A stretch of DNA of 64,000 nucleotides from contig OX485807.1 of the NCBI GenBank assembly GCA_950295325.1, positions 36,176,440 to 36,240,439 on the forward strand, given 5' to 3'. Each line of letters starts with the position of its first letter. The first letter of the stretch is position 1. Under the pieces are notes generated by a model. It saw nothing but the letters and a program-made list of their open reading frames with translations. It had not been told where the DNA came from and ran no database searches. The DNA is from Polytrichum commune (Eukaryota > Streptophyta > Polytrichopsida > Polytrichales > Polytrichaceae). This document shows, piece after piece, positions 1 through 64,000 of this stretch. A program made the translations under genes and the position numbers.

Positions 1-249
1 CCATGTTCCTTGCATTCATCTAAGAAGCCTTATTCATTGGTCATAAGTGATTGGAACAAAATACTCCCCGCTCCCATCCCATTTCCTATACTAGCTCTAA
101 GAATTGCAATTTGCACTTTTACAGCAAGACTTTCCAAGTGCACATGTTCTTGTGGTAGATGCACTTTTTTGGAGAAAGGTATTACAACTCCAACACCAAA
201 ACTACTGACATACAGACAGCATTCCATATGTAAGGAAGGAATAGCTTAC

Positions 250-3200
250 ATTCAGCAAGTAAGCAATCTTCTTCCTAGAGAGCATGCGCCTCTCTGAGTC
301 AATCCAGTAGGAAGGAATGCCCTTGTGCTCTGCAATTTCTTGCAAGTGAGAGGTATTGCTGGAGTTCCAGCCTCCCACGACCAGCATCAAATCCACTTTG
401 TCTTCCACAAGCTTGTACATTGCATCTTGTCGTTCCTAAAACATCCAAACCAAAAAAATCAAACATTACTCTGTGCCATGCCTTCTCTAATAAGAGCAAG
501 CAACTTCTAGAAGGCAATTATGATGCCACTTGAGCATACATTACCAAAGCCAAACTGATCGATGGCAAAACAAATCCACTTTGTCAGGTGTAGAAATGAA
601 ATATAATAAAATCAGAGAATACTCATAGAATGGGCAACCAAGCCTAATCCCAAATGCCCACATTGGGGGAAAACTTAAATTTCACTAATAACTTTAATCC
701 ATCCTTTCCTCCCACAGCACTTTACATTCAGTGAAACACAGAGTCCTCTAGATTGTCAGAAATGACAAGGGTCTTCAGAAAATTTTCCCACCTGGGTAGC
801 ATCACAAATAGTGTTGAAGCTCATGAAATGATCTGTTGCATTCTCCACTCCATACTTTTGCATCATAGTCCTCTCCAAGAGTTTTCCTGTATTGATGTTA
901 AGATGATTTCCATATGAATACATCAGAATCCAAGAAGTAGTGCCCTACAAAAGCCGAGGGAACATCGAAACCTCAAAAAAATCCAAACATAACTTTCCAT
1001 GAGTGCCATCAGGCAAGTGAACTCAAAACAAATGGAAATTCTTCAAAGAGAAACTCGGTTACATGAGGACTTACCAATCTCTTCAGTCTCCCCCTTCAGC
1101 ATTGTGGTCTGGTTGGCAATTCCAACCTTCTCTAGATCTTTGTCTGGGTTGAAGCCCTCAGAAATTGCAAACTTGAATTTCTGTTCAACAAAACCTTCTG
1201 TGTTAGGATTATTCATCGTCTTCACAACTGGGAGAAAAAAATGGTGATGATCTACAATGACAATGCGTTCATCATCAAAAATTGCAAATGAAGCCAATAA
1301 AGGGATGCGCCATTACTTCAAGAAACTCTTCCTTTGTCCCACTGGAGCCGTCCAACCTGCCTCCTAAAATGTAGTCACACACATAGTTGGCCTGCACAAC
1401 GAGACCTTGTAAGCTTAGAGAATTCAAATCCATAGTTCCCTGACTGAATCCAACTGAGTGGCAGAGTGTTTAAAACCAAAGATTCTATGGTAATCATGTT
1501 AGGTTTTTATAATTTTGTTATCAAATCTGACAGGAACACCAGTTTCTTGCCACAGTGCTTGTGTAAGCAACTACTGGAGCCCTAATAAGTGGTCACTCCC
1601 AAAAAAAATCTCTTTTAGCGAACTTTAATAGAGGAACAATATGTAATTTACTCACCTCTTTCTGGTTCTTCACAATAATGTATTTGCCTGCAAAGGACGC
1701 AGTGGCAACAGTCTCTTCATGAGCATACTTGCCATGGATTACAGACGTGTAAGTGGATTTTTTGTGCTTCTCCACTGTGTTCCAAACCTGTTTCCCAAGT
1801 GAAAGATACAATTTATCATTTCAAAACTCAAGCAGTGGACACCATATGCCTTCGATGTTCTCTTCAACCCAAGACAAACAAAACGACACTCTTGAGGGCA
1901 GAAGGTTTGGCAAGGATGAAGACAATTAAGAAAAGACTCACATATGTCAGGTTCTATCATTGACACAAATACAGGAAGTCATAAAGTGATCCTATCCGTA
2001 AGCCTGCTTGCATTGCGGGATCCTGCAAGAAAAAAGCATGTAACTACTATAGCAGCATAAGAAATAGGATGAGGAGCAAATGACAGAAAATACCTTGGAC
2101 ACCCACGGACAGGTTGTGTCTACAATTTGCACTTTCTTTTCATTAAGAATTTGCATTTCTTGCACTGCTGCCCCAAATGCTGGAAGGATGACCACATCCC
2201 CACTGTCTACAACAGAGAAGTCCTTGCCTTCCTCTGACACAGGCAATTGCGCCACCTTCATTTCTTGCAACCTCTATATACACAATCCACCACCACATGA
2301 GTAACCACACAAAGCACATACACTACAGAATGTACACAAAAACATGTGCACAGACAGGGTGTTTGGATGTAGATCTCTGCAATGGTGAATAACTTGCAAA
2401 TAACTTATAAAACGCATTAGTTTTCTCAATGGTATGTTGAGGTGCAAGTCATATGCACATTCATTATCTCTTCCTACATTGTGAGGTTCTAATCTATATA
2501 ATGAAAAGCAGACAACCTCATTCACAGTCGGGTTGTGGATTATCTCGTTTGTGAGCCACAGCTTTTGCTCTGGAAACTGCTTCCGAGCCTCATACGCAAT
2601 CTGCACTGCCCGCTCCACTCCCCAGCAGAACCCATATGAATTGGCCAACTTCACAGTAACGTTCCCCCATGTATACTCGAAGTTGTTCTCCTTCAACGTC
2701 TTCACTAAGTCACCTGCACATCATTAAATCAGCACAAAACCCTCAGAAACGTAAAATTTCACAATCATGGACATGGCAGAGAACAATGGCACATTAATAC
2801 TTGTTTACTTTTCCCAAACTACAATGATACACGAGGCTGCTCTTTCTATTCCTCCTCTGCTGCCCCGTCTAGCAACAGACAGTTTCTCTTTCTTCTAGAT
2901 TCCAAAATCCTCACATCCCATTTAGTGCTAGACAATGTTCATTATCCGGTTCCACCCAATGGCCATTATCCAACATAATTTCCATCAGGAATAGATTATG
3001 CACATCATTGAAGAACTTTGTAACCAATCTGTTACGAAAATTTATATTTTATGAATGAGGTGAATGTGTTTAAATTGTGTGATTCACCCTAAGAAACTTT
3101 AAGTGGAGAGAATACTCTCTTCCCAAAGGAGATTACGAGAAAATAAGGTCCACGAAAAACATCAAGAGCAAACCATGTCCATGTCGAGGGATCATCACCA

Positions 3201-3954
3201 GCACATAAACCAAATTAAACAAACTACAATGATACACTAGGCCGCTCTTTCTCTTCCTCCTCTGCTGCCCCGTCTAACAACAAAGAAATTATCTTTTCTT
3301 CTAGGTTCCCAAACCCTCGGATCCCATTTAGTGCTAGATAACGATCATTGGGCGAGGCCGGGTCCACCCAGTGGCCATTATCCAACATAATTTCCATCAA
3401 GAATAGATTATGCACATCACTGAAGAACTTTTTAACCAATCTGTTACACAATTTTACAATTCACAAATGAGATGAATATGTTCGAATGTGTGGTTCACCC
3501 TGAGAAGATAAGGTCCACGAAGCACATCATGAGCAAACCATGTCCAATGTCGAGGGATCATCACCAGCACATGGATAAAATTAAATAAAAAGCAAGAAAC
3601 ATCATGCAAAGGTGCAAAGTACTAACTCGTATACTCGACGTCCATCATCTGTAGCATCTCTTTCTTGTACCCAAAACCGCTCCTGTTGTAATTCTCACCC
3701 CTCGTCAGGGTTTTGCGAAACTCCTTCGAGTCGAATTTCTTTTCCTGCTCTTCCGCTGCTGGGGAAGCATCACATCTGATTAGGTCAGCAGCGAGCTTCC
3801 GCCCCTGCTGTTTCCTCTCAGAAGAGGCAGGCACCCTAAAAGACGCCCCGTAAGACGACGATGACGACGAAGCGTCAATGCGTTTCGCACCCACGGTCGA
3901 CAGAGCTGCCAATGGGAGCCTCACACCTCCCGCTAAGCCGCAGGAAGTCGCCAT
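250..3954 (-). CDS. HDR: 4-hydroxy-3-methylbut-2-enyl diphosphate reductase (HDR/IspH), 3' end outside window
   Basis: Last enzyme of the plastid MEP pathway; it reduces HMBDP to IPP and DMAPP with a 4Fe-4S cluster. Eight exons read on the minus strand: 3627-3954, 2517-2713, 2094-2273, 1656-1787, 1317-1391, 1075-1180, 792-886 and 250-435. All have GT-AG borders and compatible phases, giving 433 codons. Residues 1 to about 60 are Ser/Ala/Arg-rich, like a chloroplast transit peptide. The three cluster cysteines are visible in [11 protein letters not shown] (about C139), [10 protein letters not shown] (about C230) and FNTICDATQ (about C367). The motif [14 protein letters not shown] is in the last visible exon. 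A strong donor at 249 shows that the final exon, about 30 residues in relatives, lies left of base 1; I found no match to it in 1-249. The last visible exon ends in [12 protein letters not shown], which differs from the GPGN-type loop I remember in relatives. Identity is very secure. Confidence 0.95.
2812..3560. repeat. Tandem duplication of ~390 bp in HDR intron 1
   Basis: The segment starting near 2817 (AAACTACAATGATACAC) is repeated from about 3220 (AAACTACAATGATACACTAG) with moderate divergence. Both copies contain TCCTCTGCTGCCCCGTCTA, the ATAATTTCCATCA segment and, at their right ends, GTCGAGGGATCATCACCAGC. The right copy keeps a 75-codon minus-strand open frame at 3224-3451 ([20 protein letters not shown]); the left copy has stops in it. 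The frame may be a decayed fragment of a gene or transposon; I do not recognise it. Confidence 0.75.
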
Positions 3955-4129
3955 TTTCCTTCAAGAAACTGCAAAAAAAAAAAACAAAGAATCAGCACCT
4001 CTCCTACAGTAAGGAAAGCGAAGAAACGAAAAGACCCCGATTCACAACCACCAAATTCACCACAACCTCAACTCCACTCAATTCGCCAGTTCCTCCACCA
4101 ATTCAAGACGAAATATCAAAACTAAACTC

Positions 4130-4170
4130 ACCGAACAGAACAGAACCGAACGGAACCGAACGGAACCAAT
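4130..4170. repeat. Short tandem repeat (GAACCGAACG-like) in HDR 5' leader
   Basis: About four imperfect copies of a 5-10 bp unit of the type GAACCGAACG lie 180-220 bp upstream of the HDR start codon, probably within its 5' UTR. Confidence 0.5.
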
Positions 4171-4380
4171 GTGCAGAGCGGAGAGGGGGAGCGAGAAAGT
4201 GTGGCTATGGCGGAGAGAATTGGAATTCATGCGACGCCCGTGCAATGGAATGCAAAGGCAGTGCTAGGAACGGAGAGGGGAGAAAGCCAGCCTACGGAGG
4301 AGAAAGAGGATTCCGATGGACGGTCCCGATTTCGCGGCAGATCCTCCAGGCAACGACCCGGATGTAAAGGACGACTTGGG

Positions 4381-4392
4381 CTTATAAAGCCA
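4381..4392 (-). promoter_or_regulatory. Possible TATA box of HDR
   Basis: Read on the minus strand, TTTATAAGCC lies about 430 bp upstream of the HDR start codon, in a short palindromic context. It fits a plant TATA element and would imply a 5' UTR of roughly 400 nt. No transcript evidence was available, so this rests on position and sequence only. Confidence 0.3.
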
Positions 4393-4682
4393 CGCCATTG
4401 GTCGGACCCCCTCTCGAGGCGTGCCAAACGATCCGTGTTTGGATTACGAAATATGTTACTTCCAAAAAAGCATCTCAAATCAATCTAAAATTGTGATGCG
4501 TTTGGGGAAACCACAATACAAGGGGGCCCAAGGCTAGTTATCTTGCTCTTTGAGTTGGCCCCACCAATGTAACCTAACGTTAGAACATCTTTAGCTCGAC
4601 CATGTTTTAATGAGCATATTTTTAAATGTTTTTGGTTGACTTGGTTCTGAAATTAGCATCAGAATCCCCAAATGGTTTAGAC

Positions 4683-5631
4683 CAGTGTGTATGTTTGACA
4701 AATTTCATGTGACGTTCAACCTCAAATCCAAAGTGTCACGTGACGTTTTCAAAAACAAAAATGAATGTCAATTGACATCTACATTTTATTCCAAAATGTC
4801 ACCTCAATTTTTGGCTTACACAATATTTTGGAAAACTAATATTTTGAATAATAAAAAACAAACTTGATTTGTAACAAAAAAAAATTATCAATCGAGTGTA
4901 AGTATCCTTCGGTCTCGCATGTTTCTCCAAATGTTGAAGATGGTAGCCCAATCCATTGCATCCACTTCAAGCCCACAAAGAGAAACCTGCATAAGAGCAT
5001 CAAGGGTCTTCAAGTTCAACCTATTGCGCAAGTGGCTTTTGATTGCATTTTGTTTGGAAAATCCTCTCTCACAAACAACTATACTTGATGGAATGAGTAT
5101 AATTTTTTGCCAAAGTTGCATAAGTTTAGGCCAATTTGTGTGCCATTCCAAATTGCTACCACATATGCGCCAAGCCTCAAATATCGTTTTGTTCTCACAC
5201 TCATGTTGAAGTGTTTCCGTAAATTCCAAGAGTTCTCCCTTACACATGTCACTCTCTTCTTCAGTGTATTGAAACATTTGCCTCGCCATGTTCCTAGTTA
5301 GTCTCGCTCTCCGATCATTGTCTTAGCTCCCGGTTACAAAGGAAATTGCAAGAGCAAAGTTGAACTTAAGTATGTGAGTGAGTGTAGGAAGTTCTCCTAC
5401 TGTTATGGGTTATGTTTTCCGGATACTTGAGCTGCACTTTATAGTACTCAAGTAATACGTGTCATTTCAATTTCTAGTGTGTCAATTGACGTGTGGTTTT
5501 CTTCTTCACAAGTCACAATACGTGTCAATTTCTAGATTGTGCGTGTCAATTGATGTGCATTTTTTTTTTGTGCAAGTTTTTGCGTGTCAAAAGAGGAAAA
5601 CTTGCAAAAACTTTGTCAAACATATACACTG
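4683..5631 (-). mobile_element. Non-autonomous hAT element 1 (949 bp) with intact TIRs and TSD
   Basis: The element is flanked by a perfect 8-bp duplication GTTTAGAC at 4675-4682 and 5632-5639. Its left end starts CAGTGTGTATGTTTGACAAA and its right end is the inverse, CAGTGTATATGTTTGACAAA. A minus-strand open frame at 4888-5289 encodes the tail of an hAT transposase, with CERGFSKQNAIKSHLRNRL and TLDALMQVSLCGLE typical of the C-terminal dimerisation region. The N-terminal and catalytic parts are missing, so it is an internally deleted copy. Perfect TSDs suggest fairly recent insertion. It shares both ends and the interior with the element at 13243-15357. Confidence 0.92.
4888..5289 (-). pseudogene. 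hAT transposase C-terminal fragment
   Basis: This is a 133-codon minus-strand frame inside hAT element 1. It carries the hAT C-terminal signature around CERGFSKQNAIKSHLRNRL. A full hAT transposase is some 600-800 residues, so this is a remnant without the BED zinc finger or the DDE residues. The first methionine is arbitrary. The homologous stretch in the longer element (13430-13770) has several stops. Confidence 0.8.
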
Positions 5632-5639
5632 GTTTAGAC

Positions 5640-8041
5640 AAGATCTCTTTGGAATGATTTAACAACAATAGATTCCTGTTCATGACGAATTATTGTATTG
5701 TACCATGCAGGATGTGGTAGAAAGTTGTCCCTCCCACGTTTGTTGTTGAGTCGTTGGGATTGGGTCTCATTATCCAATGAAGTGGGATCTATGAGCGCGA
5801 TTTAGGGTTCTGTATGGCCAAAAATCTAGAATCCCTAGGGTATGCATTGTTTCTTTGTGTTTTCACCCTCGCCCATGATAGGTGTCACGAAACTTTACCT
5901 AACAAACAATTTACAGGGAAGGGTAAGGGAACAAGTTTTTACCGCAACCCTTCACCTTGGGGGCGCATATAAAAAACCAAGATATTTAGTGATGGCCCCA
6001 CCCAAATTGTGTAGATTTTCATACCTACAAGGCAGCATGATTGGTACTCTACGTTAGATTGCTAAACTTATTGAGGAGGGGGCTAAGGGAGTATTAAATT
6101 TTGGGTACATTCTTACATTCAGCCCAAAATGTGTTTGATATGGAAAATATGATCCACCAATTTAAGTGATACACTATATACGTCCGTGCAAAATCTGCAT
6201 GTACATCCAACTTTGATTTTTATCAAATAATAATAGTTTATACTATTATCTTAATCAGGGTAAATGGACCTTGAATTTGCTTGTTATTGTTAGTTAGAAT
6301 CTACATAGAAAACTTGCACATGCTAATGTATGAAACACAATGTTTAGTGCATGTGCATCAATGAGCTTTTGGAGTTGAATACATATGGTTCTACTTTCAA
6401 ATTGAAAATTGAGTTAAAATTACATTTGGGGTTTTGAATTTTGGCATATGTCATTATCGACAAATTGTCTAAGGTTGTCTTCATGATTGTTGACATTCAA
6501 TACTTCCCTATCGTAATATATGATTCATCCACTTATAGTGGCTAGAAATTGAAAGGGGGGAGGGATGTGAAAATACATACTTTCTTCAAACGCAACCTAC
6601 ATTTTAGTATGTACAAGAACCCACTAGGTTAAAACTAACCAACTCATGGTAACTTAGTACTTGAAGAAGTCTTGGATGTGTGCAACATTAAGTATCTAGC
6701 CCACCACTCAAACATCATCTCCAAAATGAGAGCATAGGGTGTTGTTGTGAGCACATAAGCCCTTAAGTTGCATCCATGTAAACCTACGTTATGCACAACC
6801 CTTGTTTCTTTGATTAGTTCCTCCACATAGGACTTCTAGTTGGACATGATGTCTTCATCATCATTCTCAATAATTGAATGGCTTCCATTGGGAAGGATAC
6901 GTACCTCCATTGCTATCTTCTAGAGCATTCTCCTCGTCCAAATTTGTTATGACATGGAGACTTAAATATACATAATGCGTATTTAAACCAAGGCCATTTG
7001 AAGTACAAGCTCAAATCTTTGTATATTTCCTTTTCCATACATGACCAAACCTAGATTCAATATCCTCACACTAGCAAATGTAGCTCATGTTTTTGTGTAC
7101 CAAAGTGTATACTACTTCCACTCATGTTTTGTAAATATCTAAATAGCTACAATATTCACCCAAAACAACCCACTCAGTGGATCTTTTAAATGCTCCAAAA
7201 CGCTCATCATGAGCATATCTATATGTACAACTACCCATCAAAATAAAAATCATGACACTGTCACAAAATATATCAAGTGAAAGAGTATGGATGAGAACCC
7301 GACTCCCATTTTTATCAAAATCCCATAAAACATTAAAAAAAAATTTAAAAATCATTTCTTTGAAGGGAATGGGCCTAAACTTATGTGATACTTGTAGTTC
7401 TACTCCATGTGGAACAAATGAGTTAGTTGAAAAATGAAGGATTTGTGACTTGTCCACAAAGGCCATCATTTCTTGGAAAATAAGAACCATTTGAGAAGAC
7501 TCCCAGTGCAAATTGGCCGCTTGTAGGTATACAAATGTTGAGGGTGTTGAAGGAGACATTGAAAATTAAAAGAGATGATAAATTATTAAAAGTGTTAGGT
7601 ACCAAGATACCATAGTACCACCCTCCTCTATAGAATACAAACACCCCCCGGAACTTCCACAATAATATACATACACAAAACCATCCCTACATCAATCATT
7701 TGCATTCACGTTAAACCCTATACCCTAGTACAATCCTCTACACTAACATCACTCCAACAAACAATCAACATAGCACACAACATAACATGCACCCTCAAAT
7801 TGACCCAACCTACCCCACCCAAGATAAAAAACCAAGAGTATCAAAACATGGAAAGATCTCTAGATCTCCTCCAACTCACAACTCCCCCCACCCATACCTC
7901 TCTACCATCCAAATGAATTATGATGAACCATATAAGAATTCCACCATCACAAAGTTCTTATATGGATGGCTCCTTTACCCCCCCCCCCCCAAAAAAAGAG
8001 GAAAACTCGTGGCACATGCAACTAAAGGGTTCCGGGGGTAT
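5640..8041. other. Intergenic, no supported gene
   Basis: AT-rich sequence between hAT element 1 and the short-TIR element at 8050. It holds a 145-codon minus frame (7122-7559) and a 60-codon minus frame (6644-6826) that match nothing I recognise. There is a homopolymer junction, C then A, near 7978-7997. It may be decayed transposon sequence. Confidence 0.5.
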
Positions 8042-8049
8042 ACAACACT

Positions 8050-8772
8050 CTCGGGGGGTGCACCTTTCATTAAAACCTAGAATCACGTGCGTTCACTGCA
8101 TACTCTAAAAACCCCCTATATACAAGTTATTTTTTGTGAAATGAAGTAATACACATACAATTGCAACAATAAATAAACAAGTGACAATATGTATACACAA
8201 AAAACATCCATTCATATATAGTCATTAACATAAGTATACAAATATATTTTTGAACAATAATCAACCCCTATAATATGTATAACAAAATATCCTAGCTTTC
8301 ATCAGCAAAGTCGTTGAAAACTTTTTCATCTCCCGGATGTAATTCATAAACATTTGATTCACCAATATATGTCATTGTAGCCAATGCAATTATTGTCTCT
8401 AAGTCTACCATCAAATGATCAGTAAGATCATATGTCCATTTGTTGTTAGCCCCTTTTTGATACCAACATAAACCAATCTCCACGTTTGATGGACGGTCCA
8501 TCAAGTCAATTGGATCCCTATACTCCACCCAACGATTACCAAACGATTACCAAACGATTTCATCCAATATGAAAACTTATGATATGTAGTATAGTAACAG
8601 TACCATACAAGTACAATTATTGTATACTTTTTAAAGGCCTTCCATATATGTATGTAACTATAAATTATGACATGTATACCATATGTATACGTAATATGGC
8701 AAGGTCCAAATCAATACCCCTCTTGTGCACTCACGTATTCTCGTACATGTTTAGTACAGTGCACCCCCCGAG
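8050..8772 (-). mobile_element. Short-TIR non-autonomous DNA transposon, copy A (723 bp)
   Basis: The element begins CTCGGGGGGTGCAC and ends with the exact inverse. It is flanked by a perfect 8-bp duplication ACAACACT at 8042-8049 and 8773-8780. An 8-bp TSD fits the hAT superfamily, but the TIR is unlike the hAT elements elsewhere in the window. Its interior (8050-8482 and about 8551-8772) is shared with copy B at 9734-11683. Copy A has only about 68 bp of private sequence between the shared arms, including a repeated ACCAAACGATT. Confidence 0.92.
8292..8482 (-). pseudogene. Unrecognised coding-like fragment carried by the short-TIR elements
   Basis: A minus-strand frame ending at a stop reads VEIGLCWYQKGANNKWTYDL, then DHLMVDLETIIALATMTYIG and a Glu/Asp-rich end ...GDEKVFNDFADES. 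The same frame recurs in copy B (about 10025-10173) with a Gly-to-Cys change and an earlier stop. Its residue mix looks like a true protein, perhaps a captured terminal exon or a transposase tail. I do not recognise the family. Confidence 0.45.
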
Positions 8773-8780
8773 ACAACACT

Positions 8781-9725
8781 TGCAACTCAACCGCAATAGA
8801 AAAATGCCTACCACATGCTCAAAATACTCAAATTTAGAATCACATGCAATCCTACTATGCCTAGAACACACCAAAAGCATTACCCAAAAATATACATCTT
8901 TACATATAACCTTAGTATCAAGTTAAACCTAATATGTAACCATATCAAATGACCCTCGTCACAACACGACCACCCAATAAATCACTAATCACCATCATAG
9001 TGTACCACCTAAGAAACGTTCCTGCATGGACATAACCAACAATGAAAAAACATACTACCTAGCCATATTGGAGGCAAGCCCTGACATGGACAATGAAATA
9101 ATACCACTCACACACATTGGGCACACCTCTCCATATTAGCTAAAAGTCGCCAACATCAAGAGTGCATGATGGTTCAATCCGAAACCTAGATGGAAAATAG
9201 ATGAATAGGAAAACAAACAACTCGTGAACTACTCAAGAACTTAGTTCAACTACGTGGAAAATGGCTTAACAACAACAAAATCAACCTCAAACTCCCCAAC
9301 TGCTTTTGGACAACCACATGGATAATGAACTCCCAAATCATATTAATTTTAAAATTCAAACGTGCCCAATACTTAGGCAACCTATGTAAATGAACCTTCT
9401 AGCCCCACCACCCAACCACCAATTGTACAGTATGCACACAAAATGACTAAGACACTCGGAATTCCATCCTACTAAATTGTAAACACTGCTTCATAAAGGG
9501 TCTCCAAATCAATTGACACACCAAAGTTGTCCACATGATAACTGCAAGTATATCATCTCATAACATCACCCATAATTACGCCCTCATCAATGCAGGCACA
9601 ACGAACACCCCCCCCCAAGACAACATAGTCCCCACATGGCTGCCATACACATGTCTCACACACCTAATATGAGACATCACCAGCTGGGCTCCAACCTCGT
9701 CAACATGTTTCTAAAGATGCCTTGA
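8781..9725. other. Intergenic, nothing identified
   Basis: AT-rich and C-rich sequence between the two short-TIR elements. No gene, RNA or clear repeat was seen, apart from a C-run near 9608. Confidence 0.5.
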
Positions 9726-10176
9726 CCTCATTCCTCGGGGGGTGCACCTTTCATTAAAACCTAGAATCACGTGCGTTCATTGCATACTCTAAAAATCCCC
9801 TATATACAAATTATTTTTTGTGAAATGAAGTAATACACATACAATTGCAACAATAAATATACAAGTGGCAATATGTATACACAAAAAAACATCCATTCAT
9901 ATATAGTCATTAACATAAGTATACAAATATACTTTTGAACAATAATCAACCCCTATAATATGTATAACAAAATATCGTAGCTTTCATCAGCAAAGTCGTT
10001 GAAAACTTTTTCATCTCCCGGATGTCACTCATAAACATTTGATTCACAAATATATGTCATTGTAGCCAATGCAATTATTGTCTCTAAGTCTACCATCAAA
10101 TGATCAGTAAGATCATATGTCCACTTGTTGTTAGCCCCTTTTTGATACCAACATAAACCAATCTCCACGTTTGATG

Positions 10177-10334
10177 TACTCGAATTCAGGGACTTCCTTT
10201 CCCACGGCTTCAAATGCCCCTTTCAGCCATGCCTCCACATTTGCCACATGCAATGCATCGAACACCCCATCCCCGGCACTCCCATTCCCATTTCCACTTT
10301 CCGATGTAACAGCAACATTGCTTAAACCAGCCAT
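10177..10334 (-). pseudogene. AUG1: Captured AUGMIN subunit 1 (HAUS1-like) first-exon fragment
   Basis: The minus-strand frame begins MAGLSNVAVTSESGNG and continues with VFDALHVANVEAWLKGAFEA and GKEVPEFEY. This matches my memory of the N terminus of plant AUGMIN subunit 1, which helps nucleate microtubules from existing microtubules in spindle and phragmoplast. The start at 10334 is chosen because the family N terminus begins there; an in-frame ATG also lies at 10352. At about 10177 the sequence passes abruptly into the transposon arm and the reading frame runs into unrelated residues (IKRGDWF). The capture is therefore truncated at about 52 codons of a roughly 300-residue protein and is not expected to work as AUGMIN1. 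Confidence 0.82.
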
Positions 10335-10397
10335 GTCCTCCTGAACCCTCACTGAACACTACATCACCTGCTGCAAAAGAAGAAGCCAGTGACGAGA

Positions 10398-10930
10398 CCT
10401 AGGATTCCCTAAACCCCGAATGTCGTTAATCCAAAAACCCCAGGCATCTGAGCTACTCGTCCCTTTCTCCCAAGCATCTTCCTACATCTCCATTTCAGAT
10501 GCTCTCGTCAAATCCACCCTGCATTTGAATGATGAGGCCTGACATTCCCTAAATCGAAATCTCTGCAAATGTATTTAACCCTCCAACCCCAAGCATCCGC
10601 GTTACCTAAGCAGCTTACCGCATTGTCTTCCTTTGAGATTCTCTCTCCATCCACCCTGCTTCTAAATGATGAGGCCTGAAATCTCCTAACCCACAGTCTC
10701 TGCAAATGCGGTTAACCCACGGACCCTAAGCATCTGAGCCACCCAAGGAGCTTCCTAGACCATCTTCCTTTCAGATTCTCTCTTCAAATCCACCATGCAT
10801 TTGAACCATGAGCCCTAGCAAGCATTTCCTAACCCCCAAATCTCTTCAAACGTCGTAAATTCATAGACCCCAAGAATCTGAGCTACTCGCAATGAGCTCA
10901 TCCGCCTTTTTCTCCCAATGAGATATTCCT
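10398..10930. repeat. Four diverged tandem copies of a ~130-bp unit inside the captured segment
   Basis: Units start near 10398, 10541, 10676 and 10811. Each has the order: ATTCCCTAA-like block, AATCTCTGCAAATG block, CCCCAAGCATCTGAGC block, CTTCCTTTCAGATTCTC block, AATCCACCCTGCATTTGAA block. The repeat lies upstream of the AUG1 fragment on its strand and so may have been part of the donor gene's 5' region. Confidence 0.75.
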
Positions 10931-11691
10931 AACTTACATCTTCCATCCAGCTACTCTTTTTTTCAAGTTTCCAGTCACCGCCATCGAGCAACCTCCGCCC
11001 TCGCTCTTTGGGTAGCTAGTATCAATCCCTGAAGCTTCTCTGCCCGGAGAACCAAAGATTGCGTCTTCTAGCTCCGAATTTCAAAACGAGGCCATGACAA
11101 TGTCAGGACTTTCGGTGATTCCCACGGCAGCAGTAACCGCAGGGACGTTGAGAAGCGCTGGAAGCAGCAGGTGAAAGAAGGAAAAGTGAAGCAGTTGTCG
11201 GCAAAAGAAGCAGGCTATGCGAGAAGAGAAAACAAAAACCTTTGGTGTCCGACTATAAGAGAAAAAATAAACCTTCAGCGCCTGACAAAAAGAGAAAACA
11301 AAAACCTAAGGATGGGAGGGGAAAAGGGTCCTTGTTACTTTGAGCTGAACGAATCATTTCAAAACCCTAATACTGCCTCTTTCCCCGATATTACCTTGAC
11401 ACCTTGTACATGGTTCATACTACCCTATAAGGTTGCTAACGAAAATCGTTAATCCTAGTTAATCCTAATTTCATCCAATATGAAAACTTATGATATGTAG
11501 TATAGTAAAAGTACCATACAAGTACAATTATTGTATACTTTTTAAAGGCCTTCCATATATGTACGTAACTATAAATTATAACATGTATACCATATGTATA
11601 CGTAATACGGCAAGGTCCAAATCAATACCCCTCTTGTGCACTCACGTATACTCGTACATGTTTAGTACAATGCACCCCCCGAGCCTCATTC

Positions 11692-13234
11692 TCTCCGATA
11701 CCAACAACCACAGTCCAATCTATTGAAACCAATTACTGCCACGACAAATTCACATAACAATTTGTACGAGAAAATACAAGAAATACAACCCACTTGTAGA
11801 AGCCCTCAAACTTAAAGAATGAAATGTCAACCCCTTGGTGGCACAAACTGCTAGTGTCATAGGAGCTATTCCACATCCCAACCCTCAAATGCCTCCAAAG
11901 ACTTAAAGAAATGCCCAAATGCATCATCAAAACACTCACATAAAAATTACAACAAATTTCCCCTAAATACTTTACTTACATTGTCCTCAACAAATGCAAA
12001 TTAGAAGAAACCAACACCCAATACAACCCCCACCATAAAAAAGAAAACACCTCCTTGATTAGGGCATGATAAGGCTCTACCCTAAGGGAGAGCAAAACCC
12101 AACTACATACAAGTAGGGATTACACCACTAGGGAAACCACCCATGCTTTACATGAGTATTCCTTGGTGATGAATGGGTTTTTATTCATGCACATGCCAAC
12201 TTCCAAGAAGCACTTGCGTTTTTATTTATTTATCTTATGAAAATGGTCACTACAAACATAACATTATCTAGTTGCTAGCAGGGTGCAAGCACAGTCAAGT
12301 ACACAACACGATTCCCCTGCATAGGTTTTAGTGGAAGTGATTAAAAACTATATACTAACTTTGAATTTTGCAAAAAAATAATAATCATAAACATTTGCAA
12401 CCCATTGATCTACAAAGCCAAGCAATTTATGTTGCTAAATGTTTTTTCAAGAATAGTCGACATATATTAAAAGACGGTGCAAGTAGTGTGCAAGTAGATA
12501 TATTGAACATGTAATTGTCTAGAATTTGTTTAAAACATGATAAAATTACATTGGATTGATGTTTTTCTAGAATTTTTTTTGTGATGGTGCCTTCAAGTTT
12601 ATAATGAATTCAAGGAATATGAAAAAAAAATCAACTTCAAAATATTTAAGGTCATGAAATCTATGTCCAAAATCAAAATTAGCCATTACCTTTTGAGCAA
12701 TATTTTTAATGATAGGTTTTGAAGATTCCATCTTGGTATTCTATATTTGAATATCTAACATAAAAAATTAAGGGCATCATGAAAAAATCCAATTTAAACA
12801 ACACTTTATTATTACTTTTAAGCATTTGACCAATTTTTTTATGAATTTAGTATACTGAAACATTTTTTTGTATACAAAATTGTGTTTGCTCCCAACATCT
12901 GTTTCATTTTAATAATACAATGGCATTGCTTCACTTGACTTTACTAGGTTGAATGTGCTAGTGCAGTGCTATGTTGAGAGAATAAACATAATATAATTCC
13001 AAATAGAATAAGGCTTATTCCCAATCCCACCCATCATACAAACTCAGCTGGATAATGTTATGAATCGTATGCTCCATGACATTAGATTTGTGAAAATGTT
13101 GCCTCTATATAACAACCCTCTTGAGAGGTTGTATTGTGAAGTTTTCGGACTCAAATCGTTGATATGTTGATCAGTGAGTCAGGGACATTTTTGGACACAA
13201 TTGGTCGAGATCCTAGTATTTCCAAGTCCAATGG
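11692..13234. other. Intergenic, nothing identified
   Basis: AT-rich sequence between short-TIR copy B and hAT element 2. I see no coding frame, RNA or structured repeat that I can support. Confidence 0.5.
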
Positions 13235-13242
13235 GTTACATG

Positions 13243-15357
13243 CAGTGTGTATGTTTGACAAATTTCATTTGACGTTCAACTTCAAATTCAAAGTGTCATG
13301 TGATGTTTTCAATAACAAAAATGAATGTCAATTGGCATATACAATTAAAATTGAAACTGTCACCTAAATTTTGGGTTACACAATATTTTAGAAAAAATAT
13401 ATATTTTGAATAATCAAAATAAAATCTTGATTTGTGACAAAGAAAAACTATCATTTGAGCTTAAGTATCCTTCGGTCTTGCATGTTTCTCCAAATGTTGA
13501 AGATGGTAGCCCAATACATTGCATCCACTTCAAGCCCACAAGAGAGTCTTGCATAAGAGCATCAAGGGTCTTCAAGTTCAACCTATTATGCAAGTGGCTT
13601 TTGATTGCATTTTGTTTGGAAAATCCTCTCTCACAAATAGCTATACTTGATGAAATGAGTGTAATTTTATTTATTTTGCCAAAGTTGCATAAGCTTTAGG
13701 CCAATTTGTGTGTCATTCCAAATTGCTACCACATATGCACCAAGCCTCAAATATCATTTTGTTCTCACACTCATGTCAAAGTGTTTTCATGAATTCCAAG
13801 AGTTCTCCCTTACACATGTCACTTTCTTCTACACTGTATTGAAACTTCAGCAATATCCTTTCGAGCCACAATTCGATATTTGTGATTCGGTCGTTATTAT
13901 CGCTTGGATAATTACAAAGGTTGAACAATTTGGCTGCATTGAACACTGGAAGGTATGGGAAACGATCATTCAAAGCATGAACAACTCCTTGCACATAAGA
14001 TGCACCCAGTAGTATGCATTGTTGTAACTCATTGGGCCCATCAGTTCCCAATGCATGAATAATACGATCTCCTATATTTTTTTCATAACTCAATTGAAGA
14101 AAACCTGGAGATTCTCTCAAGAAATTTTCCTAAATTCTTGCTTGTACGTCCAAACATAGGTCCATTCCTGGATTAAAAATGACATTATAAAATTGAAATA
14201 GAGATATCCATGGTTGCACTAATAGTTGTGATATCAACCATATCATATTGAAATTTGTTGTTCAATTTATTCAACTTGTGTAAAACATCTACAATCAAGT
14301 TCAAATAAAAATGGAATTTAAAAGAGCACATGATCTCATACCAATGCGGCTCTTAATCTCTAAATAATTCCAATGCCGCCGGCATGTAGTGTAGTAAGTG
14401 GATCATGACATTACCTCGAGAAAGCCACCGCACTGCATGAATTTGTAAAACCACTACATAATTTCCTTCAAATACATCCTTCAACAATAGTTTCAGCTTG
14501 TTGCATCAATTTGTACTATGGCCCACCCACTCATAAATTTTGTTGGCAAAATGATCCACAATTTAAAACTCTATAAAAGCTCTAGCTACATCTCTTGCAG
14601 CTAAAGCTTCACGATGTGCAATACAATGCACATTTATGAGAGTTGAAACCTTTGCATGCATTCTAGCCGCTAGTTCCGAACGGCGTCCCGTCATATTAGA
14701 AGTCCCAGTAGTGGCTAAAGCTACTTGGCTGAGAGGCATCCGATGCATTTTCTCCAATATTCCAGTGACAACCTCATACATTGATTCTAATGTACCATCT
14801 GCACTATGCAAAGTCTACCTCAAATCATCTCAGTGTCAAGTTGGGACGCCTCAAAATTAACCCAATTTTTAACCAACCAAAGCATCACTCTTCAAGATCC
14901 GTTGGGGCAAATTGTTCATTCACATACACATACAAAGCAGTCGTGGAAATACATCCTTAATAGACCAAGAACAATGGTCTTGTCGGCCTTGTACTTAGCC
15001 TCCACCACCTCTCTGACCATCGTCTCAGCTATAGAGCCTTCCTGGTTACAAAGGAAATTGCAAGAGCAAGGCTAAATTAAGTATGTTAATGAGTGTGGGA
15101 AGTTCTCCTACTATCATGGGTTATGTTTTCCGGGTACTTGAGCTTTAGTTGATAGTACTTAAGTTGCCCAATAATACGTGTCATTTCAATTTCTAGCATG
15201 TCAATTGACGTTTTTTTCTTTTCTTTTCTTCACAAGTCACAGTACGTGTCAACTTCTAAATTGTGCGTGTCAATTAACATGCATTCTTTTTGTGGGTGCG
15301 AGTTTTTGCGTGTCAAAAGTGGAAAACTTGCAAAACCTTTGTCAAACATACACACTG
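13243..15357 (-). mobile_element. Defective hAT element 2 (2115 bp) with intact TIRs and TSD
   Basis: The left end starts CAGTGTGTATGTTTGACAAA and the right end is the inverse of CAGTGTGTATGTTTGACAAA. A perfect 8-bp duplication GTTACATG lies at 13235-13242 and 15358-15365. It holds pieces of an hAT transposase on the minus strand: 14563-14811 (TGTSNMTGRRSELAARMHAK then VHCIAHREALAA), 13776-14120, and a stop-riddled C-terminal part at 13430-13770. It is longer than element 1 but also non-autonomous. Both carry the CTTCACAAGTCACA-type subterminal sequence at the right end. Confidence 0.92.
13430..14811 (-). pseudogene. Degenerate hAT transposase of the ZNF862/ZBED-like group
   Basis: Fragments lie in order on the minus strand. 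14811-14563 has the catalytic-core style MTGRRSELAARM...HCIAHREALAA. 14120-13776 is a helical middle part. 13770-13430 is the C-terminal dimerisation part with stops and frameshifts. The order matches an hAT transposase read from N to C. No intact reading frame remains. Confidence 0.8.
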
Positions 15358-15365
15358 GTTACATG

Positions 15366-16410
15366 TTGACATCTTCCGGTTTCCTGCATTAATTCAAGGA
15401 ATATTCCATACAACTCCTCTAAAACAGTCGGTTTTTCCCCTAAAGGCGTGAACTTGAACTGATAATTTCTCAAACTCCACCGGTTCATCTCCCCGTCATT
15501 CATTGACATTGATCACCATTTTCACACCCAAAAATAAAAAATAAAAAATGGAAAATAAAAATAATGGAAAAAAGGAAATTATATATGTGGCCACTTGTAG
15601 ATCTATATACCATGTGTATTGTGTGTTCCTGAAATTGGCGCGGTTCTGAGTTTTTTGAAATTTGAATTTGCTACCGCCCTGTAGGAAAATGGAGATAATT
15701 GAAGGTCGCAGGGCTCCTGGTTCTGGGAGCTCGATCTCCGCACCAATAAGGAACTGACACGTAGGCAAGCGTAAGCGCAAAAACCGGTTACGATCTGTTT
15801 CGGTAACTGAGCTCGTTTCCTGGAGTTTCTCAGCTTTAACTTATTGCAAAGCAGGAAGCCGTAGGTAACCTAAAACCCTGGAGGAGATCTCTCTAACTTA
15901 TTACTTGTGCTTTCTAAATCTTGTGCATCTCCATATGAATATATATATATCTGTCAACCGAGAGGGTTTAACTGATGAAGTCGGGTTCTAGTTGACGGTC
16001 AATTTCTTTACCCAATGTCTTACTTTCTTAAACACATTTCTCACATAGATTCCGCAAATAGGGGTTTCGCCAGTCGTGGTCGGTTCTTGTCATTGTGACC
16101 ATGTCACTTTGAGGATTCTGGGTCTGGCATTGCACTTTGGGAGTATTATTTTCTATCTCGTCGTATAGAAAATATGTGTATGTATGTGGGTTCGGGTTGA
16201 CGGTTCCATCCGAAGGAGGATTTTTTGACGTAAGCTCGACATTTGGAAGCTGGGGTTTCTACCTGGAAGGAAGGACGTTAGGCTGCAGCATATCATCATC
16301 CCATATACCTATACAGACACGTATAGACACGTACAGTCTGTACATACAAGTGAGCCATTTCAGGGGTTGAAGAAGTGGGTTCAAATTGAGAACAGAGTTT
16401 TAGGAAAGAG
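15366..16410 (+). other. Promoter and 5' leader region of the Hva1_TUDOR gene
   Basis: This spacer separates hAT element 2 from the ATG at 16411. No coding frame is supported. There is a short TA run near 15941-15952 and GTAGGTAACC at 15861, which could be a donor in a 5' UTR intron. The transcription start cannot be placed from sequence alone. Confidence 0.4.
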
Positions 16411-18272
16411 ATGACGAAGCCAGAATTCAACGCAGGGGACAGGGTGTCATGGAAGTATGGAGCTGGCAAAGGAACCGGCCATATTATAGAGAAGCTCACC
16501 AAGGCCACCAAGCTGTATGGGAAGAATTTCAAGGCCACGGCCGAGGAGCCCAAGTACAAAATCAAGAGCGACAAAGGCAAGGCAGCCCACCACATTTTGT
16601 GACCCCATTTTTTTTTACGTGTCTTGCATGTATTTATATATTTCACATACTTAATGTCAGAACCATACCATAGCCATGGGTCATCTTTGCAAATGTGTTT
16701 CTTTCTCTGGTTTTTGTGACAATGCCTTGGCACACTTTTTGATGTTCATTTCTGCACCTCTTTACCCTAGAAGTGGATATGGAGGATGGGTAAAGACCAA
16801 TTTTCGAACATACGAGATTGCACTATTCATTTGTTGGTTGCTGTAGTAGCCAGCCAGCCAGCCAGCCAGCCATGCCATGCCCTCATTGTTTTGCCGTTGC
16901 TAATAAACCAAACCCCATCTTTTTTCAATGGAACTTAGGGACTTTACTCTCTCCATGTTGCTTCAGATTCTTTCCATGTAAAGACGACCTTGCTGTCACG
17001 TAATCAGAAGGTAACGTGTTCTGTGATGATTGTGCATACAGGAAAGGAACTGATTCGGAATCCAGAGACATTGGAAATGCTGTTGGATGCTGCTGGCGAA
17101 ACTGAGGGAGCAGAGAAAGAGGAAGTCGGTGGCGACAAAGATGAGGAGATTGAAGATGCTGAAGGTACTGTGTAAGTTATTTGACGGGTTGATTTGCACC
17201 AATTACAGATGATTCATACTGTATGAATTCTGTGCAGAATCTTGTTCATAGGACTCTCATAGTAAGTTACCAGCTAAGGCCGAGAGAAGTTGTCTCCGAA
17301 CCCTCCTTCGCAGGCAGTGCTTAAGGTGAGTGACCTGAATTGGGCACCGCCAACTTTTGGCCTACCTACACGCGGATTTAGAATATCATGTTGTTGTTAG
17401 ATTGTTAGCATTCGAGTAACAAACCCAACGTCATCAAAGTCGTCCAGTTTTTGTGACGTAAGAATTAGTGATGAATTTTCAAAGTTTGAAACTTGGATGA
17501 CCCATTCATGTTACGTGGGGCCTCTGGGCATTTTTGGTCCTTAGAGTAACAATGTAAGTGCTCGTTTACAGGTCCACCCAGACAGACAGTTATAGGGCTT
17601 GAAGTTGTGACACCCATTCAAACAGTGGTTGAATAAGGTGACTCACCTTATTTCAACTCTCCTCAGGGTTTCAAGTCATCCAGTTTTAAGTGTCCTGATT
17701 TTGGTTAGAGTCTCAAGGTTGAAAATGGACCAAAGAGTTCCAAATTTAACTTGCCCCAATAGCATCACAGCTTGTCTAATGTTTCAAGTTTTCTTATCTT
17801 TGTTGTTTATCTTTCACCATTTACATTGTAGTACAGGAGCTTTTCTCTGTATTCAAGCAGTGTGTTCTCCATAGTGTACTGGGCTATCTATGAAATCGAT
17901 GTTGTGTGTGAATTGATGTTTGCAAAATATGACTCAGGCGACGAGAAAGAGGATGATACTGAAGTGGACAAGGAGCACGAGGTTGGTGGGGAGCCATTGC
18001 AGCAGATGCCTGAGTCAAAGACAAAGAGTGACATGATCGTAGGGGAATCCATCCCTCACTTAGAAAATGCAGATGAAGATGCAAGTCTATCCAAGAGCGA
18101 GGTTCGTTATGAGCCCGATCGGAAACTTCATGATGCTGCCAACAGTGGTGACGAAAATGATGTGAAGATGGAAGAAGCAAAAGGTGAAGAAAATGGCATT
18201 GATAAAACGCATTCTGTGCATAGTTCGCCATGTGAAGAGGTCCCACAGCCAGGTCTTGATTCTGTCAAGTAA
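16411..18272 (+). CDS. Hva1_TUDOR (DUF2945) domain protein with acidic C-terminal tail
   Basis: Three exons, 16411-16576, 17042-17164 and 17938-18272, join in phase 1 at both junctions to give 207 residues. The first exon has the DUF2945/Hva1 TUDOR fold signature: FNAGDRVSWKYGAGKGTGHI, then KLTKATKLYGKNFKAT and PKYKIKSDKGK. After splicing it continues GKELIRNPETLEMLLDAAGE, where bacterial relatives have a GKEAxHKPEAL-type end. Residues from about 75 on are Glu/Asp/Lys-rich and probably disordered. Intron 1 must use a GC donor (AAAG/GCAAGG) with a CATACAG acceptor; intron 2 is GT-AG. Unspliced, exon 1 reads on 10 more codons to a stop at 16602 and gives a 63-residue protein still ending in KAAHHIL, so intron retention would make a short form. 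The family is mainly bacterial and fungal, with unknown or chromatin-type roles. Function in plants is unknown to me. Confidence 0.75.
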
Positions 18273-19769
18273 GCGAGAGAGCTGCCTTCTTGGAAAGCAA
18301 AGAGCAGAAGCTGTATCTCTCCAATTTGTGTGTACATCTCATGTTAATAATTTTCATCTTGATATGAGTTTCCCAACGAGAAATTGAACTGCTGTGTCGT
18401 GATTCGTAGTGAACGTGTGACATTGCTTCATCACCATTTGATTGCAAAGTTTAATCTAGAGGGGTCTCACTCAGTTGCTGGAACAGCCTTCACCACATGT
18501 GATTTGCCTGTCATTTCTCAACATGTCTTTCCCTGGTATAGGAGTTGGGGAGATAAATAAACAAGTGAACTTTAAATGCGGAGAATGAAGATGGTTGAGG
18601 GCTAGAGATGTCCACATCTCCATGTGTTTGTACAGGTTACCAACAGAATTGTCATCCTTTTAAGTTCTCTATTGTTAACAGTTGAATTTCATCAAACAAA
18701 TAGGTAACATTTGTTTGCATTAAGTTGTTATGATTGTGCAATTTGTACAACTTTGCCTCACCTAAAGAGTGCTTTACGTTGTTAGCAGGTTTAGTCTGAT
18801 GACATGTAGAGTGAGTAGGTAGTAGTACCTACTGGAGTTTAAGTTACTGGGATATCCTGAATTCATTAATCAGATGCTCTGTGGTCCTTAGCAACAAAAA
18901 TGGATTTCCTCTAAATGCTCTGCTTGGGCAAAATGAATGAATGAATGAATGAATTAGAAGTGCCTACCTCGTGTGTCGAGATGACGACTTCCCACATGAC
19001 ACTTAAATCTATGTTTCTACCTAAAAGGACTATGCCTACATTCTTCAACTCCAATTCAACTGTTTAGAGTTTTTCAGTGACTCAGCTGCAACCCCAAGGC
19101 ACCACTTGGCTCTACAGCCAATTTCAAGACCCTAAAACACAACTGTGCTGCAGCAACAATTTTGCCACCCATAACTGGGATGACATTGCTTACAATATCA
19201 CACACAGTTCACAGAATCCCGTGAGTGCCATGAAAGATGATGCACACATTGAAGTTTAAATTGAAAAGGTTTATTGTAAAACATAAAGCACACAATAGTG
19301 CAAGATGATTAACAAATCTAGACGTGCCCATTCCTATTTGCCTCATGATATTCAGAGCTCGTATGAATATCTTATTCACTATCAAAATGAAAGATTATGG
19401 TGCTCACCAAGCGGTCATGTAGGTGCACCCAATCATGTTGACTATAGAGCCCATAATGGTTAGCATATATTTTGAGCATGCGGTCCAATCTCTTTTAAAC
19501 AAATGTCTATTTGGTGTCCATTCTTAGATCCACACCTAACCACATACCACTCAAATATAGGTATCCAGATTATTGCTATGGTGAATTCAGGCTCGTTTGT
19601 CTGATAGCTTGACAATTGCATATTTCTGCATCCACACTGACATATTCTATGGACTCGATGCAAAGCATAACAACTCATAAATGTTACTAAATGGGCACAA
19701 AATACTAGAATCAAAACGTTAAATTTAGAAAATTTAAACTATGTATCAATAGAGATAGACACAGAATAT

Positions 19770-19814
<45 letters not shown>

Positions 19815-20112
19815 TTTGCAGCTCAAAAGAAAGTCCTAACACTCCCAAAAAAAATACATGTACATATCAAGCAAGAAGAACATATAATATCAGAATTATT
19901 CAAACAAAGACAGTTGCATGAATTTGTGGAGATCTTTCTAATTGAACAGATTTTAAATAATTTATTACAGATTCCATAGACTCTGAATCTAAATTTGAGA
20001 AAACACTACCTATATACAGTGGTGCATTTTGTGTACATAAAATTTTAATCTAATGTACACAATGTTTGAACAATGTAGAAAAGCTTCACGTGTGAAGAGT
20101 GATTGAAGGTGT
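18273..20112. other. Intergenic: repeat copy and microsatellites
   Basis: 3' flank of the Hva1_TUDOR gene, then a (GAAT)n run near 18935-18953, a copy of the dispersed repeat at about 19285-19720, and a compound (TA)n(GATA)n(GA)n microsatellite at 19770-19814. No gene is supported. Confidence 0.6.
19770..19814. repeat. Compound microsatellite (TA)n (GATA)n (GA)n
   Basis: Consecutive runs of TA, GATA and GA units are plain in the sequence. Confidence 0.95.
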
Positions 20113-23100
20113 TCAATTAGGCTGAGGATCCTTTCCAAATCCCATAAAACAATGTGTTGTCATCATGTTCCCACGACGCAATGCTTGGGCAATTCGCCCC
20201 ACCAGAGGGAATTTCACAGTGTTTTTGTTCCACAAAGGTTTCTCATCCCACCTGGCATGTCGGAAGAGTTTGTTTGTTAGAAAATCCGCTAAGTTTAGTT
20301 TTGTTGAGCTTTCACTCAATGTGCTACAACACGCAGATTCAGAGACTTACATACATTTTTTTAGCGTGAACTTGTAAAGTCCTTAAAAATCAAAAAGATT
20401 TTTTCCCCCAAAATCTTGGTACACAAGATGGCAAGGTTTACAGAGTGTTAAAGGGGAGCTTACATATCCTCATGGCTGACAATTTTACCTTCTTCTACCT
20501 GCACCCAGTTTCCCAAGACAGAAAATTTTAACTCGGCAACAATATAACAAGGACCGAGTGAGTGGACTATCAGGTGGTGAATGCAAATATCTGTGTTGGG
20601 TTACAATCAAGTACTATAGAATGCTGTCTGGTTCAACACTTTTGAGTGCCAGAAGCTAATTTCCATGTTGGATTGAGCAGGTCTTGAACAATGTGGATAC
20701 GATATGTGGCAAAATTCTTTTAAAATAAAATTTATTTATTGAACCAGACAAGTGTCTACAGTAATGGTTTCTAAAACTTCTGGCAAATTGACAGTTGAGA
20801 TGAAATGGCCTTCACTACACTAAACATCTGATTTAGTGTGGCACAGAATTATATGCCATCTTAATTAAAATGGTCTTAAGTATCATGTGATGCCCTGTCT
20901 AGTCTCCGCCCAATGATTGCAAGACAATTAGCATGGGTCGATGATGAGTAGTGTGAGCCACACTAAATAAGGTGCACTTCACCAAAAACTCACAAGGAAT
21001 CATATGGGAAGAGTCATGCAAACCTGAAGTTTGATGAGGGTTTTCACGCTGAAAACTTTCTGTATGAATTTGTACTCCTGTGTGTTATGGATGCGAATCT
21101 GCACCAGGACATTCCAGCACATAGAAAACCTCTAAATTCGTATAGCAACATGGATATCACATTGGTCCAACCACATCACACCAAATTGGAGCATTGAATC
21201 ATTGCCTACCAAACATAGGGTTTGCAATTTTAATCTTTTTTTTTTCACATTTTATAGTTGCAAGACCTAAAAGGCTGAATCATGAATTGAATCAAGTTTG
21301 AATGACTCATTAGCTTAATGTTGATGAGTTTTGCCCTAAAAAGCTACTCGGTTGCAGATATCGGACAATACCTCCCCTGAATTCGGAGATTGTTCATCCT
21401 CCTCTACTCTGTATTCCAACATTCTCCCCTCCTTAAAAACCTGTTTCGCAATGAAGAACAGATCTTCTCGTCAGTGATACATTGGGAATCCTATAAACTC
21501 TTTCAATGAAATTTGTTGGCCTGCTTTGATTTTAGTCTCCAACAAAAATTTCAAAGCTAAGGAACTTTTTTTTTAAATGCAACACATCATAAAAGTTTTG
21601 AATACCTTAGGGATGGAATAGAATGCAGATTTAATCTGTGCCACCCTGCATGACACCCACTCCAGACATTTTAGGTCCAAATATGAGCATTTCTTTGCCA
21701 AAGCATTGAAGGGCTGAAACCTTAACAACATTGGTTCCTCATGAGGAAAACAGCCTAAAACTGAATTTATGGCAAAGAGGCAATAAACTCATGAGAAAAA
21801 CTGTTATTGCCTTCTTTGCCATAAAATTTCTTTAATTCCTTACCCATGGGCTCGCATGAGCGGATCCTCGAAAGTTGCATTTGGAGCATACATTTCATAG
21901 TCCAAGGCAGTTGACTTGCAGTTGTACCTGAAAAGAAAAACATGCATGTGGGAAATGAGGTGGGTATCCCAACTCCGTGGAGTGCAAAAATAGAACACAA
22001 AGAAGAGCAGTGAAGGTTTCACATACCAATTTATGCAACAAATAAAAATTAAAAAATTATATATATATCACACATCCCAGTGTTAAGATATTAATGAAAT
22101 TGGACACTTACATGTTGAGTATATGTGGGATGATTGGTGTGGCAAGGCGTCCGAGCTCCTTGCTGGTGTCCACACTAGCCATCCCTGTCGTGGCGCCTGA
22201 AAACATCCAAAGTATGAGGACCCAAACTTGATAAGAAATTCAATAATGACTATGAATATGTGCCATAGTAACGATTTCAAGTTAATGGAATGTACTGGGG
22301 AAGGCGAAAAGAGATAAATGAATAGACGCTTTGAATGATGTAGGCTCATTATATAATTCAAAGTAGGGAAAATTGGAACGCCACTTGGGGAGGGGAAGTC
22401 TCTCCCACCCATCATTATGTGAGAAGCTCCAAGAGCTTCTTCATCTTGATAGCGCAATTTCTTAGTTCCTTGTTCTTCTTGTGTGAGCTATGGCACCCAA
22501 CCTCTTTTTTTCCAACTAATCCCACCCAACCCCCACCCAAACTCTTCAAGATACCTTTTAATTTTGAGAGATCTAGGTGATAGGAATAAGTGAGGACCAC
22601 CAATGGTGTGGTGTATAGAGGAGGCCACTACAATACTGTGAGAAGCTCCAAGAACTTCCCCTTGATAGCACAATTTCTTTGTACCTTCTTCCTTCTTGTC
22701 TGAGTTTAGACAGCTACACTTTCCTATTAGACGTATACAAAACTGAATGTCCACTAATATTACACTCCACAACCAAAACAAACCCATGATTGCAGCACAA
22801 CTAGTTGCTTCGGCGTGACCAACAAAAGTGGTCCACCACAACCCTCGCACATTTGGCTCTTCCGCTCCGTGAAAGAAGCTCAGAAACCTCCCCAAAGCCT
22901 CCGACAATGAGCTCAGCATTTGGCACTCCAAACTCCCAGAAGCAATTTCAGGAAAACCGAAGACAAAAACTTCAACCCAAGAAACGAATTTCAAAAAACA
23001 GACCTAGCCGCACCCTCTGTCTAGGTAAATTTATCATCACCAATCAATATCCTACAAACTTAACTTAACTCAACTCAGCTTGGCTGTTCTCCCAAGCACA

Positions 23101-23211
23101 ATCCACCCTTCCTTCCTTGTGGTGCATGACGATGCTGTGTGGGAAGATGAAGTGTTTACCTGCATTGTCTGCCATGGCTCTCCAAGCTGTTGCACGCAGA
23201 GCTTGGTACAT
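20113..23211 (-). CDS. DUF2358 family protein (NTF2-like fold), eight small exons
   Basis: I assembled exons 23160-23211, 22112-22196, 21844-21927, 21606-21645, 21372-21440, 21024-21098, 20464-20498 and 20113-20251. All junctions are GT-AG and phase-matched, giving 192 residues and a stop. Key stretches are TSKELGRLATPIIPHILNMY, NCKSTALDYEMYAPNATFED, QIKSAFYSIPKVF, EEGKIVSHEDMWDEKPLWNK, FPLVGRIAQALRRGN and MGFGKDPQPN. These match plant DUF2358 proteins (Arabidopsis At1g16320/At1g79510-type, from memory), which have an NTF2-like alpha+beta cone and no settled biochemical role. The start is fixed by an in-frame stop two codons upstream. The short N terminus (MYQALRATAWRAMADNAG) lacks a long transit peptide. 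Several exons are only 35-85 nt. Confidence 0.9.
20813..20984. mobile_element. MITE-like repeat with CACTACACTAAA ends (in DUF2358 intron 6)
   Basis: The left end CACTACACTAAACATCTGAT is mirrored at the right by the inverse of TTATTTAGTGTGGCTC. It shares an internal block (ATTGCAAGACAATTAGCATG, GGGTCGATGATG) with 34655-34852 and 58637-58830. It lies between exons 6 and 7 of the DUF2358 gene. Exact ends and TSD are not resolved. Confidence 0.6.
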
Positions 23212-23549
23212 ATACTAAGCTACTACAAAGTAAGTAGTTAAGCTTCTTCTCCTTCTCCTTCTTGGTCCCCTCAACCTCCCTCACTTACTCGCTTCTCCAA
23301 CCTCGGGCTTCAAGTTCTGTCCCTCCCTGCAGATTCACAGACGCAACAGAATGCCTCAACAGACAGGTTTTATGGCTCAGCACAGAGTGGCGGACAGATA
23401 CAGATAAGCTTATTTCCATTCAACAATGTAGGAAGGCACCCACTCACCCACAAATTCAGGTCTGTTTCGGAGAAGGATTCAGGCCGAAGAAGAAGCAACG
23501 TCGTCGCAGAGCTCCCTGTTTCGCTGCACCTCCGGAGGAGCCCCGGCTA

Positions 23550-23942
23550 ACTACACTAACCATGATGTTTAGTGTCACTTACTACTCGGAGTCACACATT
23601 CCTATATCTTTTTACTACACTAAAAAGGATATTTAGTGTTTGATGCACTAAATACAAACGCATGCACTAAATGTCAATAACCCTATGAAAGTATGTAACA
23701 TTAAATGTAAACTCAAACACTAAATATCAATTGTGGTAATATGTGAAAGTTACATGTTTGAATTTAGTGTTAGTAAGGATATGGGGAAAAAAAAAAAGTA
23801 AGGATAAGGTGGCAGTTTGGAAGGTAGCGGCACATTTTATGTCTAACACTAATTATCAAGGAATTGAAAATTAGTGTTGAGCAAGGTAGGGTGGTAACAA
23901 TATTAAATATAATCAAACACTAAATGTCCTTTTTAGTGTAGT
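23550..23942. mobile_element. MITE with ACTACACTAA termini (~393 bp)
   Basis: The left end ACTACACTAACCATGATGTT and the right end, the inverse of ACTACACTAAAAAGGACATT, form terminal inverted repeats. Internal CACTAAAT motifs recur (near 23646, 23664 and 23719). No transposase is present and the TSD is not clear. It sits upstream of the DUF2358 gene. Confidence 0.65.
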
Positions 23943-24164
23943 GATGTAATTTTTTTTATCAAGTAAAGATGTTAAAATTTCTAATATGTCCAAACAACCA
24001 ATTCGAGTTTTGTTGGTCTAAAATGAGATGTATAGTAAACAATTAGAATGTTGCGTAATTCCAAATAGAAAATGAAACTAAATGTCATGTTTTGTAGTAC
24101 TCTAAGTTGGGCCACTTTTGGTTGTTTCATGGCCCCGGTGGTGGTGAAGAATCTCAGTCAAGAA

Positions 24165-24475
24165 CCAAGGGAGAGAGGGGACTATTGTATAAGGGGACTA
24201 TCGAAAATTGGACTTCCCATGACTTGGTTACGGTTATCAAAAGCACATGTTTGTTGATTCCTTAATTGAATACGAAGATCTTCTCGATTGTGTCACTATT
24301 GAATGTAGAGTAGTTATAAATCTTTGAAGATGTAGTCCAATCTCTTTTGTACATGTGACACTGTCTTTATGGTGTTTATTCTTTGATCCTCACCTAACCA
24401 CACACTAATCAAAGAAAGGGTTTTGACTAAGAAAAGTAACCAAATCACACTTGCATACCTTATGGCGAAAGAGTG
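24165..24475. repeat. Dispersed repeat family, copy
   Basis: Contains the family core: AGTCCAATCTCTTTT, then GTCTTTATGGTGTTTATTCT, then ACCACACACTAATCAAA. Related copies lie at about 19285-19720, 29455-30115, 32590-32925, 33770-34110, 41150-41260 and 55170-55480. Confidence 0.65.
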
Positions 24476-26539
24476 TAATGGATGGGTATCAAACTCACTC
24501 AAGTTTTGGATCATTTGGGATGTTCATATGGCTTTTTCCTATCACTACAATAAACATCCAATTCGGCATGGCAATATGATACACTAAATAATGTATTTAG
24601 TATCAATTACAATTTGGAATTATGCGATTTGGAATTTGCAATTTGTGAATTTTTACTTGGAACAATTTACATCAATATTAAAAAGATATAGCATTGTGTC
24701 ACTCCAAATAGTAAGTGAGGCTAAATATCATATTTTAGTGTAGTTCACTACGTTTTCACCTATTCAACAGATGAGTTTACACATACACCACAAATCCCTT
24801 GCCATCTTGGACAAAAGACCAATGAACAAGGAGAACCGGCTTCTAGTTACATGTCAATCAGTTCATTTCTCCAAATTGCCAGTTCAAGATCCAAACTGTA
24901 GGAAATAAACCGACCCATATTTTAGAAAAAAATTACCATTCTAAGTAGAAATACAAGGATTAACCAAAACATTTCAATGATGAACTGGTTGATTATAAAG
25001 AAGTGAGGATCATGACGGAGAGTTGGCTCAAATTTCTCCCCTTTCATTGCAAAAGACGTATGAGATCGGAAGTCAAACTCAATGTGCACTTTAATGCCAT
25101 TCTCGTAGCCTAGGACAAGACTTATAGTAAAGAAAGCATGAACCTATTTGCAAAGGATCTGACAAGTGGACAACTAATAAGTCCACGTGGACCACAAAGT
25201 GGTGACAAGTGATGTGGCCAAGTTTGGTCCAACCGGAGGTCCACTAGTAGCATGGTGCCATGTCACTTCACATGCTCAACTTTTGAAATGAAATCGATCC
25301 GAAGTCCCAAGTCACTCGAGGTCAACCGTGCAATCTCAGCCGTTGAGAACATGGAAAGTTGGGGGACATTACCACTTCACACGGGTCCCACGTATGACAT
25401 GGATGCCTACATGGCAACACTTTTTGGAGGTCAAACTTGGGACTTGTGTTGAGAGCTGGGTCAAGCAAAAAGCTAGACTCAACTCTCAACACAAGTCCAA
25501 CGAATATCTTTTGCATATTACAATCAAGATTCAACTTTGATGACAATCATCCATAATTGAATGATTTCTTGAGGCTTAAAAGTTGGGACTTTTGCCTCCA
25601 ATGTTGGGACTTGCTAATATGAATGGGTTTTGGGACTTGGCTCTCCGTTTGAAAAAACCCTAAAGTTCAGGAAGCCAAAACTTGGCTTATCATGAGAGTT
25701 AAAAAACACCAGATGGTGTCAAAGCGGCACAGATTTTGTAGTGACAAATGGAATCTAAGGGACGGAATTTGTATACAACAACACATGTACATCTTTACAA
25801 ACTGCTACAATACCTCATAAATTCATCAATATATGTCCTCATATATTATAGAGACTCCTTGTTGTGTACTCTTCCTCCTATCAACTTCAACTCTAGTTTA
25901 TTCAACACAATAGTTGCAGTTATGAAAGCAGTTATATTGCAACGAAAATACTTGTTCTTGAGCAAGACCCCATCATTTGAGAGTCAAGAGAGTCCCATTT
26001 TGAGGATGTATAGGTGTTCTAGTTAAAGCAAGAAAGAATTGAGCACTTGCACGAACAGCAAACATTCTTCGATCTGGGGGTAACTCTTTTATTGAATGGT
26101 ACAAAATGTACAAGAAATTCCTGAATTCAGAGCCTGTGATCATGGGATAAAGGTACAACATGGTGGGATTTCGGGAATACCCAGAGGTCAGATAGAAATA
26201 CAGCTGATGCGGAGGAGAACACTGGAGCGAGATCAGTGGCGCTGTTACCTAACATGAATCCTCGTACAAGTACACACACCCTTACGAATTGCAAAATCGT
26301 GGCATGATCGCCGCTAATTCACAGCCATATTCTCCCTAGCTTCGGTCGTTTAATTGATCACCGCGCATTTCGAGATATGGTGATAAATGGTACAAACTCT
26401 CCCACTTGTCTCACTTAGGGTAGTGGATGCGCTAGCTATTCACCGAGCACTTCAGGGGTCTCTTGAGGTTTTGAAGCCGGAGCATCATTTATTTGGACTT
26501 GGAGCCTTACCACAACTTATCCACACACCTTTCGGGGGT

Positions 26540-26890
26540 GCTGTTAAGGTATCAGGGTTTAGGGTTTGGCGGATATGAATTCTCAGGAGTGCCACAACCA
26601 TAGGTTCCAAGCGTGGTCGAGAGAGGAGACCAATTTTTTTCTTTAATCTTCGGCCTATCTTGCTCCTTGCGCTCCACACATCACGATGCATTTGGACCGG
26701 CGCTCGAGCAGATTGCCTTTGTTGTTGCTGCTACTCGAATTAGCTTTTTGCACTGTAACATCACGTGACGGGACGAGGACGGCTTCCAAGTTGTCTTCCT
26801 GGCGCAACTTGGCGGCCTGATCCCGTACGTTTTGGAACTTCACCACAACCGGGTGAAGAGGCATTTCATTCATGCTTGATCCCAGTGGAG
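26540..26890 (-). pseudogene. Decayed partial duplicate of the kinase last exon
   Basis: On the minus strand this matches the C-terminal part of the kinase exon at 27011-27706: VVVKFQNVRDQAAKLRQEDN parallels VVVDFQNIRDWAAKLQEEGD, and the following Asp-Pro-Ser-Leu-Asp-Val and Ser/Asn-rich loop parallel each other. The 3' flank is duplicated too (TTCCAAGCGTGGTCGAGAGA against GTCCAAGCATGATCAAGAGA). The catalytic half is absent and frameshifts occur after the Ser-rich loop. It is a local tandem duplication that decayed. Confidence 0.85.
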
Positions 26891-26904
26891 CTTTGCATTT
26901 ATAC

Positions 26905-26945
26905 CTATCCATCTAACTGTCTATCTATCTATCCATCTATCTGCA
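26905..26945. repeat. (TATC)n-type microsatellite
   Basis: Repeated TATC/CATC tetranucleotides lie between the kinase gene and its decayed duplicate. Confidence 0.8.
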
Positions 26946-27010
26946 TGGTACAGCAATCCGAGTCTGCAGGAGTGGGAGGTTGGAGGGTGCACCCATCTTT
27001 GGTATAGGGT

Positions 27011-30000
27011 TTAAGGTTCGGTGGCGTCTTCGGGTATGGAGGATTCTCGCGAGCGTCGCAGCCAGAGGGTCCAAGCATGATCAAGAGAGGAGGCCACTTC
27101 TTTCATCTTCGGTCTATCCTGCTTCTTGCGCTCCACGCATCGCAACGCCATTCGGACCACCTCGAGCAGGTCACCTTTGTCGCCTGTGTTGGTGCCACTC
27201 AAACTGTGCGCGTCTTGCACTGCAGCAGTTACATCAAGTGACGGGTCGAGGACGGCTTCCAGGTCGCCCTCCTCCTGCAGCTTTGCAGCCCAATCCCGGA
27301 TGTTTTGGAAGTCCACCACGACCGGCCGGCCGCTCATGAGCTCCAGCAGCACAATGCCGAAGCTGTACACATCACTCGCGAACGTGACCTGGCCGCTGGA
27401 GACGAACTCGGGGTCCAAGTACCCGAACGTCCCGCCCATGCGGCTCGCCATCAAGTAGGACGACGCGTTCTTCGACTCGTCCCGGTTCCACAGCGAGAGC
27501 CCAAAGTCCGAGACGTGGGACTCCATGTCCGCATCGAGTAGAATGTTGGCAGGCTTCACGTCGCCGTGGTAGATCTTGGGCACCGCGTACTCGTGCAGAT
27601 ATTCGAGCCCCTTGGCCGCGCCCATGGCGATCTTCAGCCTCGCCTCCCACCCCAGGAGGCGCTTCGAGCTCGAAGGGGTGTCAGGGCCGCTCTGGGAAGG
27701 CAAATCCTGTATTTTGTAGGGAGCAAGCAAGCAAGGGGCGTCATCAAAATAGTCTAAGGCTCAAGCAATCTCGTCATTATTATCAACTCAGAAACAAAAC
27801 ATGAAAATTATTATCACGAGGTGACCCGAATGAAATGAGTGGAGTGTTTCCTAAGGTATATAACAAGGGTTGTCATTCAGTGCTTCAGTCTTTGTTTTGT
27901 GGGACTCAATACTTGTTGATGAGAGAGAGAAAAGAGAGATGACTCCGATGTTGCCAAACCAGCGTGAAATTGGTGTTGCTTCATCTAGAATTACGTCTAC
28001 ATGTGATTCCAAAATGAACATCACGAGAATTGGGGATATCCAACAAACATCGAAGCTCCACACGGCAGCTATTAAGAGTGGAATCTCCACTAGAATAGAA
28101 ATAGGGCATAAACCTTGTGTTGAATTATGTTATGAGTTATTAAATAAGGTTCATGAAATCCCTTGTTTTATCCTACGACCCATGCAAAATAGGGTTTCTG
28201 CTAATTCATCTAAAAAATCCATTGCCCCGCGGCGAATGTCGAGGTCAACCATGTGATATATCATCGAATTCGTTATTTCGTGGGTGCAACGAATTCATTC
28301 ATTCATTCAAAGAATACACTGTATGAAAGAAAACCAAACCATCATAAAAGATCAGAAAAGGAAAAGTGAGTTCCTACCTCCCCAGTGAGGGTAGGGCTGC
28401 TGCCGTGCAACCAATCCGCGAGCGTCCCGTTTTCCATGAACTCGTACACGAGGATGATCTCGTCCTTGCAGTAGCCCAACAACCGCACCAGACGCTTGTG
28501 GTTGAGTTTGGAGAGAAGCTCGAGCTCCGTTGCAAATGTATCCCACACCTGGCCGCCTTCGCAGGTGTCCGCGAGGTCCCCCCGAGTCGGCTTCTTGATG
28601 GCCGCCACCGTCCCGTCCGCAAAGGTGCCTTTGTAAACCAAGCCGTGTGCACCCCGGCCAAGCTCCGCCGAGGTGCTCCAATTGTCCGTTGCGGCGGAGA
28701 GCTCCTCTTGCGAGTATTCAATCAACGCCCGGCTTGCCTGGCTGCCCCATCCACCGGAGTTGGCTCGCAGAGACCGCCCTCGGCTCTTCATTCCCCTGCT
28801 TGATTAATCACACCACCCACATTCATCGTTACATGAGCAAGCCTTGCGTACCTTTAAAGAACGCACAGTCTCAATATACAGTCAACTACACAATTTGTAC
28901 AAGCCTCACCAAGCTCATCAGTCATTTTACATGTTTATATATGGATTTGAAACCTTATTTCATACATTGTCTTATGTCAAGGAGAAGAAATATATCTCTG
29001 TATATATACACCCGTACGTGACATTGATGTTCAAGATACAACGTGTGTATTTGCATCGAAGGGCCCTCAAGCTGCAGATTGAACTCAAATCTTCCATAAC
29101 ATCAAGGTTATCAACCATGTCAAAAAGTGTACTCGAAAAATAAGTTGATTATGGAATCGATCACTTTTGACATGATTGATTGAAAATGCAAGCATGTAGC
29201 TCACACACAAGTTTTTGTGCATGGAGAGGTCCAGTCAGGGCCTCTCGGATGCTTAAAGGGTTGACAACATTGTTCGTTGGATCGAGGAAGTTGCAGTAGC
29301 TCAACAAACCATGGCGTTATCGCAACGAGGTACTAGAGCCAAAGGCAAAGGGAACGCATGTCCATTACCAGATGTAGTGGTTAGGGTATGGCAAGGTCGT
29401 CAATTAAGATAAACGGGTCTTAAACGGGACACATTTAGCTTTGCACCTTCTGTTAGGATATGAAACATGCAATTAGTGCAAGATGATCAACAAATTGAAA
29501 TCGTGTCCGTAGCCACTTTCATCACTAATTTAGTCAATATTCTCTTTCTCATCAATTGATCATATAGGTCCCCCCCAAATCACATTGACCATTAAGCTTA
29601 GAATGGTAAACAAATTTTGCATGCGTGTTTTAAACACTATTCTTTTTTATATTCGTTCTCAAATCCACACATAACCACATACCGCTCAAATAAATATAGG
29701 TGTCCAATTAAGATGAGTATTTGGATTAGGTCGCTTCCCTTACGTAGGGTGATTATGCCCCCTCGTATCCAATCAAGAATAAGGTAGATGGGTCTTGACT
29801 TAAGTGGCTCGTTTTCTTGATCAAACCCCAAGATTTGATTGGTGTGTGGTTCAGTGAGGATCAAAGAACAAACATCATAAAGCCATGTGTTTAAAAGAGA
29901 TTGGACTATGTCTTCAAATATTACTAACTACTCAATAGTGAGCACAATTGGGAAGACCTATGTATCCAATTAAGAAATCAACAAACGCGCACTTCCGATA

Positions 30001-33000
30001 GCCCATAACTACATGAGGAGAGGTCTGATTTTCAATCCGGTTTTTGCAGACGTTTCATCGTAGATTTGCTAATGCAACACGAGTTTTGTTGTCTAAATCT
30101 AATCGGTAGAAGTTGGAAAACACGAGGACTTTTTTTTCAAAAAAATAAAAAATAAAAAAATCCCATACCCTAGACGTGTCTAACAAAATCGCTCGACCTA
30201 ACCACTACAAAGAGGAAGAATTGGAAGTACTGGAGCTTACGTGGGTGAAGAAGGGAACGATCCGGATCTGAACTTCCCGGGAGACTCGGAGGAGGAGGGA
30301 GTCGTCCGGTGTGATTTGTTCGATGCTTCCGCTTTCCCAGGTAGCAGATGGTTATATCTCCTTCCGAAACACCCGAACCAGAGCAGGGCGAGGAGCAAAA
30401 TCAGGGCCAGAGCCACTCCAACTCCAATCCCGCTAATCTTTGTGGCACTCAGAGAGGAACTGGCTCGACTGAGCGCCGACGCTAAGCAAACACCGGGGCA
30501 ATTGCAGACTCGCTGCGTGAAGCTCAGGCCACTCGTGTCGTTCGTTAAGCACAAGGGATTCTTCGGGGCTGCCACGTTGAAGCATTCGTTGGCTGATGAA
30601 TAGCTCATCTGCCAGACGCCCAGAAATTATATGAAACACCACCAACACCATCAGTTTTCGTGCCATACAGCCGTAGCATTCACCCTTCAGCGTCTACGAC
30701 GAGGCCCAGATTGGGCCTCTCCATCCATGAAAACATGTATTTCGAGCTGCATTTTTCTTCTTTCATGTTTAAGCCAATTATGTCGAAAGTGATCCTACCT
30801 AAATTTCACTCATTCCTCAGATGCACTGTTTGAATCAGTTGAACACCTTGATGTTAGTGTAGATTCAAAGTCAAATCCGGAGCCTGAGTGACCTTATATG
30901 CAACTACAGACATTTTATTTTGATTATCAATGTCAATATGAGTAGATTTTCCTTTTCTCCCTGACATAAGGCAGCGTATACAGTAGAACAAGGTTGCGGA
31001 CCCATGAATATATAAAATCTGATTTATGAACTTATCCTTCATAAACACCTTGGTTTTAAAATAAAAAAATCTAGACTACCATATCAAGATATCTAATCGG
31101 TACCAAATCGGGAAGAGTTTAGTGGTTATGGAAACAATCTCCATAACCCCTGTATCGCCAAGATTGTGCTTTATAATCTCCCCCAGATGGCGAAGGAAGA
31201 AGATCTATGAGGTTTATACGAGTGATGTAACTGAAGGGATGCCGCCAACACCGGGCCAACACCACTCTAAAATGAGATGAAGACTTTCCCAACATCTACA
31301 ACCACAACATAAGGTAATGAAGCTTCAAAAGATCACAGGTTCAATAGTGACACCTACTTTGGGTCTCTAACCTAAAGCTAGCTAGCCTGTTCACCATCTA
31401 CCTCCAACCTACTTGACACTATGTGAGTGGTTGGAGTGCAAGGGAGCATGCACACATGATCGATGTATTAAACCCCTCCCCCCCCCCCCAAAATGATATG
31501 GAATCTTGATTTCATGCTTAACTCGATTCGTTCTCTCACAAGTTGTGTAAGATAACCGACACGTGTCTCCCAACTATAGAGTTATAGGCATGCCCACTCG
31601 CCACTCCCGTGGCTTGTGAAGGCAAACCCATATTTGAGCTCCTCGTGCTGAGTTAGTTCTCATACTCAATTTTGACATGCCCATAACCAAATTGTCGGAG
31701 ATCTCATCGCATGGCCACTACCTCAAGTGACACGAACTAGGGTTCAGGGTTCGTACAAAACAATGAACCGGGAGAACCGACCGCTAGTTACAGATGAACC
31801 CGGTTGAGTTTGAGAAATAACCGGTTGAAGTTCGAAACTTCAGGAAAATTACCGATCACTTTTGAGGAATCTATGGAAAATACACCTCAAATCAATGAAG
31901 AAAAACCGAAAGATCACAACATGTAACCGGTTAGACTTGGAAACACTAGGATCTTGATCGATTATGCCCAAAAATTACTCCGGACACTGGTGCAAAATAC
32001 TTACGTTGCAAGGAAGGCGGGGGGGCACGAGGCCGGTGAGCGAGTCAGTGTTTGAATGCGACAACAAAGCCGTCGAGAAGTCGGATTGGACGATCGATCC
32101 CAACTCCTCGATGAGGACGTCGATGCCCGCGACACCGATGAGCGTGTAATTATCGGCGAAGGCCGGGTACACCACGGTGATCACTTTCCCGAGGCTTCCG
32201 TTGTCTTGGTAAGGGGCCGTCCACGCCGGAGTGTTGTTCACGGCCGTGAGCCGGATTCTCGCGAGCACGCCGAAGTAGGACCGAAGCGTCCATAGAGGAT
32301 TCGCCACCGTCTTGCTGATCTTTTCGTAGGTCCCGTAGCAATCGCAGGCGAGCTGCGACAAGGGATTCGACCCCGAACTGAGCCTGTCGAAACTGTAGAT
32401 TTGTACGAGAACGTTGAGGTTTCGGATGCTGTCAAACACGGTAGTCGTCGTGCCATTCGCAGAAACCCCGGAACTCACAGCGTCGATTTGCCCATCTGTG
32501 AATGTCAAAATCACCTGGAAGAATTCACACCCGTGAAGTGTAAGAATGTTAAATCAATCCTCACATGATCCAAGTTGGGTTCGTTTTTCATGTTCTCCAA
32601 CTTCTACCTATTTTATTTACACAATGGAACTTGTGTCGCATTATCACATCTACGATGAAGTATCAGCAAAAGTCGGGGAGTGATTATCGGACCTCCCATG
32701 ATTTAGTTGAGGTTATCCGAAGTGCGTGTTTGTTGATTCCTTGAACTGAACTCCCAATTGTATTCACTACTGAGTGTGGAGTGGTTTATAAAATTTGAAG
32801 ACGCAGTCCAAATCTCTTTTAAACATCATGTGTCTTTATGGTGTTTGTTCTTGGATCCACACCAAACCACACACCAATCAAATATAGGGGTCCGATTAAG
32901 AAAACCAACTGAATAACACCCGCACACCTTACTGCCCAGCAGACTATAGAAAAATATATATTAAGTTTTGAAATTTGAGCGACTCCAATGATGGTAAGGT

Positions 33001-36000
33001 AGGTGAGTTTTTGAGATTGGTTTGTGACAAATGTGCCGGAAATTAATATTATTTCAGAAAGATTTCAGATTTCAGAACAGATTATTGGCAATTTTATAAG
33101 AACATATCAAGGACATCTTTGCAACAGAATTTGGTTGCCATTAGAAAATAGCAAGAAGAAAATGGCCATTTGAGAGACACATTGAAAAATCCCAAAAGCT
33201 CTGCAAAATTGTGCATATTCAGACTTGCATCATTGGTATATTGAGAGTTGTAGTCGAAGAAGTTGAGGGTTCAGCTCTTAGCATTAATTCAACCTTTACA
33301 TTTGGTATCATCTATCAGCATTCTCAAGAATCTTCTGTAAAATGGCTCTAATTCACTCGGGAACGTACACAACTACCCAACAATTTTCCTTACGTCCAGT
33401 CTTCCAGGCATAGCTTGAGACTCAGTTTAGCTGGCTTCACGATTTTGTAAATGTAGGTGAGAGCATGAATCATACCTTGAGTGCAATGGAGTTTTGATAG
33501 ATTTGATTTGCCGCAACAAAGCCTGCTGTCAGATTGGAAGCCCCTTGGGTACTATCAGCTACAAGAGGTTGTAAGGCATTTTTCAAATCTTGGAGATTTG
33601 TTGCATTAACTGTCATCTGCAAAGTTAAAAACATGCCACTGTCAAGAGACACGCTTCATCCAAATGATGGAAAACCAGAAAAGTCTGTAAGGGGTGAATC
33701 TCCACATCTGAATGCAATAGATCATAAGTTTGATCAATGCATTTAAGGTAGATGGGTCTTAAATGGTTACAGTATCTGACTAAGACACTTCTCCTAGGAC
33801 AAGACATACGTGATTAGTACGATATGATTAGCAAATCCACATGAAAGCCATAGCCACTTTCCTCATGCTTTTTGAAGCTCATATGAATATCCATTTATGA
33901 TGATGAGGATTCTTGTGCTCGTTACGTGGTCATGTAGGTCCCTCCAATTATGTTGATTACTGAGCTTACAAGGGTACCATAGTTTGAGCACATGGTCCAA
34001 TCTCTATGAAACACGTGTCTTTTGATATCAGTTCTTGAAGCCACACCAAACCACATGCCACTCAAATATAGGTATCTTATAAAGGAAAGCAACCAATTAA
34101 GGGATGTATACCTTAATGACCACAAACTTGGGGCCACAAAATCCGTATTGTGTGAACATGATGCACAAACTATATAAAGCTAGCCCTATTCCCTTTGGGG
34201 CTTAGGGTGAGTTTCCATGTAGGCCACTTGCCCACTATAGTGTAGATGATTGTGGGTTGGAGGTGTTCACATGGAGTTAAGCACAAGCCGCCATCCGACC
34301 ACATTCTCACGGTCCATTAGAATGTAGAGGGCCATGGACACATGCCGCTAGACATCAATGCGCACACTACAAAAACTTTAACCTACAAGTGTCGGTCACC
34401 AAAGGATTAAGACCGGTTGAAGACTCAAGAGAACTCCATCCTTGGTAATTGGGAGGAGGAGGTTAGTAGGTGAGTCCGGATTTGAGAAGATGGGAGTAGC
34501 TAGTTGCCACATACAAACCTTACCCCACCAAATTCCTCTACAGTTGGGCAGGTCGGTCCTTATTCACACTAGAATGTGGTGGACGAGCAACCTACACGAA
34601 AACTCACCCTTAAACTTCCTAAGAGAAAACAAGAGGCACGAGATAGCTAGGGGATAGCTACACTAAACATTCGATTTAGTCTAGCATTCACATTGGTGGC
34701 CATGTTAATTAAAGTGATCTTCATGACTTGTCACATACCACCCAAGTGTCATATGACAGCCTCTCTACTTGCAATCCAATGATTGCACAACAATTAGTGT
34801 GGGTCGATGATGAATAGTGTGGGCCACGCCAATCACATGTTTAGTATAGCTACAAAGGTGAGAGGAGGGGAACAAGGAGGCTCTCTCTTGACACAAGGTT
34901 GGGAGGTAAACGTACACGTTCTTACCACACACTTGCATTGGAACTGCCAGTTATGCTAAAAAAACAAGTACCTACAAACCAAGATGGTAGAAGTGAGCTT
35001 AAATGGTGCAAGCTTGACAATATTTATTTGATTTGATTACTCACAGGCGAGAGAACAGGTGATGCAACAGCCGAGCTCGTGAACGTAACGATTGTGATGC
35101 GGTCACCAATGGCCAGCGTGTCTAAGAATGAGGTTAGCATTGACACTAAGGCTTGAATCTTTGTTGTGCTGGTAGTAACTAGCAGGTCACCAGGAAGGCT
35201 GTCTCCCATTGAATTTCCTGCGTCAAGCAGCACAACCACATCCTTCTTCACCGCTGTCACTCCCATGTACCTGTCAAGCGTGTATAGAAAGTTCAATTTC
35301 TGAGAAAATTCTTACCCCTCAAAAGAAACATACATGGCCTCGTGACATTGTTAAGATCTGCATATCCTAACCCTTTTGCCTAAACGGGCAGCCTAGGCAA
35401 GCTGACATATTTAGGATCAGGAAACACTCGCGTAAGCAAGATACAGCCTTAATGCTTATGGAATTGGCCCATTACTATTCTTGCCAGAGTGAATTTTGAT
35501 TCCTCATCTACGGCAGTCCCATAAGAAGCTTGACAATGTTACACATGCTACCTACATTGACAGAATGTGAGATCCTCATTCTGCAAACTCTTTGGAATTT
35601 ACCTAATTCTTGTACTATCCAGATTCTTAGAAGTGTACATAATTGCCGAGTTGAAATAGAGAGGGATTTATGTGTTAAAATTGTTGAATCAGCATGTTCA
35701 TAAATGGAGTTACAGTTGAGAAGTTATTTACCATGGCCGTTTTCTTGGTTCAAAGGTGCAATTGTTTGCTGCTACATCCTGCAATGACATGAAAGAGTGA
35801 TTTCATTTTTCTCCTCTAGCAACTCTCATTTTGTAAAGATGATGAGGACATATTGAAGGGCATTCTAACTAGATTACTCAGCTCAGAAGTTGATGCTGGA
35901 AAGCATCCTTCCACAAATTCAAAACGACACGGAGTAAGTGCCAATGCTAATAAGCTATGGTTAATTCCTGACTATTATCTGTGGTTTTAATGAGTAAAGC

Positions 36001-37857
36001 TCGGCACAGGCAGATCGCATACAATAAATTAGTTTCACACATGCTTCAAATTGTATCCTATATATGTGGAATTCTCACCCGTCCCGGAAAAGCTCGATGT
36101 ACTCCTTCCACAGACGCAAAATAAGTCCATGAAGTCAGATTCAAAGCACTGTTGTGGGAACTCGAGATGTTCATGAAGATTGGATCCAGCATTCGCTGTG
36201 AGCATATCGTAGCATTCGCTTCATCTGTTAAAGTAACATTGGAGCCTGTTGGAAGCCTGTAAGTTAACCACCATCAACTTTAAGTATCAATATTACAATT
36301 GACCTTTTCGCTTTTCCCACGTTTCTCAAACCGGGCAACTGCAATTAGGAAACTAATTAAGAAGAAATGCTTGAGTAACACGAACTTGGAGGAGCTGGAT
36401 GCAATGAGTAACTCGAAAATATTCATTGCTTTCAACACTGCGATTGGTTTCAAGCACCAAACTGTTTGGCAAGGTTTGCTTAATTATGCAAGAATTGACC
36501 AAGCCAAAGCGTTGAAGTATGATGAATCCGTCTTCAGCTATGAGGAAATTCTTGACCACTTCGACATGTGTTGGGGAGCTAATCTAACAACTTAATCCAC
36601 ATCCACTCCAACCCCAAGATTAATTCTTGCAATATGAAGTTGCCCAATGATTTTGGGCTAGTTGCTCATGCTTACGAGTCTTGTTACCTTTCTTAAGGTT
36701 GTTTGAATCCACCGCAAGTGCCTAAGCTAGCTGTGCCTCTCTCTTTCCCAGTCCTAGTGGCTTTGTAATTTTTGGTGAGTGGATTAAAGCGTTTCACTAG
36801 TCTCCAAAAACAAACAAACAAACAAAGTAAATAATAAATGATAAATAATAATAACAAAAGAAAACAAATATTGAGATTGGTTTGTATATGTTTCAATATT
36901 AAAAGGTTTACCTGACAAAGCTTTTGGTTAAAGAGACTCGCAGTTGCGAACATCCCTGGGCTCCATTTACACTATAGCAATTGGGGTTGAGGGCCACATC
37001 CTTGCAAGTATAGCCAGCTTCATCACCTTGTAATGGTACACAAGCCTGCCGAGAACAATTTCCTTCACATGAAGCCACCAACGCTGCCAGCAGAGAAATT
37101 GATTCAATATTAAATAGATACTGAAACAATTTCAACCAGGTCTGTGCAAGGGGAGAACACAAAGAATTCTCCAATTACAAAGGCTGCTAATTCATTCCTG
37201 ATCACAGACATCCAGGACAACAATGCCACTGGACTCTATACACCTTGGACTGTAGAAGTGAACTTGTCCATTACAACCGTCTGTTGCAGCTCGCCTATTC
37301 CAACTCTTCGAGAGAATGTATAAATAAATAAATTTGGTTGCCCAGTGGAGGTTTTTGGCTGCGGTTTTTTACACTTGGCCGCAACTGAATTGATCATTTA
37401 TACAATTTTTGTAGGCAGGAGCTGCCATTGACGGTTGAAATGGACAAGATTTCTTCAAGCGATGAGAGGATAGGCTCCATCCAGTCCCATGAGTCTCTAA
37501 TGTTTCAGTGTCATACCAAGCCTTTGAACAACAAGCCTGAGATTTGCATATAGAATTAAAAGCATGAAATTAAGGTGTTTGAACCTGTAGCCTTGGGGGT
37601 TCTTGATATGTGCATTGTATTGACAAATTAAATCTGACATGGTCAAAGTCAGAGTTTCTCATACCACAAGAATTCATGAAATTGAGCACAGCAGCCTGCG
37701 CAATCTCCATAACCTCTTTCTCCACCTTGTTGATGTAATCCACAGCATCCAACCCACTTTGTGCATGGCAAAGACTAATTATTGCAGCCAAAACAATAAT
37801 AATCTTCACTGGGTCAGACGGTCTCCCCATTTCGTCTTGAATTACATTCGTCTTCAA
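27011..37857 (-). CDS. Receptor-like kinase with VWA_N-VWA-Cache ectodomain (alpha2/delta-like) and CR4/CCR-like kinase
   Basis: Exons: 37665-37857, 36912-37083, 36079-36256, 35732-35778, 35045-35270, 33476-33616, 32005-32514, 30241-30608, 28378-28795, 27011-27706. All junctions are GT-AG and in phase; total 2949 nt, 982 residues. Signal peptide 1-32 (IIIVLAAIISLCHA). VWA_N-type segment about 166-197: WTYFASVEGVHRAFPG then FEPRKRPWYMG. VWA about 204-355, with DAGNSMG at 213 (MIDAS motif with Gly for the first Ser) and VILTFTDG at 320. Cache-like region about 375-475: WTLRSYFGVLARIR, LGKVITVVYPAF, LIGVAGIDVLIEEL. A Cys-rich stalk, then a transmembrane helix about 546-570. Kinase from 657: GRGAHGLVYKG, K679, HGDVKPANILL (HRD is HGD, so non-RD), DFG 818, GTFGYLDPEF, DVYSFGIVLLELMSG. 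The kinase resembles CRINKLY4/CCR proteins. Likely a plasma-membrane receptor; the ligand is unknown. By analogy with Cache and VWA domains it could bind small molecules or metal-dependent partners, but that is inference. Confidence 0.9.
29455..30115. repeat. Long imperfect fold-back repeat (family copies in opposite orientation), in kinase intron 8
   Basis: The left arm (29455-29705) has AACCACATACCGCTCAAATA. The right arm (about 29830-30110) contains the inverse of GTCCAATCTCTTTTAAACAC and GTTTGTTCTTTGATCCTCAC and ends in ATCGGTAGAAGTTGG. The two arms are family members facing each other. It lies between exons 9 and 8 of the kinase gene. Confidence 0.6.
32590..32925. repeat. Dispersed repeat family, copy in kinase intron 6
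   Basis: Starts near CTCCAACTTCTACC, continues ATCTACGATGAAGTATCAGC and GACCTCCCATGATTTAGTTG, and ends with the core ACCACACACCAATCAAATAT. It corresponds in inverse orientation to about 29705-30110 and 55190-55850. Confidence 0.65.
33770..34110. repeat. Dispersed repeat family, copy in kinase intron 5
   Basis: Contains ATATGATTAGCAAATCC, GTGGTCATGTAGGTCCCTCC, ATGGTCCAATCTC and ACCACATGCCACTCAAATAT. The same order is seen at 19285-19720 and, in part, at 29455-29705 and 57835-57880. Confidence 0.65.
34655..34852. mobile_element. MITE-like repeat (AGCTACACTAAACAT ends) in kinase intron 5
   Basis: The left end AGCTACACTAAACATTCGAT is mirrored by the right end, the inverse of AGCTATACTAAACATGTGAT. 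The internal block around AATGATTGCACAACAATTAG and GGGTCGATGATGAATAG matches 20813-20984 and 58637-58830. Confidence 0.7.
36299..36595 (+). other. Unclassified 98-codon open frame antisense within kinase intron 2
   Basis: The frame reads ATAIRKLIKKKCLSNTNLEE, then a Gly-Phe-Lys-His-Gln segment, then ESVFSYEEILDHFDMCWGAN. The mix of charged, amphipathic and aromatic residues looks protein-like. No family is recognised and no splice partners or promoter were found. It could be a captured gene fragment, a transposon remnant or chance. Confidence 0.3.
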
Positions 37858-40800
37858 AGTTACCTAAGTAGGTCTAGCTAGTAGCTACAGAAATGAAACT
37901 GGTCACTGCCAGCAGTTTGAACTGACAGCCCGTCCTAAGAATCATCATCCTCAGAGTTCGTCTTTGAGATTTTGATGACGTTCAACTGCAAGCCAACGAA
38001 GGTGTTCCAGCATGTTAAAAATGTGCCTACAGTTCTTTTATTTTTGAAGTAAACATCACCCAGTAGAGCCCAGCATCATCTCTGAACAAAGGGTTTAACA
38101 AAAGAATTTAGTAAAGAAACAGAAACTAGGTGAAAGTGTGGAAGACCTGAGTTCTATAGTACTTTTCTCTGTCTATGGGATTCGCAAGCCTGAAGAAAGG
38201 ATTCATGTGGTAGCTCTTGAGGCTATGACTGTAAATCCAAAATCCTCGGTCCCCTATATAGATATGTTTAATATTACTGTCTTATGTGAATTTGTGCGCC
38301 CCTCTACTTGATAATTAGAAGATAGCTATATCTGGTGACCCAGATATAAACTTCCAGTGCACGGTCGTTAATTGAGTCTCCTTGCTCATTCCCAAAACCC
38401 TGGAATTACCCCTTTCTCTTGTGTATAATAATCTGAAAAAATTTCAGAGAAGCTTATGTTTCTGAATTAACGCCTTGGCTCAAGTCTGGAAGCATAAAGC
38501 TTGAATTCACACCCTGGAATTCCCCATTTTCTAAGTGAAATCTCAAATTCCTCTTCTTGTTTCAGAGCAACAGCTTTTGTGTTGCAGAACTCACGTCTAG
38601 GCTCGAGTCTGGAAGCCTAAACCTTGATTCTGGGTCACCTCCAGAATTGAATTTGTCAGAGGAATGGTAATCACAAGACACTTGAAAACTGAGTCCACAA
38701 AAACTAAGAATCAGGGGCATCAGTTCCTCTGGTTCTGTCGGACAACCAACACCTTTACGCTCCATCAGGACCCACGGTTTTGGTGGTAAACATTGGCTGG
38801 TACCTGGATACATACATGGGATTCTAACCTGTGTTTCAACAAAAACCAGGGAGAGGGTCCCTACTCCAACAACCCCTGAAACCTCTCCGTTTCGTGTGAT
38901 CACTCTCATTTCAGAGCAACAACAACAAAAGAATTCCACGAGGAGGGCACATACAGACAAACCTCGGAGGAAGGAAGGAAGGAAGGGAGGACCTCCAAGA
39001 ATCCTGCTGAAACTGCTGCTGCTTCTCAGCAGTCACGTTGTCAATTAGGACCTCCCACTACAACAAACTCCATCCAACTCGAAGCAGTTCATGGTGAACT
39101 TGACGACTCCTTGGATGGTCTCCGACGATCTCCGAGCCCCTTAAAAAACCCCGACTCCCGAGTACTCCATCACGATCACGCACACCACGACTACACATAA
39201 CTGCAAGTCTTGTCATTTCTCCACACTCCCGGTCTCCACAATGAGTTTCGTGAATCCCAACCCCCCTTATGGATAAGCTCCCCCAACCCCCTCCTTATCT
39301 CCCTTAAACCCTCATCCTCCTCCCCCCAAACTCCCTCGCAACCCCCAAAAAACACACCACACACACAGCTTAACCCCCACAGTACTCTCTCAAACTCTAC
39401 TCCACACCAGATGCCCAGCCTGCACTGCAATCCCAACAAGGACCAGAACGAAATCACAAAGGAACTGTCACCTTCCTTCCCTGCCACTCCCTAAAGGCCA
39501 GAGGGCGCTTGCAATAGGCAGAAGTAGAGTTGGAGGGCACCGTTCCCGACACCGCAACGAAAGGCTTGCTTGCGCCTTGCAAAGAGGTGTGTGTTGATGA
39601 TTGAAGGTGCACCTGAGGAACGAGGCAGCTGGTAAGTAAGATTTCAAGGAAGGAATCTAGGGAGACTTGGGGAGTCAGCTCCGTGGTGCCATAATAGGAG
39701 GAGAATGAGGAGCTCCCCAATAGCCGCTCCTGTCCTCCGTCAGTCCACTGTGCCATTGTCGGAGGAGGCGACGACCCGAGCAGCGTTCAGGAACATTTGC
39801 GGGCACAATCGGTCGCCCTCCCACTGGTCCCAAGTCCAACCGGTCACACGTTGACATCTTCCGGTTCTCCTTTTACAAATTGGGGTATGTAATGTTCTCT
39901 AAATTCCTCTACAGTCTATTCGACACTCATTTTATACGACACCCTCGATATTGCGACCCATTTTCGCGCGACCCGACTCGTTAGTCCAAAACTCCCTCTT
40001 TTATACAACCACCACACTCGATGATGCGACGTTTCGAATCCCCGTTTTGTCATATCAAAGAGGTGGCTAACCCTAAAATTCTTACATCCATTTTCACTTG
40101 GAAACTATTTGGGAATTTCACTTATCATTGGGAACTACTTGGGAGCTTCACTTATCATTGGGAACATAATGATAATTAAGGTTAACTTTCAAGAGTTAGT
40201 AGGGAATTTGGATAAGATAACAATTGCTAACTTGGGTAGGCAACACCTAAGATCTTTGGACTCCTATTTCAAGAGTTCTTGAAATTATTTATATTTGTTT
40301 GAAATTATGAGTTATTATTTCATACCATATATATATATAGCTTAACTCGTTGTATATATTTTTAAGCTCATAGTACTTTTGTTTTTGTTTTTGTTTACGA
40401 TAACTTTACGCCAATTGTCATATTCATGAGAAGACGACACCTCGATAATACGACCTTTTTTTTGGGTGCTTCCCAAACGTGTCATACTAAAGAGGGAGAA
40501 CAGTAGAATACGATGACCGGTTCATCTGTAACTACTGTAGTTGTCCCCGTCCATTGGACCCGGCGGTCCGTCCGTTAGTCCAGTGGGCCGCTGTCGGAGG
40601 AGGCGACCGCCGGACGAACGGAAGGACGGAAGGGGGAGGAAGGCGGAGGACGTGACCGGATGCCGACGGTCGTCTCGCCGACAGGGCTGGCGGGGCGGGG
40701 TGGGGTCCACCTCCGCCAGAACGAGGTGCCATGTGGGCGGTCGAGCTGGCGGGCGGCCAGGATTGGGTCTGGGGGAAAGGAGGGTAAATGGGTCCTAACG

Positions 40801-42177
40801 CTGAAGGTAAGCGTGCCTAATTCGGTTACTCTCTGAACTCCGTAATTTCCCGCTCGTGGCAACCAAAGTGCACGTGAGTGATATTGAGGAATTCTGTAGT
40901 GTTAATATGGATGCCTGACAAAAGAGAGTTACTGTAGTGCGTGACATTATGGAACAACACACACAAAGTCAACATGGCAATACCAACCGTAGTTACAATG
41001 ATGACAACGTGATGTGTGTGAGCATGTGGTTTGCGTTCTTTGGTGGTTTATTGTAATGTCACAATATGTGATATATGGGAGGGAAACGTGATAATGAGGA
41101 GTGAGACTTTAACTATGACATTGCGGAGTTTAGGGTGTACTTAACGTAATTGGACACACCTATATTTGAGTGGCATGTGGTTGGTTGGTTGGTTGTGGCT
41201 CCAAGAATGGATATAAATAAGACACGTGTTTAAAGAAATTGGATTATGTGATAGATAATGCCCAAAAGGGAGGGGGATTATGCCCGTAAGGGCTTGCATC
41301 AAGGGTGGAGCCCAAGATGCAACCAAGGGATCCGTTGTGTCTACGTAAACTCATCTATTGCAAAGGTAGTCATTTATACCATAAGATATTAATAGGAGAT
41401 TTGACTCCAGAATTAGAGTCAAAGACCCCGAATTAGTCTAGCATAGTTGAATTGGAATGAATCGGCCCTCAATCTTGTAGGGGGGGTTTATTTTTACTGG
41501 AGCTCCTTCATCCACAATAGACGAGTTTACACAGACACCACCAACCGACATGTAGGTATGTATGCGTAGAATGGTCCCCCTGCGCGTTACAGGGATTTTC
41601 TCACATAAAGCCACTACATGCTTTTCTTGCCATTGGATCTCTATAAAATTCCGCCCACATGTAATATTATGCCGTGAGTCACGATGGGAAAATCCATCTA
41701 TAACCAGCCCGCCCACATAAAAGTTGCAAGGACTTTACACATACACTAAATATCTATAAAATACCTTGCATGTCTAATGCTAAGTAACAGAAAAAATCGA
41801 CAACAAACAAGCCCCTGTAGACCCACCATAGGACGACCCCCACACCACCGCATTATATGACATAAGAGATTCCATTCATGTTATATTATTTGCAGCAATT
41901 CACACTTCTTTTCTATGTGTTGAAATTCTAAGGTTACCGGCACAAGCATATATAACCTGTTCCAACAGTGGCAAAATACAATAATTTACAGTGAACATGT
42001 ATTCAATGTATGACCTCGGCACTTGGAAACAATGATCTGACCGGGTGAAGCCGGTGACAGAGTGGACCAGAGACTGGTTATACCCAGTCGCTCTGAAGGA
42101 AGGCTCTGGAAGGCTTCCTGCCCTAGGGTTTACCTGAACCTAGTTGCCAGCAGGCTTCCAGACTCCCTTCCTTCTTC

Positions 42178-42210
<33 letters not shown>

Positions 42211-42245
42211 CCCTTAGACTATGCTTCATGATAATATTCCACCAT
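37858..42245. other. Intergenic: kinase promoter side, short tandem duplications, GC-rich block
   Basis: 38397-38650 contains two tandem ~115-bp units (CCCTGGAATT...CTCAAGTCTGGAAGC and CCCTGGAATTCCCC...CTCGAGTCTGGAAGC). 39730-39790 and 40575-40620 share GTCGGAGGAGGCGAC. 39895-40510 has direct copies of an ACGACACCCTCGATATTGCG-like motif near its two edges, perhaps subterminal repeats of a DNA transposon. 40560-40780 is GC-rich with long but unconvincing open frames. No gene is supported. Confidence 0.5.
42178..42210. repeat. (TTA)n microsatellite
   Basis: About ten uninterrupted TTA/ATT trinucleotides. Confidence 0.95.
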
Positions 42246-42361
42246 CATAACATTATTCAGATCCATAGCAATGTTTTGTGGGAATGATAGTATTCTACAG
42301 AATATTCTGTGGAATATTGTCAGTCCTACAAAACATTGTTATGGATCAGAATAATGTTTTG
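42246..42361. mobile_element. Palindromic MITE, copy 1 (116 bp)
   Basis: Nearly the whole element is a hairpin. The left half has ACATTATTCAGATCCATAGC and AATGTTTTGTGGGA; the right half is the inverse, ACAAAACATTGTTATGGATC and AGAATAATGT. The centre has ATTCTACAGAATATTCTGTG. A sister copy is at 46797-46916. Possible 2-bp TSD (AT). Confidence 0.8.
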
Positions 42362-44838
42362 ATAGGAATCACTTCACTATGCTAAATATGTCAAGTAGTG
42401 AATGTGGGCTACTAGTCAGGGTGGGGCATTAGTGAAGGTGATATTAAATTTTCTTTACGTTGTGAATTAGTGCCACCAAAAGATCTAGGAAGCATTGTTC
42501 ATCTCGGCACTTGGCACCAATCACTAAAAAGTGTTGGCACTTGGCACTGTTCATTGGCAAGCATGCGGCACACACTAATCACAAGCACACACTAATTTTC
42601 TTAAAATCTATGGTAAATGAGCAAAGAATTTAATTTCTTCATGAATTTAGTGTCACACATTAGCAACTCTAGTCTTGGGTCACTTTGAGATTTGGTTGTT
42701 TTGTGCATGTGACTTGTAATAGTACCACCCTCAATAATTGGTATATTTAGTGTATATTCTAGAATAAAATAATTACATTATGTGCCCCCCCCCCCAAAAA
42801 AAACAAAAAAGTAATATATTCGGTTCATATTCATGCATTCAAGTTGACACTTGGAATATTGGGCAGAGGTATATTCCATGCACTATTCATAGGAAGCATT
42901 GTTCATCCCGGCACGGGTCACAATATTCCTACTACACTGATTATCCCAATTAGTGTGTGTTACTATTTGGAGTTACGCAACGCTACAAACATTTAATGAT
43001 AATGTAATACTATACCAATCAAAGCAATTTATGTTCTATAATGTCGTAACAACCTCTTGAATTTTCGTTAGTAAAAAGTGAACTTATGAGTAAGATGTTA
43101 TTGCACTGCATAACTCTGAATACTAACACACACTAATTGAGGTGATCAAGGTATTCATATCAAATGTCAACTTCTCCCTATTATCTAAGTTTCTTCCCTT
43201 GAAGATAAGACGGTGGAGGCCCCCTATCATATACTAAATATAGAAATGAAACCAAACCTACATTGTACCTCCGGATTCTTTTAGTGGACTATTTCTCATG
43301 ATTTCGGTAAATGATTCTTTCAACTAAATGAGTTGACGAGATCTCATTTCCGAGCTCTACACCTCCATTGTTGACTTGATCTTGTCCCTAAGATGGCATT
43401 GAGATCGGGGTGTAAGTTTGGAAGCAAGTTATTAGATGAGCTCAACCTTTGGAGACGAATTTTGGCTCTTCCCAACACGATGGAGCCTAGTGGTATTTGA
43501 CATAGTAATTTGGAACCCATAAAACTTCCAAGTCGTTCGGTTGAGATAACATATCAAAACTATGTGAAAAAGAACCAACTTGACTTTTGGGGCGTTCGTA
43601 TTGGATGAATGAGAGGCATATTCATATTCTTTCTCACTTTTTAACCCCTTAAAGGTCAAGAAGACCTTTTGTGTCTGGGCAGTTGTCTCTACTTGACCAT
43701 ACCAACGTACATGTTTATGTTATGATCTCATGTTGTTGGACACAAGGAGGGTTGAAATTGTGTGTGTACAATCTTAACTTTGCAAAGATGGCATTGGTAC
43801 AATGAGGTCCACCATAAGAGGTACATGTTGTCTGTAAGAAGTTGTTGGATTGGATCAAACTTTTCTGTGATGATTTTGGGGGGATTTATGCTTTGGTCTC
43901 TGGAGGTTAAAATTTTAATTATATTGAACGTTGAGATAGAATTTTGTTGTTGATAGCTTCATCTTCAACAATCATTCCCCGGAAGAAAAACGGTCTTTAT
44001 TGAAGAAGAAAAAAATGTTTCTAATGAGGTTTTTTGATTGTACAAATTACTTGAAATAGGTTACAAATACGATCAAGTACATAAAGTGTACAATGTTCAA
44101 TTCTATGTACAATCTAGTATTTTTAGCCATCATTCCTCCACATTATTGTTTTCTTTCTTCCCCTCAAACACTCTTGTATATAATTCAACTTGGAGGCTTG
44201 GGATAAAATAATACCTTGCTAGGAATTGTTTATGAACATTTCAACCATAATCTTATGCATGGGTTTTGGTCATGTCAAGCAAATAGATTTAGCATTTACC
44301 CATGTAGATGTAATCCTTATTTAGCATGTAAAAAATGTTTTATTATTATTATAGCATTTGAGCATTGGAAGTCATATTTCTACAAACACTTAGGGTTTCT
44401 ACAACCTTTAAGGGTTTGAAACTACCGGTATGTGTTCTATGACAAATGCAATAGTTTGTACAAGACCCCAACAAGCATTCATTTTTAATTCCACATGCTC
44501 TATATGATTATAACTATAATGAGGTACAAAAGAGGAAACAAAAATATGGCCATAGTCCAAGATTATGTTAGCAAATACATGGTATGCATTTGAATGTATG
44601 TCATATACATAGTTATGCTTAGTAAACCCGTATCAGGTTCACATATGAGCTCACGGCTATGATAAAGGTGAAGCATCCCTCATTCACGTGCCAACACTAG
44701 AGGTTGGCGCCACCTCTCTCCATTGCAAGCTCAAACCTCCCAATTTTTTTTCAAGTAAGTATGTTTCGATTGGAAGAATGCAAATGGCATATTGGTTAGT
44801 GTTAGATGGGGGTCACTTTGACATTTTAAGAATATAAG
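42362..44838. other. Intergenic, mostly unassigned
   Basis: Contains a poly-C/poly-A junction near 42785-42804, scattered TTAGTGTGTG/ACACACTAAT motifs (42565-43140) that may come from the CACTACACTAAA MITE group, and no supported gene. Confidence 0.45.
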
Positions 44839-45532
44839 GTAGAGGGTGCTAAAACCAACACCCCATCCAAAACCAACACCTATAAACGCCTCCCAATTGC
44901 CAACACTTTACAACCTTGAACCATACTTGGCGGTGTAAAGAGTGTATGGGCCTACGGAGTGATGGTTTTAGGTGACATTAGTGATGCCACCTCATAGCAG
45001 CCTCCACTACCTCCATGTAGGGTAGGTAACATGCTCCACTTTATCTCGGGTTGGTTCAAGGTGGGATTAGGGTGGCTTGTCAATGCATATTCTAGCCGTT
45101 CTATTCATAACGCCCAAGAGGTAGGCCCACAAAGCACAAAAGGTCATTACCCGGGATGCAAGGTGATGGGTTTGCAAGCGAACCAGGTGGGATCATGGAG
45201 GTAGCCATGTGGCTTTGCGTCCCATTACTACTTGGGCTTTGATGTAGTTTGGGTCTAATACCCAACTGTGTTGTGTTGGTTCTAGGCAATGAAGGTGGGG
45301 GTCCTCATTATATGCAAGGTTGCCATACATAGGGCCTATGAATTGGTTTAAGGAAGCTAGTAATTTTGACTTTGAATATTCATCAAATATTCAATTGAGA
45401 TTAAAAATATTTTTTCTTTCTTGATACCTATGTTTAGTCCAAAGGCTAATATGATTTTGAATTTTTTTAATATCAACCACATAGCCATATGTGTATGCAG
45501 TAGCTTAAAGTGTTGGGTTAAGCACCCTCTAC
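44839..45532. mobile_element. ~694-bp non-autonomous TIR element, copy 1
   Basis: The left end GTAGAGGGTGCTAAAACC is mirrored at the right by the inverse of GTAGAGGGTGCTTAACCC. Flanks AATATAAG and ATTATAAG match at 7 of 8 positions, suggesting an 8-bp TSD. A second copy lies inverted at 59356-60085. Shared internal segments include the CATGTGGC...CCATGATCC region and the ATTCAATTGAG region. Confidence 0.7.
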
Positions 45533-46796
45533 ATTATAAGCATAGCACGAGCAACCTTAAACAACTTCTTACAACGTTTTGAGTCCCAAAATGGATCTCT
45601 TGGACCTTCAAGGGTTAACAATTGTAAGTAGGGTGAGAAAAGAATCACCAAACTCTTGGCATGGGCTTCTCAACTACACTATAAGTACTTCTAGGGCCAG
45701 AATGTTGACGTATGCCAAATAGGCATTCGTATATAGGATTGTTTATGTACAACTTGGATGCAATATGTCACACTTAACAATGCACTCTACTATCGATTGA
45801 ACTCAATGTCTTAGAACATGATGTTGTCTATGTTGAGTGGTGAATCATGTTTTGGGGTAATGTCACCCTTATCGGGGTTGGTCGATTCCCTAGTGTGCAT
45901 CCTAGAGATTTGTCCCACTTCTCTATTTCAGGTCCCAATGATTTGGTATGTATCTTGGCAATGAAATTAAACCGTTTCATTGATTTGAGAACAAAAATTG
46001 CAAAGAATATGAAGGAACTCAAAATAAATAGGGTGTCAAAATTTTTTTTGTCCCCCGCACCTTTCCTTCTTTCATGAATTGCTTGCAAACTTGTAAGTAG
46101 AGGTCCCACATTGATTCATGATCTTGGATTCTAAAATCTGACACAAAATGTCAAATTTGGACTTGAGCCATTTGTTTAAATTAGAAAAATCGAGTAATAT
46201 CTACTAAAGAAACGAGTGCATAACCTAGATTGTGTATTACATCCAAAACCATAACATTACTCAACGTTCAACTCTCGTTTTGTGGGCGCTCAAAATAATA
46301 ATAGTCAGATGCTCGAAAAGATGCGCAAAGAGACTTAGATTTAGACTGAGCACCCAACATCCAACTGATAAACTATGAAGGCCCAAGTCGTTGAGGAATG
46401 TTATGACCTTCGCCACAAATAATATTGGACATGGTGTGCTTGAGATATTCATGATTTTACAAAAGTCAACTTGATGCTCAAATGGCTTTTCGGAGTTGCA
46501 TGGAGGCACACAAAGTGAATATCGTTGCCCAACATATGACTTTAGCTCCATGATAGCCAATGAATCGTGTATTGGTCTTTAAAAATACACGTGATTATTT
46601 CATAGCCGCATTGTTCGTACAACCTACACCTCAAAAGTGAATGTTTAGTCATGGTAACTAGCCTGTCAAGCCTTGTATTTCGCACACACATTCACAGGCC
46701 GGATGTGGAGGACGGTGGAATGTGATCCCAATGTCATTGAGACAACAAGGTTGTGTGGGGTTTATGTGATATGTAATGAATAGAAACGAAGAGCTA
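45533..46796. other. Intergenic, nothing identified
   Basis: Only short open frames without recognisable motifs. No repeats were assigned. Confidence 0.45.
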
Positions 46797-46916
46797 CATA
46801 ACATTATTCAGTTCCATAACAATGTTATGTGGGACCGACAATATTCTATAGAATATCTCGGATATTCCTCACATGCAGTCCCACAGTACATTGTTATGAA
46901 TCTGAATAATGCTATG
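46797..46916. mobile_element. Palindromic MITE, copy 2 (120 bp)
   Basis: The left arm CATAACATTATTCAGTTCCA is mirrored by the right arm, the inverse of CATAGCATTATTCAGATTCA. The loop has ATTCTATAGAATATCTCGGA. It is flanked by TA on both sides, a possible 2-bp TSD. It is related to 42246-42361. Confidence 0.8.
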
Positions 46917-46954
46917 TATGATGGATGCTCAAGGGAATGATAAATGAATCCGGC

Positions 46955-47160
46955 AAGGCCACCTCTACTCCAACCTCAATATCTTAATATATTGGATGAC
47001 AATATAGGTTGAGATCAAAGACATTCCCATCCCAACCCTCAATGGAATGGATGGAAATGAGGTCGACTTGAATAGTCCCCTCTTACCATAATAGGATGTC
47101 TTTTATTCTAGTCAACCTCAACCTTCTTCATCCGATTGAGGTTGGTGTGGGAATGTATTG
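46955..47160. repeat. Dispersed repeat shared with 49629-49945
   Basis: GAGATCAAAGACATTCCCAT and CCCAACCCTCAATGGAATG recur at 49633 as GAGATCAAGGACATTCCCAT and CCCAACCCTCAATAGAATG. AAGGCCACCTCTACTCCAAC at the left edge appears inverted at the right edge of the other copy, so the full unit probably has inverted ends. Confidence 0.6.
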
Positions 47161-47166
47161 TCCCTT

Positions 47167-49628
47167 CCCCAACTTATATAAGAGTTATTCATAAAGTCCC
47201 TCAAAGAGGGACAAAACCGTGCGTTTGATCGTTCTTTGAGGAAACTTTCCATTAAGAGCTCATTAGCTTGTTTTGTGTTGAAGACTATTGAAAGTTGGGT
47301 GAAACTTGTGGGACCACCTCTCTTCACCTCTTAAAACTTAGAAATTTCTTAGGATCTGAATACAATATGCGCATGGGATCCATTGTCCTAAATCCTAGAT
47401 TGGCCTATGCAAAGCTAGCTTGGCCCACCCATTCTAATAGGACAAGCTAACAAATTGGTTTAATAGCTTGACACCACTCTTTGTGTATGGTGATTGTAGT
47501 TAGTTTTTGCTCTCACTTAAATAACCCAAAACACCAGGGTACAGACTCTCAAGGAAGGCTTAACTAGTGTCTATTACAGGCATTTGTCACTTCATAGTTC
47601 CTTAATTAGACCAAAGGTTTGCTATATTCACTCTAGAACATGACTGGTATATCTTTTACTCTCCTTTTCTCTCTTGGTTTCCTCTCACTGTGTCTCAGTC
47701 AGTAGGGTATGTGTGTCAGTCTCAGTAGTAACCATCTCGTCATGAGATTTTGTAGAACAATAGTCAAGAGAGAACAATAGTCTTTGAGTAACACAATTGT
47801 CTTTTGGTAACCATTGGCCAATGCATCTTCAATTCAAAACAACTCCTTTATTACTTGGTCAATGTTAATTCCAATACAAAACAATTGTTCATTCATTAAT
47901 TCAAGATTTAATCATTACTCACAACTTATGCAATGAACCATAATCAATCAAGCTATAATCTTGGTCGCCCTGCACAACCTGCAACAACAACAACCAGGGT
48001 AACACACAAGACAATAGTTGATAGGATTAAATCGCATTCCATACTCAAAGATTTCTCCTCGTGACTAGTTACCAATTAAAACTTAATTAAGATGAGATTA
48101 ACTTATGCCTAGATAACATTTATGTACCAAAGTTAATTCAATCCCTCTTACAATCCAATTGAAATTAGGTTAACTTATGCCTAGGTCTTCGTTATAATCC
48201 AAAGTTAATTATTCTTTGCTTACATTCAATTCTTTCTACAAACTTCTCTCTTTCCTTCTATCAACTGATCAGAAGTGAATTCTCATCACTTCAGTTGATA
48301 GAGATTCTCTCTTAAATTCCATTCTTCCCAATTATAACCTATCAGCCTACACTCAAGATTTCACTGTAATCTTCTTAAGGCTGAACTATGTTCATTTCAT
48401 CTCTTCCTTCCTTCCTCAGGTTAACAATAATCATTCCACACAATGGCCTGCCTCTTGGCCTCTCGGCTTCCTCTCAACCTACAGAGAATACCACCATAGC
48501 CAATAGTTACACTATATTCCAGTTAACGCTCGGCTGACACTTGGTCTTCAAGCTCAACCTGACGATAGTTCAACTCTCTCGGCCACACTCTGTCTATCTC
48601 TGGTACGCCTCCCTCGCAGAGCTACCTGATTATGGTTTACTCGATATCCCTTTCTCTCTCTCTCTCTACATGGCAGATACTCTGCTTTGCTCATAGTTCT
48701 ACTGGACCTCTTCCTCGTAGAATTCTGAGACGATTGTTTATGGCTCGGACAACTATATTCCTCTCACAGACGATAGTTATCTCTTCGACATTATCCCTCT
48801 CTAACTCTTATCTCCAGGTAATTCAACTATGCTCGAAACTCACAATTACTTGCTCACTGTTCATTTTCCTTACTCCATCTCAATCTCAACTTACCCTCAA
48901 TAATTTCAACAGCACATACTCTTTCACTTTCGATTATCATTCATGAAACTCTCTTCCTCTCTGAAATTCTCTCAATTCCACTTACATATCAGATTACTCT
49001 ACTTACAGAGTTAAGCTCGCAATCTCATACATAATCAATTGCACTTGCACTCAACAAGAATTACACTCCAGATTATAGTGACACATCAAACATCCTCTCT
49101 CTAACGTCAGAGCTTAAGCCAATTCACTCGCAGTCATCCAACAATTTCCATTTCACAACAACAATGAACTTCCACAGAAAATGACAACCCGCAATCACTG
49201 CGATGTTGTTTAAGAAAATGGTTAAACTATAGACCTCGCCCGATTGCGGTGCGGAGGGAGACAAGTCAATGGTTATACGATTCGCTCAAAAGCTTCTAAG
49301 GAAATGTCTGTCTTCCCCCTCTTCGCCAACCCTCTTACGGTGGCGAGGAAGACGATAGTTTCTGTAACCGCTAGCTAAGGCCCCTAAGGCCGTAAAAATA
49401 GTTGTAACTTCTCCTAAGCCTATTGTTTAACTATGTTCATCCGGTTGGATGACTTCATCCTTTCTAGAGCTATAAGCCTATAGTAAAACTTTTAAAAGAC
49501 CAAAAATTTGGCTCACAGTGATTTAAGCATTAAGAAAACTTGGGCAACTTTGTGTTGATTCTCATCAACTCATGGTTTGGAACACAACCCATGGTTTCAT
49601 CTACTTTATTTTACAAATAACTCTAATA
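47167..49628. mobile_element. Older ~400-bp repeat split by a younger insertion
   Basis: 47167-47494 and 49518-49628 together match the uninterrupted copy at 57207-57606, in the same order. The left part has AGTCCCTCAAAGAGGGAC and AAAGCTAGCTTGGCCCACCC. The right part has TTTAAGCATTAAGAAAACTT and ACCCATGGTTTCATCTACTT. The gap is filled by the element at 47495-49517. Confidence 0.8.
47495..49517. mobile_element. Probable solo LTR (2023 bp) with 5-bp TSD
   Basis: The insert starts TGTAGTTAG and ends GGCTCACA, so it has TG...CA (TGT...ACA) ends. A GTGAT duplication flanks it at 47490-47494 and 49518-49522. The filled site is proven by the uninterrupted relative at 57207-57606. No coding domains, primer-binding site or internal duplicate of its ends were seen, which fits a solo LTR left by recombination. 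It includes a TC-rich run near 48646-48667. Confidence 0.65.
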
Positions 49629-49945
49629 CATGTTGAGATCAAGGACATTCCCATCCCAACCCTCAATAGAATGATTAGGAGTGAGGTCAGCTTGAATAAC
49701 CCCCTATGATGTCAATACAATATATTTTATTCAAGTTGGTTTCAACCTTATTCATTCTATTCAAGATGGGATGTGAATGTTCTAGACCTCAACCTATATT
49801 GTCATCCAATATTGAGTTATTGAGGTTAGGATTGAGGTTGGGGTGGGAATACAATGGCCTTGGGCCCTTCCCCAACCTATATTATCATTCCAATATTGAA
49901 GTTATGGGGTTGGGGTTCAAGTTGGGGTGGCCTTGTGCTAGAGGC
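49629..49945. repeat. Dispersed repeat, second copy (with inverted ends)
   Basis: The partner of 46955-47160. It ends in GGGTTCAAGTTGGGGTGGCC, the inverse of the other copy's left edge. The internal CAACCTATATTGTCATCCAA appears in inverse form near 46985. Confidence 0.6.
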
Positions 49946-52900
49946 ATTGTCATTGTAAACTTGTAGCTCATTTGAATCTCATCAAATCTCCAATTTTGCT
50001 TCATAATCAATAGAAATGATACTTAGACCCTATGAACATGAGCCATTTTCTTCCTCCCATATTGCAGTTATTAATGTGGGAGCCCCATAAATAGTAAGAA
50101 ATTAAATGGCAACAACCAATGAGAGTAATGATTGTTATGGAAGGTCCATAGAAGGTAGGGATAACGCTAGGAGAGTATTTGGAGACTTGTGCATTTTGTG
50201 GATAACCATGACCATTAAAATTAAATTGAGAATAGCATTGGATAATGAAGGCTTTCTATGTTGTATTTCTTATGTTGAGTAGTTGTTGTATTTGTCGCGT
50301 GCCTCTCTATGAGGAGTGCCCAAACCACCATGGGCACAAGGGGGACCCTTGAGTGACACCCGGGACTTGTGGCACTATTGGTGAGAGGGCCCAAGTGATT
50401 CTAGTGTGGGTGAGGGTCCCGGGCGTTGAGAACTCCTCCCACCCCACGGAGACTAGGAGTCACGAGGGTAAGATCATCAGCTATGCATAGCTAATGGCGT
50501 CCGGATTCTAGAATGCTCAAGAACTCCCCAATCAGAGGTGTTAGCTAGGAGATATGGCAATTTGAGTGAGACAACACCTTGGGACAGCCGAGGGACCCGG
50601 GAGTGGTGCCCGAGACTGCAGTGGTTAGGACAACCATAACTTCTTTAACTATCTCCTGAATGGGGCAAGTGAGGAGTCTATCGGCATCTACGCAAAGAGT
50701 AGATGTCAATGGAGTGGTTGTTTGATAGAAGCAAAGATCACACAACAAAGCTATGAAGGTCTAAAGTTGTTGGGGGCATCTAGCCTCAGCGGCTAAGGGA
50801 AAATGTCTACTTGGCCCCAATTCTTAGGAGAGAGACAAAAAGTTACTTGATGGTGGGGTAGGGGCCATGCCCAAAGACCTAGAGGTTTATATGGGTGAGA
50901 CGGCATTGCCAACCGAACCTACTTGAGGCCGAACGGCAAGGCCTCCACGGGCATTAGCCCAAAGTGGGGGCATAGTTGCTTAGTATGATTCGGGTTGTTA
51001 TAGTGTTGCTCCGACAATACAATGATCAACTAAAGATTGGACTTCCATGGATGGAATTCCACATCTAACCATTGGCTACTTATTAAGGGGAGACTCCCGA
51101 ATGCATGGTAGGAGGGTGGGTTACCCACCTATGAGCTAAGAGATCCAAGGTATTGGGAGCTAATCATTCGCATGAATGGAATGCGAAGGGTTAACGCTCA
51201 TGACCCTTGCTAGAATTGAGAGCCAACAAGGGTTGCAACAATATCTCTTCCCATTCTTATTTTAGGCATGGCTTTGTTTTTCTTCTTGGAGTAATCGATC
51301 ATAACCTCGGAACTCATTATATCTTATTTGAAAAAAATGTTTATGAGACCGTGGAAAGACCAAGAAAAACATAATGCAAGAAGGAAGGGAGAAAGAAGAC
51401 AAAACTACAAGTAGTGAGGAGGAGAGAAAGGAAAGTAGGACACGAGGCAATGTGGACTTTGCCATACAATATGTAATTTATCTTCCAATTAATTTATGTA
51501 CTTTATGGAATAATCTTTCTATGAACATATGTGGGCCGTTATTAAGGGGAGTCCATTATCATTAACAAATATAAATATATGTGTATCACACAACCGACAA
51601 CCCATCTCATACCGATGTCAAATGTTGCGAGTCCAAGTTCCAAATGTCATGTATTATAAAAGATGTACCATCACCTCATGAATCTTTTGTTGACTTTTTG
51701 GTCAAAATCAATCTCCAAGGTTGGATAGGGCCATGTGAGTTATCATACGGCAAGTGTAGTTGTGGCCCCACATATCTAGTTCTCTTGCGAGGACTTCCAA
51801 TGTCACGTGTCTTTGGGTTGGTTGAGAGGTACACTCATATGCAATAATTCTTTGCAGCCGAGATCTTGTAATGCTAAATTTGGTAGTTGAATTTGTGCTT
51901 AACCCTTGAAGGTCTTTATGGACTTCAAACATCGTACAAAGGTGTTTAAGGTTATTTACGACTTTTTGAGGTGTATATGTAGGCGACAATTTCATCTAAA
52001 TTAAGCTACGTACTCATCAACTACATTCTTCTAATAAGAGCGCATGTACATGTCAAAGAAAAATGTAAGAAGGTTTGGGCTCATAGAAATTTGACCTACC
52101 CTCAAATATGTTTACTATGTAAAATTTATCACCATTTCACCTATGGCTATGTCAATATTTTCTTGGTCCAGAAGATCGAAGTTTGCATCAAACATAACCT
52201 ACTTAGGGCCACTTCACACACAAGCCAAAGAATTGTGACCATGAAATTGTGAGAGCCCAAAAGAAAGTGTCCAAACGTTGTCCCAAGACACCTCCAAAAT
52301 CATGTAGTGTGGTCACAAATCCTCAAGTGTAGTGTGAAGTCACATGTGACCGGGCCCTCAACTAAATGCTATTTCAATGAATTTCTATTCATGCGGGTCC
52401 TCACACATGATAAAATAGAATAAAAACCAACAATTGTGAGCATTCGGAGTGCCGTGGTCTCCCAATTTTGTGTTAGGCTTACCTCCAAGAGGCAGTTTTT
52501 GAAAATAGTCCAAGTGACCATGAAACATGATCCAATTGATGCCATGTAGGAATCCATGTAGACTATACATCCATCTTGCATTCACATACTCCTTTGGTCC
52601 CTCAAGCGTAATGTGAAGCAAACTTGGACGGGCTCTGCCTTTTCCACCAATGAGAGTGCTTGAAGTGTACTTGTCTTGGGCTCTCAGGCTCGTGTGTGAA
52701 GTGGCTCTTAGTATACAAAGGAAATAAAAATGCACGAAGTCACTTATTTGACAACTTAAGGTGGATTTACACTTGGGGGCCAAGACCAAAGTAAACTCCA
52801 AAATTGAGTGATCCTATTGGTCAAGAGCTAAATTCATGTCCCAAAAGCGTTTACACTAGGGTCTAGGCCCAACGTACAAAAAAATGAAGTGTTGTTAACG

Positions 52901-55850
52901 TGGCATTACTCTCCCACCAAATCTTGACAGTCCCCACTCAAGAAAATACTCCTCCTAATTTAAGAAACCTAATCTTCAAGCTTAGATTCAAGATTGGGCC
53001 CAATCTTGAGTCCAAAAACAAGATCCATGAAAGGGGTGTTTCGGACCCCAAGTTTCCTTGGACTGGGTCACTATTGTAAACCACCCTTTGAAAGTAATTT
53101 TGGTATTTGTGTGTGATCGAACATAAGGTACGTGTGTGGAGCCTTCCTGGCTCACATTGCACACAAGACACGAGAGGAAACAAAGGTGGAGCCGGGAACG
53201 AGACCAAGGGCTGGAGCGGGAGTAGCACCGCACCGGCAGCGACACCAAGTTGGGACCAAGGCCAAGCCCGAGAGCAAGAGGACTGAGGACCAACTAGGAG
53301 GATAAAAATTAGATTGGGAGCCTGAGGATGAAGAGACTAGGAGCCAACGAAGACAAGACAAGGAGCCACATGTGTGAGGACCGGGAGCCAAGGAGCCATG
53401 GGAACACGAGAACCGAACTCGAATTTAAAAACATAGTGAGCAACCAAGGACTAATTAGTAAATATACTTAGATGAACTCATGTAGATGAAAGACATATAA
53501 CTGGGGATGACCACCCGACTGGACGGACTTAACCTCCGCAACCACTTTGGATGAAAATAATCAAATGAGATATTGTAAGGCACATCTAGGCATGTAGTTA
53601 AAACCAACCACATGTCTCTCAAGGCTACATATGAATTAAACACGTGTCTATTACCAAAAATATATTAACCAAGCTAAAGTTGGACTATGAGAACACTTAC
53701 ATTCTAAATTAAGAATTTGGAACATTTGGTAATAGGGGAAAGAGGCATAACCACCGTATTAAGGAATTCCTAGATAATGGAACCTATATAAGAGGGCACT
53801 TGAGCCCCTTAAGATACGTCATTTCAAACACGAACAATTTCACGTGAGCATCGAGACGACTACCAAGAGCAAATTCACGAAGACCTTTTGGACTATTCCT
53901 TGAAGACCTTTAAGGCTAAACGAGAAACCTTTGGTAAACCAAAGGACTCGTAAACCTCAAGCAAACTTGGATTTAATGCCGCGGAAGAACAAGAACAATT
54001 CAATGCTTAGGAAATAGCTAACGAAAGCATATTCCAAAAGAAACTAAAAAAGACTTTTGAATCTATGAGATTTTGGAGATTGGACAAAACTTGAAAAATC
54101 ACCCAAACGTTACTGAACCCCAAGGGAAAATGCACATAGATCCTAAAGAAATTTGAAGGAAGCACAAACGACCAAAAGGGTCAAACAAAAGTAGTAAGAT
54201 AAGAAAATTTAACAAAACATTGGTGAAGGAAATCTATCCAAATATAATGGGAACACCGAAAGGACAATATAACTTCAACCATTACCCAACATACACCAAG
54301 ACTTTGAAGGTTGAAGAGAAGGGTGTTTACCCACCAATATACTCGAACACCTTTGGAGTTGAAGTTACGGGTTAAACACTGAATGACAGGATAGGCATAA
54401 ATCGGCAAACACATAATCATTGAGAGAGGAAAGACGAAGGAGAGGCCGCCAAGTGGGCTACATCGACCATTGCCCTGCAATCAAGCACAAACTAAGATTT
54501 CACTGTATCATACCCCTCACATCAAGAAAGGGGATTTTGGGGATAATTAAGAAAGATATGTAGAAAGTACAAGATCATTGACCATGGAAAATTTTAGGTC
54601 ATACACACGTTAGTCTAGGAATCTTGATCAAATACTTTGGATGTAAGATTTCATGAAATCAATACGGAGGTGTACTTGGTGAATGATGTAATAAATAAAT
54701 ACCCGTAATCAAATGCCATTCATCAACTAAGTAGATTTGCATTAGCGAGGGAGTATGTTTGAATTGCACAAGGACTTTGATACTCTTAACTACACACTCT
54801 TGGAATTTGGATTGAATAAGAGTGATTATAAGTCATTCAAACCATGAAAGATATAGGAGTGATTTTCCATGATATTGGATATATGAATAAATTCCACTCC
54901 AAAAATACTTAACCTTGACATTGGGATTTAAGGGAACATAATCTTAGAAACCTGGGACATCTACCCCTTGAGGATCCATGAGAGCTAGAAAAAGGAACGT
55001 TATACAAAACTAAGTGTCAATAATAGTATACATGTGACCACCTTCATAGAAATGGAAATCTAGAACAATCTAATTTTGGTGGGAGTGATGTTAGTGTAAA
55101 CCGGTCAGCAGCGGGTTACACCGTCTAAGGTTGAGGGTTGAAGGTGACCTCTATAATGTGGGTGTTCATCATTTACTTATCTTAATCGTACACCTATATT
55201 CGAGTGGTGTGTGGGTCAGGTGAGGAACAAAGAACAAACACCATAAAGACACATGTGTTAAATGTGATTGGACTACATTCACAAAGTTTATCAACTACTT
55301 CACACTCAATAGTGAACACAATTGGGAGGACCTATGTATTCAGTCGAGGAATCGAAACTAACAAGCACTTTCCATAACCATCACTAAACCATGGGAGGTT
55401 TGATTTCTCAATCCATTTTTTTTGTTGGTGCTTCACTGTAGATTTGCTAATGCAACAATTTCGTGGTGTGATCTTTCCCTTTGCATTAGCAAAAAGGGTG
55501 CAAATATACCGTTTACTATTTTAAATAGACTCATAGATGTCATGTAAGATATTGGAGTGCATGAACACTGGTTGAAGTCGGGTTCTAAATCCTGCTGGTG
55601 GGATGCTCAGTTCACTCTTGAACCTTGATAGGAAGACAACTTCTTCCCAAAATTATGCAAAAAGAATAACATAGTTGAAGGACACATAAGAAAGAGGCAA
55701 ACGTTTCGATATTGTACACCCTTCCCCTTTTAAACTTCAAGATTTACAACTTTAAAGTTAATGTTGCAAATTGAGTTACTTTTTGATCATTTGGAGCACT
55801 TATGGCTGATCCGTAACCCATTCCTTTTTCATCTAATCGGTAGAAGTTAG
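49946..55850. other. Long intergenic stretch: repeat-like, no supported gene
   Basis: 50340-50640 has paired blocks of the type GGGACCCTTGAGTGACACCC and GGGACCCGGGAGTGGTGCCC. 52197-52345 and 52580-52715 are imperfect inverted copies (CCACTTCACACACAAGCC against its inverse), enclosing a 138-codon minus frame at 52385-52801 of unknown nature. 53160-53400 is rich in GGAGCC-type units. 53780-53830 has CTATATAAGAGGGCACTTGAG, which resembles an LTR promoter, but no matching LTR was found. 55170-55480 is a dispersed-repeat copy. Confidence 0.5.
55170..55480. repeat. Dispersed repeat family, copy
   Basis: Shares ACCTATATTCGAGTGGTGTG, AAAGAACAAACACCATAAAG, GATTGGACTACATTCAC and TAGATTTGCTAATGCAAC with 29830-30070. 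The sequence to 55853 ends in ATCTAATCGGTAGAAGTTAG, like the end of the copy at 30115. Confidence 0.65.
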
Positions 55851-56192
55851 AGAACATCCCCCACACGCACAATCCAATTTATCGAATTTACATACTGCCA
55901 TGATAGATTCCTAGAACAAGCACTCACCCGAAAGCACACGAAATATGACCCATTAATCAACACCCTACAAAACAATGGATGGCAGGCTAACCCCATCATT
56001 ACTATCACAGCTGGAGTTAGAGGAGCCATACTCGAACACTCCATCAATAAATTAACCAAACTAAAAATCCCTAAACCCAACATCAAACTCCTCATGAAAC
56101 ATATACACCAAAACGCCATCAAATACCTCACATACCTAGTCCTAAATAAAAGAAAACTAGATAACAAACAAACACCTATCTCCCCGCCATAG
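55851..56192 (+). pseudogene. ATG-less coding fragment, possibly C-terminal part of a retroelement polymerase ORF
   Basis: An open frame of 113 codons ends in TAG. It reads TIQFIEFTYCHDRFLEQALT, then NGWQANPIITITAGVRGAIL, KLTKLKIPKPNIKLLMKHIH and LTYLVLNKRKLDNKQTPISP. The residue pattern is strongly protein-like and codons favour C in third positions, unlike the flanks. I associate the pattern, with limited certainty, with C-terminal regions of plant LINE-like reverse transcriptase ORFs. It starts right after a dispersed-repeat end and has no start codon, so it is a remnant. Confidence 0.5.
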
Positions 56193-57206
56193 TAAAGTTG
56201 GATATGCTAATATAATATTAGAGCCCACCCCCCGTGGAGGTAAAACACCCTATATTGCATCTCGGAACACTGTGATCAATATAAGGTTGACAGGTTCACA
56301 TTCATGCTGGTACCAAGATACGGGCGTTATTTTTCTTTTCTTTCTTAGACAACATGGAAAAACAAACCGAATACTAGCACCCACAAACCCTTATATGTGC
56401 AAAGGGTCACTTACCATTGTGATGAATATGAACCTCAAATTTTACCATGGCAATGTGGTGGGGGCCCATGGGCCAAATGGACACCTTAAGCCTCAAGTTT
56501 TTCGGGTTAATACCGAGGCTCATGGTCTCCCCGCCCAAAGGTCAATCATGGTGAATTGAATGTGCCAAGTGGGTCGGTTCCATTCATTAACTTAAGTCCC
56601 TCAAATTGCATGAGGAACGGTAAACACGGGGTATGATCTTTGGCATGCTTGGGTCTTTTGAAGACCCAATTGTGAGGTCGAAACCGAGTCCCAAGCGGTT
56701 TCACACAGCCGCACTCTTTCATAAATCACTTCCAATGTGCAAAAAAAGGATCTTTCATTGTTATTTGCATGGCCTTTTGAAGGTATGTAGAAGTGCCTAT
56801 TGCAAACACTTTGAGCACTACGATTCCTTAACTAACTTAAACTAATCAGCCGATGTTTTATTTGGATCGAATAGTTATGTTATGAGCACGACGACATTAC
56901 GGACACGTGAATTGGAGCATATTTGATTTCCTTTAGAAATGTTTAAAGTCATAAGTTTCATTTGACCCTTTCTAGTCTCACATGCCTCTCTAAAGTCGAC
57001 GATGTTGATTGTTGACATTGAGTATCCTCTACCCAATGAGTTGTGTTTTTAGTCCTTAAAATAATTTCAATAGTGTTCATGTTGAAGCACGTTGTTGCCC
57101 GATTTAAAGAAAAGTAGGTGTCGGAATTGGGGTCACCAAAGGAATTAGCTTGCTTCTACCTTACATTGTGGACTCAAATGATACATGCATTTTTTTTCGA
57201 GTATAA
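56193..57206. other. Intergenic, nothing identified
   Basis: No gene, RNA or assignable repeat. A 95-codon plus frame (56272-56559) has no recognisable motif. Confidence 0.45.
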
Positions 57207-57606
57207 TAGAGTTATCCGTAAACTCCCTCAAAAGAGGGACTAAACTTTCTATTAAGAACTTGTTAACTCATCATCAACTGGAGCCTATTTTGAAAGTCGA
57301 GTGGAACTTTTGGGACCTCCTCTTTCCACCTCTCAAATTTTGAGAGGATTTTAGCATCTAAAATAGGACATGTGCATGGGGCCCGCTGTCCTAAATATAG
57401 TATTGGCCCATATATCCAAAGCTAGCTTGGTCCACCCATCTTGGTAGGACAAGCTAGAAAGCCGACTTTTAATAGCTCACCACCACTCTATGTGTTAGAT
57501 AATTTAAGCATTAGAAAAACTTGGATGACTTTGTGTTAATTCTCATAAACTCAATGTTTGGGACTTCACCCATGGTTTCATATGCTTTACTTTACACATA
57601 ACTCTA
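57207..57606. mobile_element. ~400-bp TIR repeat, uninterrupted copy
   Basis: The left end TAGAGTTATCCGTAAA is mirrored at the right by the inverse of TTAGAGTTATGTGTAAAG. It is the empty-site relative of 47167-49628. No coding capacity. Confidence 0.65.
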
Positions 57607-58437
57607 ATGCGTGAGCCAACATGGCAATCTTGCATTGCAATCTATAATCTATGTACCCGCCATGTGCCTTCGGTGCCATTTCATTTAAAGTGGTTCACAC
57701 CGGCCTCGTGGCTTCATGGGCCCACTTTATTAGTGTGGGCATAATGATTTATGAAGCCTTAAACGGCATGTGTCTTACACTAAGTGGGGTCCAAATGGAT
57801 ACTTTTAGTTATACATCAATTTCAATTAGGATATCAAACATGTGATTAACACAAGATGATTAGCAAATCCAAATTTTTGAGAAATTTTTGATGATTAACA
57901 ACTTTGCATGAACATCAAAGTTGTTTGTTTTGGTAAAAGTGAAATAATTTCTTTATTCTTATGTCAAAATGGCCTTTGTGCTCAGTTTGACATTTGAACC
58001 TCTCTAATTTTTAGGGAATTCTTTGCATTTATGTGGTTATAAATATGGGACAAGTTTACATACTCTAGATGCAAGGTGGCTAGTTTATTGTGGTTTGCAC
58101 ATTTTGGCATAAGAATTGGTGGAGTTGTAGCTATTGAGTTGTTCTCATCTAGTGGATCACACAAGCATTCCGCTCATTCTCCGAGTGAATCCAATTAGTC
58201 AAAGCTCTTTTCGGGAGATAAAACATGGCATTCCCTTGTGCATCGCTTCCTTCAATTGTTATAATCTAAAAATCCAAAGAATCATTGAAGCCTATTTTTT
58301 TTTGGTCAAAATGGCTCAATTTTCCATGTTTCAAGATCTTATGGGAAGTTAAGGGTTAATGTTGAACACCTCTTGCATTTGATATGGGAGTTGCTCAACC
58401 CATGCTAGGCCCTCTTACCTTATACATAAACAACATC

Positions 58438-58456
58438 ATTTCTTCTTCTTCTTCTT

Positions 58457-58487
<31 letters not shown>
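58438..58487. repeat. (TTC)n microsatellite
   Basis: About 16 TTC/TCT trinucleotides in a row. Confidence 0.95.
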
Positions 58488-58636
58488 AGTTTTTCTTGAA
58501 TTTTAATTTATTATGTATGATTATTCTGCAAGTTAAAATGAGTGTAAGGGTAGAGAACATGCACATAGATAAGGCTTCCCGGTTCATTAAATCCCAAACA
58601 ACTCAATTATTGTCTTGCTCAACACAACTACATTAA

Positions 58637-58830
58637 ATCATCTTCTTTAGCGTGACAAAAAATTTGGTATGCCTTGTTAATAAAATGATCTTCATGACTT
58701 GTTATGTAGCATCAAGTATCATATGACACCCTCTCTAGTTGCCACCCACTGATTGCAAGACAATTTGTATGGGTCGGTGATGGATAGCGTGGACCACACT
58801 AAGTCAAATGTTTAATAGTGAAGCACTTGT
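58637..58830. mobile_element. MITE-like repeat, third copy
   Basis: Contains ATGATCTTCATGACTTGT, CATATGACACCCTCTCTAG, GATTGCAAGACAATTTGTAT and GGGTCGGTGATGGATAG, parallel to 34655-34852. The right end is the inverse of CTTCACTATTAAACATTTGA. The left end has diverged. Confidence 0.6.
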
Positions 58831-59355
58831 TACACCTTCTTGTGCCATGCTCATGGAAAATTACTCGCTCCTTTCCCCGGCTCCACAATTCACAATGGAT
58901 CAAAGATACCTAATCCCAAGGCCTTTTGGGGGAGGGGAGGGGGGTGTTGGGGGTTGAATCTCATTGACATTCTAGGTTGGTTAGTTCGGTGAGAAGGGTG
59001 TTGACAATACTTAAACGCAATGTGAAGATGAAGCTCAATTTGTATTACAAGGTAGACATGGACCTCATGCCCCCTTTCCTACTTGACTTTAGCTAAGCCT
59101 AAAAGTTGGTTCTAAAAACACGGCCTTCACACCATCAACACTATCTAATGCCGAGCCTAGTTGGCAAATGATGTGGCGTGGTTTAATAGTGGAGGTTTTA
59201 AGTCTCAAGCACCAACCCTCCCATCGGTACTTAGACATAAGGCAAGAATGTAGGTCCTTTAAAAGTGTCGCCTCCTGCCCTTGTGATTGGTTGCTTTTAG
59301 TCTTAGCTATGAGGGCACGAGGAGCTTCATTAACAAAATCGGGTGGTAAGGTAAG

Positions 59356-60085
59356 GTAGAGGGTGCTTAAACCAACACTTTAAGCTATTGCACATACATA
59401 TGGCTACATGGTTAAAATGAAAAATATTTATTCATATTAGCCTTTGTTCTAAACATGCGTATAAAGAAAGAAAAAAACATTTTTAGCCTCAATTAGATAT
59501 TTGATGAATATTTCAAAGTCAAAACCACTAGCTTCCTTAAACCAATATATAGGCCCCGTGTATGATGACCTTGGATATGACGAGGACCTCCACCTTCGCT
59601 GCCTAGAACCAACACAACATAGTTGGGTACTAATCCCAAGCTAGATCAAAGACCAACTAGTAACGGTGCGCAAAGCCACATGGCCACCTCCATGATCCCA
59701 CCTAGTTTGCTTGCAAAACCATCACCTTGCATCCTGGGTACCAACCCCTGTTGTGTTTTGTGGGCCTACCTCCGTGACCTTGTGAATAGAATGACTATAG
59801 CCCCTCCCCCCCTGCAATGTATAGAATGGCTAGAATAGGCATTGACAAGCCACCCTAAACCCACCTTGAACCAACCCGAGATAGGGTGGATCCTGTTACC
59901 TACCCTACATGAAAGTAGTGGAGGTTGCTATGAGGTGGCGCCACTAATGCCACCTAAAAGCATCACTCCGTGGGCCCATACACTCCTGCACCATGGGGAA
60001 CGCTTCAAGGTAGTAGAGTGTTAGTGATTGGGAGGTGTTTATAGGTGTTGGTTTTGGGTGGGGTGTTGGTTTTAGCACCCTCTAC
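59356..60085. mobile_element. ~730-bp non-autonomous TIR element, copy 2 (inverted)
   Basis: The left end GTAGAGGGTGCTTAAACC is mirrored by the right end, the inverse of GTAGAGGGTGCTAAAACC. The interior matches 44839-45532 in opposite orientation, including the GGCCACCTCCATGATCCCAC region. Its flanks do not form a TSD; the right flank is occupied by the element starting at 60090. Confidence 0.7.
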
Positions 60086-60089
60086 CGTA

Positions 60090-61146
60090 GGGCCAAGTTC
60101 CATGTGCCGGTCCCGGTCCGTTTTTTTTTTAAATAAATGGGTGGGCCGGTGAAAAGAGGGTGGTGCCATGTGCCCATCCCTCTCACCCAAGGACCGGTAC
60201 CCCCATGGATGGGTGTCCCACATTTTGTGTTGTGCAAGAACGGGTGCCAAAGGACTAGCGGTCCTAACGGTCACAAGAAGGGCATGAGCCGGTTAGAAAG
60301 CTTCGGTGACCGGATCGGCCGGTCACCTAGGGTACACCCTTGGATACTAAAGGCCACTTTGTTCTTCAAGTCATTTCTTTTGAGGAGTATTTCTAGGGAA
60401 TGTGTATTTTATGATGTTTTTAGAATCTAGATCTTAATTATTTATATAGATATATATAAGGCAAACAAACCAAAGGAAACACTCATGAAATAATTAAAAG
60501 ATTATTTTGGTATAATTTAGGTGTCACAGTTAAGTTTTATTAAAACAAACACACGATTATTTCACTTTATGTAGTGGTTACGTTGACAATTAGATTGTCA
60601 ATTAGGGGTATAAACTTTAAAAATCTCTATATATCAGTACATGCAATGTTGACAGCCACTCGCCTCACTCTAATTACCCGAACAACAATCTGGCAGTGAG
60701 TAGGCCATTTACTTACCAAAACCGGGGGCACTTGGGTATAGTCCATACTCTTGCGTTTAAATTTAAAAAATTAGTGTAACTTGAAATTTACAATGTAGTC
60801 AACATTAATCAAAATTGTTGACATTCTTGGATTAATTATGATTCTAAATTAGGTTGTCTTAATTTTGGTATGATTTGGAATTCATTCAATAAATGTATGG
60901 AAATTAATGTGCAAATCAAATATGAAAAGTTGAATGATGATGACCTCCATTGCCGGTGACCTTCATAAAGTGTCATGTCTTATCACTCACCAAATTTAGT
61001 TAGAAAGTAGAAAATTGAAATAAACCAACACCCCACATAGAAGTACCCCTCCATGAAATGGGTGACATCGCCCATTTTTTGGATGATGTCACCTGTTTCT
61101 CACCCATTTAAAAAACGGACCGGGACAGGCGCATGGATCTTGGCCC
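60090..61146. mobile_element. Tourist-like TIR element (~1057 bp)
   Basis: The left terminus GGGCCAAGTTCCATGTGCCG is mirrored by the right terminus, the inverse of GGGCCAAGATCCATGCGCCT. The similarity extends about 50 bp through CCGGTCCGTTTTTT and AAATGGGTG. Ends starting GGGCC and flanks GTA/TTA resemble PIF/Harbinger (Tourist) elements with a 3-bp TWA target, though the flanks do not match exactly. It abuts 59356-60085. No transposase was seen. Confidence 0.6.
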
Positions 61147-61547
61147 TTAGATGAGTGGCAAGGCATTTGGGGATGGGACAAACACTATCCAACATTCATT
61201 GCTTGGTAGATAAAACAATGAACATGTGTGAAAGCTACTTAACTGAAAGCTACTCGAAAATCTCTGGAGCAAGTTCTTCTTGTAGGTACATTGGGATAGC
61301 TGGATGCCTCCGCTGTAACCGAGAGAGCTTTACCCAATTTTTAGGAAAGACTTTGGTTAATTGGTATAGTTAGGTGGGAAGGGGGCATCATGTGGTCAAT
61401 CTCCTAATTTAAGAAACACCTATATTCAATAAGTGGTCTATGGCAAGGCTTGTAGTTAAAAAAGGGCACCAAAAAAGACACGTGTTACGATGAGATTGGG
61501 AGATGTGCTCAAAATACGAAACACCATTTTTAACACATTGGGGGTGC

Positions 61548-62240
61548 TAATGAGACTTTTGAAATATTTTTGACTTCCAAGTTAATTACATGTTTTATTG
61601 ACGGTTTAATTTCGCAAAAGGAAGTCTCAATTAATTGCTTAATTACTCAATGGAAGTGAACATATATATTGGATTTTAAACCTTGAAGATGAAGTGCACT
61701 CAATATGGGTTATATGGAGAAGTAGCCTTGAACCCTACTATGAAGGACAACACACATGAAGGACAAAATTAAGTCCTGAAAGACAATCGCAGTGCATGAC
61801 AAGACTGAGTCATGAAGGACAATTGCGGTCTTGAAGGACAATGTGTATAAATACTTGCGGAAATAGAAGGCATTAACTAGATTATTATAAAATAAACATA
61901 CTAAAAATAAAGACGTTAATTTTAGTTCCATTTAGAATGACAATGTCATTTTCAATGGTAAGTCTCAATAGATATTGCCTCAATGTTAATGAGGCTTTTG
62001 TGATGTTTTTGACTTCCAAATTAATTACATGCTTTATTGTCGGTTTCACCTTGAAAAGGAAATCCTAATCAATTACTTATTTAGTCAATGGAAGTGAACA
62101 TATATATTGGATTTTGAACCTTGAAGATGAAGTGCACTCAATATGGGTTATATGGAGAAGCGGCCTTCAATCCTACTGAAGGACAATAGGCATGAAGGAA
62201 AAATTTAGGTCTTGAAGGACAATCGTAGTGAAGGACAACA
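61548..62240. repeat. Tandem ~435-bp duplication with GAAGGACAA minisatellite
   Basis: The block starting at about 61550 (TTTTTGACTTCCAAGTTAATT, CATATATATTGGATTTTAAA, GATGAAGTGCACTCAATATG) is repeated from about 61985. Each copy ends in a run of TGAAGGACAA-type units, about seven in the first copy and about four in the second. Confidence 0.85.
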
Positions 62241-62642
62241 CCATGGTATTGAAGAAATTTTGCTAAAAGATAACTGTTATTTTATTGAAGTGGCAGACAT
62301 CAAGGAAGAGAGGCATTTGGGAAGAGATGTCGGGCAACGTTGCCCGAATCGCGTGGGTAGGGATGCGAAAAGTTTCGGGGGGCAAAGGCAGTGGTGGGCC
62401 CCACCAGCGTCTGTCACGCCGGCCAGAGCTCGTTGGGGTCTCTTTAGCGTCTGCCCATGGTCCATGTGATCAATCAATGAGAATGAGAATCGAATTTATT
62501 TTTAACCAATTATAACTTTTGCATCTTCAATCCAATTCTAAAACTTGAAAGGTGAATGGGATAATTCCGAATATGGATGAGCAAGCAACATTATTTGTGA
62601 GGTCGGAAACATCTACAATAGGAATTCCCTATGAAATCAATA

Positions 62643-62850
62643 GATATATATTTTTATTTTATTTTATTTTATTTTTTGGAGACAGAAGGCCGACAGGCCA
62701 GTGCCAAAGCACAGAAGGCAGTTGACCACCTGGCAAGTTTTCCGTCAAGTAGAGAGGAGATTTCAGAGCCGGGATTCGAACCGCCAGTCTCTTCCTTGAG
62801 TATTGGGTATCTCTCCACCATCATCTGGTAGTTTAAGGTCATCTCGGACC
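62643..62850 (-). mobile_element. tRNA-derived SINE
   Basis: Read on the minus strand it has a box-A-like TGGTGGAGAG, about 35 bp later the box B GGTTCGAATCC, a ~130-bp body, and a tail of A with AAAAT repeats ending near 62643. AATCAATA flanks both sides (62635-62642 and 62851-62858), a likely target-site duplication. It codes for nothing and would be mobilised by a LINE. Confidence 0.75.
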
Positions 62851-63234
62851 AATCAATACATACTATTGTCCTACACCCTTTGTAGTCATAATTGTTATCT
62901 GTGTGATCCCCTGCCTAAGTTTTCTATTGTTCTACACCTATGACGATATTCATATGTGCTTCAAAAAAGCATGAGGGAAATGCCTAGTATGCATTCATTC
63001 AAGACGAAGGAGAATCTTCAAAGTTGATATTAAATAAGATATTCACATGAACTTCAAAATCACGAGGAAAATGTCGAGTATGGGCTCAATTTGGAGTTGC
63101 TAATCATCTAGTACGCATGAATCGCGTGTTTGAAATATCCTGGGAGAAGTTGGCTTAATCACAAAAAAAGATTTCGATGGAAAGACAAAAAGGAATTAAT
63201 TATTTCAAGGCTTGATGGAAAGATAAAAAAGGAA

Positions 63235-63634
63235 TTACACTAAATACTGTGTTTAGTGTCATATGGTATTTTATGTCATTGTGGTGACTTTTCTAATGAC
63301 ACTTCTTGTGAATAAGTTACAAATACTGTCATGGATGATTGAAATTTGGATGAAAACCATGCCGATTATGGAGACAATGTATGGTATATTCTGCATCCTA
63401 AAACATTCTTGTAATGAAGCATTGAGATGAAAGATTGAAATTTGGATGAAAAATCACTTTGTAAGTGACAGTAATTGCAACATTGTAAATCTGGAATGCC
63501 CAAAACTTTTACATGGAATGACAAATAATGTTAGGTTTATACATCTAGTGTTAGTGACACTACACGGGCGGTTTTCAATTCGTATTGAGCAAGACAAATA
63601 GAATTGGTGAAACTAAATACAATATTTAGTGTAA
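63235..63634. mobile_element. MITE with TTACACTAAATAC termini (~400 bp)
   Basis: The left end TTACACTAAATACTGTGTTT is mirrored at the right by the inverse of TTACACTAAATATTGTATTT. It belongs with the CACTACACTAAA group by its ends. No coding capacity and no clear TSD. Confidence 0.65.
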
Positions 63635-63636
63635 AT

Positions 63637-63840
63637 ATGGAAGGAGAGATGGAGAAGTAAAAAGTAACATAACTATGGAAGGAGAGAGGGAGAAATAAAA
63701 AGTAACATAACTATGGAAGGAGAGAGGGAGAAATAGAAAGGTAACATAACTATGGAAGGAGAGATGGAAAAATAAAAAGTAGCATAACTATTGAAGGAGA
63801 GATGGACAAAATAAAAGTAACTAACTATTCAAGGAGAGAT
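63637..63840. repeat. Minisatellite, ~39-bp unit, about five copies
   Basis: The unit ATGGAAGGAGAGAGGGAGAA with AATAAAAAGTAACATAACT is repeated five times, with drift in the last two copies. It sits just downstream of the tRNA-Met gene and abuts the MITE at 63235-63634. Confidence 0.92.
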
Positions 63841-63873
63841 TAACAAAAAAATTAAAAAAATTAAAAACGTTTG

Positions 63874-63958
63874 TGGGGTGAGAGAGGCTCGAACTCTCGA
63901 CCTCAGGATTTCTCTTTAGCTATGAGACCTACGCGCTAGCCAACTGCGCCACCACCCC
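63874..63958 (-). tRNA. tRNA-Met (CAT), elongator type, with 11-nt intron
   Basis: Read on the minus strand the gene starts GGGGTGGTGGCGCAGTTGG and ends CTCTCTCACCCCA. The acceptor stem is seven pairs, with one G-T pair. The D-arm stem is GCGC/GCGC, and the T arm is GAGAG-TTCGAGC-CTCTC. The anticodon loop CTCATAA holds CAT. An 11-nt intron (GCTAAAGAGAA) follows the base 3' of the anticodon, as in plant elongator tRNA-Met genes. The mature length is 74 nt. Box A and box B promoters are intact. Confidence 0.95.
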
Positions 63959-64000
63959 TGAATGATGAGATTCATTCTAAAATAGTACTTGTAGTATTTA

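Follow-up and report, generated by a model that had tools for sequence, protein, structure and literature searches.

A receptor-like kinase gene of Polytrichum commune with an alpha2/delta-like ectodomain

The alpha2/delta proteins of animals contain two dCache domains and a GPI anchor, and the MIDAS is intact in alpha2/delta-1 and -2 (PMC9901441). CACHD1 combines two dCache domains with a Frizzled-interaction domain (PMC7615972). The published amino-acid motif of dCache domains carries Tyr at its first position and an Arg for the ligand carboxylate (PMC9901441, PMC10104139). For plants, a table published in 2022 and based on sequences from 80 Phytozome species contains the entry 'Cache-RLK 32' (PMC9603095, Table 1), so that members of the class had already been tallied, though without a description; in the text of that paper VWA has 0 occurrences and Cache-RLK is listed without discussion. 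The terms VWA, von Willebrand and Cache have 0 occurrences in the main text of a 350-genome RLK survey that covered named ectodomains only (PMC10834447) and in the main text of a review (PMC10868138). An initial annotation of the locus reported here knew of no named plant family with its architecture; a name does exist in the 2022 table, as a count without description, and the family is likely this 'Cache-RLK' class, as compared by name and general architecture alone (PMC9603095). Here we present the gene structure, domain composition and relatives of a receptor kinase with an alpha2/delta-like ectodomain, encoded in a window of 64,000 nucleotides (contig OX485807.1, positions 36,176,440 to 36,240,439); coordinates below refer to this window.

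The gene occupies 27011-37830 on the minus strand and consists of ten exons and nine introns, all nine of the latter with GT-AG borders, which join into a single open frame whose sole stop is terminal. The ten in-frame exons of the initial annotation stand; its start at 37857 does not, as an in-frame TTG lies there upstream of the first in-frame ATG at 37830, and the length of the protein is corrected from 982 to 973 residues. From its N-terminus the protein has a signal peptide, an N region rich in Cys, the N-half of the Cache, the VWA, the C-half of the Cache, a juxtamembrane region with six Cys, a transmembrane helix (TM) and the kinase. The signal peptide was called by inspection of the translation, and the 14 highest hydropathy windows all fall within residues 533-564. 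The features are as follows (C3, C7 and C4 are further copies in the same genome):

37665..37830, minus strand: exon 1, with the ATG, the signal peptide (by inspection) and the start of the N region (residues 1-56)
36912..37083, minus strand: exon 2, Cys-rich N region, six Cys invariant in seven aligned copies
36079..36256, minus strand: exon 3, Cache N-half with the W-YF-S--GV-R-FPGR segment
35732..35778, minus strand: exon 4, FEPRKRPW, opening segment of the predicted amino-acid-binding motif, with the W codon split by the next intron
35045..35270, minus strand: exon 5, Tyr of RPWY and start of the VWA with D-x-G-x-S
33476..33616, minus strand: exon 6, middle of the VWA
32005..32514, minus strand: exon 7, end of the VWA (TFTDG), followed by the linker and by the C-half of the Cache, which contains WTAPYQD and GVAGID
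30241..30608, minus strand: exon 8, juxtamembrane region rich in Cys, then the TM (about 538-560) and the beginning of the cytoplasmic linker
28378..28795, minus strand: exon 9, linker and kinase N-lobe
27707..28377, minus strand: intron 9, missing from C3, C7 and C4, with a copy of a dispersed repeat about 110 bp long
27011..27706, minus strand: exon 10, kinase C-lobe (HGDVKPAN, DFG), C-terminus and stop

The join of exons 9 and 10 is the least certain of all, because intron 9 is unique to the window copy among the four copies with the same kinase and because about 18 residues around it are missing from C3.

A single-sequence search with the ectodomain finds alpha2/delta-1 (5.7e-11) and CACHD1 (2.5e-7), which bears out the proposed homology of the VWA_N, VWA and Cache order to these two proteins. 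A profile of seven family members matches alpha2/delta-1 at 5e-25 and the chemoreceptor PctA at 0.0011; CACHD1 is not in the match list of the profile, which goes to E 1. The window protein and alpha2/delta-1 have in common a Cache N-half with the VWA inserted after RPWY, that is, in the first dCache of alpha2/delta, a linker with AC--G-Y and Y--VL-R, and a Cache C-half with WT--Y-D and GV-G-DV. The Cache domain of the initial annotation is recognisable in its PDC1 part together with the VWA; no second Cache half was detected in the window protein, where dCache_1 covers only positions 93-159 of 240 (17.7 against a cut-off of 45), and the alignment to alpha2/delta-1 ends at residue 449. Unlike alpha2/delta, the window protein has one recognisable Cache (PDC1), D-x-G-x-S in the VWA, and a TM with a kinase. 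In place of a second dCache and a GPI-anchored C-terminus, about 95 residues lead from the Asp of GVAGID to the TM, and the kinase follows. CACHD1 resembles the window protein in having a VWA in the Cache and a TM, but it has no kinase.

The hits expected in Pfam for VWA, VWA_N and Cache were obtained only weakly, because the window protein scores below the curated cut-offs for VWA (19.7 vs 23.8 bits), MCP-like_PDC_1 (19.8 vs 27) and VWA_N (PF08399, 12.4 vs 34.7 bits). The best family members reach 1.5e-11 for VWA_2, 8.2e-11 for VWA, 1.5e-5 for MCP-like_PDC_1 and 0.0014 for VWA_N. A six-frame search of the genome with the VWA_N profile gave one match, below the cut-off (E 0.024) and outside the window; in such a search the model therefore misses the family.

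With the VWA (residues 196-401) excised, the Cache core aligns across the junction in one alignment with 10/10 bacterial ORFs among the matches listed, at E-values that refer to 210 sequences; none of 200 shuffled sequences was reported at E 10, and a coarse grid of cuts in steps of 10 peaked at 195|402. It follows that the VWA is inserted in a Cache of amino-acid type. The ten bacterial loci (among the matches listed) had been fetched by patterns that included the RPWY peptide, so resemblance at RPWY itself follows from the selection; this does not apply to the match beyond the junction. Excision lifts the window protein just above the cut-off of 27 for MCP-like_PDC_1 (27.3), with C3 above it (31.4) and C2 just below (26.1), these being three of the seven members. 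The excised core resembles bacterial dCache amino-acid sensors of the PctA type in the pattern W-Y--S--GVH--FPG...YDPR-RPWY...Y-D...GVAG-D (L020 and others). In the ten bacterial ORFs among the matches listed RPWY continues directly into the rest of the Cache, whereas the VWA lies between in the window protein. No VWA was found in the eight bacterial sensor ORFs scanned, whose outputs are MCP, SpoIIE, HD or GGDEF/EAL, except in L020, where a Ser/Thr kinase lies N-terminal to the Cache. Neither a search of 297 genomes from a single bacterial phylum for VWA_N nor one of six bacterial genomes for the VWA-Cache stretch gave a match, which does not imply that VWA-in-Cache proteins are absent from bacteria at large. 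A chance resemblance of the ectodomain is ruled out by the two matches to alpha2/delta-1, the excised-core matches and the grid of cuts.

The kinase matches Pkinase (9.1e-35) and PK_Tyr_Ser-Thr (7.3e-35) in Pfam, and BAK1 (2e-46) and FERONIA are among its best matches to solved structures; no CR4/CCR kinase, the type named in the initial annotation, is among the matches listed. Lys, Glu, catalytic Asp and DFG are present by inspection, and HGD in place of HRD makes it a non-RD kinase. The assignment as a receptor kinase is supported by this RLK-type domain, and signal peptide, ectodomain, one TM and RLK kinase together correspond to plant RLK/Pelle proteins.

At least six further near-complete copies occur in the genome, a lower bound since the searches give best candidates only. 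The genome also gave 13 matches to dynein heavy chain and 41 to dirigent, which suggests a land plant whose sperm carry flagella. Three have the same type of kinase as the window copy, two adjoin a different RLK kinase, and one has a TM without a detected kinase. The motif aromatic, Arg, Trp and Tyr are present in 7/7 copies, the second Tyr and the last Asp in 6/7 each; in the window these are F181, R186, W188, Y189, Y412 and D442. The whole motif is kept in the window and in five of the six other copies, and is lost in the copy with an in-frame stop. At the first position 4/7 copies, the window included, have Phe where the published motif has Tyr. The Asp beside the second Tyr, which is not counted as part of the motif (PMC9901441), is replaced by Ser in C6b and by Ala in C4. 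This conservation supports a small-ligand sensor, as initially suggested, as plausible.

Most likely, judging by these residues, the protein is a receptor kinase for a small ligand, probably an amino acid. We give a probability of about 0.6 to a single-pass receptor-like kinase that senses an amino acid or amino-acid-like metabolite through an amino-acid-type Cache interrupted by a VWA. In the mechanism that we infer, covering ligand, conformational change, kinase activity and biological role, the membrane-distal Cache, of bacterial amino-acid-sensor type and with the VWA at the position known from alpha2/delta, would lie outside the cell and bind the free amino acid or related metabolite. Arg would take the carboxylate and Asp the amino group, with aromatic residues surrounding the ligand. 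On binding, the Cache/VWA would change together with the Cys-rich stalk, and with them the pairing of the receptor with itself or a partner, and the cytoplasmic kinase would be activated.

An unlikely but serious alternative is a protein-binding or adhesion receptor, in which the VWA, or the surface of the Cache as in the binding of CACHD1 to Wnt receptors, would contact a protein or a ligand in the wall, with the Cache pocket serving as a scaffold only; CACHD1 works by such protein contacts (PMC7615972). The MIDAS speaks both ways: its first Asp and the TDG Asp are kept in 7/7 copies and its fifth Ser in 5/7, but the third position is Gly (D-x-G) in all seven and the fifth Ser is gone from both type-B copies. 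The VWA, homologous to that of alpha2/delta, does not have the intact D-x-S-x-S. The small-ligand motif, moreover, is kept in both kinase types, which argues against a scaffold.

Distinctly less probable is a receptor for another small molecule, such as an amine, a purine or an organic acid. Bacterial dCache domains do switch ligands, amine receptors being derived from amino-acid receptors (PMC10104139), and the gate position, aligned to the small Ala of alpha2/delta-1, is H, H, E, Q, W, W, W in the seven copies, so the pocket may differ from that of alpha2/delta-1. The carboxylate-bonding Arg, however, is present in 7/7 copies and is not conserved in amine receptors (PMC10104139).

Extended to the whole family, the amino-acid reading becomes a tentative one, slightly less likely than not: land-plant amino-acid-sensing receptor kinases would be built on the universal Cache sensor with a VWA insertion as in animal alpha2/delta, joined to at least two RLK lineages and directed at different ligands. 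The different ligands would follow from the gate residues, which differ between copies, and the common insertion would place the VWA-in-Cache module before the plant-animal split. The family suggests an ancient VWA insertion, a signalling-receptor relative in plants of the gabapentin-receptor fold of animals, and, as a small receptor-kinase family in a seed-free land plant, a new route for extracellular small-molecule sensing.

Two other readings of the locus may be weighed against the receptor reading: two neighbouring genes joined by mistake, which we reject, or a dead copy whose kinase is broken by the repeat-bearing intron 9; together they are very improbable. The model is made from DNA alone, and intron 9, found only in the window copy, is flanked by the weakest join. 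Against this, C3, C7 and C4 have the same domain order and frame, which with the intact frame over ten exons upholds the initial view of one gene. C3 has 8/9 introns in common with the window copy; the phase-2 intron that separates TM from kinase is conserved in it, at a position no more than one aligned residue away. Between window and C3, pN/pS is 0.181/0.722 in the ectodomain and 0.144/0.729 in the kinase; the low pN against pS indicates purifying selection in both halves.

Least credible of all is an alpha2/delta-like channel accessory protein that carries a kinase incidentally, since despite the common ancestry of the ectodomains a TM and kinase replace the GPI-anchored C-terminus, and to our knowledge CaV channels are absent from land plants. 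The imperfect MIDAS also counts against it, as alpha2/delta-1 requires its MIDAS to enhance channel currents (PMC9901441).

With the window protein as query, the models of C6a and C2 contain one and two stops, respectively, between ectodomain and kinase. Their stop-free models used a C2 query that omitted this stretch, and therefore do not prove the TM-kinase join or a single intact gene in these two copies. The C6a model has no clear TM and stops short of the end of the kinase; that of C6b begins downstream of exon 1. None of the counts includes an eighth copy, which is partial (C4:46722248-46723062). The paralogue models were built with a home-made protein-to-DNA aligner, which reproduced the hand-made window model exactly.

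The receptor-kinase gene of the window comprises ten exons and nine introns, all GT-AG, which join into 973 codons with a single terminal stop. The initial annotation had placed the gene start at 37857, which is an in-frame TTG; the first ATG lies at 37830. A purpose-written spliced-alignment program, fed the window protein, recovered the identical ten exons, a test of consistency and not of truth.

Exons of the receptor-kinase gene in the window
37830-37665, minus strand, exon 1
37083-36912, minus strand, exon 2
36256-36079, minus strand, exon 3
35778-35732, minus strand, exon 4
35270-35045, minus strand, exon 5
33616-33476, minus strand, exon 6
32514-32005, minus strand, exon 7
30608-30241, minus strand, exon 8
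28795-28378, minus strand, exon 9
27706-27011, minus strand, exon 10

Just downstream, at 26580-26864 (minus strand), the C-terminus of the kinase recurs as a decayed, incomplete copy with 47% identity (8.8e-13) and three in-frame stops.

Inspection suggests a signal peptide at residues 1-23; seven cysteines are found within residues 55-100. Residues 136-449 align in one stretch with alpha2/delta-1 (5.7e-11) and residues 121-445 with CACHD1 (2.5e-7), the alpha2/delta-1 alignment spanning RPWY, the VWA, a linker (AC--G-Y ... Y--VL-R) and the second Cache part (WT--Y-D ... GV-G-DV). A seven-member family profile matched alpha2/delta-1 at 5e-25 and PctA at 0.0011, with CACHD1 missing from its match list. 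Six cysteines (residues 479-521) stand between the second Cache part and the transmembrane segment, which has its top hydropathy windows in 533-564, and the kinase matches PF00069 at 9.1e-35 and BAK1 at 2e-46. In Pfam, VWA and VWA_N, both expected at the initial annotation, and PDC_1 were matched only below their own cut-offs.

At least six more near-complete copies occur in the genome, along with one partial copy. Ectodomain identity to the window is 71% for C3, 53% for C7, 47% for C4 and 33% each for C6a, C2 and C6b. C3, C7, C4 and the window carry the first kinase type (type A; 53-79% identity among the four); C4 has one in-frame stop, within the Cache C-half. In C6a and C2 the ectodomain is followed by a second kinase (type B), 73% identical between the two and 32-37% to the first type; their ectodomain-kinase joins were obtained with a stitched query after first models with stops at the join, and from order and spacing each is likely one gene. 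C6b has a transmembrane segment, and the roughly 10 kb downstream of it gave no kinase in tblastn with the window protein. The ectodomain with transmembrane segment at C6:22.62-22.64 Mb (L014/L016), for which no kinase was found and whose model has a short proline-rich tail, may represent a family member of the receptor-like-protein kind. The partial copy (C4:46722248-46723062) has a type-B ectodomain in two matches, one containing stops.

Ectodomain introns 56/1, 113/2, 172/0 and 188/2 are common to the six kinase-bearing copies, window included, and the C6b model, with its later start, shares the last three. Over the whole gene, eight of the nine window introns also occur in C3, the transmembrane-kinase intron within one aligned residue. 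Window intron 9 contains a repeat of ~110 bp (about 27921-28031) with at least 42 further genome matches; because this repeat-holding intron is absent from the three other type-A copies, it may be a gain.

Against BAK1, the kinase of C2 reaches 247 bits and that of the window 162 bits; against the four first-type kinases, the C2 kinase reaches 118-150 bits. Since BAK1 is closer to each type than the types are to one another, the comparison favours two RLK kinase lineages next to ectodomains of a single kind over divergence of one kinase. The catalytic Lys, Glu, Asp and DFG are all present, and the HRD Arg is replaced by Gly, so that activation may be independent of activation-loop phosphorylation.

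The Cache was compared with ten bacterial sensor-encoding loci, among the matches listed, obtained with the family alignment (likeness at RPWY is built in). Four of the eight loci scanned (L025 and L027 were outside the scan) pass the dCache_1 cut-off; L022 passes MCP-like_PDC_1, L023 and L028 match dCache_1 below cut-off, and L021 has no Cache model at E 1e-5. With residues 196-401 removed, all ten were matched, the main alignment running across the junction in each case; whole-sequence E was 2.8e-12 to 2.0e-7 for the window core and 6.8e-16 to 5.4e-9 for the profile, and 0/200 shuffled controls were reported at E 10. With the VWA retained, whole-sequence E was 5.4e-8 to 3.7e-5 and the match lay mainly around RPWY, with a weak second match past the VWA in five of the ten. 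A grid of cuts in 10-residue steps, compared by mean score, peaked at 195|402 (32.4 bits); the equally long, shifted cut 205|412 gave 28.8 bits and the four orthogonal neighbours 8.3 to 23.1. Among the three of seven members submitted, the excised window (27.3) and C3 (31.4) pass the curated MCP-like_PDC_1 cut-off of 27, and C2 is 0.9 bit short.

Judged from these comparisons, the VWA is an insertion into the Cache. The insertion site, soon after RPWY and ahead of WT--Y-D, is common to the family and the alpha2/delta-1 alignment, and for this reason a single shared insertion is more probable than two insertions. We infer that this insertion is older than the plant-animal split; transfer between lineages may be an alternative. 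Bacterial locus L020 (264-2708) encodes a Ser/Thr kinase and then a dCache in one ORF (Pkinase 6.9e-37, dCache_1 5e-12), the two functions of the window protein in reversed order.

PMC9901441 gives the amino-acid motif as YxxxRxWY for the first part of the Cache and Y...D for the second; the motif's Arg is the third of a triple Arg required for gabapentin binding. The family resembles alpha2/delta-1 in an aromatic residue five ahead of this Arg, which is FFFFYYY in the order window, C3, C7, C4, C6a, C2, C6b; R, W and Y are present in all seven. In the same order the second Tyr is YYYFYYY, the last Asp DDDQDDD, and the Asp adjoining the second Tyr, not part of the motif as given there (PMC9901441), DDDADDS. 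Second Tyr and last Asp are thus both lost in C4, the copy with the in-frame stop. At the MIDAS the first D, a G at the third position and the TDG Asp occur in 7/7 copies and the fifth-position S in 5/7. The position that we take, by counting, to match the gabapentinoid Ala of alpha2/delta-1 holds H, H, E, Q, W, W and W. That Ala gives space for bulky gabapentinoids, according to the same paper (PMC9901441). The H, E, Q and W residues suggest that ligands would differ among copies and that gabapentin would not be bound.

Between window and C3, pN and pS are 0.181 and 0.722 for the ectodomain, 0.144 and 0.729 for the kinase and 0.432 and 0.646 for the transmembrane segment and linker, ratios that are rough because silent sites are near saturation; ectodomain and kinase are nonetheless both clearly under constraint. 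Bacterial Cache receptors and RLKs suggest by analogy that a ligand would bind in the membrane-distal Cache and change the stalk and receptor pairing, which would turn on the kinase.

Term searches for VWA and Cache found no occurrence in an RLK survey and a review (PMC10834447, PMC10868138). A phrase search of the open-licence literature returned a table entry 'Cache-RLK', count 32, from 80 species, in PMC9603095.

Elsewhere in the window, 4891-5322 (minus strand) encodes a hAT transposase dimerisation region (2.6e-6). An ORF at 2277-2720 (minus strand) matches the first part of a LytB domain (2.5e-11) and is probably one exon of a plastid isoprenoid (IspH) gene.
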